Below, in pieces: positions 1 through 64,000 of a stretch of 64,000 nucleotides of DNA. Under the pieces are notes generated by a model, which was not told the DNA's origin, did no database searches, and saw nothing but the letters and a program-made list of their open reading frames with translations. The first letter of the stretch is position 1. Each line of letters starts with the position of its first letter. Origin of the DNA: Spongiibacter nanhainus (GTDB lineage: Bacteria; Pseudomonadota; Gammaproteobacteria; Pseudomonadales; Spongiibacteraceae); NCBI RefSeq assembly GCF_016132545.1, contig NZ_CP066167.1, positions 1,143,001-1,207,000 on the forward strand. Direction: 5' to 3'. Made by a program: the position numbers and the translations under genes.

Positions 1-1
1 C

Positions 2-124
2 CCGCTGATCGATAGCATTCAGGTCAAGCGTCGCGGCGACGTGCGCCAGGCCAAGCTGTACTACCTGCGCGAGCGTAGCGGTCGTTCTGCCCGCATCAAA
101 GAGAAGCTGGCCAACAAAGGCTAA
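2..124 (+). CDS. rplS: 50S ribosomal protein L19, C-terminal 40 residues (5' end outside window)
   Basis: The open frame entering from the left edge encodes the basic C-terminus of L19, including [20 protein letters not shown] and the ending KEKLANKG. L19 sits at the 30S/50S interface of the large subunit. Only the last third is present, so the start and upstream genes (normally rpsP-rimM-trmD) cannot be seen. A strong intrinsic terminator follows 18 bases after the stop, ending that operon. Confidence 0.95.
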
Positions 125-142
125 GTTTTTCACCGAAATTTC

Positions 143-170
143 AAAAAGGCAGCCATTGGCTGCCTTTTTT
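143..170 (+). terminator. Rho-independent terminator after rplS
   Basis: The hairpin AAAAAGGCAGCC-att-GGCTGCCTTTTTT has a GC-rich stem and a run of six T. It lies just after the rplS stop and closes the ribosomal operon. Confidence 0.93.
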
Positions 171-274
171 GTTTGTGGCCGCTAAGTGGGCGGTTATTGG
201 GTGTTGTCCTGGGCGATTGGCATTTGGTCGGCGGCTGTCTACCATGCGATGACCCAACCTGAAGCGAGCGGCAT

Positions 275-1168
275 ATGGCCGGCGACGCCGATATTATTGA
301 TCGTTACATTGATGCGCTGTGGCTGGAAAAAGGCCTCAGTGACAACAGTCTGCAGGCCTACCGGCGAGACCTGACGGCCTGGGCTGCGTGGCTGGAGGGC
401 GAGGGTGGCTCGCTGCTTGGCGCGTCTCGGGCCGATGTGCTGGGCTATCTTGGCTCAGCGGGCTCCCGCCGCAAATCCGCTCGCAGCACCGCGCGGCTGA
501 TGTCCTGCCTGCGGGGCTTTTACCGCTATCAGGTGCGGGAAGGGCGCCTGCAGGAAGATCCCGTGGCGGATATCGACGCTCCGCGTCTGGGGCGACCACT
601 ACCCAAATCTCTCAGCGAGGCCGATGTGGAGGCCTTACTCGACGCGCCTGATACCGATGACCCTCTGGAACTGAGGGACCGGGCGATGATGGAGGTGCTC
701 TATGCCTCTGGTCTGCGTATTACTGAACTGGTCAGCTTGCGTTTTGCCCATGTCGGCCTCAGTCAGGGGGTGATGCGGGTGGTGGGCAAAGGCGATAAGG
801 AGAGATTGGTGCCGCTGGGGGAGGAGGCGTTGAATTGGCTGCAGCGCTATTTGCGGTACGGCCGGCCGGCAATGCTGGCCGATGGCGAATCCGACGTGCT
901 GTTTCCCAGCCGGCGCGGGCGCATGATGACACGTCAGACGTTTTGGCACCGGATAAAACAGTATACACTGCGTGCTGGAATTCGAGCTGAAGTGTCTCCC
1001 CATACCCTGCGGCATGCCTTTGCCACGCATTTGGTCAACCACGGCGCTGATTTGCGGGTGGTGCAGCTGTTGTTGGGGCACAGTGATCTCAGTACCACAC
1101 AAATTTATACCCACGTCGCTCGAGAGCGGATGAAATCCCTGCACAGTGCCCACCACCCCCGGGGGTGA
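275..1168 (+). CDS. xerD: Site-specific tyrosine recombinase XerD
   Basis: This 297-residue protein has the XerD length and layout: an N-terminal SAM-like core-binding domain (about 1-100) and a C-terminal catalytic domain. The active-site set is complete: R148 in GLRITEL, K172 in GKGDKE, H243 and R246 in HTLRH, H269 in LLGHSDLSTTQ and the nucleophile Y278. These positions are nearly identical to E. coli XerD. It acts with XerC at dif to resolve chromosome dimers during division. The chosen ATG begins AGDADIIDRYID, the usual XerD start region; the Shine-Dalgarno is weak. It precedes dsbC, as in Pseudomonas. Confidence 0.95.
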   Translation: MAGDADIIDRYIDALWLEKGLSDNSLQAYRRDLTAWAAWLEGEGGSLLGASRADVLGYLGSAGSRRKSARSTARLMSCLRGFYRYQVREGRLQEDPVADIDAPRLGRPLPKSLSEADVEALLDAPDTDDPLELRDRAMMEVLYASGLRITELVSLRFAHVGLSQGVMRVVGKGDKERLVPLGEEALNWLQRYLRYGRPAMLADGESDVLFPSRRGRMMTRQTFWHRIKQYTLRAGIRAEVSPHTLRHAFATHLVNHGADLRVVQLLLGHSDLSTTQIYTHVARERMKSLHSAHHPRG

Positions 1169-1257
1169 CAGGGGCACAGCGAGCGGAGCGGGGAAACTTT
1201 ACCCGGTGGTTAGGACTCTTAGTTTGGATAGCCACTGGCCACTGGAGAAATGGTTGA

Positions 1258-2034
1258 ATGAAGTTAGCTAACGCAATGTGTCGTCGTCTGGGCGTGGCGG
1301 CATTGATGGCAGTGGTCCTGCCTCTTACCTTTGCCCACACGCAAGCCCAGGCCGAGACCTTTGTCGACAAAGCGGCGGAAAGTGCGATTCGAGCGTCTTT
1401 TAAATCGGCGCGCCCCGACCTGAGTATCGAGTCGGTGAGCAAAAGCGAGGTCCAGGGTCTGTACCGGGCCGAAGTGCAAAATGGTCCCACCTTTTACGCC
1501 AGCCCGGATGGCAAGTACATCCTGCTGGGTGAACTGTACGAAATCGGTGAAAACGGCATTGAAAACGTCGAGGAAAAGCGCCTGATGCCGGAGCGCAAGG
1601 CCGCCCTGTCAGCGGTGAGCGACGACGATATGATTACTTTCAGCCCCAAGGGTGAAACCAAAGCTTCGCTCTACGTCTTTACCGATGTGGACTGTGGCTA
1701 CTGTCAAAAGCTGCATCAGGAAGTGCCGCGCCTCAATCAGCTGGGTATCGCCGTGCATTACCTGGCTTATCCTCGGGCAGGCGTGGGCCCTCAGTCTCCC
1801 ACCTACAGTAAAATGGTGTCCGCGTGGTGCGCAGATGATCGCCAGGCGGCCATGGATATTCTCAAGCAAGGCGGCAATGTGCCCACTAAAACCTGCGCCA
1901 ACCCAGTGGCAGAGCAGTATCGTCTGGGCGCGCAGCTGGGTGTGACCGGTACGCCTGCGATTGTCACCGAGTCTGGCCGCCTGATACCTGGCTACAAACC
2001 CGCCGACCAATTGGCGGCTACCGTTCTGCGCTGA
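1258..2034 (+). CDS. dsbC: Periplasmic thiol:disulfide interchange protein DsbC
   Basis: 258 residues. A basic/hydrophobic signal peptide (about 1-32, ending AHTQAQA) is followed by an N-terminal dimerisation domain and a thioredoxin-like domain with the active site C146-G-Y-C149 after FTDVD. The cis-proline motif TGTPAIV is near the C-terminus. A second cysteine pair lies in SAWCADD...KTCANP. DsbC isomerises wrong disulfides in the periplasm and is kept reduced by DsbD. It lies between xerD and hom, the Pseudomonas order. An 8-bp inverted repeat (2032-2048) overlaps the stop. Confidence 0.95.
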   Translation: MKLANAMCRRLGVAALMAVVLPLTFAHTQAQAETFVDKAAESAIRASFKSARPDLSIESVSKSEVQGLYRAEVQNGPTFYASPDGKYILLGELYEIGENGIENVEEKRLMPERKAALSAVSDDDMITFSPKGETKASLYVFTDVDCGYCQKLHQEVPRLNQLGIAVHYLAYPRAGVGPQSPTYSKMVSAWCADDRQAAMDILKQGGNVPTKTCANPVAEQYRLGAQLGVTGTPAIVTESGRLIPGYKPADQLAATVLR

Positions 2035-2181
2035 TCGCCCGGCGATCATTCTCTATTCGGGGCGGCGTGGTAATGCGGCCCCGGCTCTACTAAAATGCGC
2101 GTTTTCCCGGCCATTCGCGTCCCACCGGACGCGGGGCAGGCCGATATACATTTAGCGTGGGAATTCCCTGAAGGAGTGGCA

Positions 2182-3489
2182 GTGAACCCGATCAAAGTAG
2201 GAATTTGCGGTCTCGGTACCGTCGGCAGCGGCACATACAATGTGCTGACTCGCAACGCCAAGGAAATTGCCTCCCGTGTAGGCACCGACATCGTTATCGC
2301 CGAGATTGGTGCACGCCGTGACAACCCCAATTGCGATACCGGCTCGGTGCCGGTAAACCGCGACGTGTTTGCGTTGGCCGAAAACCCCGAGATCGACATC
2401 ATCGTTGAGTTGATCGGCGGCACCACCGTGGCCAAAGAGCTGGTGCTCAAGGCCGTTGCCAATGGCAAGCATGTGGTGACGGCCAACAAGGCGCTGATTG
2501 CCGAGTACGGCAATGAGATTTTTGCCGCTGCCGCCGAACATGGCGTCACAGTTGCTTTTGAAGCCGCTGTGGCCGGGGGCATTCCCATTATCAAGGCACT
2601 GCGGGAAGGCCTGGCCGGTAACAAAATCGATTGGTTGGCGGGCATCATCAACGGCACCGGTAACTTCATCCTCACCGAGATGCGGGAAAAGGGCCGGGAC
2701 TTCAACGATGTGCTGGCCGAGGCCCAGGCTCTGGGCTATGCCGAAGCCGACCCTACTTTTGACGTGGAGGGCATCGACGCTGCCCACAAGCTGGTGATTC
2801 TGGCGTCTCTGGCCTTTGGCATCCCTCTGCAGTTCGACAAGGCCTATACCGAAGGCATCAGCCGGATTTCCCAGGAAGATGTGACCTACGCCGAGCAGCT
2901 GGGCTACCGCATCAAGCACTTGGGTATCGCCCGGGACACCGACAAGGGCATTGAGCTGCGGGTACACCCCACGCTGATTCCCGAGAAGCGCCTGATTGCC
3001 AATGTTAATGGCGTGATGAATGCGGTGATGGTGCAGTCCGACGCTGTGGGTCCAACCCTGTATTACGGCGCCGGTGCTGGCAGCGAGCCCACCGCCTCGG
3101 CGGTGGTGGCCGATATCGTCGATGTCGCCCGGACCCTGACCGCAGGCCCGGAGAATCGGGTGCCTTACCTGTCCTTCCAGCAGTCGGCATTGAGCAGCCA
3201 CCCGGTACTGCCCATTGACGATGTGGAAACCGCTTACTATCTGCGCATGAGCGCGGTGGACCGCCCCGGGGTATTGTCCAAAGTGGCGCAAATTCTCAGC
3301 GACGACGGCATCAGTATCGAAGCGCTGATCCAGAAGGAGCCGGCTGAAGGGCAAAACCTGGTGCCGATGATTATCCTTACCAACCGCACCGTGGAAGGCA
3401 AATTGTCCGCGGCGGTAAGTCGCATAGAAGGCCTGGAAAGCATTGTCGGCGAAGTGACCCGCATCCGTGTGGAATCTTTGGCGGGTTAA
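2182..3489 (+). CDS. hom: Homoserine dehydrogenase
   Basis: This enzyme reduces aspartate semialdehyde to homoserine in threonine/methionine synthesis. The GTG at 2182 is chosen because it follows AAGGAG and gives a 435-residue protein beginning VNPIKVGICGLGTVGSG, the N-terminal Rossmann motif. An in-frame ATG 87 bases upstream would add an unlikely leader. The central catalytic domain has the GIINGTGNFILTEM segment. A C-terminal ACT domain (MSAVDRPGVLSKVAQIL onward, about residue 350) suggests feedback by threonine. It is monofunctional, with no aspartokinase domain. thrC follows 67 bases downstream, probably in one transcript. Confidence 0.96.
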   Translation: MNPIKVGICGLGTVGSGTYNVLTRNAKEIASRVGTDIVIAEIGARRDNPNCDTGSVPVNRDVFALAENPEIDIIVELIGGTTVAKELVLKAVANGKHVVTANKALIAEYGNEIFAAAAEHGVTVAFEAAVAGGIPIIKALREGLAGNKIDWLAGIINGTGNFILTEMREKGRDFNDVLAEAQALGYAEADPTFDVEGIDAAHKLVILASLAFGIPLQFDKAYTEGISRISQEDVTYAEQLGYRIKHLGIARDTDKGIELRVHPTLIPEKRLIANVNGVMNAVMVQSDAVGPTLYYGAGAGSEPTASAVVADIVDVARTLTAGPENRVPYLSFQQSALSSHPVLPIDDVETAYYLRMSAVDRPGVLSKVAQILSDDGISIEALIQKEPAEGQNLVPMIILTNRTVEGKLSAAVSRIEGLESIVGEVTRIRVESLAG

Positions 3490-3556
3490 TACCCCAGCCG
3501 GCTAGTGATATTGGCGCGGGGGCAGACCCCGCCAACGAAACGAGATTGAAGACACC

Positions 3557-4954
3557 GTGAAATACATCAGCACCCGCGGCCAGGCGCCGGCACTTAACTT
3601 TGAAGACGTCATGCTCACTGGCCTGGCGCCAGACGGCGGCCTCTATGTGCCGGAATCGCTGCCTCACTACAGCGAAGCGCAGATCGCCGCCTGGTCTTCA
3701 TTGCCCTACACCGACCTGGCCTTTGAAATCGTGCAGCCCTTTGTGGCGGGCTGCATCCCGGATGCCGATCTAAAGGCCATCATCGACGATACCTACAGCG
3801 AGTTTCGCCACCCGGCTATCGCGCCGCTGGTGCAGCTGGGGCACAACGAGTGGCTGCTGGAATTGTTCCAGGGCCCGACTCTGGCCTTTAAAGACTTTGC
3901 CCTGCAGATGCTGGGGCGCCTGCTGGACTATGTGCTGGAAAAGCGCCAGCAGAAAGTGGTGATTATGGGGGCCACCTCTGGTGACACTGGTTCAGCGGCC
4001 ATCCACGGCACCAAGCGCTGCAGCAATATCGATATCTTTATTCTCCACCCCTATCAGCGGGTGTCGGAAGTACAGCGCCGGCAGATGACCACGGTGATGG
4101 GAGACAATATCCACAACATCGCCCTCAAAGGGCACTTTGACCACTGCCAGGCCATGGTCAAGGCCAGCTTCGCCGACCAGGGCTTTTTGCCGGAAGGGCG
4201 CCAGCTGGTGGCGGTGAACTCTATCAACTGGGCGCGGATCATGGCCCAGATCGTCTACTATTTTTACGCCGCCTATGCCTTGGGTGCACCGTCGCGCCGG
4301 GTGAGTTTCTCGGTGCCCACCGGCAACTTCGGTGATATCTACGCCGGCTACCTGGCCAAGCAAATGGGACTGCCCATCGAGCAGCTGGTAGTGGCCACCA
4401 ATCAGAATGACATTCTGCACCGTTTTATCAGCAACAATCAGTTTGAGAAGCACGAGCTGCAGCACACCCTGTCCCCCAGTATGGATATCGTGGTGTCCTC
4501 CAACTTCGAGCGCATGTTGTTTGACTGCTTCGACCGGGATGGCGCCGCCATTGCCGACCTGATGGAGCGCATGAACACCGAGACGGTATCCATCCCCGCG
4601 ACGGCCTTTGATAAGGTGCGCGGCTTGTTCAACAGCTACAGTGTTGACGATGCCGCCACCGTCGACACCATCAGCCGTGTCTACGAAGACAGTGAATACC
4701 TGCTGGATCCCCATTCCGCCATCGGAGTGAAGGCGGCCCGGGAGTGCTGGCAGGACCGCAGTGTGCCCATGGTCACCCTGGCCACGGCCCATCCCGCCAA
4801 GTTCCCCGAAGCGGTGATGAAGGCCGGTTACCCGGATGCGCCGCCACTGCCCCACCATATGGCCGATCTGTTTGATCTGGATGAGCGCTACGAGGTCATC
4901 GATAACGACCTGGCTGCCGTGCATTCCTTTATGGCTGCCAATATCCGCGCTTAA
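3557..4954 (+). CDS. thrC: Threonine synthase
   Basis: PLP enzyme converting O-phosphohomoserine to threonine. The GTG start at 3557 gives a 465-residue protein starting KYISTRGQAPALNFEDV, as in Pseudomonas-type ThrC. The PLP lysine is K112 in LAFKDFALQML and the phosphate-binding loop is GATSGDTGSAA (about 138-148). It lies directly after hom. The hom-thrC gap contains an imperfect GC-rich hairpin (about 3511-3535) that could be a processing or attenuation element. recJ starts 3 bases after its stop, so translational coupling is likely. Confidence 0.96.
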   Translation: MKYISTRGQAPALNFEDVMLTGLAPDGGLYVPESLPHYSEAQIAAWSSLPYTDLAFEIVQPFVAGCIPDADLKAIIDDTYSEFRHPAIAPLVQLGHNEWLLELFQGPTLAFKDFALQMLGRLLDYVLEKRQQKVVIMGATSGDTGSAAIHGTKRCSNIDIFILHPYQRVSEVQRRQMTTVMGDNIHNIALKGHFDHCQAMVKASFADQGFLPEGRQLVAVNSINWARIMAQIVYYFYAAYALGAPSRRVSFSVPTGNFGDIYAGYLAKQMGLPIEQLVVATNQNDILHRFISNNQFEKHELQHTLSPSMDIVVSSNFERMLFDCFDRDGAAIADLMERMNTETVSIPATAFDKVRGLFNSYSVDDAATVDTISRVYEDSEYLLDPHSAIGVKAARECWQDRSVPMVTLATAHPAKFPEAVMKAGYPDAPPLPHHMADLFDLDERYEVIDNDLAAVHSFMAANIRA

Positions 4955-4957
4955 GCC

Positions 4958-6685
4958 GTGAGTGGCTTTCCCCGAGTTGCCTATCGCGACGTGCCGGCAT
5001 CCACTGACCTGGATGCCGGATCTCCTCTTCTAGCCCAATTGTATGCCGCCCGGGGCATCGCCGATTCCCAGGCCCTTAAGTTGGGGCTGGATGCGCTGCC
5101 CAAGCCCACCATGCTGGGTCTGGATCAGGCGGTTGCCCGTCTGGAGCAGGCCATTGCCAATCATCAGCACATTCTGATCGTCGGTGATTTTGATTGCGAT
5201 GGCGCCACGAGTACCGCCTTGGCGATGCTGGGCCTGCGGGCTTTGGGCGCCAGCAATGTCGATTTTCTGGTTCCCAATCGCTTTGAATTTGGCTATGGCC
5301 TCAGCCCGGAAATTGTCGAGGTGGCTGCCCAGCGCCAGCCCGATTTGATTGTCACGGTCGACAACGGCATCTCCAGTATCGAAGGCGTCGCCGCAGCGGC
5401 GCGCCACGGTATCCCGGTGGTGGTGACCGACCACCATCTGCCCGGCGATGCACTGCCGGAGGCCGCGGCAATCGTGAACCCCAATCAACCCGGCTGTCCT
5501 TTCCCCGATAAGTCCTTGGCCGGGGTGGGGGTGATGTTCTATTTGCTGCTGGCACTGCGGGCGCAAATGCGACAGCAGGGTGTGGATTCTCTACCCAATC
5601 TGGGCGAACTGCTGGATTTAGTGGCACTGGGCACCGTCGCCGATGTGGTGCCCCTCAGCCATGCCAATCGGATTCTGGTGGAGCAGGGCTTGCGGCGCAT
5701 CCGTGCCGGTCGCTGCCGGCCGGGAATTTCTGCCTTGCTGAGGGTGTCTGGCCGGGATCCCCAGCGCCTGGTGGCCAGCGATCTGGGTTTTGCTCTGGGG
5801 CCCCGGCTTAACGCTGCCGGGCGGCTTGATGATATGACGGTGGGGATTCGCTGCCTGCTGGAGGACGACCCCGACCGCGCCCTGAATTTGGCCGCCGAAT
5901 TGGATGGCCTCAATCGGGAGCGGCGCGCCATCGAGCAGAGCATGCAGGAGGACGCCCTCAAGGCCTTGGCCCACCTGCAACTGGATCAGGCGGATATCCC
6001 GGCGGGGCTGTGCCTGTTTGATGAGACCTGGCACCAGGGGGTGGTGGGGATTCTGGCTTCGCGGATCAAGGAGCGCTTTCACCGCCCGGTGATTGCCTTT
6101 GCCGAGGAGGATGACCGGCACGTCAAGGGTTCGGCCCGCAGCATTCCCGGCCTGCATATGCGGGACACCCTGGACTTGATTGCCAAGCGCCACCCGGATC
6201 TGCTGCGAAAATTTGGCGGCCACGCGATGGCGGCGGGTTTATCCTTGGCGACGGAAGATTATCCGCGCTTCAGCGAGGTGTTCGCCGCCACGGTGGCAGA
6301 GCTGCTCAGCGAGGACCAGCTGGAGGCCGTGGTGCATTGCGACGGCACTTTGCAGGCCTCGCAGTTTGCTCTGGAAACCGCTGAGCAACTGCGCCGTGCC
6401 GGCCCCTGGGGACAGGGCTTTCCCGAGCCGGTCTTTCACGGTGAATTTCGTCTTTTGTCCCAGCGCCTGGTTGGCGAGCGGCACCTTAAAATGCAATTGC
6501 AGCCGATGTTTTCGGGGGCGCCAGAGGGTGAGGCGGTGGATGCCATCGCCTTTAATATCGACCTGGAGCAGTGGCCGGCGCCGGAGGTTGAGACAGTGGA
6601 GTTGGTCTATAAGCTCGACAGCAATCTGTGGCGGGACCGGCTGTCTTTGCAGTTGCTGGTGGAGCACATTCGCCCGGCTGGCTAG
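4958..6685 (+). CDS. recJ: Single-stranded-DNA-specific exonuclease RecJ
   Basis: 575 residues with a GTG start 3 bases after the thrC stop. The DHH phosphoesterase domain has the metal-binding DFDCDG (77-82) and TDHH (157-160) motifs. A DHHA1 motif GGHAMAAGL is near residue 414, followed by the OB-type C-terminal domain. RecJ degrades single-stranded DNA 5' to 3' in RecF-pathway recombination and mismatch/base-excision repair. The order thrC-recJ-prfB-lysS is conserved in related gammaproteobacteria. Confidence 0.95.
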   Translation: MSGFPRVAYRDVPASTDLDAGSPLLAQLYAARGIADSQALKLGLDALPKPTMLGLDQAVARLEQAIANHQHILIVGDFDCDGATSTALAMLGLRALGASNVDFLVPNRFEFGYGLSPEIVEVAAQRQPDLIVTVDNGISSIEGVAAAARHGIPVVVTDHHLPGDALPEAAAIVNPNQPGCPFPDKSLAGVGVMFYLLLALRAQMRQQGVDSLPNLGELLDLVALGTVADVVPLSHANRILVEQGLRRIRAGRCRPGISALLRVSGRDPQRLVASDLGFALGPRLNAAGRLDDMTVGIRCLLEDDPDRALNLAAELDGLNRERRAIEQSMQEDALKALAHLQLDQADIPAGLCLFDETWHQGVVGILASRIKERFHRPVIAFAEEDDRHVKGSARSIPGLHMRDTLDLIAKRHPDLLRKFGGHAMAAGLSLATEDYPRFSEVFAATVAELLSEDQLEAVVHCDGTLQASQFALETAEQLRRAGPWGQGFPEPVFHGEFRLLSQRLVGERHLKMQLQPMFSGAPEGEAVDAIAFNIDLEQWPAPEVETVELVYKLDSNLWRDRLSLQLLVEHIRPAG

Positions 6686-6698
6686 AGTCAACTGGCCC

Positions 6699-6718
6699 CC
6701 GGTAGCTATTACTACCGG
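6699..6718. other. Perfect 7-bp inverted repeat in the recJ-prfB gap
   Basis: CCGGTAG-N6-CTACCGG lies just after the recJ stop. There is no T-run, so it is a weak terminator or a transcript-stabilising hairpin. Confidence 0.45.
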
Positions 6719-6793
6719 TGCTGAGTATTAACAGGCGCCGGCCCCATCAGGTAAAATGCCCGGCTTTTCACCGCGGTCGGGAACTCGCCACCA

Positions 6794-7892
6794 ATGTTAG
6801 AAACCAATGCCCTGCGCACAGCCCTGAAGGATATGACCGAGCGTACAGATACGCTTAGGGGGTATCTTTGACTACGCTAACAAGAAAGAGCGCCTGACCG
6901 AAGTCGAGCTGGAACTGGGCGACCCGGGAGTGTGGGACGATCCCGCCCGGGCCCAGGAATTGGGTAAAGAGCGCTCCAGCCTGGAAGCGGTGGTGGCCTC
7001 CATTGATGAACTCGACGCCGGTATCGCCGACGCCGAAGAGCTGTTGGAAATGGCCATCGAAGAGAGCGATGACGACACCGTCGAGGCGGTGCAGTCCGAT
7101 ATCGATCGCCTGGAGGCGGTACTGGCCAAACTGGAATTTCGTCGCATGTTTTCCGGCGAAATGGACCCCAACAATTGCTACCTGGATATCCAGTCCGGAT
7201 CGGGCGGCACTGAGGCGCAGGACTGGGCCAATATGGTGCTGCGGATGTACCTGCGCTGGTGTGAAGACAAAGGCTTTAAAGCCGACTTGGTGGAAGCCTC
7301 CGACGGTGAGGTCGCCGGTATTAAAAGCGCCACTATCCATGTGCAGGGCGAATACGCCTTTGGTTGGCTGCGTACCGAAACCGGCGTACACCGCCTGGTC
7401 CGCAAATCGCCCTTTGATTCCGGTAACCGCCGCCACACGTCATTTTGCTCGGTGTTTGTGTCGCCGGAGATCGACGACGATATCGAGATCGATATCGATC
7501 CCTCCGATGTGCGCACCGATACCTATCGCGCCAGCGGCGCCGGTGGTCAGCACGTTAACAAAACCGACTCCGCGGTGCGCCTGACCCACGGCCCTACCAA
7601 CATTGTTGTGCAGTGCCAGAGCGAGCGCTCTCAGCACCAGAACCGGGACAAGGCCTGGAAGATGCTTAAGGCCAAGCTCTACGAGTTGGAGATACAAAAG
7701 CGCAGCAGCGCCGCCCAGGAGTTGGAAGACAGTAAAGCGGACATCGGCTGGGGCAGCCAGATCCGCTCCTATGTGCTGGACGATCAGCGCATCAAAGACC
7801 TGCGCACTAATGTGCAGACCAGCAATTGCAACGCCGTGTTGGACGGCGACCTGGATATGTTTATCGAAGCGAGTTTGAAGTCGGGTCTGTAA
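6794..7892 (+). CDS. prfB: Peptide chain release factor 2 (RF2), made by programmed +1 frameshift
   Basis: The gene is in two frames. Codons 1-25 run from the ATG at 6794 ([13 protein letters not shown]...) to CTT at 6866-6868, then an in-frame TGA. Skipping the T at 6869 continues in the +1 frame ([17 protein letters not shown]...) to the stop at 7892, giving 365 residues, as in E. coli RF2. The UGA/UAA recognition tripeptide SPF (in [11 protein letters not shown]) and the catalytic GGQ (in [12 protein letters not shown]) are present. RF2 terminates translation at UGA and UAA. lysS follows 53 bases downstream, the common prfB-lysS pair. Confidence 0.97.
6857..6872 (+). promoter_or_regulatory. 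prfB autoregulatory +1 frameshift site
   Basis: AGGGGG (6857-6862), TAT, the slippery CTT (6866-6868), the TGA stop (6869-6871) and a following C match the canonical bacterial RF2 frameshift signal base for base. The internal Shine-Dalgarno sits 3 bases from CTT. Low RF2 favours the slip, so RF2 level is self-adjusting. Confidence 0.97.
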
Positions 7893-7945
7893 GTCGACCG
7901 CTTTTCCACGCCTATCCAGCTAAAGCATCAACCGGGAATTTAACT

Positions 7946-9448
7946 ATGTCCGAGCACCCCAAGTCTGAACAGCAAGACGCCCAGGAAGAGAATCGCCTGA
8001 TTGCCGAGCGCCGCGCCAAACTGGCGGCGATCCGGGAGAAGCGCAATCCCTTCCCCAATGACTTCCGCCGCGACGCCTACGCGCAGGCATTGCAAGAGGA
8101 GCTGGGCGACAAGGAAAAAGCCGAGCTGGAGACGCTGGATCGCAAGGCCAAGGTGGCTGGACGTATTATGGCCAAGCGCGGCCCCTTTATGGTGTTGCAG
8201 GACGTCAGTGGCCGCATTCAAGCCTACGTGGACAAGAAAACCCTGCCGGCAGAGTTGACCGAAGAGATCAAGCACTGGGACATCGGTGACATCATTTACG
8301 CCTGTGGGCCAGTACACAAATCCGGCAAGGGCGACCTCTATGTGTACATGGAAGAGGCCGGCCTGTTGACCAAATCGCTGCGGCCATTGCCGGATAAATT
8401 CCACGGTCTGCAGGATCAGGAAATCCGCTACCGCCAGCGTTATGTCGATCTGATCATGAACGAGGACTCCCGGCGCACCTTTGCGATTCGTTCAAAAATG
8501 ATCAGCTCCATCCGCAACTATCTCGCCCAGCGGGACTTTGTCGAGGTGGAAACACCAATGATGCAGGTGATTCCCGGCGGTGCCACCGCGCGGCCCTTTG
8601 TCACCCATCACAACGCGCTGGATTTGGATATGTACCTGCGTGTTGCACCGGAGCTGTATCTCAAGCGCCTCGTGGTAGGCGGCATGGAAAAGGTCTTTGA
8701 GATTAACCGTAACTTCCGCAACGAGGGCTTATCCACACGTCACAACCCCGAGTTCACCATGATTGAGTTCTACCAGGCCTATGCGGATTATCGGGACCTG
8801 ATGGATCTCACCGAAGACATGCTGCGCAGCGTGGCGCAGGAAGTGTTGGGCACTACCCAGATTCACTACCAGGGCAGTGACTACGATTTTGCCAAGCCCT
8901 TTGAACGGCTCACCGTGTTTGACGCTATCCTCAAATACAACCCGGGCATCACTGCCGAGCAGTTGGGCGACAAAGATCAGGCCACAGCCATTGCCAAGGG
9001 CTTGGGTATTGAGGTCAAGGACAGCTGGGGGCTGGGTAAAATCCAGATCGAGATCTTTGAAGAAACCGCCGAGCACAAACTGGATCAGCCCACCTTTATT
9101 ACTGAGTACCCCACCGAGGTGTCGCCCCTGGCCCGGCGCAGTGACGACAATCCCTTTGTCACCGATCGCTTCGAGTTTTTTGTCGGTGGCCGGGAGCTGG
9201 CTAACGGCTTCTCCGAGCTGAATGACGCCGAGGACCAGGCCGAGCGCTTTATGGCTCAGGTGGCGGAGAAAGACGCGGGTGATGACGAGGCCATGCACTA
9301 CGATGCCGACTTTGTCGCCGCCCTGGAATACGGCCTGCCCCCCACGGCGGGTGAGGGCATTGGTATCGATCGCCTGGTGATGTTGTTTACCAACTCGCCG
9401 TCGATTCGCGACGTACTGCTCTTCCCCCATATGCGCCCCGAGGGCTGA
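7946..9448 (+). CDS. lysS: Lysyl-tRNA synthetase, class II
   Basis: 500 residues from the ATG at 7946 ([22 protein letters not shown]...), matching LysS length. An upstream in-frame extension into prfB is unlikely. The N-terminal OB-fold anticodon-binding domain (about 60-170, [17 protein letters not shown]) is followed by the class II core: motif 2 [11 protein letters not shown] near 250 and motif 3 [11 protein letters not shown] near 470. It charges tRNA-Lys in the cytoplasm. Confidence 0.97.
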
Positions 9449-9458
9449 TATTGTTGAC

Positions 9459-9487
9459 GGTGGACATCCTGGGGATGTCCACCCTAC
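9459..9487 (-). repeat. REP-like element 1 (GTAG head plus hairpin), minus orientation
   Basis: On the minus strand GTAG is followed by a perfect 11-bp stem, GGTGGACATCC with a 3-base loop (9459-9469 and 9473-9483). It sits 10 bases after the lysS stop and could also act as a transcript end. The GTAG head plus palindrome is the usual form of RAYT-mobilised REP elements. Confidence 0.7.
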
Positions 9488-9530
9488 GCGACGCCGCTTT
9501 AACCCGCCGATGGTGGTTCCACCCGAGCCA

Positions 9531-9560
9531 GTAGGGCGGACACCGCTGTTCGTGTCCGCC
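9531..9560 (+). repeat. REP-like element 2 (GTAG head plus hairpin)
   Basis: GTAG, then GGCGGACAC (9535-9543), an 8-base loop and GTGTCCGCC (9552-9560). It shares the GTAGGGCGGACA core with element 3 and is inverted relative to element 1. Confidence 0.72.
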
Positions 9561-9587
9561 GATTTACCCACCACGACCACCAGTCTT

Positions 9588-9617
9588 GTAGGGCGGACAA
9601 CGCTTTCTTTGTCCGCC
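9588..9617 (+). repeat. REP-like element 3 (GTAG head plus hairpin)
   Basis: GTAG, then GGCGGACAA (9592-9600), an 8-base loop and TTGTCCGCC (9609-9617). It is a near copy of element 2 in direct orientation, with compensating stem changes (C:G to A:T at the loop end) that keep pairing. Confidence 0.72.
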
Positions 9618-9655
9618 GAATTGTTGCCACCCTAATCACCAGAAAACTTCCATTC

Positions 9656-9686
9656 TGGACAGCAACTTGCGCTTGTATGCTATAGT
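9656..9686 (+). promoter_or_regulatory. Candidate promoter of the Crp-family gene (extended -10)
   Basis: TG-C-TATAGT (9678-9686) is an extended -10. TGGACA (9656-9661) is a possible -35 with a long 19-base spacer. The ATG is at 9723 with CGGAG upstream. Confidence 0.5.
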
Positions 9687-9722
9687 CGCGTCAACGCCGA
9701 GAGACCCTATCGGAGCACAACC

Positions 9723-10376
9723 ATGAGCATCGAAAATGTGGATTTGTTTGACGGCTTGTCGCCTGACGAGATTCGTCTGCTGCGGGATACCAGCATTGTT
9801 AGAGAGTTCGCCAAGAACACTGTGCTGATTCACGAGGGGGACGTGGCAGATTCATTGTTTGTGGTAGAGTCCGGTCGGGTCAAAGTCTATTGTAGCGATA
9901 AGGGTGGCAAGGACTTTGTGTTGAACCTGCTGGAGGCGGGGGATTACTTCGGTGAGCTGGCACTGCTGGATGACGACCGGCGCTCGGCGTCAGTGCGGGC
10001 CATGGAGCCCACTACGGTGCGGATTATCTACAAAGAAGATTTCAAATCGATCCTGGATTTGCACCCCAATATCACCCGCATCCTCAATAAAAACCTGACT
10101 CGCCGCATTCGCAAGCTGACCAACGATGTCAAAAGCCTGGCCCTGCAGGATGTCTACGGCCGCGTGGTCAAAGTGTTGACCAACCTCGCGGAGCCGGAAG
10201 ACGAGGACGGCAGCATGCGTATCCAGGAAAAGCTCACCCAGCAGGAGATTGCCGATCGGGTTGGCTCATCCCGGGAGATGGTGGCGCGAATTCTTAAAGA
10301 CCTCACCATTGGCGAGTATATCGAGGTGGATGGCCGGCATATCGTAATCAAGAAGAAGCTGCCGGAAAGCTACTAG
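9723..10376 (+). CDS. Crp/Fnr-family transcriptional regulator
   Basis: 217 residues. The N-terminal cyclic-nucleotide-binding domain (about 5-120) has the jelly-roll motif FGELALLDDDRRSASVRA, close to the phosphate-binding cassette of Crp-type proteins. The C-terminal winged helix has LTQQEIADRVGSSREMVARIL (about 168-188). It lacks the cysteine cluster of FNR, having only one cysteine in the sensor domain, so an Fe-S oxygen sensor is unlikely. The ligand may be a cyclic nucleotide. It is monocistronic and convergent with xseA. Whether it is the main Crp of the cell cannot be decided here. Confidence 0.88.
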   Translation: MSIENVDLFDGLSPDEIRLLRDTSIVREFAKNTVLIHEGDVADSLFVVESGRVKVYCSDKGGKDFVLNLLEAGDYFGELALLDDDRRSASVRAMEPTTVRIIYKEDFKSILDLHPNITRILNKNLTRRIRKLTNDVKSLALQDVYGRVVKVLTNLAEPEDEDGSMRIQEKLTQQEIADRVGSSREMVARILKDLTIGEYIEVDGRHIVIKKKLPESY

Positions 10377-10401
10377 AACATCCGCTCGCTTCCCGCGGCA
10401 G

Positions 10402-11814
10402 CTATTGATCGGTGCCCGCAGACTTTTCTTTGTCGCCCTCAATACTGGCCACTTTCAGCCCTGCGCTGCCGCGTGCAAACCGGGCCTGCAGTGCTTGGCC
10501 GGTGCTGAGCGAGGCGGCATCCCGAATCACTTCTCCCTGTGCACCGGTGACGATACTGTAGCCCCGCTGCAGAGTTTGCTCGGGGCCCAAACTGCGCAGC
10601 CGTTGGCTGAGATAAACCAGGCGCTGCTGCTGGGTTTTTAGTGTGCTTTGACTGGCCCGTAGCAGGCGCTGCTCCAGTCCTGCCAGCTCGCTGTGCCGGC
10701 GCTGTAATTGATGTTGGGGGCTCAGCATCTGCAACTGTCGACTGGCCGCTTTGAGGCGCTGGCTGCGCTGACCCTGGCCCAGTCGCCAGTGGCGCTGTAG
10801 TCGCAGCTCCAGTTCATCCAAACGCTGGGCCTGCTCCTGCAAGCGCTGGCGGGGGTCTCGAAGCCGTTTGCGCAGCGCCGCCAATCGATCCCGATACTGT
10901 CCCAGCTGACGTTGCTGGGCGGCGGCCAAGCGGCCCCGGAGCAGATGCAGGCGCGACAGCAGCTGGCTCTGATCGGGGCTGAGCATTTCGGCAGCGGCGG
11001 AGGGTGTCGGCGCCCGAAGATCGGCGACAAAATCGGCAATACTGAAATCCACTTCGTGACCCACGGCGCTGACGGTGATCAGCTGGGATTGGTAAATGGC
11101 CTCAGCCACCTGCCGCTCATTAAAGGGCCATAAATCCTCCAATGAGCCACCGCCGCGGCTGAGCAGTAACACGTCGAAGTCCTGCTCGCCGCTCTCCACC
11201 AATGCATTGGCCTGACGCACTGCCTCGGCAATTTGACCCGCGGCCTGGTCGCCCTGGACCAGCACCGGCAGTACGGTAATTCGGGTGCCGGGCCAGCGGC
11301 GCTGTAACACGCTGCTAATGTCCTGCAGTGCCGCGCCGGTAGGCGAGGTGACCACGGCGATGTGGCGAATACGTTCCGGCAGGGGGCGCTTGCGATCGGT
11401 GTCAAACCAGCCGGCGGCCCGCAACTCCTCTTTCAAGGCTTCGAAGGCGGCCGCCAGTGCACCGGCACCAGCGGGTTGCAGGCTGTCTACGATCAGCTGA
11501 TAGTCGCCCCGGCCTTCGTAAAGGCTGACCTTGCCGCTGACCTGAACCTGTTGTCCCGGCTCGGGGTTAATTTTGCAAAGGCGGTTGCGGCCGCGAAAAA
11601 ACGCACAGCGAATCTGGGCACTGTCGTCTTTAAGGGTAAAGTACCAGTGGCCCGAGCTGGGGCGAGACAGGGTGGACAGCTCTCCCACCACCGTTACAGC
11701 GGGAAAACAGTCTTCAAGTAGCTGTTTAGCCAGGCGATTGAGTTGGCTGACACTGAGTTGGCTGGCACCGCTGTCGGCGGATAAGGCGGCAAATGGCGTT
11801 TGTTGTGGATTCAT
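10402..11814 (-). CDS. xseA: Exodeoxyribonuclease VII large subunit
   Basis: 470 residues. An N-terminal OB-fold (about 20-115, QLNRLAKQLLEDCFPAVTVVGEL) precedes the catalytic domain with HIAVVTSPTGAALQD and the LLSRGGGSLEDLWPFNE motif. A long Gln/Arg/Leu-rich coiled coil (about 290-400) follows. With XseB it degrades single-stranded DNA to oligonucleotides. xseB is not in the window. It is divergent from guaB with about 108 bases between starts, as in Pseudomonas. Confidence 0.95.
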   Translation of the reverse strand: MNPQQTPFAALSADSGASQLSVSQLNRLAKQLLEDCFPAVTVVGELSTLSRPSSGHWYFTLKDDSAQIRCAFFRGRNRLCKINPEPGQQVQVSGKVSLYEGRGDYQLIVDSLQPAGAGALAAAFEALKEELRAAGWFDTDRKRPLPERIRHIAVVTSPTGAALQDISSVLQRRWPGTRITVLPVLVQGDQAAGQIAEAVRQANALVESGEQDFDVLLLSRGGGSLEDLWPFNERQVAEAIYQSQLITVSAVGHEVDFSIADFVADLRAPTPSAAAEMLSPDQSQLLSRLHLLRGRLAAAQQRQLGQYRDRLAALRKRLRDPRQRLQEQAQRLDELELRLQRHWRLGQGQRSQRLKAASRQLQMLSPQHQLQRRHSELAGLEQRLLRASQSTLKTQQQRLVYLSQRLRSLGPEQTLQRGYSIVTGAQGEVIRDAASLSTGQALQARFARGSAGLKVASIEGDKEKSAGTDQ

Positions 11815-11901
11815 CGCCGGATTATATCAAGATATAGGGTTTCTCGGGTATGTGGCAGTTTACTCGGCGGGCCCCATCAATTAAAATTGCGAGGATTCTA
11901 G

Positions 11902-13389
<1,488 letters not shown>

Positions 13390-13430
13390 TAGCCGTTAAT
13401 GACTCTGCGGCAATAACCGATTGATCCCTG

Positions 13431-13464
13431 ACCGATGCCGATGCATCGGTCTTGTTGTTTTTAG
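13431..13464 (+). terminator. Hairpin with T-rich tail between guaB and guaA (terminator or attenuator)
   Basis: ACCGATGC (13431-13438), loop CGAT, GCATCGGT (13443-13450), then CTTGTTGTTTTTA. The perfect 8-bp stem and T-rich tail look like an intrinsic terminator. Because guaA follows within 12 bases, it would set partial read-through from guaB. Confidence 0.65.
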
Positions 13465-13475
13465 AGAGAGCGCCT

Positions 13476-15056
13476 GTGTCCACACCCGATATTCACGCCC
13501 ACCGCATCCTGATCCTCGATTTCGGTTCCCAGTACACCCAATTGATCGCCCGCCGTATCCGCGAGATCGGTGTGTATTGTGAAATCCGCGCCTTTGACAT
13601 CAGCGATGCCGACATCGATGAGTTTCGTCCTTCTGGGGTCGTATTGGCCGGTGGCCCCGAGTCAGTGACCGAAGCGGGCTCGCCCAGGGCACCGGAAAAG
13701 GTGTTTGCACTGGGCATTCCGGTGCTGGGTATCTGCTATGGCATGCAAACTATGGCGGAGCAAATGGGGGGCAAGGTCGAGGGCTCGCCCATTCACGAAT
13801 TTGGTTACGCCCAAATCCGTCTAGAGACCAACAGCCAGTTGACCGAGGATATCGCTGACCATATCGAGGCCGACGGCGTGCCGTTGCTGGATGTATGGAT
13901 GAGCCACGGCGACAAGGTGGTCAACCTGCCCGAGGGCTTTGAAGTGTTGGCGTCCACCGGCTCCTGTCCCATCGCCGCCATGCAGTGTGAAGAAAAGCGC
14001 TTTTACGGCCTGCAGTTTCACCCCGAGGTAACCCATACCCTGCAAGGCAAGCGCATCTTCGAGCACTTTGTGCACAAACTGTGCGGCTGTGAAGCACTGT
14101 GGACCCCGGCCAATATTATTCAGGACGCGATCGAGCGTGTTCGGGAACAAGTCGGTGACCAGAAGGTACTGTTGGGCTTGTCCGGCGGGGTCGACAGCTC
14201 TGTGGTGGCAGCCATGCTGCACAAGGCCATCGGCGATCAGCTGACCTGTGTTTTTGTCGATAACGGCCTGCTGCGCAAGCAGGAGGGCGATCAGGTGATG
14301 GACATGTTCGGCAAGAACATGGGCGTTAAAGTCATTCGTGTCGACGCCGAGGACGACTTCCTCAGCAAACTCAATGGGGTTGAGGACCCGGAAGCCAAGC
14401 GCAAAATCATCGGCAACACCTTTATCGATGTATTCGATGCTGAGGCCACCAAACTGAAAGACGTCAACTTCCTTGCTCAGGGCACCATTTACCCCGACGT
14501 GATCGAATCCGCCGCCGCCAAAACCGGCAAGGCCCATGTGATCAAATCCCACCACAACGTCGGTGGATTGCCGGAAGAAATGGCAATGGAGCTGGTTGAG
14601 CCGCTGCGGGAACTGTTTAAAGACGAAGTCCGCAAAATCGGTTTGGAACTGGGCCTGCCCTACGACATGGTATATCGCCACCCCTTCCCCGGGCCGGGGC
14701 TGGGTGTGCGCATCCTCGGTGAGGTGAAAAAAGAGTACGCCGACATCCTCCGGGAGGCTGATGCGATCTTTATCGAAGAGCTACACAAAGCCGATTGGTA
14801 CCACAAAACCAGCCAGGCTTTTGCAGTATTTCTGCCGGTCAAGTCAGTCGGTGTAGTGGGGGATGCCCGCCGTTATGAGTACGTGATTGCACTGCGCGCG
14901 GTAGAGACCATCGACTTTATGACCGCCCGCTGGGCCCATTTGCCATACGAGTTACTTGAGACGGTCTCCAACCGGATTATCAATGAGATCACCCACGTCT
15001 CCAGGGTAACTTATGACGTGTCCAGTAAGCCGCCTGCGACGATTGAGTGGGAGTGA
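13476..15056 (+). CDS. guaA: GMP synthase (glutamine-hydrolysing)
   Basis: 526 residues from the GTG at 13476, preceded by AGAGAGAG. A TTG 24 bases upstream is less likely, since it lies in the hairpin tail. The class I glutamine amidotransferase domain has nucleophile C87 in GICYGMQ and QFHPEV. The ATP-pyrophosphatase domain has [13 protein letters not shown]. The C-terminal dimerisation domain ends PPATIEWE, the typical GuaA end. It converts XMP to GMP. Confidence 0.97.
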
Positions 15057-15106
15057 TAGCCAGTCGTGGATGGTTGGCTATCGCCTTGCTCCACCCAACT
15101 CAATCC

Positions 15107-17557
15107 CTATTCAGACAGATTCAACGTTTCAACGGTATCTGCTGCAATATCCGTTTCCAAATAGGGAAGTTTGATCCACTGTTTGGCCGAGTAGGCTTCG
15201 GTCATGTTCTTATAATAAGGCGAGGCCGGATCACTGGACTGTGAATAGGTGACGAAGCCTTCTGCAACGGGGTTGCCATTCTCATCCCAAGTAACGGCCT
15301 GAATGTAGCTGTTGCCATAGGTGATGTTGTAACCGTCTTCTTCCAGCCCGCCGTTGCGGGCATTGGCGATGGTGAATGAGCCTTCAAAGCCTTCTCCGCC
15401 AAAGATAGGGATAATGCTGTCGTGCACACCCGAGTGCTGAATCTGTCCCATGGGCGTGTCGAGTTCAAAGGGTGAGTCCAGTACGGCCTGAATGCCATCG
15501 GCAAAAGCGCTGGCCACGATAGGGTTGAGGACGTTCAGACTGGCAGGCGTGTTGACTGGGTCGGCAGCGGAAAAGGGCGTCAGCCAGCGGAGGTCGTCCG
15601 CCGGGGTGGCGATGGGAAGAGGACCAGCAATGCGGCGCCAAAATTCACGCCAGATATGTCCGCCGACCGATTCAAGATTGTTCTTACCATCCCAGGAGGC
15701 CAGTACTGCGCAGGCCTCGCTGGTGTCTACCAATGCACCGCCGGAGCTTGGCAGTGGTAGCGGCAAGGCGCAATAGCTGTCCAGCACTGACTGGCGTCCG
15801 AGCTGTTCAGACAGGACGGTGCTTTCCAGTGTGATTTCTTGCAGCGAATCCAGATCGAAGCGGTTACCCGGCCGGCCATCGCTGCCATCCAGACGCTGGA
15901 TGACTTGCTGCATGCAAAGGCGGGTACGCAGGGTGCGTTCGCTATCCTCGTCACCAATAATGGCGGCAAAGCCGGTCAGCGGCTCGGCCGGGTTGCTGAG
16001 CCAGTAGCTGTCATTGCAATTGTGAACCCAGTCGTTACGGGTGATTTTGGGCAAGTTGGCTGGTCCGAATATACCGGGCCGAGGGGCGTCGTCATCGCTG
16101 TCCCATTCGCAAGCTGAACGCGAACCATCCAGGATCGGCAGACCCGGCATCAGCTGATCCAGTGCCGTTTGCAATGGCAGTGCGCCACAAGTTTGTACCT
16201 TGGCGTCTGGGACATTTGGTACGACGGTGACGTCACCGTAATAGGCCGGTTTACCGGGGCCGGTGGCGGCGGTGTTGACCCAAGGTACACCCAGAACGCT
16301 ACCGTGCAAGGCGACAAACTCCTCGAAACTCTGTGCGCGGTTCCACCGAAAAAACTGGTTCATAAGACTGTCGTTTTCCGCATTGGCGTCGCGCAGCGTA
16401 TAGGCCTTGACGGGCGACCACTCAAGCACCGGTACGCCGGAAACAGCCAGTTCCAGCATCGGTCCATAGTGTGACCGATACAGAGTTCGAGTTTCAGTGG
16501 TGAGACTACCGTCTCCTTCCAAAATATCGATTGAGACCTCACTCGCCTCCATATCCCGCATTTCGCCGTCATAGAGATACTGGGTGGGATCCACCGGGTT
16601 CAATGTCAGTTCGTAAAATGTGAAGCGGTAGGCTGTGGAGACGGTGTGACTCCAGGCGACATGCTCGTTGAAACCGATCAGTACTGCCGGTACGCCATAA
16701 AGGGATGCGCCCATGATCTCGGCATCGGGCAATTCCAGGTGCGTCAAATAGAGCCGCTCGGTACCTGTCCAGGGAAAGTGTGGATTGCCAAACAGCATGG
16801 ATTCCCCGGCGACGGCATCGGGCCCCAGTGCGTACATATTACTACCGATGGGTAATCCATCGGATAAGGGCAGGGCGCCAGGGTCCAGAGCGAGAATGTC
16901 ATCGAGTTCAACAGGTAGAGGAAGGTTGTCTGGTCCCGGAGGTTTGGCTTGTGAGACTTCGTTGACAAAGACAGAAGAGCTGGCCAGCAAAGTCAGTCTG
17001 AAGTATCGGCGGTACATGTCGTCCACCGTGATTTCGGTAATCCAAGCCTCATCGCGGCAGGCCAGGTGACGGCCTGGGTGGTCGCCAGCCTTAAGCTCAT
17101 TGACATAGCGATTGTAGCCGGCCACAAAGCCACGGGTGGCGTCGATTGCCTCCTGATCACTGTTTTTTAGTGGCGCGATGGCCTCATCGGTGGCGGTGAA
17201 TTTCCAGAAGAAGTCCGAGTCTACATTGTTGGCCGTAGAGCCGTTGGCCACGATGGTATAGGTGCCGTCGCGTCCCAGGTACCTGGCGCGTTCGCCGCGA
17301 ATGGTTAACAGATCTTCTGCCAGTACGCAGAGGTTATCTTGTGCATGCACATAGCCGTAGCCATAGCCCATATTGGCGTAATTGCTGGCTTTGATATGGG
17401 GAATACCAAAGGACGTGCGGCGCACCTCGACGTTGTATTGGGGGCTATTGCCGTCACCATTATCACTGTTGTCTGAGCGGCCAGAGCTATTTCCGCCGCC
17501 ACATGCCGTCAGTATGACGAGGCTGATCCCAGCCATGACTAGTCCGAAAGCACGCAT
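15107..17557 (-). CDS. Lipoprotein penicillin/acyl-homoserine-lactone acylase family (Ntn-hydrolase)
   Basis: 816 residues. The N-terminus is a lipoprotein signal with lipobox LTAC (lipidation at C19), then a Gly/Ser/Asp-rich linker. An alpha-like chain (about 40-235) precedes GSNMYALGP; S239 would be the N-terminal nucleophile freed by autocleavage after G238, as in PvdQ/QuiP and aculeacin acylase. GNPHFPW and the FNEHVAWSHTVSTA segment are typical of the beta chain. It should cleave an amide and release an amine from an N-acyl substrate at the cell envelope. The substrate is not predictable. A good Shine-Dalgarno (AGGGGAG) precedes the ATG. It is 236 bases beyond the BCCT gene and may have its own promoter. 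Confidence 0.85.
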   Translation of the reverse strand: MRAFGLVMAGISLVILTACGGGNSSGRSDNSDNGDGNSPQYNVEVRRTSFGIPHIKASNYANMGYGYGYVHAQDNLCVLAEDLLTIRGERARYLGRDGTYTIVANGSTANNVDSDFFWKFTATDEAIAPLKNSDQEAIDATRGFVAGYNRYVNELKAGDHPGRHLACRDEAWITEITVDDMYRRYFRLTLLASSSVFVNEVSQAKPPGPDNLPLPVELDDILALDPGALPLSDGLPIGSNMYALGPDAVAGESMLFGNPHFPWTGTERLYLTHLELPDAEIMGASLYGVPAVLIGFNEHVAWSHTVSTAYRFTFYELTLNPVDPTQYLYDGEMRDMEASEVSIDILEGDGSLTTETRTLYRSHYGPMLELAVSGVPVLEWSPVKAYTLRDANAENDSLMNQFFRWNRAQSFEEFVALHGSVLGVPWVNTAATGPGKPAYYGDVTVVPNVPDAKVQTCGALPLQTALDQLMPGLPILDGSRSACEWDSDDDAPRPGIFGPANLPKITRNDWVHNCNDSYWLSNPAEPLTGFAAIIGDEDSERTLRTRLCMQQVIQRLDGSDGRPGNRFDLDSLQEITLESTVLSEQLGRQSVLDSYCALPLPLPSSGGALVDTSEACAVLASWDGKNNLESVGGHIWREFWRRIAGPLPIATPADDLRWLTPFSAADPVNTPASLNVLNPIVASAFADGIQAVLDSPFELDTPMGQIQHSGVHDSIIPIFGGEGFEGSFTIANARNGGLEEDGYNITYGNSYIQAVTWDENGNPVAEGFVTYSQSSDPASPYYKNMTEAYSAKQWIKLPYLETDIAADTVETLNLSE

Positions 17558-17793
17558 ACATATGTCTCCCCTGCATAATTAATATAGTTATCTTATAAGT
17601 ATAGCTCAGAGGGTCGGATTCCGCTTCCGCGATATCACCCAGTACTTCTAAGCTACTGGCCTGCTGGGAGGGTTAGAGTGGCACTGTGGACGCTTTTGGC
17701 ATTGTTTTAGAAGACACGGCTTGGGCTTATATATTGTTGACGAAGTCACTTAGTGGGTGCTTGGGTTGAGGAATGAAACCCAACCCCAATCGG

Positions 17794-19395
17794 TTAATTC
17801 TGCGAGGCTACAGCAGCCATAAGTTGCCGCTCGTGCTGAAGCCCTTTGTATAAATTGACGCAGATGAACAGCAATATCAGGGTAAAAGGCAAGCCAGCTG
17901 CGATGGTGCCGGCTTGAAGTGCATCCAGTGCCTGTGTTCCGCCGATGTATAGTAGTACCGAGGCGATTAACCCCTCTATCGCGGCCCAGAAAATACGCTG
18001 TGGTATCGGTGCGTCCAATTTGCCGCCCGAGGTGATGGAGTCAATCACCAATGATCCAGAGTCGGAAGAGGTGATGAAGAACACCAGCACCAGGAAAATA
18101 CCAAAGGTAGAGATGACGTCAGTCCAGGGCAGTTGCTCCAAAAGGTAAAACATCGACAGGGCGATGTTATCTAAACCGTTCGCCAGTTGCCCCACACCAT
18201 TTTGCGATTGCTCCAGTGCGCCGCCGCCAAAAACACCCATCCAAAGCAGTGTGACGGTAGTGGGAATAAGTATGACAGCACCCAGGAATTCTCTGACCGT
18301 ACGGCCGCGGGATATTCGCGCAATGAACATGCCGACAAAAGGCGACCAGGCTACCCACCAGGCCCAGTAGAATACCGACCACGCATGTAACCAGTCCTCG
18401 TCGTCTCGACCGACCCAGTTACTCAGTTCAAAGAAATAACCGGCGTAGGATTTACCGGTATTGACCACCCAGCCCATCAAGCTCAGTGTTGGCCCCGCCA
18501 GTAAAACAAAGATGAAAAGCAGAGCGGCGATTGCCATATTGACGTTACTAAGTACTTTCACGCCGCCGTGGAGCCCCCGCGCTACTGATGCAATGGCAAT
18601 TAAAGTGATGCCTGCAATGATGCTTATTTGCAGGGGAATGGTGTCTTCCAGGCCAAATACAAACTCCAGGCCTGCGCTAGCTTGCTTTGCGCCAAGGCCC
18701 AGAGAGGTGGCCAGTCCAAATAGGGTTGCCAATACGGCGAGGGTGTCGATGATATGGCCGGCCCATCCCCAGGTTCGCTCGCCAAGAATGGGGTAGAAGG
18801 CCGAGCGCAGGGTCAGCGGCAGATTTTTGTTGAAGCAGAAAAACGCCAGCGACAGACCGACAACGGCGTAGATTGCCCAGGCATGGAGGCCCCAGTGGTA
18901 CATAGTGGCCGCCAAGGCCAGGTCCGCAGCGGTGTCGGTATTGGCCTCGACGTTAAACGGGGTGCCGTACCAATCGCTGTAGTAGGCAATCGGCTCTGCA
19001 ACACTCCAAAACATCAGGCCAATGCCCATCCCAGAAGCGAATAACATGGCCGCCCAGGACAACCCCGAAAAGTCAGGTGTGGCCTCGTCGCCGCCCAGGC
19101 GTATCTTGCCCATCGGCGACAACGCCAGTGCCAGACAGAAAAGGATGAACACGTTGCTGCTGGCCATGAACAGCCAGTCAAAGGTCTCGATAGCCCAGCC
19201 CTTAGCGCCGCTCAGCAAGGTCATTGCCTGCTCTGGCATAAGTAAGGTTGTGCCGACAAACGCAAATATAAACAGCTCACTAATGAAGAACACTGGGTTG
19301 TGGAGGTCAAAGCCAAAAGCTTGAATGTTGTCCTGGCCCACTACATAGTCTGTGGCGTAGTGATTGCTGACTCGTTTGCCTTGAGTGTCCGTCAT
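17794..19395 (-). CDS. BCCT-family transporter (betaine/carnitine/choline; possible DMSP carrier)
   Basis: 533 residues with about 12 hydrophobic segments. Family signatures are GMGIGLMFWSVAEP, WAIYAVVGLSLAFF and the Trp-rich YWAWWVAWSPFVGMF segment followed by RISRGRTVREF. BCCT carriers move quaternary ammonium or sulfonium zwitterions across the inner membrane with Na+ or H+. The gene lies 117 bases after the methyltransferase on the same strand. The neighbours point to a sulfonium osmolyte such as DMSP as cargo; choline or glycine betaine remain possible. No long C-terminal osmosensory tail is seen. Confidence 0.92.
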   Translation of the reverse strand: MTDTQGKRVSNHYATDYVVGQDNIQAFGFDLHNPVFFISELFIFAFVGTTLLMPEQAMTLLSGAKGWAIETFDWLFMASSNVFILFCLALALSPMGKIRLGGDEATPDFSGLSWAAMLFASGMGIGLMFWSVAEPIAYYSDWYGTPFNVEANTDTAADLALAATMYHWGLHAWAIYAVVGLSLAFFCFNKNLPLTLRSAFYPILGERTWGWAGHIIDTLAVLATLFGLATSLGLGAKQASAGLEFVFGLEDTIPLQISIIAGITLIAIASVARGLHGGVKVLSNVNMAIAALLFIFVLLAGPTLSLMGWVVNTGKSYAGYFFELSNWVGRDDEDWLHAWSVFYWAWWVAWSPFVGMFIARISRGRTVREFLGAVILIPTTVTLLWMGVFGGGALEQSQNGVGQLANGLDNIALSMFYLLEQLPWTDVISTFGIFLVLVFFITSSDSGSLVIDSITSGGKLDAPIPQRIFWAAIEGLIASVLLYIGGTQALDALQAGTIAAGLPFTLILLFICVNLYKGLQHERQLMAAVASQN

Positions 19396-19512
19396 AGTGT
19401 GACCGATGGGGGATAGTGGAGGGGGCTGCCCACACCCGCGATAGAGCGAGTGGGGCAGTGGAGGAAGTGAATACTTACCTCTGCGTTGGGGGCTAACTCA
19501 CAGCGAGCAGGG

Positions 19513-20442
19513 TCAGGCTGATATTGGCTTGCCGTGGATAACGCAGACTTCGTGGTAAAGCGGGGCCTCCGGATTCTCGGTAATCAGTGCTTGTGCCTGA
19601 CAGGCCGAAAGAGGCTGAGTGGCGGCTTTGTCAGCGTAAAAATGGCACTTAAATTCGCTATTTAAGGTGGTGCCTTGAAGGGTTTTTTCCAGGGCAATAA
19701 AGAATGAAATGTCGGTGCCGCTGTGCTGCTCTACAATTTGCGAGCTAATTTTTTCTGGCTCAAAACCGTTGGCTTTAAAACAATCAAAAATAATATCTGA
19801 GCCGATGCGGCAACCGAAGTTCATCACCACTTCTGCGTGAGGGGCGTGTTCGCGCACCCGCTGTAGTAAGGCCTCGTTCAAACCCAAGCCAACGGAGTTG
19901 AAGGGGTACTCATCGAACGCTGTCCAGGGGTAATAGTGGGCTATATGATCGTCGGCGACATTATCCGCGCCCTCTGCAAGGGGGACCTGCAGGCGCTCGC
20001 GAAATGTGGAAATGCCGGGGTCGCCGGGCTCACCGACTTGGGGCAAAGAGCCGATAACGACATCGGCCTCGGCCACCAGTGCCCTGGCTTCATCGGTGTC
20101 GATAAGGCTTACCGGGCCGCGAACAGGGTTAAAACGGTGGGCGAAGTCCGGCGCTAAAGAGCGGACATTTGATTCGGCCAATTCAATGAGCCGGGGGTCG
20201 AGGTCGCTGCCGGAGACTTCGTCGGCGCCGCAAACCGTCAATAAAAAGGCGGCATTGATGCCGGTGCCGATACCTACTTCGTAGGCCGTTTTTCCCTGGA
20301 GATTTGCCGCTTTAAGCCCTTTTTGAAAGGTGTCAGTCCACGGGTCTTCCGGATCGAAGGCAAAGCTGGGAACTTCCGGTGAAACCGGCTCATTCTTGGG
20401 AGGGGAGCTAGGCTGTGTTTCAAGGGTGTCTTTAGTCAGCAT
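19513..20442 (-). CDS. mmtN: Methionine S-methyltransferase, MmtN/plant-MMT N-domain type
   Basis: 309 residues. The ATG at 20442 is preferred because AAGGAA lies 9 bases upstream; an ATG 24 bases earlier has no good site. The class I SAM fold has motif I YEVGIGTGIN (54-63) after PEDPWTDTF, an acidic SGSDLDPR loop, GSLPQV (121-126), VGLGLNEALL and GTDISFFIALEK (222-233). A C-terminal tail has QPLSACQAQAL (257-267). These blocks align in order with plant methionine S-methyltransferase (EDWSFTF, ELGCGNGW, GCIPQI, FGLGL, ADTDIS, QPICARTAWAYL). Predicted reaction: Met plus SAM to S-methylmethionine. It sits between a PLP decarboxylase and a BCCT carrier. Confidence 0.78.
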   Translation of the reverse strand: MLTKDTLETQPSSPPKNEPVSPEVPSFAFDPEDPWTDTFQKGLKAANLQGKTAYEVGIGTGINAAFLLTVCGADEVSGSDLDPRLIELAESNVRSLAPDFAHRFNPVRGPVSLIDTDEARALVAEADVVIGSLPQVGEPGDPGISTFRERLQVPLAEGADNVADDHIAHYYPWTAFDEYPFNSVGLGLNEALLQRVREHAPHAEVVMNFGCRIGSDIIFDCFKANGFEPEKISSQIVEQHSGTDISFFIALEKTLQGTTLNSEFKCHFYADKAATQPLSACQAQALITENPEAPLYHEVCVIHGKPISA

Positions 20443-20521
20443 CGTGTCTCGTTCCTTAACGGCCATCTGGAACGGCCAGTGATTAGAATGGATCTAGCAA
20501 GCAAGCTTTGTTCTGAGGGTT

Positions 20522-21748
20522 TCAGTCGAGCAGTAATACTTCCTGCACATCGCCGCGCAGGCAGTGTTCTGAACGCATGGAGGCGGCGTAGCCGCCGGCA
20601 TTGATCAGCGCGACTATGTCGCCTTCCTCGGGCTTGGGCATGGGGTGGTTGACGGCCCACTTGTCCAAGGCTTCATTGACATTGCCCACTACGGTGTAGT
20701 GATTTATTTCGGCGGTGCTCAGCTGCGTGGGAACAGGTTCGCAGGGCAGCCCGTAGAAGGCGGGCTCCATAGCCAGGTTGAAGCCGGCATTCAAACCGAG
20801 GAATTGCACGTCTTTGCGCTGTTCTGTGTAGGTGACTTCGGTGAGCAGTACACCGGCGTCCTTGATCAGAAAGTCGCCGGGTTCCACGGCGATATTGAGC
20901 CCGCTGTCGGCGTAGGTGCCCGCCAAGACATCTGCCCAGCGCTGTAAATTTAAGGGACTGTCCTCTTTGGTGTGGGGAACCCCCAAGCCGCCACCGATGT
21001 TGAGTTCTTGCAGGTCGGGCAATAGTTCTGTGAAGCGGCGGCTGGCGTTGAGCACGTCGGCCAGTTGATCCAGTTCACGGTCGAGATAGCCACAACCGGC
21101 GTGAAAATGAACCCGCACGATTTTAAGTTGATATTTCTCCGCGATGGCCAGAGCTTCGGGGATACGGTCGAGATAGATACCAAACTTGGTGGCCTCTACG
21201 CCGCTGTATTGCAACAAGTCGTTGTCTGAATAGCCGATGCCGATATCGGGGTTGACCCTAATACCCACCTCTCTGCCCGGGCAGGCCTGTCCCAAGCGCT
21301 CCAGAGAGCTAAGGGAATCCAGATTGAGACGCAGACGGTCAAATTTGGACAGGGTTTCTATGTCGCGCTTGCTTAACGATGTGCCTGTGAAAGAAATATT
21401 CTGCTCAGCAAACCCACAAGACAAGGCGTGGACCAGTTCACTGGGGGAGCAGACATCCGCGCCGCATTTACCCTGAGACGCGAGATAGGTGAGTAACTTG
21501 GGGGAGCGATTGGCCTTGATAGCGTAAAAAATACGATGATCCAAGCCGACCTGGTCAAATGCCCTGTGTAGAGCATCCAGCTTTTGTATCACTCTGGGAG
21601 CGCGAATGACATAAGCCGGTGTGCCCACTTTTTCCGCCAGTGTTGTCAGGTCGCACTGGCCGAGCTGCAGTCGATTGTCATGAAATTTGAGATCATCCCG
21701 CTGCCACCATAGGTTAATTGGCGAATTACTGTCGTTTATCTCGGGCAT
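20522..21748 (-). CDS. Fold-type III PLP decarboxylase; candidate S-methylmethionine decarboxylase
   Basis: 408 residues, related to diaminopimelate and ornithine decarboxylases. The PLP lysine is K78 in FYAIKAN. HFHAGCG, NIGGGLGVP and EPGDF bind the cofactor phosphate. The C-terminal NAGGYAASM keeps the Tyr (Y387). At the position of the conserved active-site Cys (CESGD in DAP decarboxylase) it has N358 in GNVNEALD, so it is unlikely to be an ordinary LysA. GGAGG precedes the ATG. It lies 79 bases upstream of the methyltransferase. The context suggests decarboxylation of S-methylmethionine to DMSP-amine; another basic amino acid is the alternative. Confidence 0.75.
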   Translation of the reverse strand: MPEINDSNSPINLWWQRDDLKFHDNRLQLGQCDLTTLAEKVGTPAYVIRAPRVIQKLDALHRAFDQVGLDHRIFYAIKANRSPKLLTYLASQGKCGADVCSPSELVHALSCGFAEQNISFTGTSLSKRDIETLSKFDRLRLNLDSLSSLERLGQACPGREVGIRVNPDIGIGYSDNDLLQYSGVEATKFGIYLDRIPEALAIAEKYQLKIVRVHFHAGCGYLDRELDQLADVLNASRRFTELLPDLQELNIGGGLGVPHTKEDSPLNLQRWADVLAGTYADSGLNIAVEPGDFLIKDAGVLLTEVTYTEQRKDVQFLGLNAGFNLAMEPAFYGLPCEPVPTQLSTAEINHYTVVGNVNEALDKWAVNHPMPKPEEGDIVALINAGGYAASMRSEHCLRGDVQEVLLLD

Positions 21749-21806
21749 GGTATCGCTTGCCTCCGAATTAGGTGGTCGGAGCTCCCTTATTGTTCATGGC
21801 GTCGTT

Positions 21807-21866
21807 GCTAATGACGTAGTAGCTAATGATGTAGTTACTAATGATTTAGTCGCTAATGGCGTACTG
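21807..21866. repeat. Four 15-bp imperfect tandem repeats upstream of the decarboxylase
   Basis: The unit GCTAATGAYGTAGTN occurs four times head to tail: GCTAATGACGTAGTA, GCTAATGATGTAGTT, ACTAATGATTTAGTC, GCTAATGGCGTACTG. It lies 59 bases from the decarboxylase start, within its likely leader/promoter. It could be a repeated operator or a slippage product. Confidence 0.75.
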
Positions 21867-21933
21867 TGGCTATTCAACTCGCGGGGTATTACTGCGGCAT
21901 AGGCCGCACCACCCCACGCTGGAAGTTGGTGTA

Positions 21934-22116
21934 TTACACCAATTGGACGATTGCCGCCTGACGCCCCAATGATTCCATCAATTGTTCACGGTTACAGGGT
22001 TTACTAACGGATACGTTAAGCGTGTCTGATTGCTTACTGGTGCCAGTCATCAGAGATTGCTTGATGCGTAGCAGTACCAGTTCGGTGGAAAGCCCTTTGC
22101 AATTAATCGCGGTCAT
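21934..22116 (-). CDS. Small conserved-context protein of 60 residues, possibly TusA-like
   Basis: The ATG at 22116 is preceded by AGGAGA at ideal spacing, supporting a real gene between the aminotransferase and the decarboxylase. The protein starts TAINCKGLSTELVLLRIK and has a helix followed by a DTLNVSVSKP strand. This outline resembles the beta-alpha-beta fold of TusA/SirA proteins, but the Cys-Pro of TusA (GLxCP) is replaced by GLSTE. Cysteines are C6 and one near residue 41. No function is assigned; it could be a sulfur carrier relative or a small partner of the neighbouring enzymes. Confidence 0.55.
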   Translation of the reverse strand: MTAINCKGLSTELVLLRIKQSLMTGTSKQSDTLNVSVSKPCNREQLMESLGRQAAIVQLV

Positions 22117-22187
22117 CGTGTTTTCTCCTAGTAGTGTTGCCCAATTAAACGTGTTTTAACTTTGCGGGTCTCAGCAAGTGATCGGAA

Positions 22188-23597
22188 TTAATGCAATAGA
22201 CCAGCCCTTAAGTCATTCTGGGCACGCGTCAGCGCAGAGCCCAGAGTGGCGATAATACGGTCGATATCAGAGCGCTCCACGATGAGTGGTGGCGACATGA
22301 TGCACAGGTTTTCATAGGGTCTGACCAGCAGGCCGTCCTGTTCGCAGTACTGATCCACGCGCTGGGCCAGAGCCATGTTCTTCGCTGTTGGGCCGACTTC
22401 GTCGCCGGTCCAGCATTCGACACAGGCCATGAGATGGTCGCCGCGAACGGTGTAGACAATGTCGGAGTCGATTAGAGTGCGCAGTTGCTCGATAAAGTAG
22501 GGGCCGACTTCCCGGACATGTTGGCAGATGCCGTCGCGCTTCATGATCTCGATATTTTTAATGGCAGTGGCACACACAATGGGGTGCCCGGAATAGGTAT
22601 AACCGTTGGAGAACACCGGCTTTTCCTCGGGGGCGCCAGCGCTGATGGCGTCGCAGATTCGGTCTGAGATCATCACTACCCCCAGCGGTTGATAGCCGGA
22701 GGTAATCCCTTTAGCGCTGATAATCATGTCCGGCACTATGTCGAAGTGGGCTTCTGATGCGAAGAAGTGTCCCAGGCGGCCGAAGCCGGTGACCACTTCG
22801 TCAGAGATATATAGAATGTCGTGTTTGCGGCAGATTTCGCGGGTCGCTGCCTGATAGCCCTGTGGCGGCACCAGTACGCCGCCTGAGGCTAGGATCGGCT
22901 CGGCAACGAAGCAGGCGATATTGTCGGCGCCCAAACGGGCAATTTCTGCTTCCATCTCATCCAATAGCGTTTGCAGCCGCGACGCCGCGCTTTCCTTGGC
23001 GATGTCGGGATCGTACTGAGGGCTGGAAAGGTGGTGGACAAACTCGCTCTCATACTGAAACAGAGTGCGGTCGGCGGCTTTACCGCTGAGTGAGGCAGCA
23101 AGGTAGGTGCTGCCGTGGTAGGCATTGCGCCGGGATAAGACGTGGCGCTTGCTGTCCCGACCTTGAGCGGCGTAGTAGTAATGGGCGATACGCACCGCTG
23201 AGTCGATAGCGGTGGAGCCGCAGGTGGTGAAGTGGGCTCGATTTAAATCACCGGGTGTTAACACTGCCAGCATCTCGGCTAGCTGCGCCGAAGGGGCGCT
23301 TGAGACATCCCCAAACGGCGTGTAGTAGGCCATCTTGCGGGCCTGGCTGGCCATGGCTTCAATGAGCTCCTCGTGGCCGTAGCCCAGCGTGACACACCAC
23401 ATACCGCCGATGGCGTCGAGATACTGTTTACCCTTGGAGTCGTAAACGTGGACGCCCTTGGCGTGTTGTATCATCAGCGCGTTTTCGTCGCCGAGGGTAC
23501 TTAGGTCGGCCCAGGGGTGGAGAAGGTGTTTGGCATCCGCGGTTTGAAGAGAGTCGTGCTCAGTTGTGTCGATAAGCGCGTCTCTTTTCTCTAGCAT
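22188..23597 (-). CDS. Class III (omega) aminotransferase; candidate DMSP-amine aminotransferase
   Basis: 469 residues from the ATG at 23597; a TTG 9 bases upstream is possible. PLP fold type I: the substrate-entry segment HPWADLSTLG, GSTAIDSAVRIA, the cofactor aspartate in YISDEVVTGFGRLG and the Schiff-base lysine in DMIISAKGITSGYQPLG. The family includes putrescine-, taurine- and beta-alanine:pyruvate aminotransferases, which act on terminal amines. With a PatD-like dehydrogenase upstream and the Met methyltransferase downstream, it is predicted to turn DMSP-amine into DMSP-aldehyde. Putrescine or another diamine is the alternative. Confidence 0.88.
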   Translation of the reverse strand: MLEKRDALIDTTEHDSLQTADAKHLLHPWADLSTLGDENALMIQHAKGVHVYDSKGKQYLDAIGGMWCVTLGYGHEELIEAMASQARKMAYYTPFGDVSSAPSAQLAEMLAVLTPGDLNRAHFTTCGSTAIDSAVRIAHYYYAAQGRDSKRHVLSRRNAYHGSTYLAASLSGKAADRTLFQYESEFVHHLSSPQYDPDIAKESAASRLQTLLDEMEAEIARLGADNIACFVAEPILASGGVLVPPQGYQAATREICRKHDILYISDEVVTGFGRLGHFFASEAHFDIVPDMIISAKGITSGYQPLGVVMISDRICDAISAGAPEEKPVFSNGYTYSGHPIVCATAIKNIEIMKRDGICQHVREVGPYFIEQLRTLIDSDIVYTVRGDHLMACVECWTGDEVGPTAKNMALAQRVDQYCEQDGLLVRPYENLCIMSPPLIVERSDIDRIIATLGSALTRAQNDLRAGLLH

Positions 23598-23941
23598 GCT
23601 GACCAAAACTCACCACCTGCTCTTGGTTATGATTGATAAACCCCTAGGCGCAAGGGTCGTGCCAATCACCGTCTCGATCCGATTAGCCGCCAGTTCCACT
23701 TGGTAAAAGGTTTAGAAGAACATCGAATAACTAAGAAATATCAAGGCATTAGCGGGGTGACAAAGATCACCCCCGAAGATAGATAAAAGTGAAATAACGT
23801 TGATTGGTGTGCCGGTAGCTTTTGGTGCGAAGTTCGCCGAAGGGCACTATGAGCGTGCAAGTAAGTCGTGTGCAATTGGGCAGTGCGCAAGAAAGCCGCG
23901 CTTTTCGATCCAGCAATTTTGCCTGGAAGGTCAATGTCCCC
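23598..23941. other. 344-bp intergenic region between the aldehyde dehydrogenase and the aminotransferase
   Basis: No convincing gene. It holds a CRP-like palindrome (23754-23773) and AT-rich sequence toward the aminotransferase start, so it probably carries a promoter for the aminotransferase and genes after it. Confidence 0.6.
23754..23773. promoter_or_regulatory. CRP-like operator candidate
   Basis: GGGGTGA-CAAAGA-TCACCCC contains the GTGA-N6-TCAC core of Crp-type sites with perfect 7-bp arms. It lies about 157 bases upstream of the aminotransferase ATG. A Crp-family regulator is encoded at 9723-10376. Confidence 0.5.
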
Positions 23942-25372
23942 TCAAAGCTCGTGGTTGATCATAACGTGGCGTACTACGGTGTAGTCTTCCAGTGCGTAGA
24001 TGGACATATCCTTGCCGTAGCCGGATTGTTTCAAGCCGCCATGGGGCATTTCGTTACAGAGCATAAAGTGAGTATTCACCCAGGTGCAGCCATAGCGGAG
24101 CTCTGCGGCGGCTTTCATGGCTTTTGAGACATCTTTGGTCCATACCGAGGAAGCCAGGCCGTAGTTGGAGTCGTTGGCCCACTCGATAATGTTGTCGCTG
24201 TTTTGGTCGAAGGGGGTCACCGAGACCACCGGGCCGAACACTTCCCGTTGGACTATTTCGTCGTTTTGCAGCGCACCGGCAACAACAGTAGGTTGGTAGA
24301 AAAAGCCGGAATCCGAGGCCGCACCGCCGGTGGTGATCTCAATATGAGACGCATCGTTTGTACGCTCCACAAAACTCGCCACTCGCTGTTGCTGGCGTTG
24401 CGATATCAGCGGTCCGATCTCGTTCTCCGTGTCATCGTCGAGGTTGTAGCGTATCGACGCCACGGCGTCGGACAGATCGGCGACAAACTTGTCGTAGATC
24501 GATTTATCTGCATAAATCCGGCAGGCAGCGACGCAATCCTGCCCAGCATTGTAGTAGCCGTAGGTGCGTATGGTGTCGATGGCGCTTTTCAGATCGGCGT
24601 CGTTATAGACAATAACCGGGGCTTTACCGCCCAGCTCTAGGTGCGTGCGCTTCACGCTGTCGGCGGCGGCCTGAATCACTTTCTTGCCGGTGCCGACGTC
24701 GCCAGTAATGGACACCATGTGCACCCCCGGGTGCTTGATAATGGCGTTGCCTACGGTGTGGCCCTGGCCCAGCACGATATTCACGACTCCTTCGGGCAAA
24801 ACTTCCGCCAACAGCTTTGCCATTTTTAGTGCCGTTAAAGGAGTCTGCTCAGAGGGTTTAAAAACCACGGTATTACCGCCTGCCAGGGCCGGTGCCAACT
24901 TCCAGGCCATCATCATCAAGGGGTAGTTCCACGGCGCGATCGAGCCCACCACACCCACCGGGTCCCGGCGGATCATTGAGGTAAAACCACTCATGTATTC
25001 GCCGGCTACTGAGCCCTGTAAATTGCGGGCGGCGCCGGCAAAATAGCGAAAGCAGTCGATAATCGGCGGCATCTCATCGTCGCGCATAGCCAAGATGGGC
25101 TTGCCACAGTCCAGGGCCTCCAGCTCGGCAAAGGCCTGGCTCTGGGCCTCCAGGCCATCGGCAATCGCCAATAAATAACGGGCTCGCTCTTCGGGGGTGG
25201 CCTTTGACCAAGACGGGAAGGCACGGGTGGCGGCCTCTACGGCCAGATCGACCTGGGCGAGGGACGCCTCGGGCAGCTCCGTGATTGGCTCTGCGGTTTT
25301 GGGATTGAGGATAGTCTCTGCCTCGCCTTCGCCCTTGACCAGGCTGGCGCCAATTAGCATCTGTGTATCCAT
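23942..25372 (-). CDS. PatD-like aminoaldehyde dehydrogenase; candidate DMSP-aldehyde dehydrogenase
   Basis: 476 residues, AGAGGA upstream of the ATG. The NAD-dependent ALDH fold is complete: [28 protein letters not shown], the general base E246 in LELGGK and nucleophile C280 in NAGQDC. The sequence closely resembles E. coli PatD (4-aminobutyraldehyde dehydrogenase), including [13 protein letters not shown] and [10 protein letters not shown] near the C-terminus. That family accepts aldehydes with a positive charge 3-4 atoms away, which fits DMSP-aldehyde or betaine aldehyde as well as 4-aminobutyraldehyde. It heads the minus-strand cluster with the aminotransferase. Confidence 0.9.
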
Positions 25373-25716
25373 TTGATCCTCTTATAGGTTGAAGAAGTTT
25401 ATCGCGGCACACCTGGGTGAGAGTGAGCTGCGCTAGCGTCGAGGTAGATGATCTACCGTAGCGAAGTCGTAAACTGTGCAACTAAGCTGCTATTTACATA
25501 AGCAAACTTCGATCCGGATACGTAGACAGGTGCTCTGTCCTTTCCTCTGGCCTTGTCTCCTTCGGTCTTGTCGCCTGTAGCGAGAGTTGGTGCACTGCAC
25601 CTGAGATAGAGCGCAATCGAGTCTTTCTGCGGCGTGATACTGCATCGTCGACTGAGAACTCGGTCTTATTGGCGGACGTCTGGGCGCATCGATTCATCCA
25701 CTCGATTCATGTCGAG
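25373..25716. other. 344-bp intergenic region upstream of the aldehyde dehydrogenase
   Basis: No credible gene. It contains a perfect 7-bp palindrome with one centre base, GGTAGAT-G-ATCTACC (25443-25457), flanked by further partial symmetry (CGCTA...TAGCG). This is about 71-85 bases from the dehydrogenase ATG. It likely holds a promoter and operator for the cluster. Confidence 0.55.
25443..25457. promoter_or_regulatory. Palindromic operator candidate upstream of the aldehyde dehydrogenase
   Basis: GGTAGATGATCTACC is a perfect inverted repeat. The family of regulator is unknown. Confidence 0.4.
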
Positions 25717-26253
25717 TCATCTCAATGCGACCAGTAATTTATTGATCACATCTTTGAGTTCTGCCTGTAAGTCGGGGTTCTTCAGCTCACCCTTTGTACT
25801 ATCAAAATTATCATTGAAGTTTGCAATCGACAGCGATGCCACAACATTGCCGCCAAAGAACGGTGCCGCATTGACGGCGAGATCCAGTACCCGACCACCA
25901 CCCCCTGGTCCGGGTGAAGTAGATAACATGGCAATGGCCTTGTTCTGGTAGATGTTGCGCTCGGCTCTTGAGCACCAGTCGAAGATATTTTTAAACGCGG
26001 CGGTGTAATTGCCATTGTGTTCTGCGAACGAAATCAGCAAACCATTGGACTGGGCGATCTTGTCGAGAAAATCCTTGGCCTGCTGGGGGATGCCCGAAGC
26101 CTGTTCACGGTCGATCGAGTAAATGGGCATTTCATAGTCGTGGATATCGAGATGCTCCACGACGGTGTCGGATACAAAACCTTCCGCGTAGTCCAGCAGC
26201 TGCCGGTTAATGGAATAGCGGCTGTTGCTGGCCGCAAAGGACAGGATTTTCAT
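25717..26253 (-). CDS. NADPH-dependent FMN reductase family protein
   Basis: 178 residues with a flavodoxin-like fold. The N-terminal phosphate-binding loop is FAASNSRYSINRQL, followed by EHNGNYTAAFKNIFDW and STSPGPGGGGRVL, typical of the NADPH_dep_red family (azoreductase/chromate-reductase relatives). It should use NAD(P)H to reduce FMN or a quinone in the cytoplasm. It is divergent from soxR and its promoter carries a SoxR-like box, so it is probably a SoxR target induced by redox-cycling compounds. A 344-base gap separates it from the aldehyde dehydrogenase downstream. Confidence 0.88.
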   Translation of the reverse strand: MKILSFAASNSRYSINRQLLDYAEGFVSDTVVEHLDIHDYEMPIYSIDREQASGIPQQAKDFLDKIAQSNGLLISFAEHNGNYTAAFKNIFDWCSRAERNIYQNKAIAMLSTSPGPGGGGRVLDLAVNAAPFFGGNVVASLSIANFNDNFDSTKGELKNPDLQAELKDVINKLLVALR

Positions 26254-26330
26254 AGGTGCTCCAAAACAGGGAATGAGTGACGCATGATTGCTGGGATTGT
26301 GGCCAGCTTGGCGCTTGCGCCTGTCAGGCT

Positions 26331-26361
26331 ATTTTGCGACCTTAAGCTTAGTTGAGGTCAA
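26331..26361 (-). promoter_or_regulatory. SoxR-type promoter: SoxR box within a 19-bp spacer
   Basis: On the minus strand, -35 TTGACC (26361-26356) and -10 CAAAAT (26336-26331) are 19 bases apart, the over-long spacing seen in SoxR/MerR promoters. The 18-bp box (26340-26357), CCTTAAGCTTAGTTGAGG on the plus strand, matches 14 of 18 bases of the consensus CCTCAAGTTAACTTGAGG. It faces the FMN reductase start at 26253 and soxR starts at 26379. Confidence 0.82.
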
Positions 26362-26378
26362 GGGCTAGATGTCTGGAA

Positions 26379-26912
26379 ATGTCCGCAAAAAATAAAGCTG
26401 ATGCTGGGCCGTCTCGGTCTGAGTTGCCTGGCTTCGAGACAGATTCAAACGAAGATAATAAGTGCGCTAAAGCCGCCACTCAGCGTCTCAGTGTCGGAGA
26501 GATCGCCAAGCGCAGTGGTATTCCAGTATCGACCCTGCATTTTTATGAGTCCAAGGGCTTAATCAGGAGTGAGAGAAACGCCGGCAATCAGCGTCGCTAC
26601 CCCCGATACATTCTGCGGCAACTGGCGGTGATTCGGGTGGCGCAAAGTGTCGGGCTTTCGCTGGCGGAAATCCGCACCCATCTCGATGCGCTGCCCGGCG
26701 ATGGCGCGCCCACGGCGGAGGATTGGCAGACCCTGTCATCGGCGTGGCGGGCCGATCTCGAGGAGCGTATCGCCAAAATGACGACATTGAAGGACAAGTT
26801 AACCGCCTGTATCGGGTGTGGTTGTCTGTCTGCTAAAGACTGCCCAATGCGCAACCCCGACGATCACGCTGCGGCACTGGGGCCCGGCGCGAGGGCCTTC
26901 GATCCCCAGTGA
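26379..26912 (+). CDS. soxR: Redox-sensitive transcriptional activator SoxR
   Basis: 177 residues from the ATG at 26379; a TTG 27 bases upstream is less likely. A MerR helix-turn-helix (LSVGEIAKRSGIPVSTLHFYESKGL, about 37-61) is followed by a dimerisation helix and the [2Fe-2S] motif C144-x2-C147-x-C149-x5-C155 (CIGCGCLSAKDC), which is diagnostic for SoxR. Oxidation of the cluster by redox-active compounds activates transcription from long-spacer promoters. It has an N-terminal extension of roughly 35 residues before the HTH, longer than in E. coli. No soxS is present, so it likely acts directly on targets such as the divergent FMN reductase. Confidence 0.95.
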   Translation: MSAKNKADAGPSRSELPGFETDSNEDNKCAKAATQRLSVGEIAKRSGIPVSTLHFYESKGLIRSERNAGNQRRYPRYILRQLAVIRVAQSVGLSLAEIRTHLDALPGDGAPTAEDWQTLSSAWRADLEERIAKMTTLKDKLTACIGCGCLSAKDCPMRNPDDHAAALGPGARAFDPQ

Positions 26913-26931
26913 ATCGGCGTGGTGGTGGGGC

Positions 26932-27174
26932 TTAGCCCATCACCAAATTGAGTACGATTTGTGAGGCGATAAAGCAAAACAAAAAGAAAATGGCCATTGC
27001 GGTAATGCCGGAGATCAATACCGGCAAGGGGTTGGTCTCGGCCAAGTCCATAAGGCGCTTGCGGCCACTTTTGTTCTGCAAGGCAAAAATCAATGAAAAG
27101 GCCTGGGCGACCACCTCAAAAAAGCTTAGGCGCTTGTGTTCGCTGTTGTTGGTGTCGTTGTGAGACTGTGACAT
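26932..27174 (-). CDS. DUF2970 small membrane protein
   Basis: 80 residues. A polar N-terminus is followed by the family region FFEVVAQAFSLIFALQNKSGRKR and a single C-terminal hydrophobic segment (about 52-78, LISGITAMAIFFLFCFIASQ). DUF2970 proteins are widespread in gamma- and betaproteobacteria and have no known function. It is convergent with soxR, 19 bases apart. Confidence 0.8.
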   Translation of the reverse strand: MSQSHNDTNNSEHKRLSFFEVVAQAFSLIFALQNKSGRKRLMDLAETNPLPVLISGITAMAIFFLFCFIASQIVLNLVMG

Positions 27175-27336
27175 CGCCGGCTCCCCAATGCTGCGTATGC
27201 CTTCATTATACCGGAAATGTTGCGGCTAATGTTTGAAGGTGGCGCACAGCTTTCGCTGTTTTTCTCCTGTTTCACGCTCGCTATAAAACGCCCGGGGGAG
27301 CGGCGTGGGGAAGTTTGTTTGTGATCAACAGAGGTG

Positions 27337-27342
27337 TATACT
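27337..27342 (+). promoter_or_regulatory. Candidate -10 of the molybdoenzyme operon
   Basis: TATACT lies 35 bases before the first ATG. A weak TTGTTT is 16 bases upstream. Confidence 0.4.
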
Positions 27343-27376
27343 GTGTTGACTTATGGTTAACGCTGTTTCATAAATC

Positions 27377-27958
27377 ATGGCCCGACGTAAGGTAAAAATA
27401 ATAGTCGGTGTAGTTGCGGTGCTGGTCGCCGTGCTAGCCGTTCTCGCTTATCAATTCATGCCGCCACCGCCTGAGCCCACCGTGACTCTGGGCGGTAAGT
27501 CCTATTCGGTGGCGGAGTCCACCCTGGGCGAGCTGCTGGACTATGACGAGGCGGCAGCCGTGCTGGACAAGCACTTCCCCGGCCTGGCCGATATTCGGCA
27601 GCTCAATGTTGCCAGGCCGCTAACGCTGGAAGACATCCAACCCTACTACCCGGAGTTGATCACCGACGACAAGCTGGCGGCGGCCGATGCTGAATTGCAG
27701 GAGCTGGAGGGCTCCAGCGTGGTGGTTTACACCACCGGCTCGACGCTGGTGGGGGTGATCCTCGACGATCCGGAAGCCCGGGCCATTGTCGACAAACATC
27801 TGCCCGGCTTTTCCACTGAACCCCGCATCGACCAGGGCCGGGGCTTCACGCTGAATTTTATGCAGAAGTTTGATCCCGATACGATTACTGACGAAGTGCT
27901 GGCCAATATTAATGCCGACTTCAAAGAACTGGCAGAATCGAGGGCCGGCGCACAATGA
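27377..27958 (+). CDS. Membrane-anchored protein with two tandem copies of a ~60-residue domain
   Basis: 193 residues. A basic start and one hydrophobic segment (about 8-27) form an N-terminal anchor or uncleaved signal. The rest is two related units, about 49-110 and 122-185. Each has the pattern STL...LD-D-EA-A-V-DKH-PG, then an Arg, a TL pair, a Pro or Asp and a TD--L--ADL-EL ending. The unit is familiar from fused or stand-alone domains in other proteobacterial proteins, but I cannot name its function. Its stop overlaps the next start (ATGA), so it is translationally coupled to the iron-sulfur and molybdopterin subunits. It may help tether or assemble them at the membrane. Confidence 0.7.
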
Positions 27959-28416
27959 CGACTATCAATTTCACGGTAAACGGACAGCCCCAATCGCTGG
28001 ATATCGATCCCTCCACGCCGCTGTTGTGGACGCTGCGGGATCACCTGCAGATGACAGGCACCAAGTTTGGCTGCGGCATTGGCATGTGCGGTGCGTGTAC
28101 CGTTCACTTTAACGGCTCTGCCACCCGCTCCTGCGTGATACCCGTGCAGGCTGTAGACGGTGCCGATGTGGTAACTATCGAAGGTTTGTCTGACTCCGGC
28201 GACCACGTCTTACAGACCCTGTGGGTGGCGCTGAACGTCCCCCAATGCGGTTACTGCCAGGCCGGTGTATTGATGGCGGCAGCCGACCTGTTAAAACGCA
28301 ATCCCAATCCCAGCGATGACGAGATCGACGCGCAGATATCCAATATCTGTCGCTGCGGTACCTACCCGCGAATCCGCGCCGCCATTCACCGGGCTGCGGA
28401 GGAGTTGAAAGGATGA
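27955..28416 (+). CDS. iorA: [2Fe-2S] subunit of an isoquinoline 1-oxidoreductase-like molybdoenzyme
   Basis: 153 residues. The N-terminal plant-type ferredoxin cluster is [16 protein letters not shown]. The C-terminal helical domain holds the second cluster, QCGYCQAGV and [10 protein letters not shown]. This is the small subunit of the xanthine-dehydrogenase family. It overlaps both neighbours by 4 bases. It passes electrons from the molybdenum site; no FAD subunit is encoded here, so electrons probably go to a cytochrome or the respiratory chain. Confidence 0.9.
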
Positions 28417-30653
28417 GAAAAGCACGCTTCGATGCGCCGACCCTGACCCGTCGTCGCTTTTTGGTCTCTGCCGCCGTGGTGGCCGGAGGGCTGTCCATGC
28501 AGTTGCGCCCCGCCGGAGCCCAGGCCGCAGAAACCACCGGGCAGGGCAGTGAACTGTCGCCCTGGTTGGTTATCAAGCCCGATGACACGGTGGTGGTCAC
28601 GGTACCCACCCCGGAAATTGGCAATGGCGCTTCCACTCAACAGGCGATGAATATCGCTGAGGAGCTGGAGTGTGATTGGGACAAGGTGACGGTGGAGTTT
28701 GCGGACTTTCGCCGTGAGTACCAGCAACCCGGCAGTTACGCCGTCGGCCTGCAGCCGTTTTTTGGCGGTCACAGTACCGACCACGATCGCATGCCCTACA
28801 CCCTGCAGCTGGGTGCCAGTGCCCGGGAGCGGCTAAAGACCGCGGCGGCCCAGCGTTGGGGCGTGCCGGTAGAAGACGTCAGCGCCCGCAATAGTGTGTT
28901 GACCCACAGCCCCAGCGGTCGATCCCTGCGCTTTGGTGAGGTGGCGGCGGCCGCGGCATCGGTTGAGCTGGCCAAAGAACCGGCGCTGAAGCCCCAGAGC
29001 GAATGGCGACTGTTGGGCAAAGCCCAGCCCCACAAGTTGCAGTTGCCCAATGTCGTTACCGGCCAAGCTCAGTTCGGTGTCGACGTGACTTTACCGGGCA
29101 TGGTCTATGCCGCGCTGTTGCAGTCGCCGGTGCACGGCGGGGTTTTAAAAAGCCACGACCCTGATGCCATCAAAGATATGCCTGGGGTGCGGGCAGTGGT
29201 GGTGATCGACCCCAGTGCCACGCCGGGTTCACCGGTAACGGCCAGCCCCACCTTCGGGTTTGAGGGCTCGGAGCTGCGCAGCGGGGTGGCGGTCATTGCC
29301 GATCACTACTGGCAGGCCAAAAAAGCACTGGATGCGCTGCCGGTAGAGTGGGACGACGGTTTGGGTACTTTCTGGTCTTCCAACGGCAAAATGCACCAGC
29401 GCCAGGATCGGGTGCTGGATCAATGGGCCGGTACGGCACTGACCAAGGCCGGAGATGTGGACGCCGTGGACGCGGCGCAAGTGGTTGAAGCGACGTATCG
29501 CACACCATTTTGCGAGCATGCCGCCATGGAGCCATTAAATGGCACCGCAATATACTCAGAAGAGGGGCTGGAGTTTTGGCACCCTACCCAAGACATGCAA
29601 CAAGCTTTTTGGGTGGCGGTGGACGAAAGCGGTCTGGACCCCGCTAAGGTCACCTTCCATCAAACATTGGTGGGCGGGGGCTTTGGTCGTCGGGTTATCG
29701 GTGACGATGTCCGCGCCGTTGTGGCGATTGCACGCCAGTACCCCGACGTCCCGGTCAAGGTGATCTGGTCCCGGGAAGAAACCACTCGCCAGGGCAGCTA
29801 CCGCACTCAGCTGGCGGCTCGCTACAAGGCCGGTCTGGGAGAGGACGGCATGCCGTTGTCCTTCCAGGGTGAGACCTGTTATTCGGGAATGCCCCTCAAT
29901 ATCGGTTTTACCGACATGACCTACGCGGCGGCAGGCAACATTCCCAATGTGCGCTTGCAGACCAGCGAACTGCCCATGCACATTGCCACGGGTGCCTACC
30001 GGGCGCCCTGTTACAACGCCCATGCCTTCACCGTGGAAACCTTCGTCGATGAATGCGCGGTTGCCGGCGGCATCGATCCACTGGAATACCGCTTGCGCCT
30101 GCTGGCGGGTTGGGATCCGGCATGGGCAGACTGCCTGAAGATCGCCGCCGAGCGCGCGGACTGGGGCAAGCCTCTGCCCAAGGGGCAGGGGCGGGGGATT
30201 GCCATCAGCAACTGGCCCCACCCCGGTGAGAAACAAGCCGGGGCTACGGTCTGCGCGGTGGCGCACGTGGAAGTGAGCCAAGCCGGTGAGCTGAAAGTAC
30301 ACCGGTTAGATTTCACCTTTGACTGCGGCCGTATTGTTAACAAAGATGCCGTTGCCGCCCAGTTGGAAGGGGGAATTATCTTCGGCTTGAACATGTCCCT
30401 CAACGAGGGCCTGACCATTGCCGACGGCGCCGTTGTCGAGCAAAACTTCGACGCGCTGCCAATGGTGAAAATGGGAGACCTGCCGGAGATCAATATCTAT
30501 TTTGAGGCGCTGTCCGGCCATGACCGATTTGGCATTATCGGTGAGGCACCGGTCGGTCCTATCGGTCCTGCCATCGGCAACGCCATCTATCAGGCTATCG
30601 GCAAGCGGGTTCGCAGCACGCCGTTTCGTAATGCGGATTTGAGCTGGTCTTAG
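28413..30653 (+). CDS. iorB: Molybdopterin-binding subunit, isoquinoline 1-oxidoreductase-like aldehyde/N-heterocycle dehydrogenase
   Basis: 746 residues. A twin-arginine signal ([14 protein letters not shown] from about residue 13) indicates Tat export of the folded complex with its small subunit. Family landmarks are [32 protein letters not shown] and the C-terminal [16 protein letters not shown] motif. The gamma-turn and insertion pattern is that of IorB-type enzymes, which hydroxylate N-heterocycles or oxidise aldehydes with water as oxygen donor. The substrate is unknown. The operon is three genes with ATGA overlaps and has no visible cofactor-maturation gene. Confidence 0.9.
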
Positions 30654-30725
30654 AGTCAACTGGTCGAAAAGTGAATGCAGTTGACCTCGGTGCCATAGTG
30701 AGCGGCATCGGTTACAATTCGTGCC

Positions 30726-31250
30726 ATGACCGAGCCCGACACTGTGCCCACCACATCCGACGCTTCTGCGCCAGACTCTGATATCCACTGGATGCAGCTA
30801 GCCCTGGAGCTAGCTGACCATGCCGCTGAAATCGGCGAGGTGCCGGTTGGCGCAGTGGTGGTTAAGGACGGTCACGTTATCGGCCGCGGCTACAACCAGC
30901 CCATCTCCAGTACCGACCCCACCGGCCATGCCGAAATTGTCGCACTGCGTCAGGCCTCTCAGCAGCAGAGCAACTATCGTCTTCCCGGCGCCACCCTCTA
31001 CGTGACTGTGGAACCCTGTGCCATGTGTGCTGGGGCGATTGTTCACGCCAGAGTGGAGCGGGTGGTGTTCGGCACCGCGGAGCCCAAGGCGGGCGCGGTG
31101 TGCAGCCATTTACAGCTGTTTGACCAAGCTCAGCTAAACCACCGGGTGACGTGGCAGGGGGGCGTGATGGCGGCTGAGGCCAAAGCTAAGATACAGTCTT
31201 TTTTTGCCCGCCGCCGAGAAGAGAAAAAGCGACTTAAGCAAGCTGATTAG
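30726..31250 (+). CDS. tadA: tRNA-specific adenosine deaminase
   Basis: 174 residues. Zinc deaminase motifs are H68-A-E70 in TGHAEIVALRQA and PC98AMC101 in VEPCAMCAGAI. TadA converts A34 to inosine in tRNA-Arg(ACG). The first 20 residues (acidic/Ser/Thr-rich) are an extension over E. coli TadA; a start nearer residue 23 is conceivable but lacks a good ATG context. It flanks the right side of the accessory block. Confidence 0.94.
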   Translation: MTEPDTVPTTSDASAPDSDIHWMQLALELADHAAEIGEVPVGAVVVKDGHVIGRGYNQPISSTDPTGHAEIVALRQASQQQSNYRLPGATLYVTVEPCAMCAGAIVHARVERVVFGTAEPKAGAVCSHLQLFDQAQLNHRVTWQGGVMAAEAKAKIQSFFARRREEKKRLKQAD

Positions 31251-31284
31251 CTAATTTGTGCGGCGAAATTCTGCGGATGGACCG

Positions 31285-32250
31285 TTAGCGACTTCGCGCG
31301 AGCAAATACAGGGCAACTTCGCCGTTACTCCAGTTCTGCACCATTTGCAGCCCGGCTTGCTGCGTCAGCCGCCGGAAACTGTCATCACTGTACTTGTGGG
31401 AGTTTTCGGTATGGATAAACGTGCCGTCGGCAAACTCAAAGGTGTGGCCGCTGACGGTCACCCTCTGATCCCCTTTCGCCACCAGATGCATCTCTATCCG
31501 GTCGAGTGATTCATTGTAGATCGCTCTGTGAACAAAGCCGCTGAGGTCAAAGTTGGCGTCCAACTCCCGGTTAATGCGTTTTAGGATGTTTTTGTTGAAT
31601 TCCGCAGTAATGCCTTTCTCGTCGTCATAGGCATTGGTCAGGCGCTGCCGGTCCTTGATTTGATCGGCACCCACCAGAATGTGACCGTCTTCACCCGCTA
31701 ACGTTGAGAGATTGCCCAGCACCTCCACCGCTTCAGGAGCGGAGAAATTGCCGATGGTAGAACCGGGAAAAAAGATCAGTGTGTTGTCTGTTTCCGGCAG
31801 TGCGCTGCGGATGTCCTGAGGGTCAGCGGTGAAATCGCCCTCCAGCGGATGAATATCCAGGCCGGGAAAGTGTTTGTGCAGGCTCTGTGTGGCTTCTTCC
31901 AGAGCTGAGGCCGATATCTCCAGCGGCACAAATGCTCGTGGCGATGGCATGGCGTCCAGCAAAATCGCGGCTTTGACGCCGGCCCCGGCGCCGGGCTCGA
32001 TAACCGTTGTCGAGGGTTCAATATGCTGGGCAATCTGGCGACTGCACTGCTGGAGCAGGTCGATTTCCGAGCGGGTCACATAGTACTCGTCCAAGCGACA
32101 GATTTCCTCAAACAGCTGTGAGCCCGCGCGGTCATAAAAATATTTGCAGGGCAGAGTGGGGGGCGATTGATGCAGGCCATGCAGAACATCCTGTAAGAAT
32201 TCTGACTGATCGGAACTCGCTTTAAGGGATTGACGTGCGAGTGCAGGCAT
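31285..32250 (-). CDS. egtD: L-histidine N-alpha-methyltransferase EgtD (ergothioneine synthesis)
   Basis: 321 residues from the ATG at 32250, which shares a base with the egtB stop (TAATG), so the pair is coupled. It has the EgtD hallmark KYFYDRAGSQLFEEI (about 36-50), the SAM motif VIEPGAGAG (83-91), FFPGSTIGNF and the C-terminal DGTFIHTENSHKY. EgtD trimethylates histidine to hercynine. A longer in-frame start inside egtB is less likely. Confidence 0.95.
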   Translation of the reverse strand: MPALARQSLKASSDQSEFLQDVLHGLHQSPPTLPCKYFYDRAGSQLFEEICRLDEYYVTRSEIDLLQQCSRQIAQHIEPSTTVIEPGAGAGVKAAILLDAMPSPRAFVPLEISASALEEATQSLHKHFPGLDIHPLEGDFTADPQDIRSALPETDNTLIFFPGSTIGNFSAPEAVEVLGNLSTLAGEDGHILVGADQIKDRQRLTNAYDDEKGITAEFNKNILKRINRELDANFDLSGFVHRAIYNESLDRIEMHLVAKGDQRVTVSGHTFEFADGTFIHTENSHKYSDDSFRRLTQQAGLQMVQNWSNGEVALYLLARSR

Positions 32251-33524
32251 TAGGCGTCCTCCGCCAATCGCAGCCCTGAAAACTGCCATTGCTGATGGGG
32301 ATAAAAGAAGTTTCGATAGCTGGTTCTGACGTGGTTTGTGGGGCTAACGCAGGAACCGCCCCGCAATACAAACTGCCCTGACATAAACTTGCCGTTATAT
32401 TCCCCAGCATCACCGGCAAAGGGCTTGAAGCCGGGGTAAGGTAAGTAGGCGCTGGCTGTCCATTCCCACACATCGCCAAACAATTGGCTGAGTGCTTCAT
32501 CGTCGGCAGCCTGGGTTTGCAGTTCACCGGCGCTTACATCGTTTACCCGGCCCCGCCAGTGGCCCGCAGCCACTTCCCACTCCTGCTCGGTGGGCAGGCG
32601 CTTGCCTTTCCAGGCGGCAAAGGCGCTGGCTTCGTAGTAATTGATGTGACAAGCGGTACTGGATAGGGGGAGTGGCTGTAATCCCGTCAGTTGATAGAGG
32701 TGCCAGCCGTTTTCCATCTGCCGCCAGTACAGCGGCGCCGTTGCCTGGCTCTCGTTGACCCAGGCCCAGCCGTCCGATAGCCAGAATTCGCTGCGCTGAT
32801 AGCCGCCGTCCTCAATAAACGCCAGGTACTCGCCGTTGCTGACTGGGCGGTTGGCCAGCTTAAAGGCATTTAAGTAGACCTTGTGTCGGGGGCGCTCGTT
32901 GTCGAAACTGAATCCCTTGCCGTCATGACCCACTTCATACAGGCCTTCGGGAAATGTCGACCAGGTCAGCGGCGGTAGTGATTTGCTGGTTTGGCTATTT
33001 GCGTGTGCGGAATAGGCAGGAAGCAAGGGGTTTTGGTAGAGCGCATGCTTGATATCGGTGAGCAAGAGCTCCTGGTGTTGCTTTTCGTGCTGTATGCCCA
33101 GTGTAGTAAGTTCAGTGATAGCCGCGTCTGTGTGCTGTGTAAGTAGTTGCTCCATGGCCAGGTCGACGTGGTGCCGGTAGGCTAGCACCTCTTCGAGGGA
33201 TGGGCGCGACAGCAAGCCGCGATGGGGCCGGGAGAACTGGCTGCCGATGGCGTTGTAGTAGGAGTTAAAAAGGTGTCCGAAGCGATCGTCGAAAACCCGG
33301 TATGTAGGGTCAAAGCGTCGCAGCAAGAAGGTTTCAAAAAACCAGCTGACATGGGCCAAATGCCACTTGGCTGGGCTGGCGTCAGGCATGGATTGCAACT
33401 GGCAGTCTGCTTCCGAGAGCGGAGCAACCAGCTGTTCGCTCAACTGCCGACACGACCGGTATTGGTCGATAAGGGCATGGTTGGCGTGAGATTCATTGAG
33501 CGATTTGCGTTGTTGCTGCGCCAT
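32250..33524 (-). CDS. egtB: Ergothioneine sulfoxide synthase EgtB
   Basis: 424 residues from the ATG at 33524, preceded by GGGGGAG. An N-terminal DinB-like domain supplies the iron ligands H55 (WHLAHVSWFFE), H146 and H150 (HEKQHQE). The C-terminal formylglycine-generating-enzyme-like domain has GGSCVSP and the ending WQFSGLRLAE. The non-haem iron enzyme joins a thiol to hercynine C2. No egtA or egtC is nearby, which suggests a type that uses cysteine directly, though those genes could lie elsewhere. Ergothioneine is a thione antioxidant. Confidence 0.95.
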   Translation of the reverse strand: MAQQQRKSLNESHANHALIDQYRSCRQLSEQLVAPLSEADCQLQSMPDASPAKWHLAHVSWFFETFLLRRFDPTYRVFDDRFGHLFNSYYNAIGSQFSRPHRGLLSRPSLEEVLAYRHHVDLAMEQLLTQHTDAAITELTTLGIQHEKQHQELLLTDIKHALYQNPLLPAYSAHANSQTSKSLPPLTWSTFPEGLYEVGHDGKGFSFDNERPRHKVYLNAFKLANRPVSNGEYLAFIEDGGYQRSEFWLSDGWAWVNESQATAPLYWRQMENGWHLYQLTGLQPLPLSSTACHINYYEASAFAAWKGKRLPTEQEWEVAAGHWRGRVNDVSAGELQTQAADDEALSQLFGDVWEWTASAYLPYPGFKPFAGDAGEYNGKFMSGQFVLRGGSCVSPTNHVRTSYRNFFYPHQQWQFSGLRLAEDA

Positions 33525-33548
33525 GCTCTTCTCCCCCTTTTTGGCTGC

Positions 33549-33605
33549 CACAAATATGGCTTATCACACACGGATTGTCACAAACATGGATTGCCATACA
33601 TTGTT
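33549..33605. repeat. Imperfect 14-16-bp tandem repeats upstream of egtB
   Basis: On the minus strand CAATCCATGTTTGTGA, CAATCCGTGTGTGA and TAAGCCATATTTGTGG follow each other directly, ending about 25 bases from the egtB ATG. They may be repeated regulator sites. Confidence 0.5.
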
Positions 33606-33687
33606 ATTAGCGCTTTGGCCTGAATTACTTATTATCCGCTTTCATCAGACCAGTATTTCCGGGTTTTCTGACCGCTGTATGACAGGT

Positions 33688-34542
33688 CTACGTCGTTATC
33701 GCGTTGATTAGACTTTGCCACCGCCCGCGCAATAGTGTCGAGGCCCGCCCCGTCACTTGTACCGTCTGCTTACCGTCCCAGCTTACATCGACTGTACCGC
33801 CTCTTGACGAGGCTTGGTAGCAGCGCAGGTGTTGGCGATGTAGCCGAGGCTGCCACCAGGGCGCCAGCATACAGTGCGCGGATCCGGTTACTGGGTCTTC
33901 GTTGAAGCCGGCGTGGAGTGGAAAGAAGCGGGATACGATGTCGAACCCGTCCCGCTTGCCCGGCGCCGTCAGCAACAGGCAATCCCGGGTGGCGGCGAGA
34001 ATGGCCGCAAAGTCAGGGGAGAAGTGCTCTACTGCTTCAGCCTCCGAAAGTTGGATCAGCAGGGTGCCGGGGACGGTAATGCTGCGTCCCACCGCCGCTA
34101 TACCGGCTGGCAGCAAATTCTGTAGCACCGGGTCGATATCGCCTGGCTCGGCGTGATTGGCTGGGAAGTCCAAGCTGATACTGGCGGCGCCGGAATCGGC
34201 CTGGCGTAGCTGGCAGCGCAGAGAAAAGTGCTGTGGTCCGGCGTCAAAGCGGATCGTTTGACCCTGAGCCAACCCGAGCTGCCAAAGCATATGGGCACAA
34301 GCCAGCGTGCCGTGGCCACACAACACAATTTCGCTGCTGGGGGTAAACCACTTGAGGCGCCATGGCAAATCATCGCCTGCGGCCCTTGGCCACACAAAGC
34401 AAGTTGCAGAGAGGTTGATCTCTGCGGCGACAGCCTGCATCCAGGCGTCGCTGGCGCTGTCTGCCAGTAGCAAAACCGCCGCGGGGTTGCCGGTAAAGGG
34501 GCCGTGACTGAAGGCGTCGACAATAAAGTAGTCCGGGGTCAC
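33688..34542 (-). CDS. PhzF-family isomerase/epimerase-like protein
   Basis: 284 residues with the diaminopimelate-epimerase-like fold of PhzF. Motifs: FTGNPAAV near the N-terminus, the catalytic Glu in AAEINLSATCF (about 41), CGHGTLACA, and EDPVTGSAHC near residue 215. In phenazine producers PhzF isomerises DHHA, but most family members, including this orphan without phz genes, have unknown substrates. It lies 13 bases after the mltF stop on the same strand and may share its transcript. Confidence 0.9.
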   Translation of the reverse strand: MTPDYFIVDAFSHGPFTGNPAAVLLLADSASDAWMQAVAAEINLSATCFVWPRAAGDDLPWRLKWFTPSSEIVLCGHGTLACAHMLWQLGLAQGQTIRFDAGPQHFSLRCQLRQADSGAASISLDFPANHAEPGDIDPVLQNLLPAGIAAVGRSITVPGTLLIQLSEAEAVEHFSPDFAAILAATRDCLLLTAPGKRDGFDIVSRFFPLHAGFNEDPVTGSAHCMLAPWWQPRLHRQHLRCYQASSRGGTVDVSWDGKQTVQVTGRASTLLRGRWQSLINAITT

Positions 34543-34555
34543 GTCCGCATTCCCC

Positions 34556-36055
34556 CTACAAGCCGTTCAGGCTCCGGTTAATCTCCGAGGGCAGGTAATC
34601 GGAGACGATTTTCGGCGGCGGGACCCGATAGCGATTCAGCTCGTCGAAGGTGAGTATCGAGTAGTAGTTGCGGATATTGCGCACATAGCGCACCGGTTCG
34701 TCGCCCCGGGCATAGCCGTATTTGGTGGTTTCATACCACTTGCGTTGGCGCAGCAGCGGCAGGTGCTTCTTGACATCCCGCCACAGGTTCGGATTACCAC
34801 CTTGTTTTTCGGTGAGTATCCGGGCGTCCTCCAGGTGCCCCAGCCCGATGTTATAAGCCGCCAGAGCAAACCAGTTGCGATCCGGTTGCTCAATGCTGCT
34901 GGGCAGTCTGGCTAGCAACTTTTTGTAGTACCGGGCGCCGCCGCGTAGGCTCTGCAGGGCGTCGAGGCGATTGGTCACACCGAGCTCTTTTGCGGTGATG
35001 CCGGTCAGCATCATCATGCCCAGCACTCCGGTGGGGGATTTGGCCTTGGGATTCCAGTGGGATTCCTGGTAGCTCATGGCCGCCAGCAGCCGCCAATCCA
35101 TATCGTATTCTATGGCCACTTGTTCTATCAGCCCTTTGTACTGGGGCAGGCGTTCAGACTTCATCTTCATAAAGGTGTGGTTGCTGATGAAAGTCTGCTG
35201 TTCACTGAGTGTAAAGAAGCGATCAACCAACCGTGCCAAGCGGCCACTGGCTTTGATCTCGGTAAAGAATACCGACATTTCTTCCAGCAACGCGGCATTG
35301 TCCTCCCCCGGGCGCAGCGCCCAGGCCAGTGGACTATCCTCTCCGGCGTTCAAAGCGATGCGGATGGTGGGGTAAAAGGCGCGATTGGCGTGAAACACAT
35401 TGGAGTGGACGATGGTGGCATCAATGTCGCCATTGCGCAGTTGCTCCAGCAGGTCGATGGCTTCCAAGTCCCGGCTTTCGGTCCAGCTGAGTTGCGGATG
35501 GATTTGCTGCAGTTGCTCTAATATTTCCACATGAGAACTATCGGCAATGACCCGGATGCGCTTGTCGACCAGGGCTTTGACGGTGCTGAGGCCGGGAGTT
35601 TGGTCGCGGTTGTAGATGATAAACTGTTCCACCGTCATGTAGGTCGGGCCAAAGGCCAAGCGGGCTTTACGCCCTTCGGTGACACTCAAGCCGGCGGCGG
35701 CGAAATCGGCGTGGTTGTTTTCCAGTGCGGTGAAGATATCGTCCAGGCCCACCATGGTGACCATTTCCAGCTCCACACCCAGGTGCTTGGCAAAGGCCTT
35801 GGCCAAATGGTACTCAAAGCCAGTGGGTTGGCCCTGATTTTCGTAGTAGGTGGTGGCGCCGTTGCGGGTCACCACCCGCAGCACACCCTCATCTCGAATC
35901 CGAGTCAGACTGTCGGGTGGTTCGCTGCAGTGAGCGAACAACAGGCTTGTGAGCACGGCAGCGAGCACGCGGCGCAAGCCGCGCCAGTAGTGGGCGTGAT
36001 GCCGGTTTTTGGGGTCTGAATTAGGGTTCGTCACGGCCCGTTGTGATCTCTGCAT
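34556..36055 (-). CDS. mltF: Membrane-bound lytic murein transglycosylase F
   Basis: 499 residues. The N-terminal signal ends in lipobox-like LLFAHC (C near residue 43). A periplasmic solute-binding-like domain (about 55-290, IRDEGVLRVVTRNG...EYHLAKAFAKHLG) precedes an SLT domain with the catalytic Glu in MSYQESHWNPKAKSPTG and LAAYNIGLGHLEDA. It cleaves peptidoglycan glycan strands to 1,6-anhydromuropeptides at the outer membrane. It is divergent from purL, the same arrangement as in Pseudomonas. Confidence 0.94.
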   Translation of the reverse strand: MQRSQRAVTNPNSDPKNRHHAHYWRGLRRVLAAVLTSLLFAHCSEPPDSLTRIRDEGVLRVVTRNGATTYYENQGQPTGFEYHLAKAFAKHLGVELEMVTMVGLDDIFTALENNHADFAAAGLSVTEGRKARLAFGPTYMTVEQFIIYNRDQTPGLSTVKALVDKRIRVIADSSHVEILEQLQQIHPQLSWTESRDLEAIDLLEQLRNGDIDATIVHSNVFHANRAFYPTIRIALNAGEDSPLAWALRPGEDNAALLEEMSVFFTEIKASGRLARLVDRFFTLSEQQTFISNHTFMKMKSERLPQYKGLIEQVAIEYDMDWRLLAAMSYQESHWNPKAKSPTGVLGMMMLTGITAKELGVTNRLDALQSLRGGARYYKKLLARLPSSIEQPDRNWFALAAYNIGLGHLEDARILTEKQGGNPNLWRDVKKHLPLLRQRKWYETTKYGYARGDEPVRYVRNIRNYYSILTFDELNRYRVPPPKIVSDYLPSEINRSLNGL

Positions 36056-36165
36056 AGGGCTTCATTCTATCGGCGGCTCGGAAATCACGCCAACAATAAA
36101 AATCCGACCGCAAATCCGCTACAATGCCCGGCTTTACTCCAGGTCCAACGAGGTCACTGCCCCGC

Positions 36166-39100
36166 ATGCGCATCATGCCCGGCGCCCCGGCGCTTTCCCA
36201 ATTCCGTCTCGACAAGCTGCTTTCCCTGCTGCAGGCCTCGTTGCCTACCCTAAAGGGGCTGTCCGCTCAGTATCTTCACTTGGTGGAGGACGAGGGCCTT
36301 AGCGATGGCGATGTCCAGGTTTTAGAGCAGCTACTGCGCTATGGTCCCAGCCAAGAACTCGCCGCCGTCGAAGGCCTTGAGCTGCTGGTGGTGCCCCGCC
36401 TGGGCACGATCTCACCCTGGTCCAGCAAGGCCACAGATATCGCCCGCAACAGTGGGTTAAGTGGCGTCAAGCGCATTGAGCGCGGCGTGCTGTACCGCTT
36501 TGATATAGCCGAGGCGGACGCCTCTGTACTGGCAACCCTTAAAGCGGCGGTTCACGACCGCATGGTGGAGACCGTGCTGGAAAGCGTGGATGAAGCCGAG
36601 GCGTTGTTTAGCCATCATCAACCCCAGCCCATGACCTCCGTGGATGTGTTGGGTGGTGGCCGTGAAGCCCTGGCCGAGGCCAATAGCGCCTTGGGCCTGG
36701 CTCTGGCCGACGACGAAATTGACTATCTGGTGGACAGTTTTAAGCAGATGGGGCGCAACCCCAACGACGTCGAGTTGATGATGTTTGCCCAGGCCAACTC
36801 GGAGCACTGCCGGCACAAAATCTTCAATGCCAGTTGGACCATCGATGGTCAGGACATGGAACACTCCCTGTTCGGCATGATTAAGAACACTTACAAGCTG
36901 GCCGCCGACGACAGCGTACTCAGTGCCTACTCGGACAATGCCGCGGTGGTGGCCGGGCCCGAGGCGGAGCGCTTTTACCCCGATCCGGACAGCGCGGAAT
37001 ACAGCCTGCATCGGGAAAACATCAACATTCTTATGAAGGTGGAAACCCACAACCACCCCACCGCGATTGCGCCGTTTCCGGGCGCCGGCACAGGCGCCGG
37101 TGGCGAGATTCGCGACGAGGGCGCCGTGGGGCGGGGCTCAAAGCCCAAGGCGGGCCTCACTGGATTCAGTGTGTCCAATCTGCAGATCCCCGGCTTTCCT
37201 CAGCCCTGGGAGCAAGCCTACGGCAAACCCGATCGCATCGTGTCGGCGCTGGACATTATGCTGGAGGGGCCCATCGGTGGCGCCGCCTTTAACAATGAAT
37301 TTGGTCGCCCCAATCTGTGCGGCTACTTCCGCAGCTATGAGCAGCAGGCGGACACTGGCGCGGGGGCCGAGCAGCGGGGCTACCACAAGCCCATCATGAT
37401 TGCCGGCGGCTACGGCAATATAAAAGATGAGCACGTACAGAAAACGCCCTTTACTCCCGGCCACAAGCTGGTGGTGCTGGGTGGTCCTGCGATGCTGATC
37501 GGTTTGGGCGGCGGCGCGGCATCGTCAATGAGTTCTGGCCAGTCCAGTGCCGATCTCGACTTTGCCTCAGTGCAGCGGCAAAACCCGGAAATTCAGCGGC
37601 GCTCTCAGGAGGTCATCGATCGCTGCTGGGCGATGGGTGAGGACAACCCCATCGCCTTTATCCACGATGTGGGCGCCGGCGGCCTGTCTAACGCCTTTCC
37701 CGAACTGGTTAAAGACGGCGGCTGTGGCGGCGACTTCGAACTGCGCAATGTTCCCAATGACGAACCGGGAATGTCGCCTCTGGAAATCTGGTGTAACGAG
37801 TCCCAGGAACGCTATGTGATGGCGATAGCGCCGGAGAATCTGGCGCGATTTGCGGCAATTTGTGAGCGTGAGCGGGCGCCCTACGCGGTGGTGGGTGAGT
37901 CCACTGAGGCGCAAACCCTGCGAGTGGGCGATACCCATTTCGACAACAACCCCGTGGATCTGCCCATGCCGGTGTTGTTTGGCAAACCGCCCAAAATGCA
38001 CCGCACCAGCGAGCACTTTGCCCAGCAGTCGACGGCACTGGACACCGCTGAGGTGACCGTGGCCGAGGCCCTGGACAGACTTCTGTGCCTGCCCACCATT
38101 GCCTCCAAACAATTCCTGATCACTATTGGCGACCGTTCGATCACCGGTACCGTGCACCGCGACCAGATGGTGGGCCCGTGGCAGGTGCCAGTGGCGGACT
38201 GTGCGGTGACCACCTCCGGTTATACCACCTTTGCTGGTGAGGCTATGTCCATGGGTGAGCGCACCCCTCTGGCGCTGCTGGACGCCGCAGCGTCGGCGAG
38301 AATGGCCGTGGCGGAAGCGATTACCAATATTGCCTGTGCCCAGAGCAGCCATGGCACGTTGTCAGATATCAAACTGTCCGCCAACTGGATGTGCGCGGCG
38401 GGTCATGGCGATGAAGATGCGCGCCTTTACGATGCGGTTAAGGCCGTGGGCCTGGAGTTCTGCCCGGCATTGGGCATCACCGTGCCGGTGGGTAAAGACA
38501 GTATGTCGATGCGCACCGCCTGGCAGGAAGGCGGCGAAGATAAGTCGGTGACTGCCCCCATGTCGCTGGTGATCTCGGCCTTTGCGCCGGTGGCGGATGT
38601 GCGCAATACCGTCACCCCGCAACTGAAGTTGGATGCCGGTGACACAGTTTTGCTGGCGGTGGATATCAGCCCCGGTCAGCAGCGCTTGGGCGGCAGCTGC
38701 CTGGCCCAGGTCTACAATCAGCTGGGCGCCTCGGTCGCCGATGTGGACGACCCCGCCCGCTTGCAGGGCTTCTACCTGGCGGTGCAAACCCTGTTGGCAG
38801 AGGGCGCACTACTGGCCTACCACGACCGCTCTGACGGTGGTCTGCTGGTGGCCTTGCTGGAAATGGCCTTTGCCGGTCACTGCGGGCTGGATGTCACGCT
38901 ACCCGACGCAGATGATCCTCTGGCGGCGCTGTTTGCCGAGGAGGCCGGCGCGGTTATCCAGGTCAAATGCGACGATGTGGCTCGGGTGCAAGCGTGCTTT
39001 GCCGAGCAGGGCCTGGGCGCTGATGCTGTGTATATCATCGGTGAAGCCGCGACCGGCTCAGACATCACTGTCAGCGTCGGTGGTCAGCAGGTACTCGCTG

Positions 39101-40059
39101 CCGATCGTTTGGCGCTGCACAAGCGCTGGGCTGAGACCAGCTATCGCCTGCAGGCGCTGCGGGACAACCCCGACTGCGCACAGCAGGAGTTCGAAGGCTT
39201 GGTGGATGATGATCCCGGCCTTAGCGAGCGCCTCAGCTTTGATGCCGCCGACGACATTGCCGCGCCCTATATCAACCGTGGCAGTCGCCCCCGGGTGGCG
39301 ATTCTGCGGGAGCAGGGTGTTAACGGTCAGATGGAAATGGCTGCGGCCTTTGATCGCGCCGGCTTCGCGGCGGTGGATGTGCATATGAGCGACATCCTCA
39401 GTGGCCGGGTCAGCCTGGCGGACTTCAAGGGGCTGGCGGCCTGCGGCGGTTTCTCCTACGGCGACGTATTGGGTGCCGGTGAGGGCTGGGCCAAGACCAT
39501 TTTGTTCAACAGTCGCGCCCGTGACGACTTTGAAGGCTTCTTCCAGCGCAACGACAGTTTTGCTTTAGGGGTATGCAACGGTTGCCAGATGATGTCCAAT
39601 CTTCACGCCCTGATTCCCGGCGCTGAACATTGGCCGCGTTTTGTGCGCAACCGCTCAGAACAGTTCGAAGCCCGGGCCTCAATGGTTGAAATTCCCGAGT
39701 CGCCCTCAATATTACTGGCTGGCATGGCGGGTTCGTCCCTGCCGGTGGCGGTGGCTCACGGCGAGGGGCGGGCGGAATTTGCCGATACCCAACAGATCCA
39801 GGCCCTCAGTCAGGCCGGCAGGGTCGCATTGCGCTATGTCGACAATACCCTGGCGGCAACAGAACGCTATCCCGCCAACCCTAATGGCTCGCCCCTCGGT
39901 ATCACCGGGGTATGTAGCGCCGATGGTCGCGTTACGGTGATGATGCCGCACCCGGAGCGGGTATTCCGCAGCGTCTGCAACTCCTGGTTGCCGGATCAGC
40001 GCCGAGAGGATAGCGGTTGGATGCGGTTGTTCCGCAATGCCCGAGTCTGGGTGAACTGA
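36166..40059 (+). CDS. purL: Phosphoribosylformylglycinamidine synthase (single-chain)
   Basis: 1297 residues from the ATG at 36166, which gives the family start [18 protein letters not shown]; an ATG 42 bases upstream adds a spurious leader and lies on a TACAAT -10-like element. N-terminal and linker domains, two AIRS-type ATP domains ([35 protein letters not shown]) and a C-terminal glutamine amidotransferase domain with nucleophile C1137 in GVCNGCQMM. It converts FGAR to FGAM in purine synthesis. Confidence 0.97.
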
Positions 40060-40123
40060 TCGAGCTCTACCAAAAAATCACAAATGAGAGTGCCGCCAGG
40101 GAGCGGCTATTGGTGCAAATACT

Positions 40124-41998
40124 ATGTTGAACAAATATCCGCTGTGGAAGAATCTGCTGATTCTGGTGGTATTGGCGATGGGCTTGCTATACGCCGCCCC
40201 CAACCTTTACCGGCCAGACCCGGCGGTGCAGATTTCCGGCGAAAGCAGTGGTGCTCAGATCGATCAACGGTTGGTGAACAAGGCCTCTGCGGCCCTGGAT
40301 GCCGCTGCCATTGAGCACTTTGGTGAGCACGCCGCTGAGGATGGCAGCAGCGGTCTGATACGGCTTTATGAGTCTGACGATCAGCTGCGGGCACAAAAGG
40401 TGATTCAGCGGGCCCTGGGGGACGGCTATATTGTGGCCCTGAATCTGGCCTCCAATACGCCGGACTGGCTGACCAAGATCGGCGCCCAGGGCATGAAGCT
40501 GGGGCTGGATTTGAGTGGCGGTGTGCACTTTCTGCTGGAGGTGGACACCGATACCGCCATTGCCAACCGGCTGGAAAACTACAGCTCCTCCATCAAAAAG
40601 AAATTGCGGGAAGAGCGGGTGCGGGGCCTGATCAGTCTTGATGATCAGGGCGTGATCAACGGTAAATTCCGCACCGAGGAAAATCGCGACAAAGCGTATT
40701 CGCTGATTCGCAAGGAATTTAGCGACCTCACGGTAGAGCGTGTCGATGCCGGGGAGGGTGATAGCGGTTTTTACCTGCGTGCATTGATCAACGAAACCAA
40801 GCGCAAGGAAATCGAGAATTACGCTGTGGGGCAAAACCTCACCACCCTGCGTAACCGGGTCAACGAGCTGGGGGTGTCGGAGCCGCTGGTGCAGCGCCAG
40901 GGCCGCAATCGCATCGTGGTGGAGTTGCCGGGGATTCAGGATACCGCCGAGGCCAAGCGCATACTGGGTAAAACCGCCAATCTGGAGTTTCGTCTGGAGG
41001 CGCGCTACGACGCGCCGGTGTCAGAGCGGGAGAGGTTTGAATTCCGTAACCCGGGGCCGGGGGAGCCCACCGCCTGGTTGGAGCGGGATGTGGTAATCAC
41101 CGGGGAGCGGGTGGCCAACGCCCAGGCCAGTTTTGATGAAAACGGTCGTCCCCAGGTCAACATTACCCTGGACAGCGAAGGCGGCACCCTGATGCACCGG
41201 ATGACGCGGCACAATGTGAATCGCCGGTTAGGGGTGCTGTTTATTGAGCGCAAAAGCCGTACCCGCTACGAAAAAGACGAAAACGGGGTCGAGCAGGTGG
41301 TGCGGGTTCCCTACGACGAGAAATCCATTATCAGTCTGGCCACCATCCGCGATGCGCTGGGCGTGCAGTTCCGTATTACCGGGCTGGACAGCCCCGCCGA
41401 GTCGTCAGAGCTGGCGCTACTGCTGCGGGCCGGCGCCTTGGCCGCACCCATCGACTTTGTGGAGGAGCGCACGGTAGGCCCCTCACTGGGGGCGGAAAAC
41501 ATCGAGCGCGGAATGAAGTCAGTGCAACTGGGCCTGGGCTTGGTGGCGCTGTTTATGGTGGTCTACTACCGCTTGTTTGGGGTGATTTCCGTGGTGGCTC
41601 TGGGCTTTAACCTAGTGCTGGTGGTGGGCTGTATGTCGATCCTGGGGGCCACGCTGACCCTGCCGGGTATTGCCGGCATCGTGCTCACCGTCGGTATGGC
41701 GGTGGATGCCAACGTACTGATTTTCTCGCGAATACGGGAAGAGCTTAAAGGCGGGGCGCCGCCTCAGCAGGCCATCGACTCCGGCTATGGTCGGGCCTTT
41801 GTCACCATCATCGATGCCAACCTCACCACCTTGCTAGTGGCGGTGATTCTCTACGCGGTGGGCACCGGGCCGGTGAAAGGCTTTGCAGTGACGCTGTCGC
41901 TGGGGATTATCACCTCGATGTTTACCGCCATTCTACTTACCCGCGCACTGGTGAACCTGATCTACGGCGGTCGCCGGGTCAGCAAGCTGGCGATATAA
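40124..41998 (+). CDS. secD: Protein translocase subunit SecD
   Basis: 624 residues. One N-terminal transmembrane helix (about 11-26) is followed by a large periplasmic domain with LGLDLSGGVHFLLEVD, then five C-terminal helices with GIAGIVLTVGMAVDANVLIFSRIREEL. With SecF it uses the proton motive force to help SecYEG export. The usual yajC (and tgt) upstream is absent; purL precedes it. secF starts 11 bases downstream. Confidence 0.96.
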   Translation: MLNKYPLWKNLLILVVLAMGLLYAAPNLYRPDPAVQISGESSGAQIDQRLVNKASAALDAAAIEHFGEHAAEDGSSGLIRLYESDDQLRAQKVIQRALGDGYIVALNLASNTPDWLTKIGAQGMKLGLDLSGGVHFLLEVDTDTAIANRLENYSSSIKKKLREERVRGLISLDDQGVINGKFRTEENRDKAYSLIRKEFSDLTVERVDAGEGDSGFYLRALINETKRKEIENYAVGQNLTTLRNRVNELGVSEPLVQRQGRNRIVVELPGIQDTAEAKRILGKTANLEFRLEARYDAPVSERERFEFRNPGPGEPTAWLERDVVITGERVANAQASFDENGRPQVNITLDSEGGTLMHRMTRHNVNRRLGVLFIERKSRTRYEKDENGVEQVVRVPYDEKSIISLATIRDALGVQFRITGLDSPAESSELALLLRAGALAAPIDFVEERTVGPSLGAENIERGMKSVQLGLGLVALFMVVYYRLFGVISVVALGFNLVLVVGCMSILGATLTLPGIAGIVLTVGMAVDANVLIFSRIREELKGGAPPQQAIDSGYGRAFVTIIDANLTTLLVAVILYAVGTGPVKGFAVTLSLGIITSMFTAILLTRALVNLIYGGRRVSKLAI

Positions 41999-42008
41999 GG
42001 AGCGAATC

Positions 42009-42932
42009 ATGACTGAGCAAACCCACATCGTTCGCTTTATGAGCTGGCGCAAGCTGGCGGCGGGCTTGTCGATATTAATGCTGTTAGGCGCTATCGCCTC
42101 GTTGACGTTCAAGCAACTCAACTTCGGCCTGGACTTCACCGGTGGTACGCTGATTGAGGTGCTTTACGAGGAGCCTGTGCCCCTTCCCGAGGTGCGGCAA
42201 ACTCTGGCCAGTGAAGGTTTTGAAGACGCTATCGTGGTCTACTTTGGCTCCGATACCGACGTGCTGGTGCGTTTGCCCCAGGGGCTGAGTCCGTCGTTGG
42301 GCGATCAGGTGCTGTCGGCACTGCAAAGCAATGCTGAAGGTGACGTCGAGTTGCTGCGCATTGAATTTGTTGGCCCCCAGGTGGGGGAGGAATTGCGCGA
42401 GCAGGGCGGGCTGGCTGTGCTGCTGGCGCTGATGGTGGTGTTGATCTATGTCGCCATGCGCTTTCAGCTCAAATTCGCCATCGGCGCGGTGGCAGCTTTG
42501 GGCCACGACGTATTGATTACCTTAGGGGTGTTCGCCCTCACCGGCTGGGACTTCGATCTCACTGTGCTGGCGGCGATCCTGGCGGTTATCGGTTACTCCC
42601 TCAATGACTCCATCGTGGTCTCGGACCGAATTCGGGAGAACTTGCGCAAGCTGCGGGGTCACAATCCCCAGGAGGTCATTGATATCTCGCTGACCGAAAC
42701 GCTGGGGCGTACCTTAATTACCTCGGGTACCACCATGCTGGTGCTGCTGGCCTTGGCCATTGTCGGCGGTGAAATGATCCACAGCTTTGCACTGGCCTTG
42801 TTGGTGGGGGTGGGTGTGGGTACCTACTCTTCGGTCTATGTGGTCGCCAACCTGCTGTTGACGATGAACATTCGCCAGGAAGATTTGATGCCCCCAGAAA
42901 AAGAAGGCGCGGAGCTGGACGAGCTGCCCTGA
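42009..42932 (+). CDS. secF: Protein translocase subunit SecF
   Basis: 307 residues, AAGGAG before the ATG. It has a first helix (about 20-36), the periplasmic LDFTGGTLIEV motif, then five helices with VIGYSLNDSIVVSDRIRENLR and TSGTTMLVLLAL. It forms the SecDF complex with the gene directly upstream. Confidence 0.96.
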   Translation: MTEQTHIVRFMSWRKLAAGLSILMLLGAIASLTFKQLNFGLDFTGGTLIEVLYEEPVPLPEVRQTLASEGFEDAIVVYFGSDTDVLVRLPQGLSPSLGDQVLSALQSNAEGDVELLRIEFVGPQVGEELREQGGLAVLLALMVVLIYVAMRFQLKFAIGAVAALGHDVLITLGVFALTGWDFDLTVLAAILAVIGYSLNDSIVVSDRIRENLRKLRGHNPQEVIDISLTETLGRTLITSGTTMLVLLALAIVGGEMIHSFALALLVGVGVGTYSSVYVVANLLLTMNIRQEDLMPPEKEGAELDELP

Positions 42933-42952
42933 GCTAATACCTGAGTGTAAGT

Positions 42953-42981
42953 GGGCCAGGTCCCGGTCGGGACTCTGGCCC
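42953..42981. terminator. Bidirectional hairpin between secF and suhB
   Basis: GGGCCAG-GTCCC, loop GGTC, GGGAC-t-CTGGCCC forms a 12-bp stem with one bulge, placed between convergent genes. The T-run is lacking, so termination strength is uncertain. Confidence 0.6.
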
Positions 42982-42998
42982 TGCAGCCTGATGCTCCG

Positions 42999-43799
42999 CT
43001 AGATATTGCCGAGGTGGGGTTTTACGGTCTGCAATAGACTCTTCAGGCATTTGGGGTTGCCGGCGACGATGTTGCCGGTCTCCAGGTAACTGCCACCGCC
43101 CTCAAAGTCGCTGATCAGGCCGCCGGCTTCCCGCACCAGCAACACACCTGCAGCGATATCCCATTGGCTCAGGCCGATTTCCCAGAAACCGTCCAGACGC
43201 CCCGCGGCCACATAGGCCAGGTCCAGTGCCGCCGACCCGGCGCGCCGCACCCCTGCCGTCTCACTGGCCACTGCCTCCAGGCTCTTCATATAAGCGGGGA
43301 TGTGCTGCTCACTGCGTGACTTAAAGGGGATGCCAGTGCCGATCAGCGTGCCTTCCAGCGAGGTCGCCATGGTGACCCGGATGCGGCGACCGTTGAGCTG
43401 GGCGCCCCGTCCGCGGCTGGCCGTAAACTCTTCCCGGCGAATTGGGTCCAGTACCACCGCGTGTTCGATTTGCCCTTTGTACAGGCAGGCGATGGAAATG
43501 CAGTAGTGGGGAATGCCGCGAATAAAATTGGTGGTGCCATCGATGGGGTCGATGATCCACTGGTACTCGCTGTCAGGATTGCCGGACTGGCCGGATTCTT
43601 CGCCGAGAAAGCTGTGGTCGGGATAGGCTTTTTGCAGGTGGTAAAGGATTTCCTGTTCCGACTTGCGGTCGATCTCGGTGACAAAATTGTTCTCACCCTT
43701 GGTTTCCACTTGCACGCGGTCCAGCTGTTCGGCGGCGCGGGCAATCAGGTCGCCGGCGCGGCGGGCGGCGCGAAGGGCGATATTGAGCATCGGTTGCAT
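42999..43799 (-). CDS. suhB: Inositol-1-monophosphatase SuhB
   Basis: 266 residues from the ATG at 43799 (QPMLNIALRAARRAGDLI, the family start). Metal and substrate motifs are GEESG, WIIDPIDGTTNFIRGIPHY and the C-terminal WDIAAGVLLVREAGG. It hydrolyses inositol phosphates in vitro and acts with Nus factors in rRNA antitermination. It follows secF convergently, as in Pseudomonas. Confidence 0.94.
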   Translation of the reverse strand: MQPMLNIALRAARRAGDLIARAAEQLDRVQVETKGENNFVTEIDRKSEQEILYHLQKAYPDHSFLGEESGQSGNPDSEYQWIIDPIDGTTNFIRGIPHYCISIACLYKGQIEHAVVLDPIRREEFTASRGRGAQLNGRRIRVTMATSLEGTLIGTGIPFKSRSEQHIPAYMKSLEAVASETAGVRRAGSAALDLAYVAAGRLDGFWEIGLSQWDIAAGVLLVREAGGLISDFEGGGSYLETGNIVAGNPKCLKSLLQTVKPHLGNI

Positions 43800-43905
43800 A
43801 AATCTAAGACCTTGATAGTGCAGCAATTAGCGGCGCAGTATAACAGAGCTGCGGCGTGGCTCAGAGCGTTAATCTCGTTGTTTCGTTGAGGCCTTCCTGA
43901 TAAAC

Positions 43906-43929
43906 TGAGCTCCCATCTTGTGGGGCTCA
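43906..43929. other. Hairpin upstream of pyrG
   Basis: TGAGC-t-CCCA, loop TCTTG, TGGGGCTCA can pair with one bulge about 70 bases before the pyrG ATG. It is a possible leader structure; no known pyrG riboregulator matches it. Confidence 0.3.
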
Positions 43930-43988
43930 CCACGCAGGCGCCGAGGTTTGTCTGTGCTGGCCCTTTCCATCTAGCTAGCTCAGAGTAA

Positions 43989-45626
<1,638 letters not shown>

Positions 45627-45699
45627 CCCCATCAGACGCACCAAAAATCAGATGGCGATTCCCCCTCAAAACGATCCGGGGAATGGCCCTGGGCCATGA

Positions 45700-47875
<2,176 letters not shown>

Positions 47876-47906
47876 GCCGTAACTGCCTAGCTATCTGGAG
47901 TTTGGG

Positions 47907-48185
47907 ATGACTCGCCGCCGACTGTTGATTGTACTGCTGATCATACTGGCCGTCCTGCAGTGGCGGCTTTGGACTGGTCGCGGCAGCTTTGAGCAGGTGG
48001 TGAGTCTCAAACGCGATATCCAGGAACAAAAGCAGGTCAATCGCGAGCTGCGCCAGCGCAACGAGCGCTTGTATGGCGAAGTTCGCAGCCTCAAGGACAA
48101 CCTCGACAGCATCGAAGAACGCGCCCGCAGCGATCTTGGTCTGATCAAAGAGGGCGAAACCTTCTATTTGATTATTGAGGAGTAA
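47907..48185 (+). CDS. ftsB: Cell division protein FtsB
   Basis: 92 residues. One transmembrane helix (about 5-20, LLIVLLIILAVLQ) is followed by a periplasmic coiled coil (about 30-70, rich in Glu, Arg and Leu) and the conserved end RSDLGLIKEGETFYLI. It joins FtsL and FtsQ in the divisome. The position between eno and ispD is conserved. Confidence 0.94.
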   Translation: MTRRRLLIVLLIILAVLQWRLWTGRGSFEQVVSLKRDIQEQKQVNRELRQRNERLYGEVRSLKDNLDSIEERARSDLGLIKEGETFYLIIEE

Positions 48186-48195
48186 CGAGGCGCTT

Positions 48196-48903
48196 ATGTC
48201 GCGGATATGGGCAGTAATGCCGGCGGCGGGGCAGGGCAGTCGTTTTGGTGGTGATTGCCCCAAGCAGTATCTGCCACTGGCTGGTAAAGCCATTATCGAG
48301 CGCAGTATCGCAGCGATATTGCGTTGCCCGGATCTTGCTGGATTGGTCGTTGCGCTGGGCCCAGCGGATAGCCGTTTTGCCGCGTTAACCTGCGCCTCTG
48401 ACCCCAGAGTCCATACCGTAACGGGCGGCGATGATCGCGCACGCTCGGTGGAAAACGCCCTGGACTATCTCAGTGCAAGCGCGGACCCCGACGACTGGGT
48501 TCTGGTTCACGACGCGGCCCGCCCCTGTTTATCCTGGTCCGAGTTGGAGGCGCTACTGTCGGCGGGGGGCTCCTCTTCCGAGGGCGCTTTGCTGGCGCTG
48601 CCGGTGGTGGATACCCTCAAGCGGGTGGACAGTGATGGGCGAGTCGTGGCGACCGTTGAGCGGGATCAGCTGTGGCGTGCCCAGACACCGCAGTATTTTC
48701 CTCTGTTCAAACTTCGTGATGCACTGCGTCACTGTCGCCTCGCTGGTGAACAGGTTACCGATGAGGCCTCGGCCATGCAGGCAGTGGGAGCCCGGCCCCG
48801 CGTCGTGGCCGGTAGCCATCGCAATATTAAGATTACTCACCCCGAGGACTTGGCCCTGGCAGAGGGCTTCCTCCGCGAGCTGCAGCAACAGGTGCAACAA
48901 TGA
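48196..48903 (+). CDS. ispD: 2-C-methyl-D-erythritol 4-phosphate cytidylyltransferase
   Basis: 235 residues from the ATG at 48196, preceded by ACGAGG. The nucleotidyltransferase motif is [28 protein letters not shown] and the late [13 protein letters not shown] complete the family pattern. Third step of the MEP isoprenoid pathway. It overlaps ispF by 4 bases (ATGA). Confidence 0.95.
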
Positions 48904-49403
48904 CGATGCCTTTTCGTATTGGTCACGGCTACGATGTGCACCGCCTGACATCTGGGCAGGGTATTGTGCTGGGAGGGGTGTCGATACCCTGTGAGCTGGG
49001 TTTGGTTGCCCACTCCGATGGCGACGTGGCCTTACACGCACTTTGCGATGCGTTGTTGGGCGCCCTGGCCCTGGGCGATATCGGCAAACACTTTCCCGAT
49101 ACCGACCCCCGTTACGCCGGTGCCAATAGTCTGACTTTGCTGCAACACTGCTACCAATTGGTTTGCCAACAGGGCTATTCTCTGGGTAATGCCGACATCA
49201 CCATTGCCGCTCAGGCCCCCAAGCTGGCGCCCCATATCGCCGCCATGAGACAAACCATTGCCGACGCTTTGCAGGTTGAGGCCGCAGCGATCAGCGTCAA
49301 AGCCACCACCACAGAGAAATTGGGTTTTGTCGGCCGGCAGGAAGGCATTGCCGTCGATGCCGTGGTGCTATTGGCCCGGCGCGAGCCGGAGCCCGGCGCA
49401 TGA
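48900..49403 (+). CDS. ispF: 2-C-methyl-D-erythritol 2,4-cyclodiphosphate synthase
   Basis: 167 residues. Zinc ligands lie in [11 protein letters not shown] and the [19 protein letters not shown] helix. [18 protein letters not shown] is the C-terminal signature. It acts two steps after IspD in the MEP pathway. ATGA overlaps occur at both ends, so ispD-ispF-truD are tightly coupled. Confidence 0.96.
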
Positions 49404-50458
49404 GTGCGGCGGTGAGCGAGTTGGCCAAGGCCTACCCCGCCATCTCGCTGGAAGGCGATATCAAACAGCACGCTGAGGATTTTGTCGTAGAAGAACTGCT
49501 GGATATTCCTTTCAGTGACGACGGTGAGTTCGACTGGCTGTGGGTGGAAAAGCGCGGCCAAAATACCGACTTTGTTGCTCGTCAGCTAGCCCGTCACGCC
49601 AATCTGGCCAGCAAAGCCGTCAGCTATTCAGGCATGAAGGACCGTCACGCGGTGACGCGGCAGTGGTTCTGCGTTCACACCCCCGGCAAACAGCGACTGG
49701 ACTGGCAGGGTGTGGCTGGGGAGGGGTGGCGTGTGACAAAGGCTCTGCGTCATCGGCAAAAATTGCGCCGCGGCACCCACAGTGGCAACCGTTTTACCCT
49801 GTTGCTTCGCAATGTGAAGGGCGAATCTGACGCCGCCGGTGAGCGGCTGGAGACGCTCTCTCGCGAGGGATTCCCCAATTATTTTGCTGAGCAGCGCTTT
49901 GGCATTGACGGCGGCAACCTGGTGCAGTGTCGCCGTTGGTTTGAAGGCGACTTTAGCCCTAAACGCTTTCAGCGCGGTATATTATTGTCTTCAGCGCGGT
50001 CGTTTCTGTTTAACGAGGTGTTGAGCCGTCGGGTTGAGCTGGGCTGTTGGAATTCGGCATTGGATGAGGGCGAGTTGTTTGCGTTGCGGGATAGCGGCAG
50101 TGTGTTTAGTGATACCGTCGACGACGGGCTGCGCCAGCGACTGCAAGTGGGTGATATTCACCCTACAGGCCCGCTTTTTGGCAAAGTAGGGAAAACCACC
50201 GTCGGTGAAACGGTCGCCCAGTTCGAGGACCAGATCATCGACCGCCACCCATTGCTGCGTGACGGTCTGCTTCGTTTTGATGCGTCGATGGCGCGGCGCA
50301 GTTTGCGGGTTATGCCCGTGTCGCTGGTGGCCGAATGGCCGGCGAGAGATCAATTACAACTGAGTTTTTCGCTGCCCAAGGGCTGTTTCGCCACCGCGCT
50401 TGTGCGAGAATTGTTGACGCCGCCTGTGGCGACGACCCAAGAGAACAATAGCACGTGA
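49400..50458 (+). CDS. truD: tRNA pseudouridine(13) synthase
   Basis: 352 residues. The catalytic D81 lies in [27 protein letters not shown] and [16 protein letters not shown] are TruD-specific. It makes pseudouridine 13 in tRNA-Glu. The stop overlaps the GTG of pcm (GTGA). Confidence 0.95.
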
Positions 50459-51123
50459 GCAGGATTAATCTTCAAGGCATTGGTATGACTTCCCAGCGGA
50501 CCCGGGATCGCTTGATTGAGCGCCTGAGGGAGAAAGGGATTACCAGCGCTGACGTGCTGGAGGTGATGCGGGCCACACCCCGGCATATTTTTCTCGACGA
50601 AGCCCTCTCTCACCGCGCCTACGAAGACAGCGCCCTCCCCATCGGTTTTCAGCAAACACTCTCTCAACCTTATATCGTGGCGCGAATGACCGAGCTGCTG
50701 TTGGCCGAGGGTCCCCGCCGGCGGGTGCTGGAAGTGGGCACGGGCTCGGGCTATCAAACTGCGGTACTGGCCCAGCTGGTGGACCGGGTCTACAGCGTAG
50801 AACGCATCCGGCCGCTACAGGAAAAAGCCCGTCAGCGGCTCTCCCAATTGGGCCTGCGCAATGCCCATTTGCGCCACGCAGACGGCGGCATGGGCTGGGC
50901 CCAGCGGGGCCCCTACGATGGCATTTTGTCCACTGCGGCACCGGAGCAAGTTCCCGAGGAGCTGCTCGAGCAGCTGGCCGTGGGTGGGCGACTGGTGATC
51001 CCGGTGGGGGCTCAGGGCAAGCAGCAGCAGTTACGGGTTTATGACCGCAGCGACACTGGCATCGTTGAACAGGTGATGGACTCAGTGTTGTTTGTCCCCC
51101 TTGTCTCCGGCGTGCTGTCGTAA
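50455..51123 (+). CDS. pcm: Protein-L-isoaspartate O-methyltransferase
   Basis: 222 residues if started at the GTG overlapping the truD stop. The ATG at 50485 ([13 protein letters not shown]), with AAGG upstream, gives 212 residues and is the main alternative. The SAM motif is [18 protein letters not shown] and the family motif is [19 protein letters not shown]. It methylates isoaspartyl residues to start their repair. surE, normally between truD and pcm, is missing. Confidence 0.94.
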
Positions 51124-51153
51124 ATTTTTCCCCAAGCTCAAAGGAAATGGTTC

Positions 51154-52050
51154 ATGGCGAGCAATAAGTATTACGCCGGTATCGTCGCGCGCGGTGTGGC
51201 CATGGGCGCCGCCGATGTGGTGCCCGGTGTGTCTGGTGGGACGATCGCTTTTATCACCGGTATTTACGATACCCTGATCGACAGTCTAAAGGCCTTTGGC
51301 CCCAGTGCGTTGCAGATACTGTGGAAAGAGGGACCAGGGCCGGCCTGGCGCTACGTTAACGGTAGCTTTTTGCTGGCGCTGTTTAGCGGTATAGCACTGA
51401 GTATCCTGACACTGGCCAATGCCATCGATTACGCCTTGACCCATCACCCCGTGCTGCTGTCGGCGTTTTTCTTTGGCTTGATATTGGCATCAGCCGTATT
51501 GATTTACCGGCAGATTCCCGCGGCTGATCGCGGCATCGTTATGGTGGTGCCCGGCGTTGTCTTCGCTTTGGCGGTGTCGCTGATTCGCCCGGGCGAACTG
51601 CCGGTGAATTACCTCACTGTATTCTGTTCTGGTGCGGTGGCAATTTGCGCCATGATTCTACCCGGGATATCCGGCAGCTTTATCCTGCTTATACTGGGTA
51701 TGTATGGCCCGGTGATTGCCGCTATCAAAAACCTGGAGTTCGCCACCCTGGCGGTCTTTGCCCTGGGCTGCGGCACCGGGCTTATGTTGTTTGTGCGGCT
51801 GCTGTCCTGGCTGTTGCATCGCCATCGCCACGGTTTACTGCAATTTCTGACTGGTCTGCTGCTGGGCTCACTGGCCATTATCTGGCCCTGGAAGGCAGAG
51901 ACACCGGTAATCCAAGGTGTTAATTGGTACAACGTCTGGCCCTGGCACTACCAGGGGAGTTTCAGCGCCGATCTGCCACTGGCGATACTACTGGCCCTTG
52001 TGGGGGTGGCGATAATTTGGCTGATCGAGCGGGCGGCCCTTGAGCGTTGA
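51154..52050 (+). CDS. DUF368 polytopic membrane protein
   Basis: 298 residues with about eight hydrophobic segments. The family signature RGVAMGAADVVPGVSGGTIAFITGIYD is at the N-terminus and a related PGISGSFILLILGMYGPV repeats near residue 170, implying an internal duplication of the kind seen in DUF368. Some members have been proposed as undecaprenyl-phosphate flippases or recyclers (PopT group). It lies between pcm and nlpD, 30 and 62 bases away, an unusual insertion in this block. AAAGGA precedes the ATG. Confidence 0.88.
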   Translation: MASNKYYAGIVARGVAMGAADVVPGVSGGTIAFITGIYDTLIDSLKAFGPSALQILWKEGPGPAWRYVNGSFLLALFSGIALSILTLANAIDYALTHHPVLLSAFFFGLILASAVLIYRQIPAADRGIVMVVPGVVFALAVSLIRPGELPVNYLTVFCSGAVAICAMILPGISGSFILLILGMYGPVIAAIKNLEFATLAVFALGCGTGLMLFVRLLSWLLHRHRHGLLQFLTGLLLGSLAIIWPWKAETPVIQGVNWYNVWPWHYQGSFSADLPLAILLALVGVAIIWLIERAALER

Positions 52051-52112
52051 ACTTTTGCTGTCGCGCAGCTTTCCTATAGACTGGGCGCAACAAGGGGCAA
52101 TGGAAAGGTAGA

Positions 52113-52874
52113 ATGCGTCGGCTGGCGGGGAAAAGTATCGCAACGCTGTTGCTGATGGCGAGCTTGTCCGCCTGCGCTGCCAACACCAACCGGGCTCCCA
52201 TTGTCGATCGCTACAACCCTTCTGAACAACGCCCGGATTATTACGTGGTGAGCCGCGGTGATACCTTGTTCTCCATTGCCTTCCGCTACGGTCTCGATGT
52301 TCAAGGGCTTGCCGCGGCCAATACTATTCGTGCGCCCTATACGATTTACCCGGGTCAGCGCTTGCGCTTGCGGGAAGGTCGCGTTCCTGCGCCGCGCCCC
52401 AGTGTAAGTACTAAGCCCATTGTTGCCTCGAAGCCGCCACCAAAGGCTGTCAGTAAGAGTCCAAGCAAACCAAAAACCCCACCCCTTCAATCAGCACCCG
52501 CTAATGAAAGTTGGCGCTGGCCCGCCGCTGGCCCGGTGCTGAGGGCCTTTGTGGCCACCAGTCAGGCGCACAAAGGTATTGATATCAAAGGCAAAATGGG
52601 GGAGTCTGTAAAGGCGTCCCGCAGTGGCACCGTGGTGTATGCCGGCAGTGGGTTGGTGGGTTACGGTAACCTGCTCATACTGAAACACTCCGAGCGTTAC
52701 CTCAGTGCCTACGGGCACAACCGACGTTTATTGGTAAAAGAAGGAGATATCGTCAAAGCGGGCCAAGTCATTGCCGAGTTGGGAGACAGTGGCACAGACA
52801 CGGCCAAGCTACATTTTGAAATTCGTGTAGATGGAAAACCGGTTGATCCTTTGCGGCTGCTACCCCGTAGATAA
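52113..52874 (+). CDS. nlpD: LysM/LytM-domain lipoprotein NlpD
   Basis: 253 residues. The signal ends in lipobox LSAC (C21). A LysM domain (about 44-88, YYVVSRGDTLFSIAFRYGLD...) binds peptidoglycan. A Pro/Lys/Ser-rich linker leads to a LytM (M23) domain from about 130. The zinc motif is degenerate (KLHFEIR rather than HxHFEIR), as in E. coli NlpD, so it is probably an amidase activator rather than a hydrolase. Its position upstream of rpoS is conserved, and the rpoS promoter often lies inside nlpD. Confidence 0.93.
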   Translation: MRRLAGKSIATLLLMASLSACAANTNRAPIVDRYNPSEQRPDYYVVSRGDTLFSIAFRYGLDVQGLAAANTIRAPYTIYPGQRLRLREGRVPAPRPSVSTKPIVASKPPPKAVSKSPSKPKTPPLQSAPANESWRWPAAGPVLRAFVATSQAHKGIDIKGKMGESVKASRSGTVVYAGSGLVGYGNLLILKHSERYLSAYGHNRRLLVKEGDIVKAGQVIAELGDSGTDTAKLHFEIRVDGKPVDPLRLLPRR

Positions 52875-53050
52875 CATTGGTTGCCATTGCGCTGACTGCG
52901 GCTTTTTTCGTAATACGCGCACCATCAATGAAGTCGAAACACTGAAATTGAAACAACGAAATCGAAAATAGCAGCGCGCAATCGCATCACCAAGTCGATG
53001 AGCAGTGCACATCACTGCCAGCCAATAACAGTAATAGTAAGGATTCGACG

Positions 53051-54013
53051 ATGCGGGTATTTGAAACACGGACGGAAAGTTCGGCTATTCCCGATAGCCT
53101 GGACTTTAATGACGAAGGCAAGAGCCGCCAGCGCGACAGCCGTCGCGATAGCGCCAGCCGGGGGGAATTGGACGCCACCCAACTGTATTTAAACGAAATT
53201 GGTTTTTCGCCACTGCTCACACCCGAGCAGGAAAAGCACTACGCCCGACTTGCCAGAAAAGGTGATGCCGCCGGTCGCAAACGAATGATCGAGAGCAACC
53301 TGCGTTTGGTGGTCAAAATCGCCCGCCGCTATCTGAACCGCGGCCTCACCCTGTTGGATTTAATTGAAGAGGGTAACCTCGGTTTAATCCGCGCAGTAGA
53401 AAAATTCGACCCCGAGAAGGGCTTTCGGTTTTCCACTTACGCCACTTGGTGGATTCGGCAAACCATTGAGCGGGCCATCATGAATCAGTCCCGCACCATC
53501 CGCCTTCCTATCCATGTTGTTAAAGAACTTAACTCCTATCTGCGTGCCGAGCGGGAGCTTAGCCAGAAGTTGGATCATTTGCCCTCTCCAGAAGAGATGG
53601 CAAATGCCTTGGACAGACCAGTGGATGAGGCCAAACGGCTGTGTCGCCTGAAGGAGCGAGTCGGTTCGGTGGATGTGCCGGTGGGGCGGGACAGTGGCCA
53701 GTTGTTGCTGGATACCATTGCCGACCATCAGGCCTCTAATCCCAGCGATATTTTGCAGGATCAGGACCTATCCCAATGTTTAGACACCTGGCTGGATGAG
53801 TTGACCGATAAACAGCAGGACGTGGTAGTGAGGCGGTTTGGGCTTCGTGGCCACGATCCTGCCACTCTGGAGAATGTCGGCCAGGTGATTGGACTGACTC
53901 GGGAACGGGTTAGGCAAATACAGGTCGAGGCACTCAATTCGCTGCGGAAAATTCTTGAAAAGAACGGTTTGAACGCTACATCGCTGTTTGCCAGCGAGGG
54001 GGCTGAAATTTAG
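53051..54013 (+). CDS. rpoS: RNA polymerase sigma factor RpoS
   Basis: 320 residues. Region 1.2/2 begins [17 protein letters not shown]. Region 2 has [21 protein letters not shown] and [19 protein letters not shown]. Region 4 has the HTH ending [18 protein letters not shown]. It is the general stress and stationary-phase sigma factor. AAGGA precedes the ATG. The 176-base nlpD-rpoS gap is transcribed leader without a clear gene. Confidence 0.96.
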
Positions 54014-54030
54014 CCGTAGACTGTGACGCA

Positions 54031-54069
54031 GACATAAAAAAAGCCCGCAGTGCGGGCTTTTTTTATGTC
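54031..54069. terminator. Bidirectional Rho-independent terminator between rpoS and fdxA
   Basis: A perfect inverted repeat with 19-base arms around G54050. The core GCCCGCA/TGCGGGC is flanked by A7 and T7, so it terminates in both directions for the convergent rpoS and fdxA transcripts. Confidence 0.95.
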
Positions 54070-54088
54070 TTGATATGCAGTGAGCGTA

Positions 54089-54412
54089 CTAGCGCTCGAG
54101 GTGCTGCAACTTGTTGGGTACGCCGTTCCATTCTTCGGCATCCGCGGGAGCGTCCTTCATTTCAGTGATATTGGGCCACACCTCAGCCAGTTCGGCGTTG
54201 AGTTCCAGGAAAACCTGCTGATCTTCGGGCAGCTCGTCTTCTGAGAAGATGGCCTCGGCGGGGCACTCAGGCTCACACAGTGCACAGTCGATGCACTCAT
54301 CGGGGTGAATCACCAAAAAGTTGGGGCCTTCGTAGAAACAATCGACCGGGCAAACCTCCACACAGTCGGTGTGTTTGCATTTAATGCAGTTTTCGCCTAC
54401 GACAAACGTCAT
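54089..54412 (-). CDS. fdxA: 7Fe ferredoxin FdxA
   Basis: 107 residues. Cysteines in [19 protein letters not shown] and [13 protein letters not shown] fit one [3Fe-4S] and one [4Fe-4S] cluster, as in Azotobacter ferredoxin I. The acidic C-terminal half is typical. A small electron carrier of the cytoplasm. It follows mutS on the same strand, as in Pseudomonas. Confidence 0.95.
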
Positions 54413-54526
54413 TCTGTTAAGCCCCTCTCGCTTACTGACTTGATTTTGAGCGCGCTATTGTACCACCAGCGGTAAAAAACCGCATAGCACGGGTATTAAT
54501 CATAATTTAACTTTGGCTTATCGCTT

Positions 54527-57124
54527 TTATCCATGATCTTTTTGGGCGAGTGCCTTGAGCTCATAGAGCAGGGTATGGGCATCCCGGGGGCTGAGCTCGT
54601 CGGGGTCGATATCGCCGAGACGCTCCGCCAGCGGATCTGGGCTTGCCGGTTGTGGACTCGGTGGCGGCGCCGCAAACAGGTCGGCCTGGGGGTGGGGTGC
54701 GTCCACTGCCGAGCCGATGGCCTGGTTTTCAAGCTCGTGAAGCTTTTGTTTGGCGGCGGCCAGCACCCGGTCGGGAATGCCTGCTAATTTTGCCACTTGC
54801 AGTCCGTAGCTGCGATTGGCAGGGCCTTCCTCAACCCGGTGTAGAAAGACGATGTGGTCCTGATACTCGGTGACACCGAGGTGCACGTTGGCGGCGCCGG
54901 GGTATTGCTCCGGTAGCACGGTCAGTTCAAAGTAGTGAGTGGCGAACAGCGTCAGGGCGCCGACTCGGTCGGCCAGCTGAATGGCGCTGGCCCAGGCCAG
55001 CGCCAGGCCGTCAAAGGTGCTGGTCCCCCGGCCTATTTCATCCATTAATATCAGGCTGTTCTCGGTAGCATTGTGGAGGATGTTGGCGGTCTCGGTCATT
55101 TCCACCATAAAGGTGGAGCGGCCGCCGGCCAGATCGTCAGAGGAGCCAATACGGGTAAATATCTGATCTACCAGACCCAGTTTCACCTGCCTGGCGGGGA
55201 CAAAGCTGCCGATATGGGCCAGCAGCACAATCAGCGCGGTCTGGCGCATATAGGTCGATTTACCCCCCATATTGGGGCCGGTGATAATCAGGGTTCGGCG
55301 GGCGGTATCTAGCCTTAGATCGTTGGCGATAAAGGGATCGTCCAGGACACTCTCAACCACCGGGTGGCGGCCCTGGTCGATAGTGAGCTCGGAGGTATCG
55401 CTGAATTCCGGCGCGCAAAAATCCAGCTGCTCGGCGCGCTCGGCCAGGTTGCAGAGCACGTCCAGCTCGCACAGCGCTCGGGCGCTGAGTTGCAGTTCGC
55501 CCAGTTGCTGGTTGAGGGCATCCAGCAGCGCTTCATAGAGCATTTTCTCCCGGGCCAGCGCGCGGCTTTTACTGCTCAACGCCTTGTCTTCGAATTCCTT
55601 CAGCTCGGGAGTGATAAAACGCTCGGCATTTTTCAGGGTTTGCCGGCGTATGTACTCCACCGGCGCCTGCTGGGCCTGAACCCGGCTGATCTCAATATAG
55701 TAACCGTGGACCCGGTTGTAACCGACCTTGAGACTGGAAAGTCCGGTCTGTTCCCGCTCCCGCTGCTCCACCTGCAATAGGAAGTCGCCGGCATCGCTGC
55801 TTAGGCTGCGCAGCTCGTCCAGCTCGCTGTCGTAGCCCTCGGCGATCACACCGCCGTCCCGCATCACCATCGGAGGATTGTCGATAATGGCCCGCTCCAG
55901 CAGCGACGCTGTCTCGGGGAATTCGGCGATATCGCTGGACAGGGTCGCCAGGTGTGGCACGTCCAGGCTTGTGAGTAGAGATTGTAGCTGGGGCAACACA
56001 GCCAGCGAGGACTGCAGACGCGACAAATCCCGTGGGCGGGCAGAGCGCAGCGCTACCCGGGATAGGATACGCTCCAGGTCGCCAATTTGCTTAAGGACGT
56101 TCTGGATACCCTCGAAGTGATAGTCATCTTTCAGTGCGGCGACGCTGGCCAGGCGTGCTTCCAGAACGTTGCGGTCCCGCAGTGGCCGGTGCAGCCAGCG
56201 CTTAAACAGCCGGCTGCCCATGGCCGTCTGGCAGCGGTCGAGGACCGAGGCCAGGGTGTTGTCGGTGCCCCCGGCCAGGTTGATGTCCAGCTCCAGATTG
56301 CGGCGGGTGGCGGCGTCCATGGCGACAGCCTGGTCTCGCAATTCCACGCTCAGCTGACGGATATGGGGCAGCTCGCTGCGCTGGGTATCTTTGACGTAGT
56401 TAAGCAGGCAACCCGCGGCCGCCGTGGCCAGTCGCAGGTGCTGGCAGCCAAACCCTTGCAAATCCTGTACGCCAAAGTGCGCGCACAGCAGCCGCTGGGC
56501 GTTGTCGCTGTCGTATTCCCAGGGCGGCAGGCGGCGCAGGCCGGGTAAGTCGGGGAGGGTCTCGCTGACCAGGTCCTCGGCAAGCAGTAATTCCGCCGGG
56601 CGCAGCCGCTGTAACTCGCTAAGTAACTCGCCTTCGCTGTCTACCTCAAATACGCTGAAGCGGCCGCTGCTCATATCCAATACCGCCAGGCCGTAGCGTT
56701 GGTCCTGCTGGCAGGCCGCGACCAGCAGGGTGTCCCGGCGCTCATCCAGTAGGGCCTCATCGCTGAGGGTGCCGGGGGTGACAATGCGGGTGACCTTGCG
56801 CTCTACCGGTCCCTTGCTGGTGGCGGGGTCGCCGATTTGCTCGCAAATCGCGACCGAGACGCCTAACTTGACCAGTTTGGCTAGGTAGCCCTCCACTGAA
56901 TGGAAGGGCACCCCACACATGGGGATGGGTTCGCCGCCAGATTTGCCCCGGGCAGTGAGGGTGATATCCAACAAGGACGCCGCCCGTTTGGCGTCGTTAA
57001 AGAACAGTTCGTAAAAATCCCCCATACGGTAGAAAAGCAGCTCGTTGGGGTGATCTGCCTTGATCTTCATAAACTGCTGCATCATCGGCGTGTGTTGGGC
57101 CGAGGCATTGGTGCTTTTGGTCAT
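54527..57124 (-). CDS. mutS: DNA mismatch repair protein MutS
   Basis: 865 residues from the ATG at 57124 ([17 protein letters not shown]); an ATG 48 bases upstream is unlikely. The mismatch-reading F37-x-E39 lies in RMGDFYELF. The C-terminal ATPase has Walker [14 protein letters not shown], the [14 protein letters not shown] Walker B/signature region and THYFELT. It recognises mismatches and recruits MutL. It lies downstream of the GST gene and upstream of fdxA. Confidence 0.96.
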
Positions 57125-57228
57125 AGGGCGATGATTGATTTTACTGGTGACAGGCGCGCGCCGGTGGCGCACTCAAAGTGCGTAAGAGTACTTTGATGTG
57201 CCAGCGGACGCCAGTCGTTACCCTGTCA

Positions 57229-57861
57229 TTACCCAGATGTCGGAGGCAGATCCATACTGTTGGCGCGCTGGAAGGCGGGGCGGGCAATCAGCTTTTGGAA
57301 GTAGGCTTCGGTTTGGGGTTTGTAGGCCTCGACCAGTCCGAAGGTGCGGCCCAGGTAGAGGGCATAGCCCACCGCGATATCGGCAATGGTAAACCGTGAG
57401 GCGCACAGGTAGTCGTGGTCCAGCAGATGGGTATCCAGCATCCGCAGACGGGACATGTACCACTGCACGTAGTCTTCAGCGACTTGGGGTTGCCGGCGTT
57501 CTTCCGGCTCCATCAAGGCGTAGCGCAAATAGAGGGTTTGCGGAAAGGTGAGGGTGGCGTCGCTGTGGTAGAGCCAGTTGAGGTAGTTACCGTATTCTGG
57601 GTGTTCGACAGTCAGGCCCAACTCGGTGGGGCCGTACTTGTCCACTAGGTAGTGGCAGATCCCGCTGGATTCGGTCATGCGGGTGTCGCCATCGATCAGG
57701 TAGGGTAGTGTCCCCAGCGGATTGACCTCCAGGTAAGAGGGCTGGAGCAGTCGCGGCGGGAAGGGCACCATTTCCAGGTGGTAGTCGAGGCCCATTTCCT
57801 CCAGGGTCCACAGGGCCCGAAGGGAGCGGGTGTCTTTGCCGTGCCATAGGGTTAAGCTCAT
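57229..57861 (-). CDS. Glutathione S-transferase family protein
   Basis: 210 residues from the ATG at 57861, which overlaps the acyl-CoA dehydrogenase stop by 4 bases (ATGA). The thioredoxin-like N-terminal domain has LWHGKDTRSLRALWTLEEMG, the cis-Pro NPLGTLPYLID and TESSGICHYL. The all-helical C-terminal domain has FTIADIAVGYAL. The coupling to the dehydrogenase suggests a shared role in catabolism or detoxification. The substrate is unknown. Confidence 0.9.
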   Translation of the reverse strand: MSLTLWHGKDTRSLRALWTLEEMGLDYHLEMVPFPPRLLQPSYLEVNPLGTLPYLIDGDTRMTESSGICHYLVDKYGPTELGLTVEHPEYGNYLNWLYHSDATLTFPQTLYLRYALMEPEERRQPQVAEDYVQWYMSRLRMLDTHLLDHDYLCASRFTIADIAVGYALYLGRTFGLVEAYKPQTEAYFQKLIARPAFQRANSMDLPPTSG

Positions 57862-59003
57862 GGATGTGTCCCCATCAATTTGCAGATAATACCCAGCATC
57901 ACTTCGTCGGCGCCGCCGCCAATGGAGCCCAGGCGGCTGTCGCGGTAGCTCCGCGACACCAGGTTGTCCCACATATAGCCCATGCCGCCCCAGTATTGCA
58001 GACAGGCGTCGGTGACTTCTCGGGATAGGCGCCCCGATTTTAGTTTGGCCATGGAGGCCTTCATGGTGACATCGCTGCCGTTGATGTACTCCTCTACCGC
58101 TTGGTAGACCAGGGCGCGCAGCGCCTCCACCTCGCACTGCAATTCCGCCAGACGGTAGTGGACGACCTGATTGTCCAGTAGTGCTTTGCCAAAGACCTGG
58201 CGATCCCGGCAGTACTCTGCGGTCGATTCAATGCAGGCCTCCATAGATTTTAGCGACATGGCGGCGGCAAATAATCGCTCTTCCTGAAACTGCTGCATCT
58301 GGTACACAAAGCCCTTGCCCTCTTCGCCGATAAGGTAGCGTTGGGGCACCCGGACATTGTCAAAGAACACCTGAGCTGTATCGGAGCTGCGCATACCGAG
58401 TTTGTTGAGCCGCTCAGAGAAACTGATGCCCGGCGTGTTGGAGGGCACCACGATCAGTGATTTGCTGCGGTGGACCGGGCCGTCGCTGGTATTGGCCAGC
58501 AGGCAGATAAAGTCGGATTGAGTGGAGTTGGTAATCCACATTTTGCTGCCGTTGATGACATAGTCGTCACCGTCTTTGCGGGCCTGGGTTGTGATGGCGG
58601 CAACGTCGGAGCCTGCGCCGGGCTCGCTGACACCAATGGAGACTACTTTGTCACCGGCAATGGCCGGGGCCAGAAATTCTTTGCGCAATTCGTCACTGCC
58701 GTGGCGGGCCAGTGCCGGTGTCGCCATATCGGTTTGCACGCCAATGGCCATAGGGATGCCGCCGCAGTGGCAGGCGCCCAGTTCCTCGGCAAAGGCCAGC
58801 TGGTAGCTGTAGTCCAGCCCCATGCCGCCAAAGGCTTCGGGCTTGGCGATGCCCAACAGGCCCAGGTCGCCCATTTTTTTAAACAGGGTGTGGGCAGGGA
58901 AAATGCCAGCCTCTTCCCACTCGCTGACAAAGGGGTTGATCTCGTTTTCCACCAGCGCCCGGGTGCTGCGGCGCAGGGCCTCGTGTTCTTCTGTAAATCG
59001 CAT
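57858..59003 (-). CDS. Acyl-CoA dehydrogenase
   Basis: 381 residues from the ATG at 59003, which has GAGG upstream; the longer frame to 59072 runs over the operator. Signatures: VSIGVSEPGAGSDVAAI, KMWITNSTQSD, the QFQEERLFAA helix, a DRQVFGKAL segment and the C-terminal QYWGGMGYMWDN. It is an FAD enzyme forming an alpha,beta-double bond in an acyl-CoA. Its catalytic-residue pattern and QYWGGMGYM motif resemble the AtuD/isovaleryl-CoA side of the family. The TetR gene is divergent. Confidence 0.9.
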   Translation of the reverse strand: MRFTEEHEALRRSTRALVENEINPFVSEWEEAGIFPAHTLFKKMGDLGLLGIAKPEAFGGMGLDYSYQLAFAEELGACHCGGIPMAIGVQTDMATPALARHGSDELRKEFLAPAIAGDKVVSIGVSEPGAGSDVAAITTQARKDGDDYVINGSKMWITNSTQSDFICLLANTSDGPVHRSKSLIVVPSNTPGISFSERLNKLGMRSSDTAQVFFDNVRVPQRYLIGEEGKGFVYQMQQFQEERLFAAAMSLKSMEACIESTAEYCRDRQVFGKALLDNQVVHYRLAELQCEVEALRALVYQAVEEYINGSDVTMKASMAKLKSGRLSREVTDACLQYWGGMGYMWDNLVSRSYRDSRLGSIGGGADEVMLGIICKLMGTHP

Positions 59004-59076
59004 AGCGACATCCTCGTTATTTTCTTTTACGGCCCCGCTTGCCGGGAGCTGAAATTGCCCATATCCTAGCAATAAA

Positions 59077-59082
59077 TATAAT
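59077..59082 (+). promoter_or_regulatory. -10 element of the TetR gene
   Basis: A consensus TATAAT with TTGCCC (59055-59060) 16 bases upstream. The palindromic operator begins 2 bases after it, so repressor binding would block this promoter. Confidence 0.6.
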
Positions 59083-59083
59083 T

Positions 59084-59101
59084 ACCAAGCAAGCGCTTGG
59101 T
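59084..59101. promoter_or_regulatory. TetR-family operator candidate
   Basis: ACCAAGCAAGCGCTTGGT: 7-bp arms ACCAAGC/GCTTGGT around AAGC, also containing the perfect decamer CAAGCGCTTG. It lies between the divergent acyl-CoA dehydrogenase and TetR genes. Confidence 0.7.
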
Positions 59102-59163
59102 TTGGGGTGTGTGTCTGCGGTGCAAGCATGTGTTGCAGGCAGCGGTGAGTTAAAGGAGATCAA

Positions 59164-59796
59164 ATGGTCGACAGGGGAGTGCTACTGAAACGCCTGATTA
59201 CCGAGGGGCGCATCACCGATCCTGCCAGCCCCCGGGGGCGGGTATTGGCTGCCGCCGCGAAATTATTTCGCCAGCAGGGCTTCCACCGCACTACCGTTCG
59301 CGCCCTGGCAGCGGAGATCGGTATTCTGTCCGGGAGTATTTTTCATCACTTCGATAACAAAGACGCCATTCTCTTTGCGGTGATGGAGGAGGTGGTGGTG
59401 GCCATGGATGAAGCGCTGAAGACGGCTATTGCAGAGGCAAGCTCAACCCGTGAGCGAGTCAGGGCGCTAATCAGCGTGGAGCTGCAGTTTATCCATGGCA
59501 AAACGGGCGATGCCTGTTCGGTGCTAATCCATGAGTGGGGAGCGCTTACAGAAGATCGCCAGCGTAAGGTGCTGGAAGGCCGCGAGCGCTATTTTCAGAG
59601 CTGGCGAGGTACCCTGGCGCAGGCACGGCAGGAGGGGCTGTGTGGGCTGGAGCCAGAGTACCTGATGCAATTGATTCACGGTGCGATGGCCTGGACCGCC
59701 CATTGGTATCGTCCGGAGGGTGATCTCAGCCTGGAGGGGCTGATTGACCGGGTGTTGTGCCTGGCCTTGGCGCCCTGTTCCGCCGAGCTACCCTGA
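59164..59796 (+). CDS. TetR/AcrR-family transcriptional regulator
   Basis: 210 residues, GGAG before the ATG. The N-terminal HTH is AAAKLFRQQGFHRTTVRALA...SGSIFHHFDNKDAIL (about 28-75). The C-terminal ligand domain has VELQFIHG and a Trp/His-rich late helix. It probably represses itself and the divergent acyl-CoA dehydrogenase/GST pair, responding to an acyl-CoA or related compound. Confidence 0.9.
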   Translation: MVDRGVLLKRLITEGRITDPASPRGRVLAAAAKLFRQQGFHRTTVRALAAEIGILSGSIFHHFDNKDAILFAVMEEVVVAMDEALKTAIAEASSTRERVRALISVELQFIHGKTGDACSVLIHEWGALTEDRQRKVLEGRERYFQSWRGTLAQARQEGLCGLEPEYLMQLIHGAMAWTAHWYRPEGDLSLEGLIDRVLCLALAPCSAELP

Positions 59797-59842
59797 CTTG
59801 CTACAAGCGTGCCCGGCGCACAAAAGAATTTTGCTGTGGGGA

Positions 59843-59881
59843 TTGACATCGTCAGGCGAAGTACTGACTATATATACAGTA
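59843..59881 (+). promoter_or_regulatory. recA promoter with LexA (SOS) box
   Basis: -35 TTGACA (59843-59848). The LexA box TACTGACTATATATACAGTA (59862-59881) has CTG-N10-CAG and differs from the gammaproteobacterial consensus at two positions. It overlaps the -10 region, 100 bases before the recA ATG. Confidence 0.93.
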
Positions 59882-59980
59882 ATTGGTCGGGCGCCAAGCG
59901 CCCCGTGGCAGCCATTTAAATTTATCAGATGCTGCTGCATCATCCCCGGTATTAAATGCGATTAGGAGCAAAGCGGAGCT

Positions 59981-61015
59981 ATGGACCCCAACAAGCAGAA
60001 AGCACTGGAATCGGCCCTGGGCCAGATCGAGCGCCAATTCGGCAAAGGCTCCATCATGAAAATGGGCGAAAGCTCCCGGGAAGTGATGCCGTCCATCTCG
60101 ACTGGCTCACTGGGACTGGATATCGCTCTGGGGATTGGTGGCCTGCCCTGTGGGCGTATCGTGGAGATTTACGGTCCGGAATCCTCCGGTAAAACCACAC
60201 TGTGTCTGCAGGTCATGGCCGAGGCACAAAAAGTCGGTAAAACCGTCGCCATTGTCGACGCCGAGCACGCACTGGACCCGCAATATGCCGAGAAGCTGGG
60301 CGTTAATCTGGACGATTTGCTGGTATCCCAGCCGGATACCGGTGAGCAGGCGCTGGAGATTACCGACATGCTGGTGCGCTCCGGCTCGGTGGACGTGATT
60401 GTGATCGACTCGGTGGCGGCTCTGGTGCCCAAGGCAGAGATCGAAGGGGATATGGGTGACTCTCACGTCGGCCTACAGGCGCGGCTGATGTCCCAGGCCC
60501 TGCGTAAGCTCACCGGCAGTATCAAACAGACCAATACCCTGGTGATCTTTATCAACCAGATCCGTATGAAAATTGGCGTGATGTTCGGCAACCCGGAAAC
60601 CACCTCTGGTGGTAACGCACTGAAGTTCTATTCCTCTGTGCGGATGGATATCCGCCGTACCGGCTCGGTCAAAGAAGGCGATGAAGTGGTCGGCAACGAG
60701 ACTCGGGTGAAGGTGGTCAAGAACAAGGTAGCGCCACCCTTCAAGCAGGCCGAGTTCCAGATTATGTACGGCAAGGGCATCTATCACATGGGCGAGGTGA
60801 TAGATTTGGGTGTTAAGCTTGGCCTGGTGGATAAATCCGGTGCTTGGTATGCCTACCAAGGCGATAAGATTGGCCAGGGTAAAGCCAATGCCGCTCGCTT
60901 TCTGTCAGAGAATCCGGAGATTGCCGCGGAGATCGAGGCTAATATCCGCGAGCAGCTGCTACCCAAACCGGCTGCCAAAAATACCGAAGCTCAGGAAGTC
61001 GAAGAGACCGAGTAA
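59981..61015 (+). CDS. recA: Recombinase RecA
   Basis: 344 residues. Walker A GPESSGKT (65-72), [26 protein letters not shown], the DNA-binding loop region [26 protein letters not shown] and an acidic C-terminus. It forms filaments on single-stranded DNA for recombination and triggers LexA self-cleavage. Its promoter has an SOS box. recX, which commonly follows, is absent; pilU is convergent downstream. Confidence 0.98.
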
Positions 61016-61040
61016 GGGCCGTGGACGGTGTCCGCTGGTG

Positions 61041-62204
61041 CTATCCGGCGGACTCCTCTTCATCATCTTCTATTTGAAGGCTCAGCGATGCTGGGCCTTT
61101 TTTGGTTTCGGTTTCGGGTTCTGCGGCGTCGGCAGGAATGCCCCGCTCGCTGTGCAGCTTAATGCGCAGGCGCAGGTTGTTGGCTGAGTCCGAGTTCTTG
61201 ATGGCGTCCTCGTAAGAAATGCGCCCCTGCTCGTAGAGTTCAAACAGTGCTGCATCAAAGGTTCTCATGCCCAGGTTCTCTGACTTGGCCATAATTTCTT
61301 TAATGCTCTCCACCTCACCCTTGTGAATAGCCTGGGCGACGGAGGGCGTACCCAGCAATATCTCAATGGCTGCACAGCGCTTGCCGTCCACGGTGGGCAC
61401 CAGGCGCTGGGAGACAAAGCATTTCAGGTTGAGGGATAAATCCAACAGCAACTGATTGCGCCGCTCCTCGGGGAAGAAGTTGATAATCCTGTCCAGCGCC
61501 TGGTTGGCATTGTTGGCGTGGAGGGTTGAGATACAGAGGTGGCCGGTTTCCGCAAAGGCGATGGCGTGCTCCATGGTTTCCCGGTCACGGATCTCGCCAA
61601 TCAGGATAACATCCGGGGCCTGGCGCAAAGTGTTTTTTAGCGCCGCGTGAAAACTGCGGGTGTCCATGCCCACTTCACGCTGGTTGATGATGCTCTTTTT
61701 ATGGCGGTGGATAAATTCAATGGGGTCTTCAATGGTGATGATATGACCGCTGGTGTTGGAGTTGCGGTGATCGATCAGCGCCGCCAGGGAGGTGGACTTA
61801 CCCGAGCCGGTTGCACCGACAAACAGCACCAGGCCCCGCTTGGTCATAATGACGTCTTTGAGAATCGGGGGCAGACCCAGGGTGTCGACATTAGGGATAT
61901 CAGTGACAATGTTCCTCGCCACAATAGAGACTTCGTTGCGCTGACGGAAAATATTCACCCGGAAGCGTCCTACCTTGGGGATGCTATAGGCCAGGTTCAT
62001 TTCCAGCTCGTGCTCAAACTCCTCCCGCTGATCGGCGTCCATGATGCTAGTGGCAATATCGCGGATCTCGCCGGGACCCAGTGCGCGTTTTTCCAGGGGT
62101 TTGATTTGGCCGTGAAACTTGGCGCAGGGCGGGGCGCCGGTACTGAGGAATAGATCAGAACCGGCGTTTTTGGCCATGATGGTTAGGTAGTCGTCGAAGG
62201 TCAT
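61041..62204 (-). CDS. pilU: Type IV pilus twitching ATPase PilU
   Basis: 387 residues. N-terminal PAS-like domain, then the secretion-ATPase core: Walker A GATGSGKST (about 132), the Asp box ITIEDPIEFIH, Walker B APDVILIGEIRDRETM and the His box STLHANNANQAL. The C-terminus IKNSDSANNLRLRIKL and the tail match PilU rather than PilT. It aids pilus retraction. It stands alone here, without pilT. Its last codons contain the recA terminator. Confidence 0.92.
   Translation of the reverse strand: MTFDDYLTIMAKNAGSDLFLSTGAPPCAKFHGQIKPLEKRALGPGEIRDIATSIMDADQREEFEHELEMNLAYSIPKVGRFRVNIFRQRNEVSIVARNIVTDIPNVDTLGLPPILKDVIMTKRGLVLFVGATGSGKSTSLAALIDHRNSNTSGHIITIEDPIEFIHRHKKSIINQREVGMDTRSFHAALKNTLRQAPDVILIGEIRDRETMEHAIAFAETGHLCISTLHANNANQALDRIINFFPEERRNQLLLDLSLNLKCFVSQRLVPTVDGKRCAAIEILLGTPSVAQAIHKGEVESIKEIMAKSENLGMRTFDAALFELYEQGRISYEDAIKNSDSANNLRLRIKLHSERGIPADAAEPETETKKGPASLSLQIEDDEEESAG
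61079..61103 (+). terminator. recA terminator, embedded in the 3' end of pilU
   Basis: GGCTCAGC-GAT-GCTGGGCC followed by TTTTTT. It is 64 bases after the recA stop and inside the convergent pilU coding sequence. Confidence 0.85.
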
Positions 62205-62257
62205 TATTACTCTAAATTCCGGTGCTCTTTTTAGTGGAGCGGTAAGATAGTCAGGGT

Positions 62258-64000
62258 TTATCGAGAGAGTCTAACAGTATCGTTCTCGCAAGTAAGCGCT
62301 GCGCCTACTTCAGTTTCTGCAAGGGTGGCACCAAGAAGACCTAATATTTCGTTCAGCAGGCTATCTAATAGAGGCCCCAATACAAGCGCAATAGCATCGG
62401 TAAGACCGTCCACCAAAGTATTGACTACCGATCCCACAAGAGCCAGTAGCGTTCCCAGGCCGTTATTGCCAATGTTGCCGCTATCGGGGGTGTAGTACAC
62501 CAAGTCAATGTCCGTTAGTAGGCTATTGATATCGGTCACAAGTCCAGCGGATTCGATCGATTGGTAAGCTTCCTCACCAAATCCTGTATTGACCTTAGGA
62601 AGATAGTCCTCCGAAGGAGAGTTTTCATAGGTTAGTGTGCCTTCTACTGCTGTCTGTAAATCGTCTTGTACAGGGTCTTCGCTGCCGATGCGCAGAGCCA
62701 CGCCACCTCCGACATAGGGGTTGCGATCGGCCAGCGAACGGTCTGAAACCCAGCTTCCTCCCGATAGGTATTCCGTGGAACAGATTAGGGCGAGAGTACA
62801 CCAGTACTTAACGCTGATTGTACCGATATCCAAGATAGGAACCGGGTCGACATCATAGGGAGCGGAGCCCATGGCATTATCGGCAGCAATATATTTATCG
62901 GCACCCATATTGCCCAGCGTCACTGTCGCCACGGAGGATTTTGCCAAGACATCCAGGGTCTTACTATCAGTAGCGTCATCGCAATTGTAATCGGTGACGC
63001 GAGCTTCACCTTCGCCGGCGGTGACCACCAAATCGACCCGAGGCGAAGATAGGATGTCAATGTCGGTCACTTCCTCGTAGCGCTCACAATAGACTATGCA
63101 CGTGAGACCAGTAAGAATATCGATGATATCCAGGGATAATACGTCATTGACCAGATCGGTGATGCCAGTCAGCACGGGGTTGTCCAGTAGCGCATTGAGG
63201 CCGCTGGCCAACGGCAACTCGACGGAGGCAAAGGCCCGCAACTGGGCATTTCTCGCGAAAATAGCATTATTGCCATAGGGCGCTTCACTCGCCATCTGTG
63301 GGTTGCCAATTGCAGAGAATGCGGGGGGCTCTGTGACCCTGACTCTCAGGTAGGCCGTAGCAACGCCAAGATCTATGTCCAGTTCGGCTTCGACACCAGA
63401 TTTGTTATTTGCAAGCTGTATGGCTCCCTGTACGAGCTGCATCACTTGCAAATCCGCGTCCAAGCCAGCTTCCTCACTGCCAGTTTGCACCTTAATGAGT
63501 TCGCCCAACTGGACCAGTGGCGTCATGCCTGGCACCGCTAGCGCAATATCACGAATCGCATTGACAGCGACGGTATCTCCTCCTGCCTGTAAAACATCAG
63601 CTGACAAGTCGAGCAGGTCGTAGACAGAAATGTCTGTGGCCAGCAGGGTATCGTAATCTCCCGCCTCTATGCCTAGGCTTAAGGCCGCTTCGTCCAAATA
63701 GCTCAGTAAGTTCAGGTTGGTATCCAGCAGGCTTTGCCAGCCACCGACGTCTAAACTCAGGGTCGTTCCCAGCAGACCCCCTAAGAGAGCATTGAGCAGA
63801 TCTGATTTTTCTGTGTCTACAGATAAAATTTGGCTGCGTATGGTGAGCTGTGCTGTGGGTTCGCAGGCATTTGCTCTTGCCGTGGTGGTGAGAATGATGG
63901 GGTCGTTGTCAAGGTTCATCATTCTTTCAAATAAGGACGGGGTAATTTGCCGAGTGACCACAACCTCTACGCCGTTTTCACCAACTAAGGTCGCATTGAT
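62258..64000 (-). CDS. TadG-like pilus-assembly/secreted protein, partial (N-terminus outside window)
   Basis: 581 codons including the stop, open across the right edge, so the true start lies outside. The first visible residues (INATLVGENGVEVVVTRQI, then FERMMNLDNDPIILTTTARA) match the segment that follows the N-terminal helix in TadG/DUF2134 proteins. The rest is a long Leu/Asp-rich region with repeated LL-L-D patterns, and six cysteines spaced as pairs that may form disulfides. It is probably a periplasmic or surface protein with a membrane anchor. No tad genes are seen in this window. The function is uncertain. Confidence 0.6.
   Translation of the reverse strand: MNATLVGENGVEVVVTRQITPSLFERMMNLDNDPIILTTTARANACEPTAQLTIRSQILSVDTEKSDLLNALLGGLLGTTLSLDVGGWQSLLDTNLNLLSYLDEAALSLGIEAGDYDTLLATDISVYDLLDLSADVLQAGGDTVAVNAIRDIALAVPGMTPLVQLGELIKVQTGSEEAGLDADLQVMQLVQGAIQLANNKSGVEAELDIDLGVATAYLRVRVTEPPAFSAIGNPQMASEAPYGNNAIFARNAQLRAFASVELPLASGLNALLDNPVLTGITDLVNDVLSLDIIDILTGLTCIVYCERYEEVTDIDILSSPRVDLVVTAGEGEARVTDYNCDDATDSKTLDVLAKSSVATVTLGNMGADKYIAADNAMGSAPYDVDPVPILDIGTISVKYWCTLALICSTEYLSGGSWVSDRSLADRNPYVGGGVALRIGSEDPVQDDLQTAVEGTLTYENSPSEDYLPKVNTGFGEEAYQSIESAGLVTDINSLLTDIDLVYYTPDSGNIGNNGLGTLLALVGSVVNTLVDGLTDAIALVLGPLLDSLLNEILGLLGATLAETEVGAALTCENDTVRLSR

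Follow-up and report, generated by a model that had tools for sequence, protein, structure and literature searches.

A predicted DMSP biosynthesis gene cluster, probably acquired horizontally, in Spongiibacter nanhainus, and a small TusA-like gene found beside mmtN

Background

The route to DMSP that starts with methylation of methionine has already been described, gammaproteobacteria included. The closest described systems are the Group I mmtN clusters (PMC9135737), known among others from Novosphingobium BW1 and Roseovarius indicus; in these, candidate downstream enzymes are linked to mmtN. For R. indicus MmtN the formation of S-methylmethionine (SMM) has been published (PMC9135737, section 6), and Group I comprises proteins with more than 50% identity to other Group I MmtN that fall into one cluster with them (section 13). 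MmtN proteins of gammaproteobacteria are also in print (PMC9135737 and PMC8004995). A second system is the MSMT/SMMDC/DMSPAAT/DMSPADH route of S. mobaraensis, for which PMC12542666 reports that SMMDC, DMSPAAT and DMSPADH catalyse the three downstream steps. The printed record is divided on its methyltransferase: section 14 of PMC9135737 places S. mobaraensis among the bearers of Group I mmtN, and PMC12542666 and PMC7496086 regard MSMT as corresponding to BurB. The third system, the Burkholderia bur pathway, likewise comprises decarboxylase, transaminase and dehydrogenase steps, and its product feeds malleicyprol (PMC7496086 and PMC12542666). However, its methyltransferase BurB, unlike MmtN, is a SET-domain enzyme and shows no significant BLASTP similarity to MmtN (PMC12542666).

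Here we compare with these systems a locus of Spongiibacter nanhainus that lies in a window of 64,000 nucleotides (the whole stretch of DNA analysed). The locus resembles the Group I clusters in its MmtN and linked candidate downstream enzymes, and differs from them by Ser121, Gly132 and Asn250 in MmtN, by a BCCT gene on the same strand, and by the absence of mmtN from the 17 other species of the genus that were compared. With S. mobaraensis it shares, by description and not by sequence comparison, the decarboxylase, aminotransferase and dehydrogenase steps; a DapDC-like decarboxylase, an aminotransferase and an aldehyde dehydrogenase were indeed found beside the methionine methyltransferase gene. 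We consider it likely that the locus directs DMSP biosynthesis, and its acquisition was probably horizontal.

Results and discussion

Organization of the gene cluster

An earlier note on this DNA had described five open reading frames on one strand, encoding a methionine methyltransferase, a fold-type III PLP decarboxylase, a class III aminotransferase, a PatD-like dehydrogenase and a BCCT carrier. All five are intact and lie on the minus strand at the coordinates given below, and Pfam and NCBIfam bear out the families of the last four. Between aminotransferase and decarboxylase lies a small gene absent from that note, here named tusL. The features are:

17794-19395, minus strand: BCCT carrier, 533 aa (PF02028, E 1.8e-177; TIGR00842 above cut-off), possible sulfonium/betaine transporter

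19513-20442, minus strand: mmtN homologue encoding 309 aa, predicted Group I methionine S-methyltransferase

20522-21748, minus strand: fold-type III PLP decarboxylase, 408 aa (PF02784 and PF00278), predicted SMM decarboxylase

21796-21863, no strand: tandem repeat of a 15-bp unit (4.5 copies), between tusL and the decarboxylase gene

21934-22116, minus strand: small TusA-like gene, tusL, 60 aa, possible MmtN partner

22188-23597, minus strand: class III aminotransferase, 469 aa (PF00202), predicted DMSP-amine aminotransferase

23942-25372, minus strand: PatD-type aldehyde dehydrogenase, 476 aa (PF00171), predicted DMSP-aldehyde dehydrogenase

The aminotransferase scores 668 bits with NCBIfam PRK07036.1 (cut-off 618) and the dehydrogenase 776 bits with PRK13473.1, aminobutyraldehyde dehydrogenase (cut-off 615). 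AAGGA precedes the mmtN start at 20442, which we favour over the start of the longer reading frame at 20466, and AGGAG precedes the ATG of tusL. No Rfam family, a SAM riboswitch included, matched within the window at gathering scores. Promoter-like sites were uninformative (4 observed, 6.2 expected); terminator-like sites were more frequent than expected (16 observed versus 7.9), 14 of the 16 lying within genes.

In the predicted pathway, MmtN would convert methionine and SAM to SMM, the decarboxylase SMM to DMSP-amine, the class III aminotransferase DMSP-amine to DMSP-aldehyde, and the PatD-type dehydrogenase DMSP-aldehyde to DMSP. The BCCT carrier may import DMSP, betaine or a precursor, and the TusA-like protein might act together with MmtN as a subunit, activator or thiol-state sensor. 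The earlier note had seen in the locus every step plus transport: all four enzyme classes leading from methionine via SMM, DMSP-amine and DMSP-aldehyde to DMSP are present, but a transport role can only be suggested for the carrier, of which no homologue was found beside mmtN in the 25 other loci within the flanks taken. Its parallel to the bur pathway, said to use the same four enzyme classes, holds for the downstream classes only, as BurB belongs to the SET-domain enzymes in the literature cited above.

The methyltransferase

The methyltransferase encoded at 19513-20442 is a Group I MmtN homologue, as indicated by its sequence. It matches the methionine S-methyltransferase of R. indicus (7VVV) with a phmmer E value of 1.7e-117 and 62% identity, it is 53-68% identical to Group I sequences, and it is placed among the Group I rows in a tree of 27 rows consisting of 26 Group I sequences (window included) and the outgroup L041. 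By path length its nearest rows are from Stappiaceae and the alphaproteobacterial-type genus g547, although its branch position is not firm. The earlier call of a methionine methyltransferase stands, as the protein did not group with any unrelated family of methyltransferases. A protein-glutamine or other methyltransferase is ruled out by 7VVV being the only strong match among solved structures, a BurB-type enzyme by the absence of a SET domain, and a plant-type MMT (Group III) by the length of 309 aa without a fused C-terminal aminotransferase domain. In Pfam the protein gives a weak match to Methyltransf_25 alone, and NCBIfam covers it similarly poorly.

The residues at the SAM site (GxGxG, Asp69, Ser101 and Leu102, in 7VVV numbering) are all retained, and position 127, where Glu or Asp is expected, is Glu in the window protein; four of the other Group I rows have Thr, Ser or Cys there. 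In three further ligand positions the window MmtN is unusual: it carries Ser121, Gly132 and Asn250 versus Cys121, Arg132 and Glu250 in 7VVV, and none of these residues is found in the 25 other aligned Group I rows. Position 121 is Cys in all 26 other tree rows, L041 included; position 132 is Arg in 23 of the 26 (Lys in L009, Thr in L011, a gap in L041); and at position 250 the 25 other Group I rows have Glu or Asp and L041 has Gln. Section 12 of PMC9135737 lists Cys121 and Arg132 as common to all MmtN, but Arg132 is not universal, because L009 and L011 lack it; Cys121 is a listed shared residue of MmtN and not a criterion for grouping. Cys121 has been assigned to SAM binding and Arg132 and Glu250 to methionine binding (PMC9135737), and the single mutants R132A and E250A kept more than 50% of their activity while the KM for methionine rose about 8- to 13-fold (section 10). 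Both mutated positions are altered in the window MmtN.

These three substitutions are what speaks for a methyltransferase that now acts on a different thioether or amino acid, or has become poorly active, in which case the cluster would yield a related sulfonium acid or only small amounts of DMSP. We regard this as unlikely, because all open reading frames are intact and Glu127 and the SAM motif are kept. Furthermore, the divergence of MmtN is proportionate to that of the neighbouring decarboxylase and aminotransferase, both of which are close to their mmtN-linked counterparts, and general decay is therefore not indicated. The window protein is most likely, though not certainly, an SMM synthase.

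Downstream enzymes, carrier and gene order

Two gene arrangements surround mmtN in the Group I loci compared. The S-type order, class III aminotransferase-tusL-decarboxylase-mmtN, occurs in eight loci (the window, L003, L004, L008, L009, L010, L012 and L014). In the N-type, a class I aminotransferase, a BetI-like TetR regulator, a 2-hydroxyacid dehydrogenase and a class II aldolase-family protein lie beside tusL-mmtN (L005, L006, L007, L013, L015 and L029-L040; L011 has the dehydrogenase and aminotransferase only). A further locus, L041, combines a divergent MmtN-like protein with the same three downstream classes as the window.

Six mmtN-linked decarboxylases share 62-70% identity with the window decarboxylase and the one of L041 shares 51%, versus 28-32% for LysA-like genes; a housekeeping LysA is ruled out, since the genome has a separate LysA-like gene elsewhere (32% identical). 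The G-N-V-N-E-A-L-D stretch of the window enzyme aligns with G-P-I-C-E-T-G-D of the DapDC 2p3e, the Cys of which is an active-site residue in DapDC. The aminotransferase is 68-78% identical to six mmtN-linked homologues; L004, whose aminotransferase is split in two, was left out of both identity tables. The mmtN-adjacent dehydrogenases of L009 and L041 are 64% and 52% identical, respectively, to the window dehydrogenase, whose nearest solved structure is 4dal (E 1.5e-235). By sequence, the nearest solved structure to the BCCT carrier is the trimethylamine transporter 8zw8 (E 7.3e-142), with DddT 21ff at E 3.1e-56. Its nearest plasmid-collection records are from Halomonas, Photobacterium and Vibrio (62.5-60%, the best among these matches being Halomonas sp. 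PA16-9 with 62.5%), unlike the nearest rows of MmtN. A strong dehydrogenase homologue is found near mmtN in two of the eight S-type loci and a BCCT gene in one of the 26 loci.

The reading as a DMSP cluster is supported by the 62% identity of MmtN to an enzyme with demonstrated SMM formation together with the retained GxGxG, Asp69, Ser101, Leu102 and Glu127; the membership of decarboxylase and aminotransferase in a set that is distinct from LysA and accompanies mmtN in eight of the 26 Group I loci; and the catalysis of the same three steps by the downstream enzymes of S. mobaraensis, as described in PMC12542666. Counted against it are the three ligand residues and a dehydrogenase and BCCT linkage that is not general.

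It is very improbable that DMSP from the cluster enters a larger secondary metabolite, comparable to Burkholderia malleicyprol or to NRPS/PKS-linked mmtN loci. A type I PKS lies downstream of mmtN in L004, and NRPS linkage of some mmtN loci is reported in section 14 of PMC9135737, but the eight proteins profile-scanned in the interval 15107-26912 include neither an NRPS nor a PKS. PatD-type dehydrogenases, class III aminotransferases and BCCT carriers are commonly met in the breakdown of polyamines or betaine, and the families found here match them; a polyamine or amino-acid degradation operon which the methyltransferase adjoins by chance is nevertheless hardly credible, given the MmtN homology and seven other loci with the order aminotransferase-tusL-decarboxylase-mmtN. 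Homologues of decarboxylase and aminotransferase thus recur next to mmtN in these loci, and the grouping seen here is not due to chance. The cluster is real and probably functional; it belongs to an already described kind of predicted DMSP cluster, here in a new host.

A small TusA-like gene beside mmtN

Relatives of tusL were found upstream of the decarboxylase gene or mmtN in all 26 Group I loci compared (the window, L003-L015 and L029-L040), a count that comes from related loci and not from independent events. The loci are those found by our scans, the genome contigs having been scanned with two peptide patterns only, and include no actinobacterial locus. The profile used (A3) was trained on 12 of the 26 loci, so that 14 matches are independent, of which L003 and L004 were first spotted by eye; in single-sequence searches the window tusL recovered 23 of the 26 loci (itself included) and the tusL genes of L008 and L015 recovered 24 each. 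When all open reading frames of at least 55 codons around mmtN in the window, L008 and L015 were compared with the 26 loci, frames overlapping mmtN or tusL being set aside, mmtN (26 of 26) and tusL were the only ones common to the loci. They were followed by the class I aminotransferase and hydroxyacid dehydrogenase (18 of 26 each) and the class III aminotransferase and decarboxylase (8 of 26 each); the window guaA frame matched 13 of 26 through general family similarity.

In genus g547, 12 of 29 genomes have mmtN and the same 12 have a strong tusL match (E at most 5e-23); a further two matches were weak, near 8e-4, and one of these came from an mmtN-free genome. The dN/dS of tusL in this genus has a median of 0.12 and a maximum of 0.19 (65 usable of 66 pairs, of related sequences), and conservation and dN/dS together rule out a chance reading frame. 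In three N-type genomes (G1066 and those of L005 and L006) the decarboxylases reach only LysA level, with 30% identity or less, and a decarboxylase search of 29 genomes, validated with positive controls, gave no match. Since tusL is present in both arrangements and these three N-type genomes have only LysA-level decarboxylases, tusL follows MmtN and not one particular downstream route. At L041 no tusL was found within the 12 kb taken.

TusL resembles the TusA/SirA sulfur-carrier family in a D-C-x-G-L ... R-x-K-Q stretch that aligns with TusA. It may also have a TusA-like fold: its predicted model is beta-alpha-beta-alpha-beta (pLDDT 84), and TusA/SirA structures appear at ranks 2, 5 and 6 for it. 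It differs from the family by a C-terminus shorter than that of the genome's own TusA proteins, by Pfam scores below the cut-off, and by lacking the CPxP cysteine. The CPxP cysteine is the sulfurtransferase motif of TusA; it is absent at that position from the 12 A3 sequences and present in the two TusA proteins of the genome, and the L094 and L095 proteins carry CPEP and CPLP. TusA (PF01206) is the sole Pfam family matched by more than one tusL member (six of the 12 sequences with E values of 1 or less, the best at 6.6e-4), with no Pfam match for the window TusL and two g547 members. Profile-profile comparison with TusA was weak (probability 28), and the best PDB match of the tusL profile, the SirA-like 3hz7, was not significant (E 0.21). 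We found no report of mmtN paired with a TusA-like gene in the open-licence literature searched.

We tentatively propose, as a real possibility more than an expectation, that Group I MmtN does not act alone in the cell but with a dedicated, cysteine-less TusA-like protein as obligate partner (a subunit, an activator or a thiol sensor), which has been retained while the entire downstream pathway was exchanged.

Distribution and acquisition

Both mmtN and tusL were found in only one of 21 family genomes. Beyond the family, mmtN was present in 2 of 390 order genomes (the second copy just 37% identical), in 1 of 369 class genomes and in 3 of 398 phylum genomes. Among the listed plasmid-collection matches to the window GuaA that bear an organism name, the best 19 of 25 come from gammaproteobacteria (67-73%) and precede Neisseria, in line with a gammaproteobacterial host. 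The earlier suggestion that mmtN clusters are little described in this lineage is therefore right as to rarity but not as to novelty, gammaproteobacterial MmtN being already in print.

The cluster lies between guaA and tadA, which are 15.7 kb apart here versus 1.2 kb in sibling G018, 2.1 kb in G010 and 2.4 kb in a sibling of another genus. We compared stretches of 16 of the 20 siblings (15 of the same genus and one of another genus); tadA was located in 10 of them, with guaA-tadA gaps of up to 14.7 kb, which makes this a variable site. None of the 12 genes between guaA and tadA was matched in the 16 stretches at 1e-10, a threshold too strict for the 60-aa TusL, for which the separate search of family genomes applies. 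The guaA-tadA gap, the absence of the 12 genes from the sibling stretches, and the presence of mmtN and tusL in a single family genome argue for acquisition; horizontal transfer of the cluster is the natural reading and probably the correct one.

Conclusions

The cluster adds a genus to the predicted makers of DMSP by the methionine route and hints that this route is transferred as a unit. The odd ligand residues of the window MmtN provide a test of which methionine contacts the enzyme truly needs. The small gene matters more than the addition of a new genus. If the proposed partnership is true, the millimolar-KM kinetics of purified R. indicus MmtN would describe an incomplete enzyme, although purified BurB likewise has a millimolar KM (PMC12542666), which makes a high KM a weaker hint of an absent partner. 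If MmtN needs TusL, assays, gene surveys and heterologous DMSP production that are based on mmtN alone would miss a component.

Variant mmtN loci

On two plasmids, a gene of the predicted DMSP cluster looks broken when judged by its sequence, namely the methionine S-methyltransferase gene mmtN in Rhodovulum sp. P5 plasmid pRGUI01 (L003) and the class III aminotransferase in Rhizobium lusitanum plasmid p_4 (L004).

L003, 8636-10866: mmtN in two pieces, as annotated and as read
L004, 6961-8378: the cluster's class III aminotransferase, read in two overlapping frames

At both loci the small TusA-like gene overlaps the decarboxylase by 8 bases, whereas in the window a repeat-bearing gap is found.

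Window, 21796-21863: 4.5 tandem copies of a 15-bp repeat, within the gap ahead of the decarboxylase

A sequence search counted one TAG within the mmtN match of genome G1113 (L026). The window cluster is adjoined, inside the same variable region, by an acylase gene.

Window, 15107-17557: PvdQ-like acylase, penicillin-amidase family (NCBIfam 553 bits, cut-off 950)

A divergent locus carries a cluster of closely spaced genes on a single strand, in the order MmtN-like gene, dehydrogenase, decarboxylase, aminotransferase.

L041, 3053-8072 (genome G181): full mmtN-like cluster, the second in the taxonomic order to which the window also belongs

Its MmtN-like protein shows only 37% identity to the window MmtN and, in the sequence alignment, a gap near residue 132 of R. 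indicus MmtN (7VVV); no TusA-like gene was found in the 12 kb of this locus covered.

In N-type loci, mmtN is accompanied by genes for an aminotransferase I, a BetI-like regulator, a 2-hydroxyacid dehydrogenase and class II aldolase-family proteins.

L030, 3094-8873: example of an N-type mmtN locus, with 16 further loci alike

This gene set suggests a route by transamination and reduction of S-methylmethionine, instead of decarboxylation as the first step.
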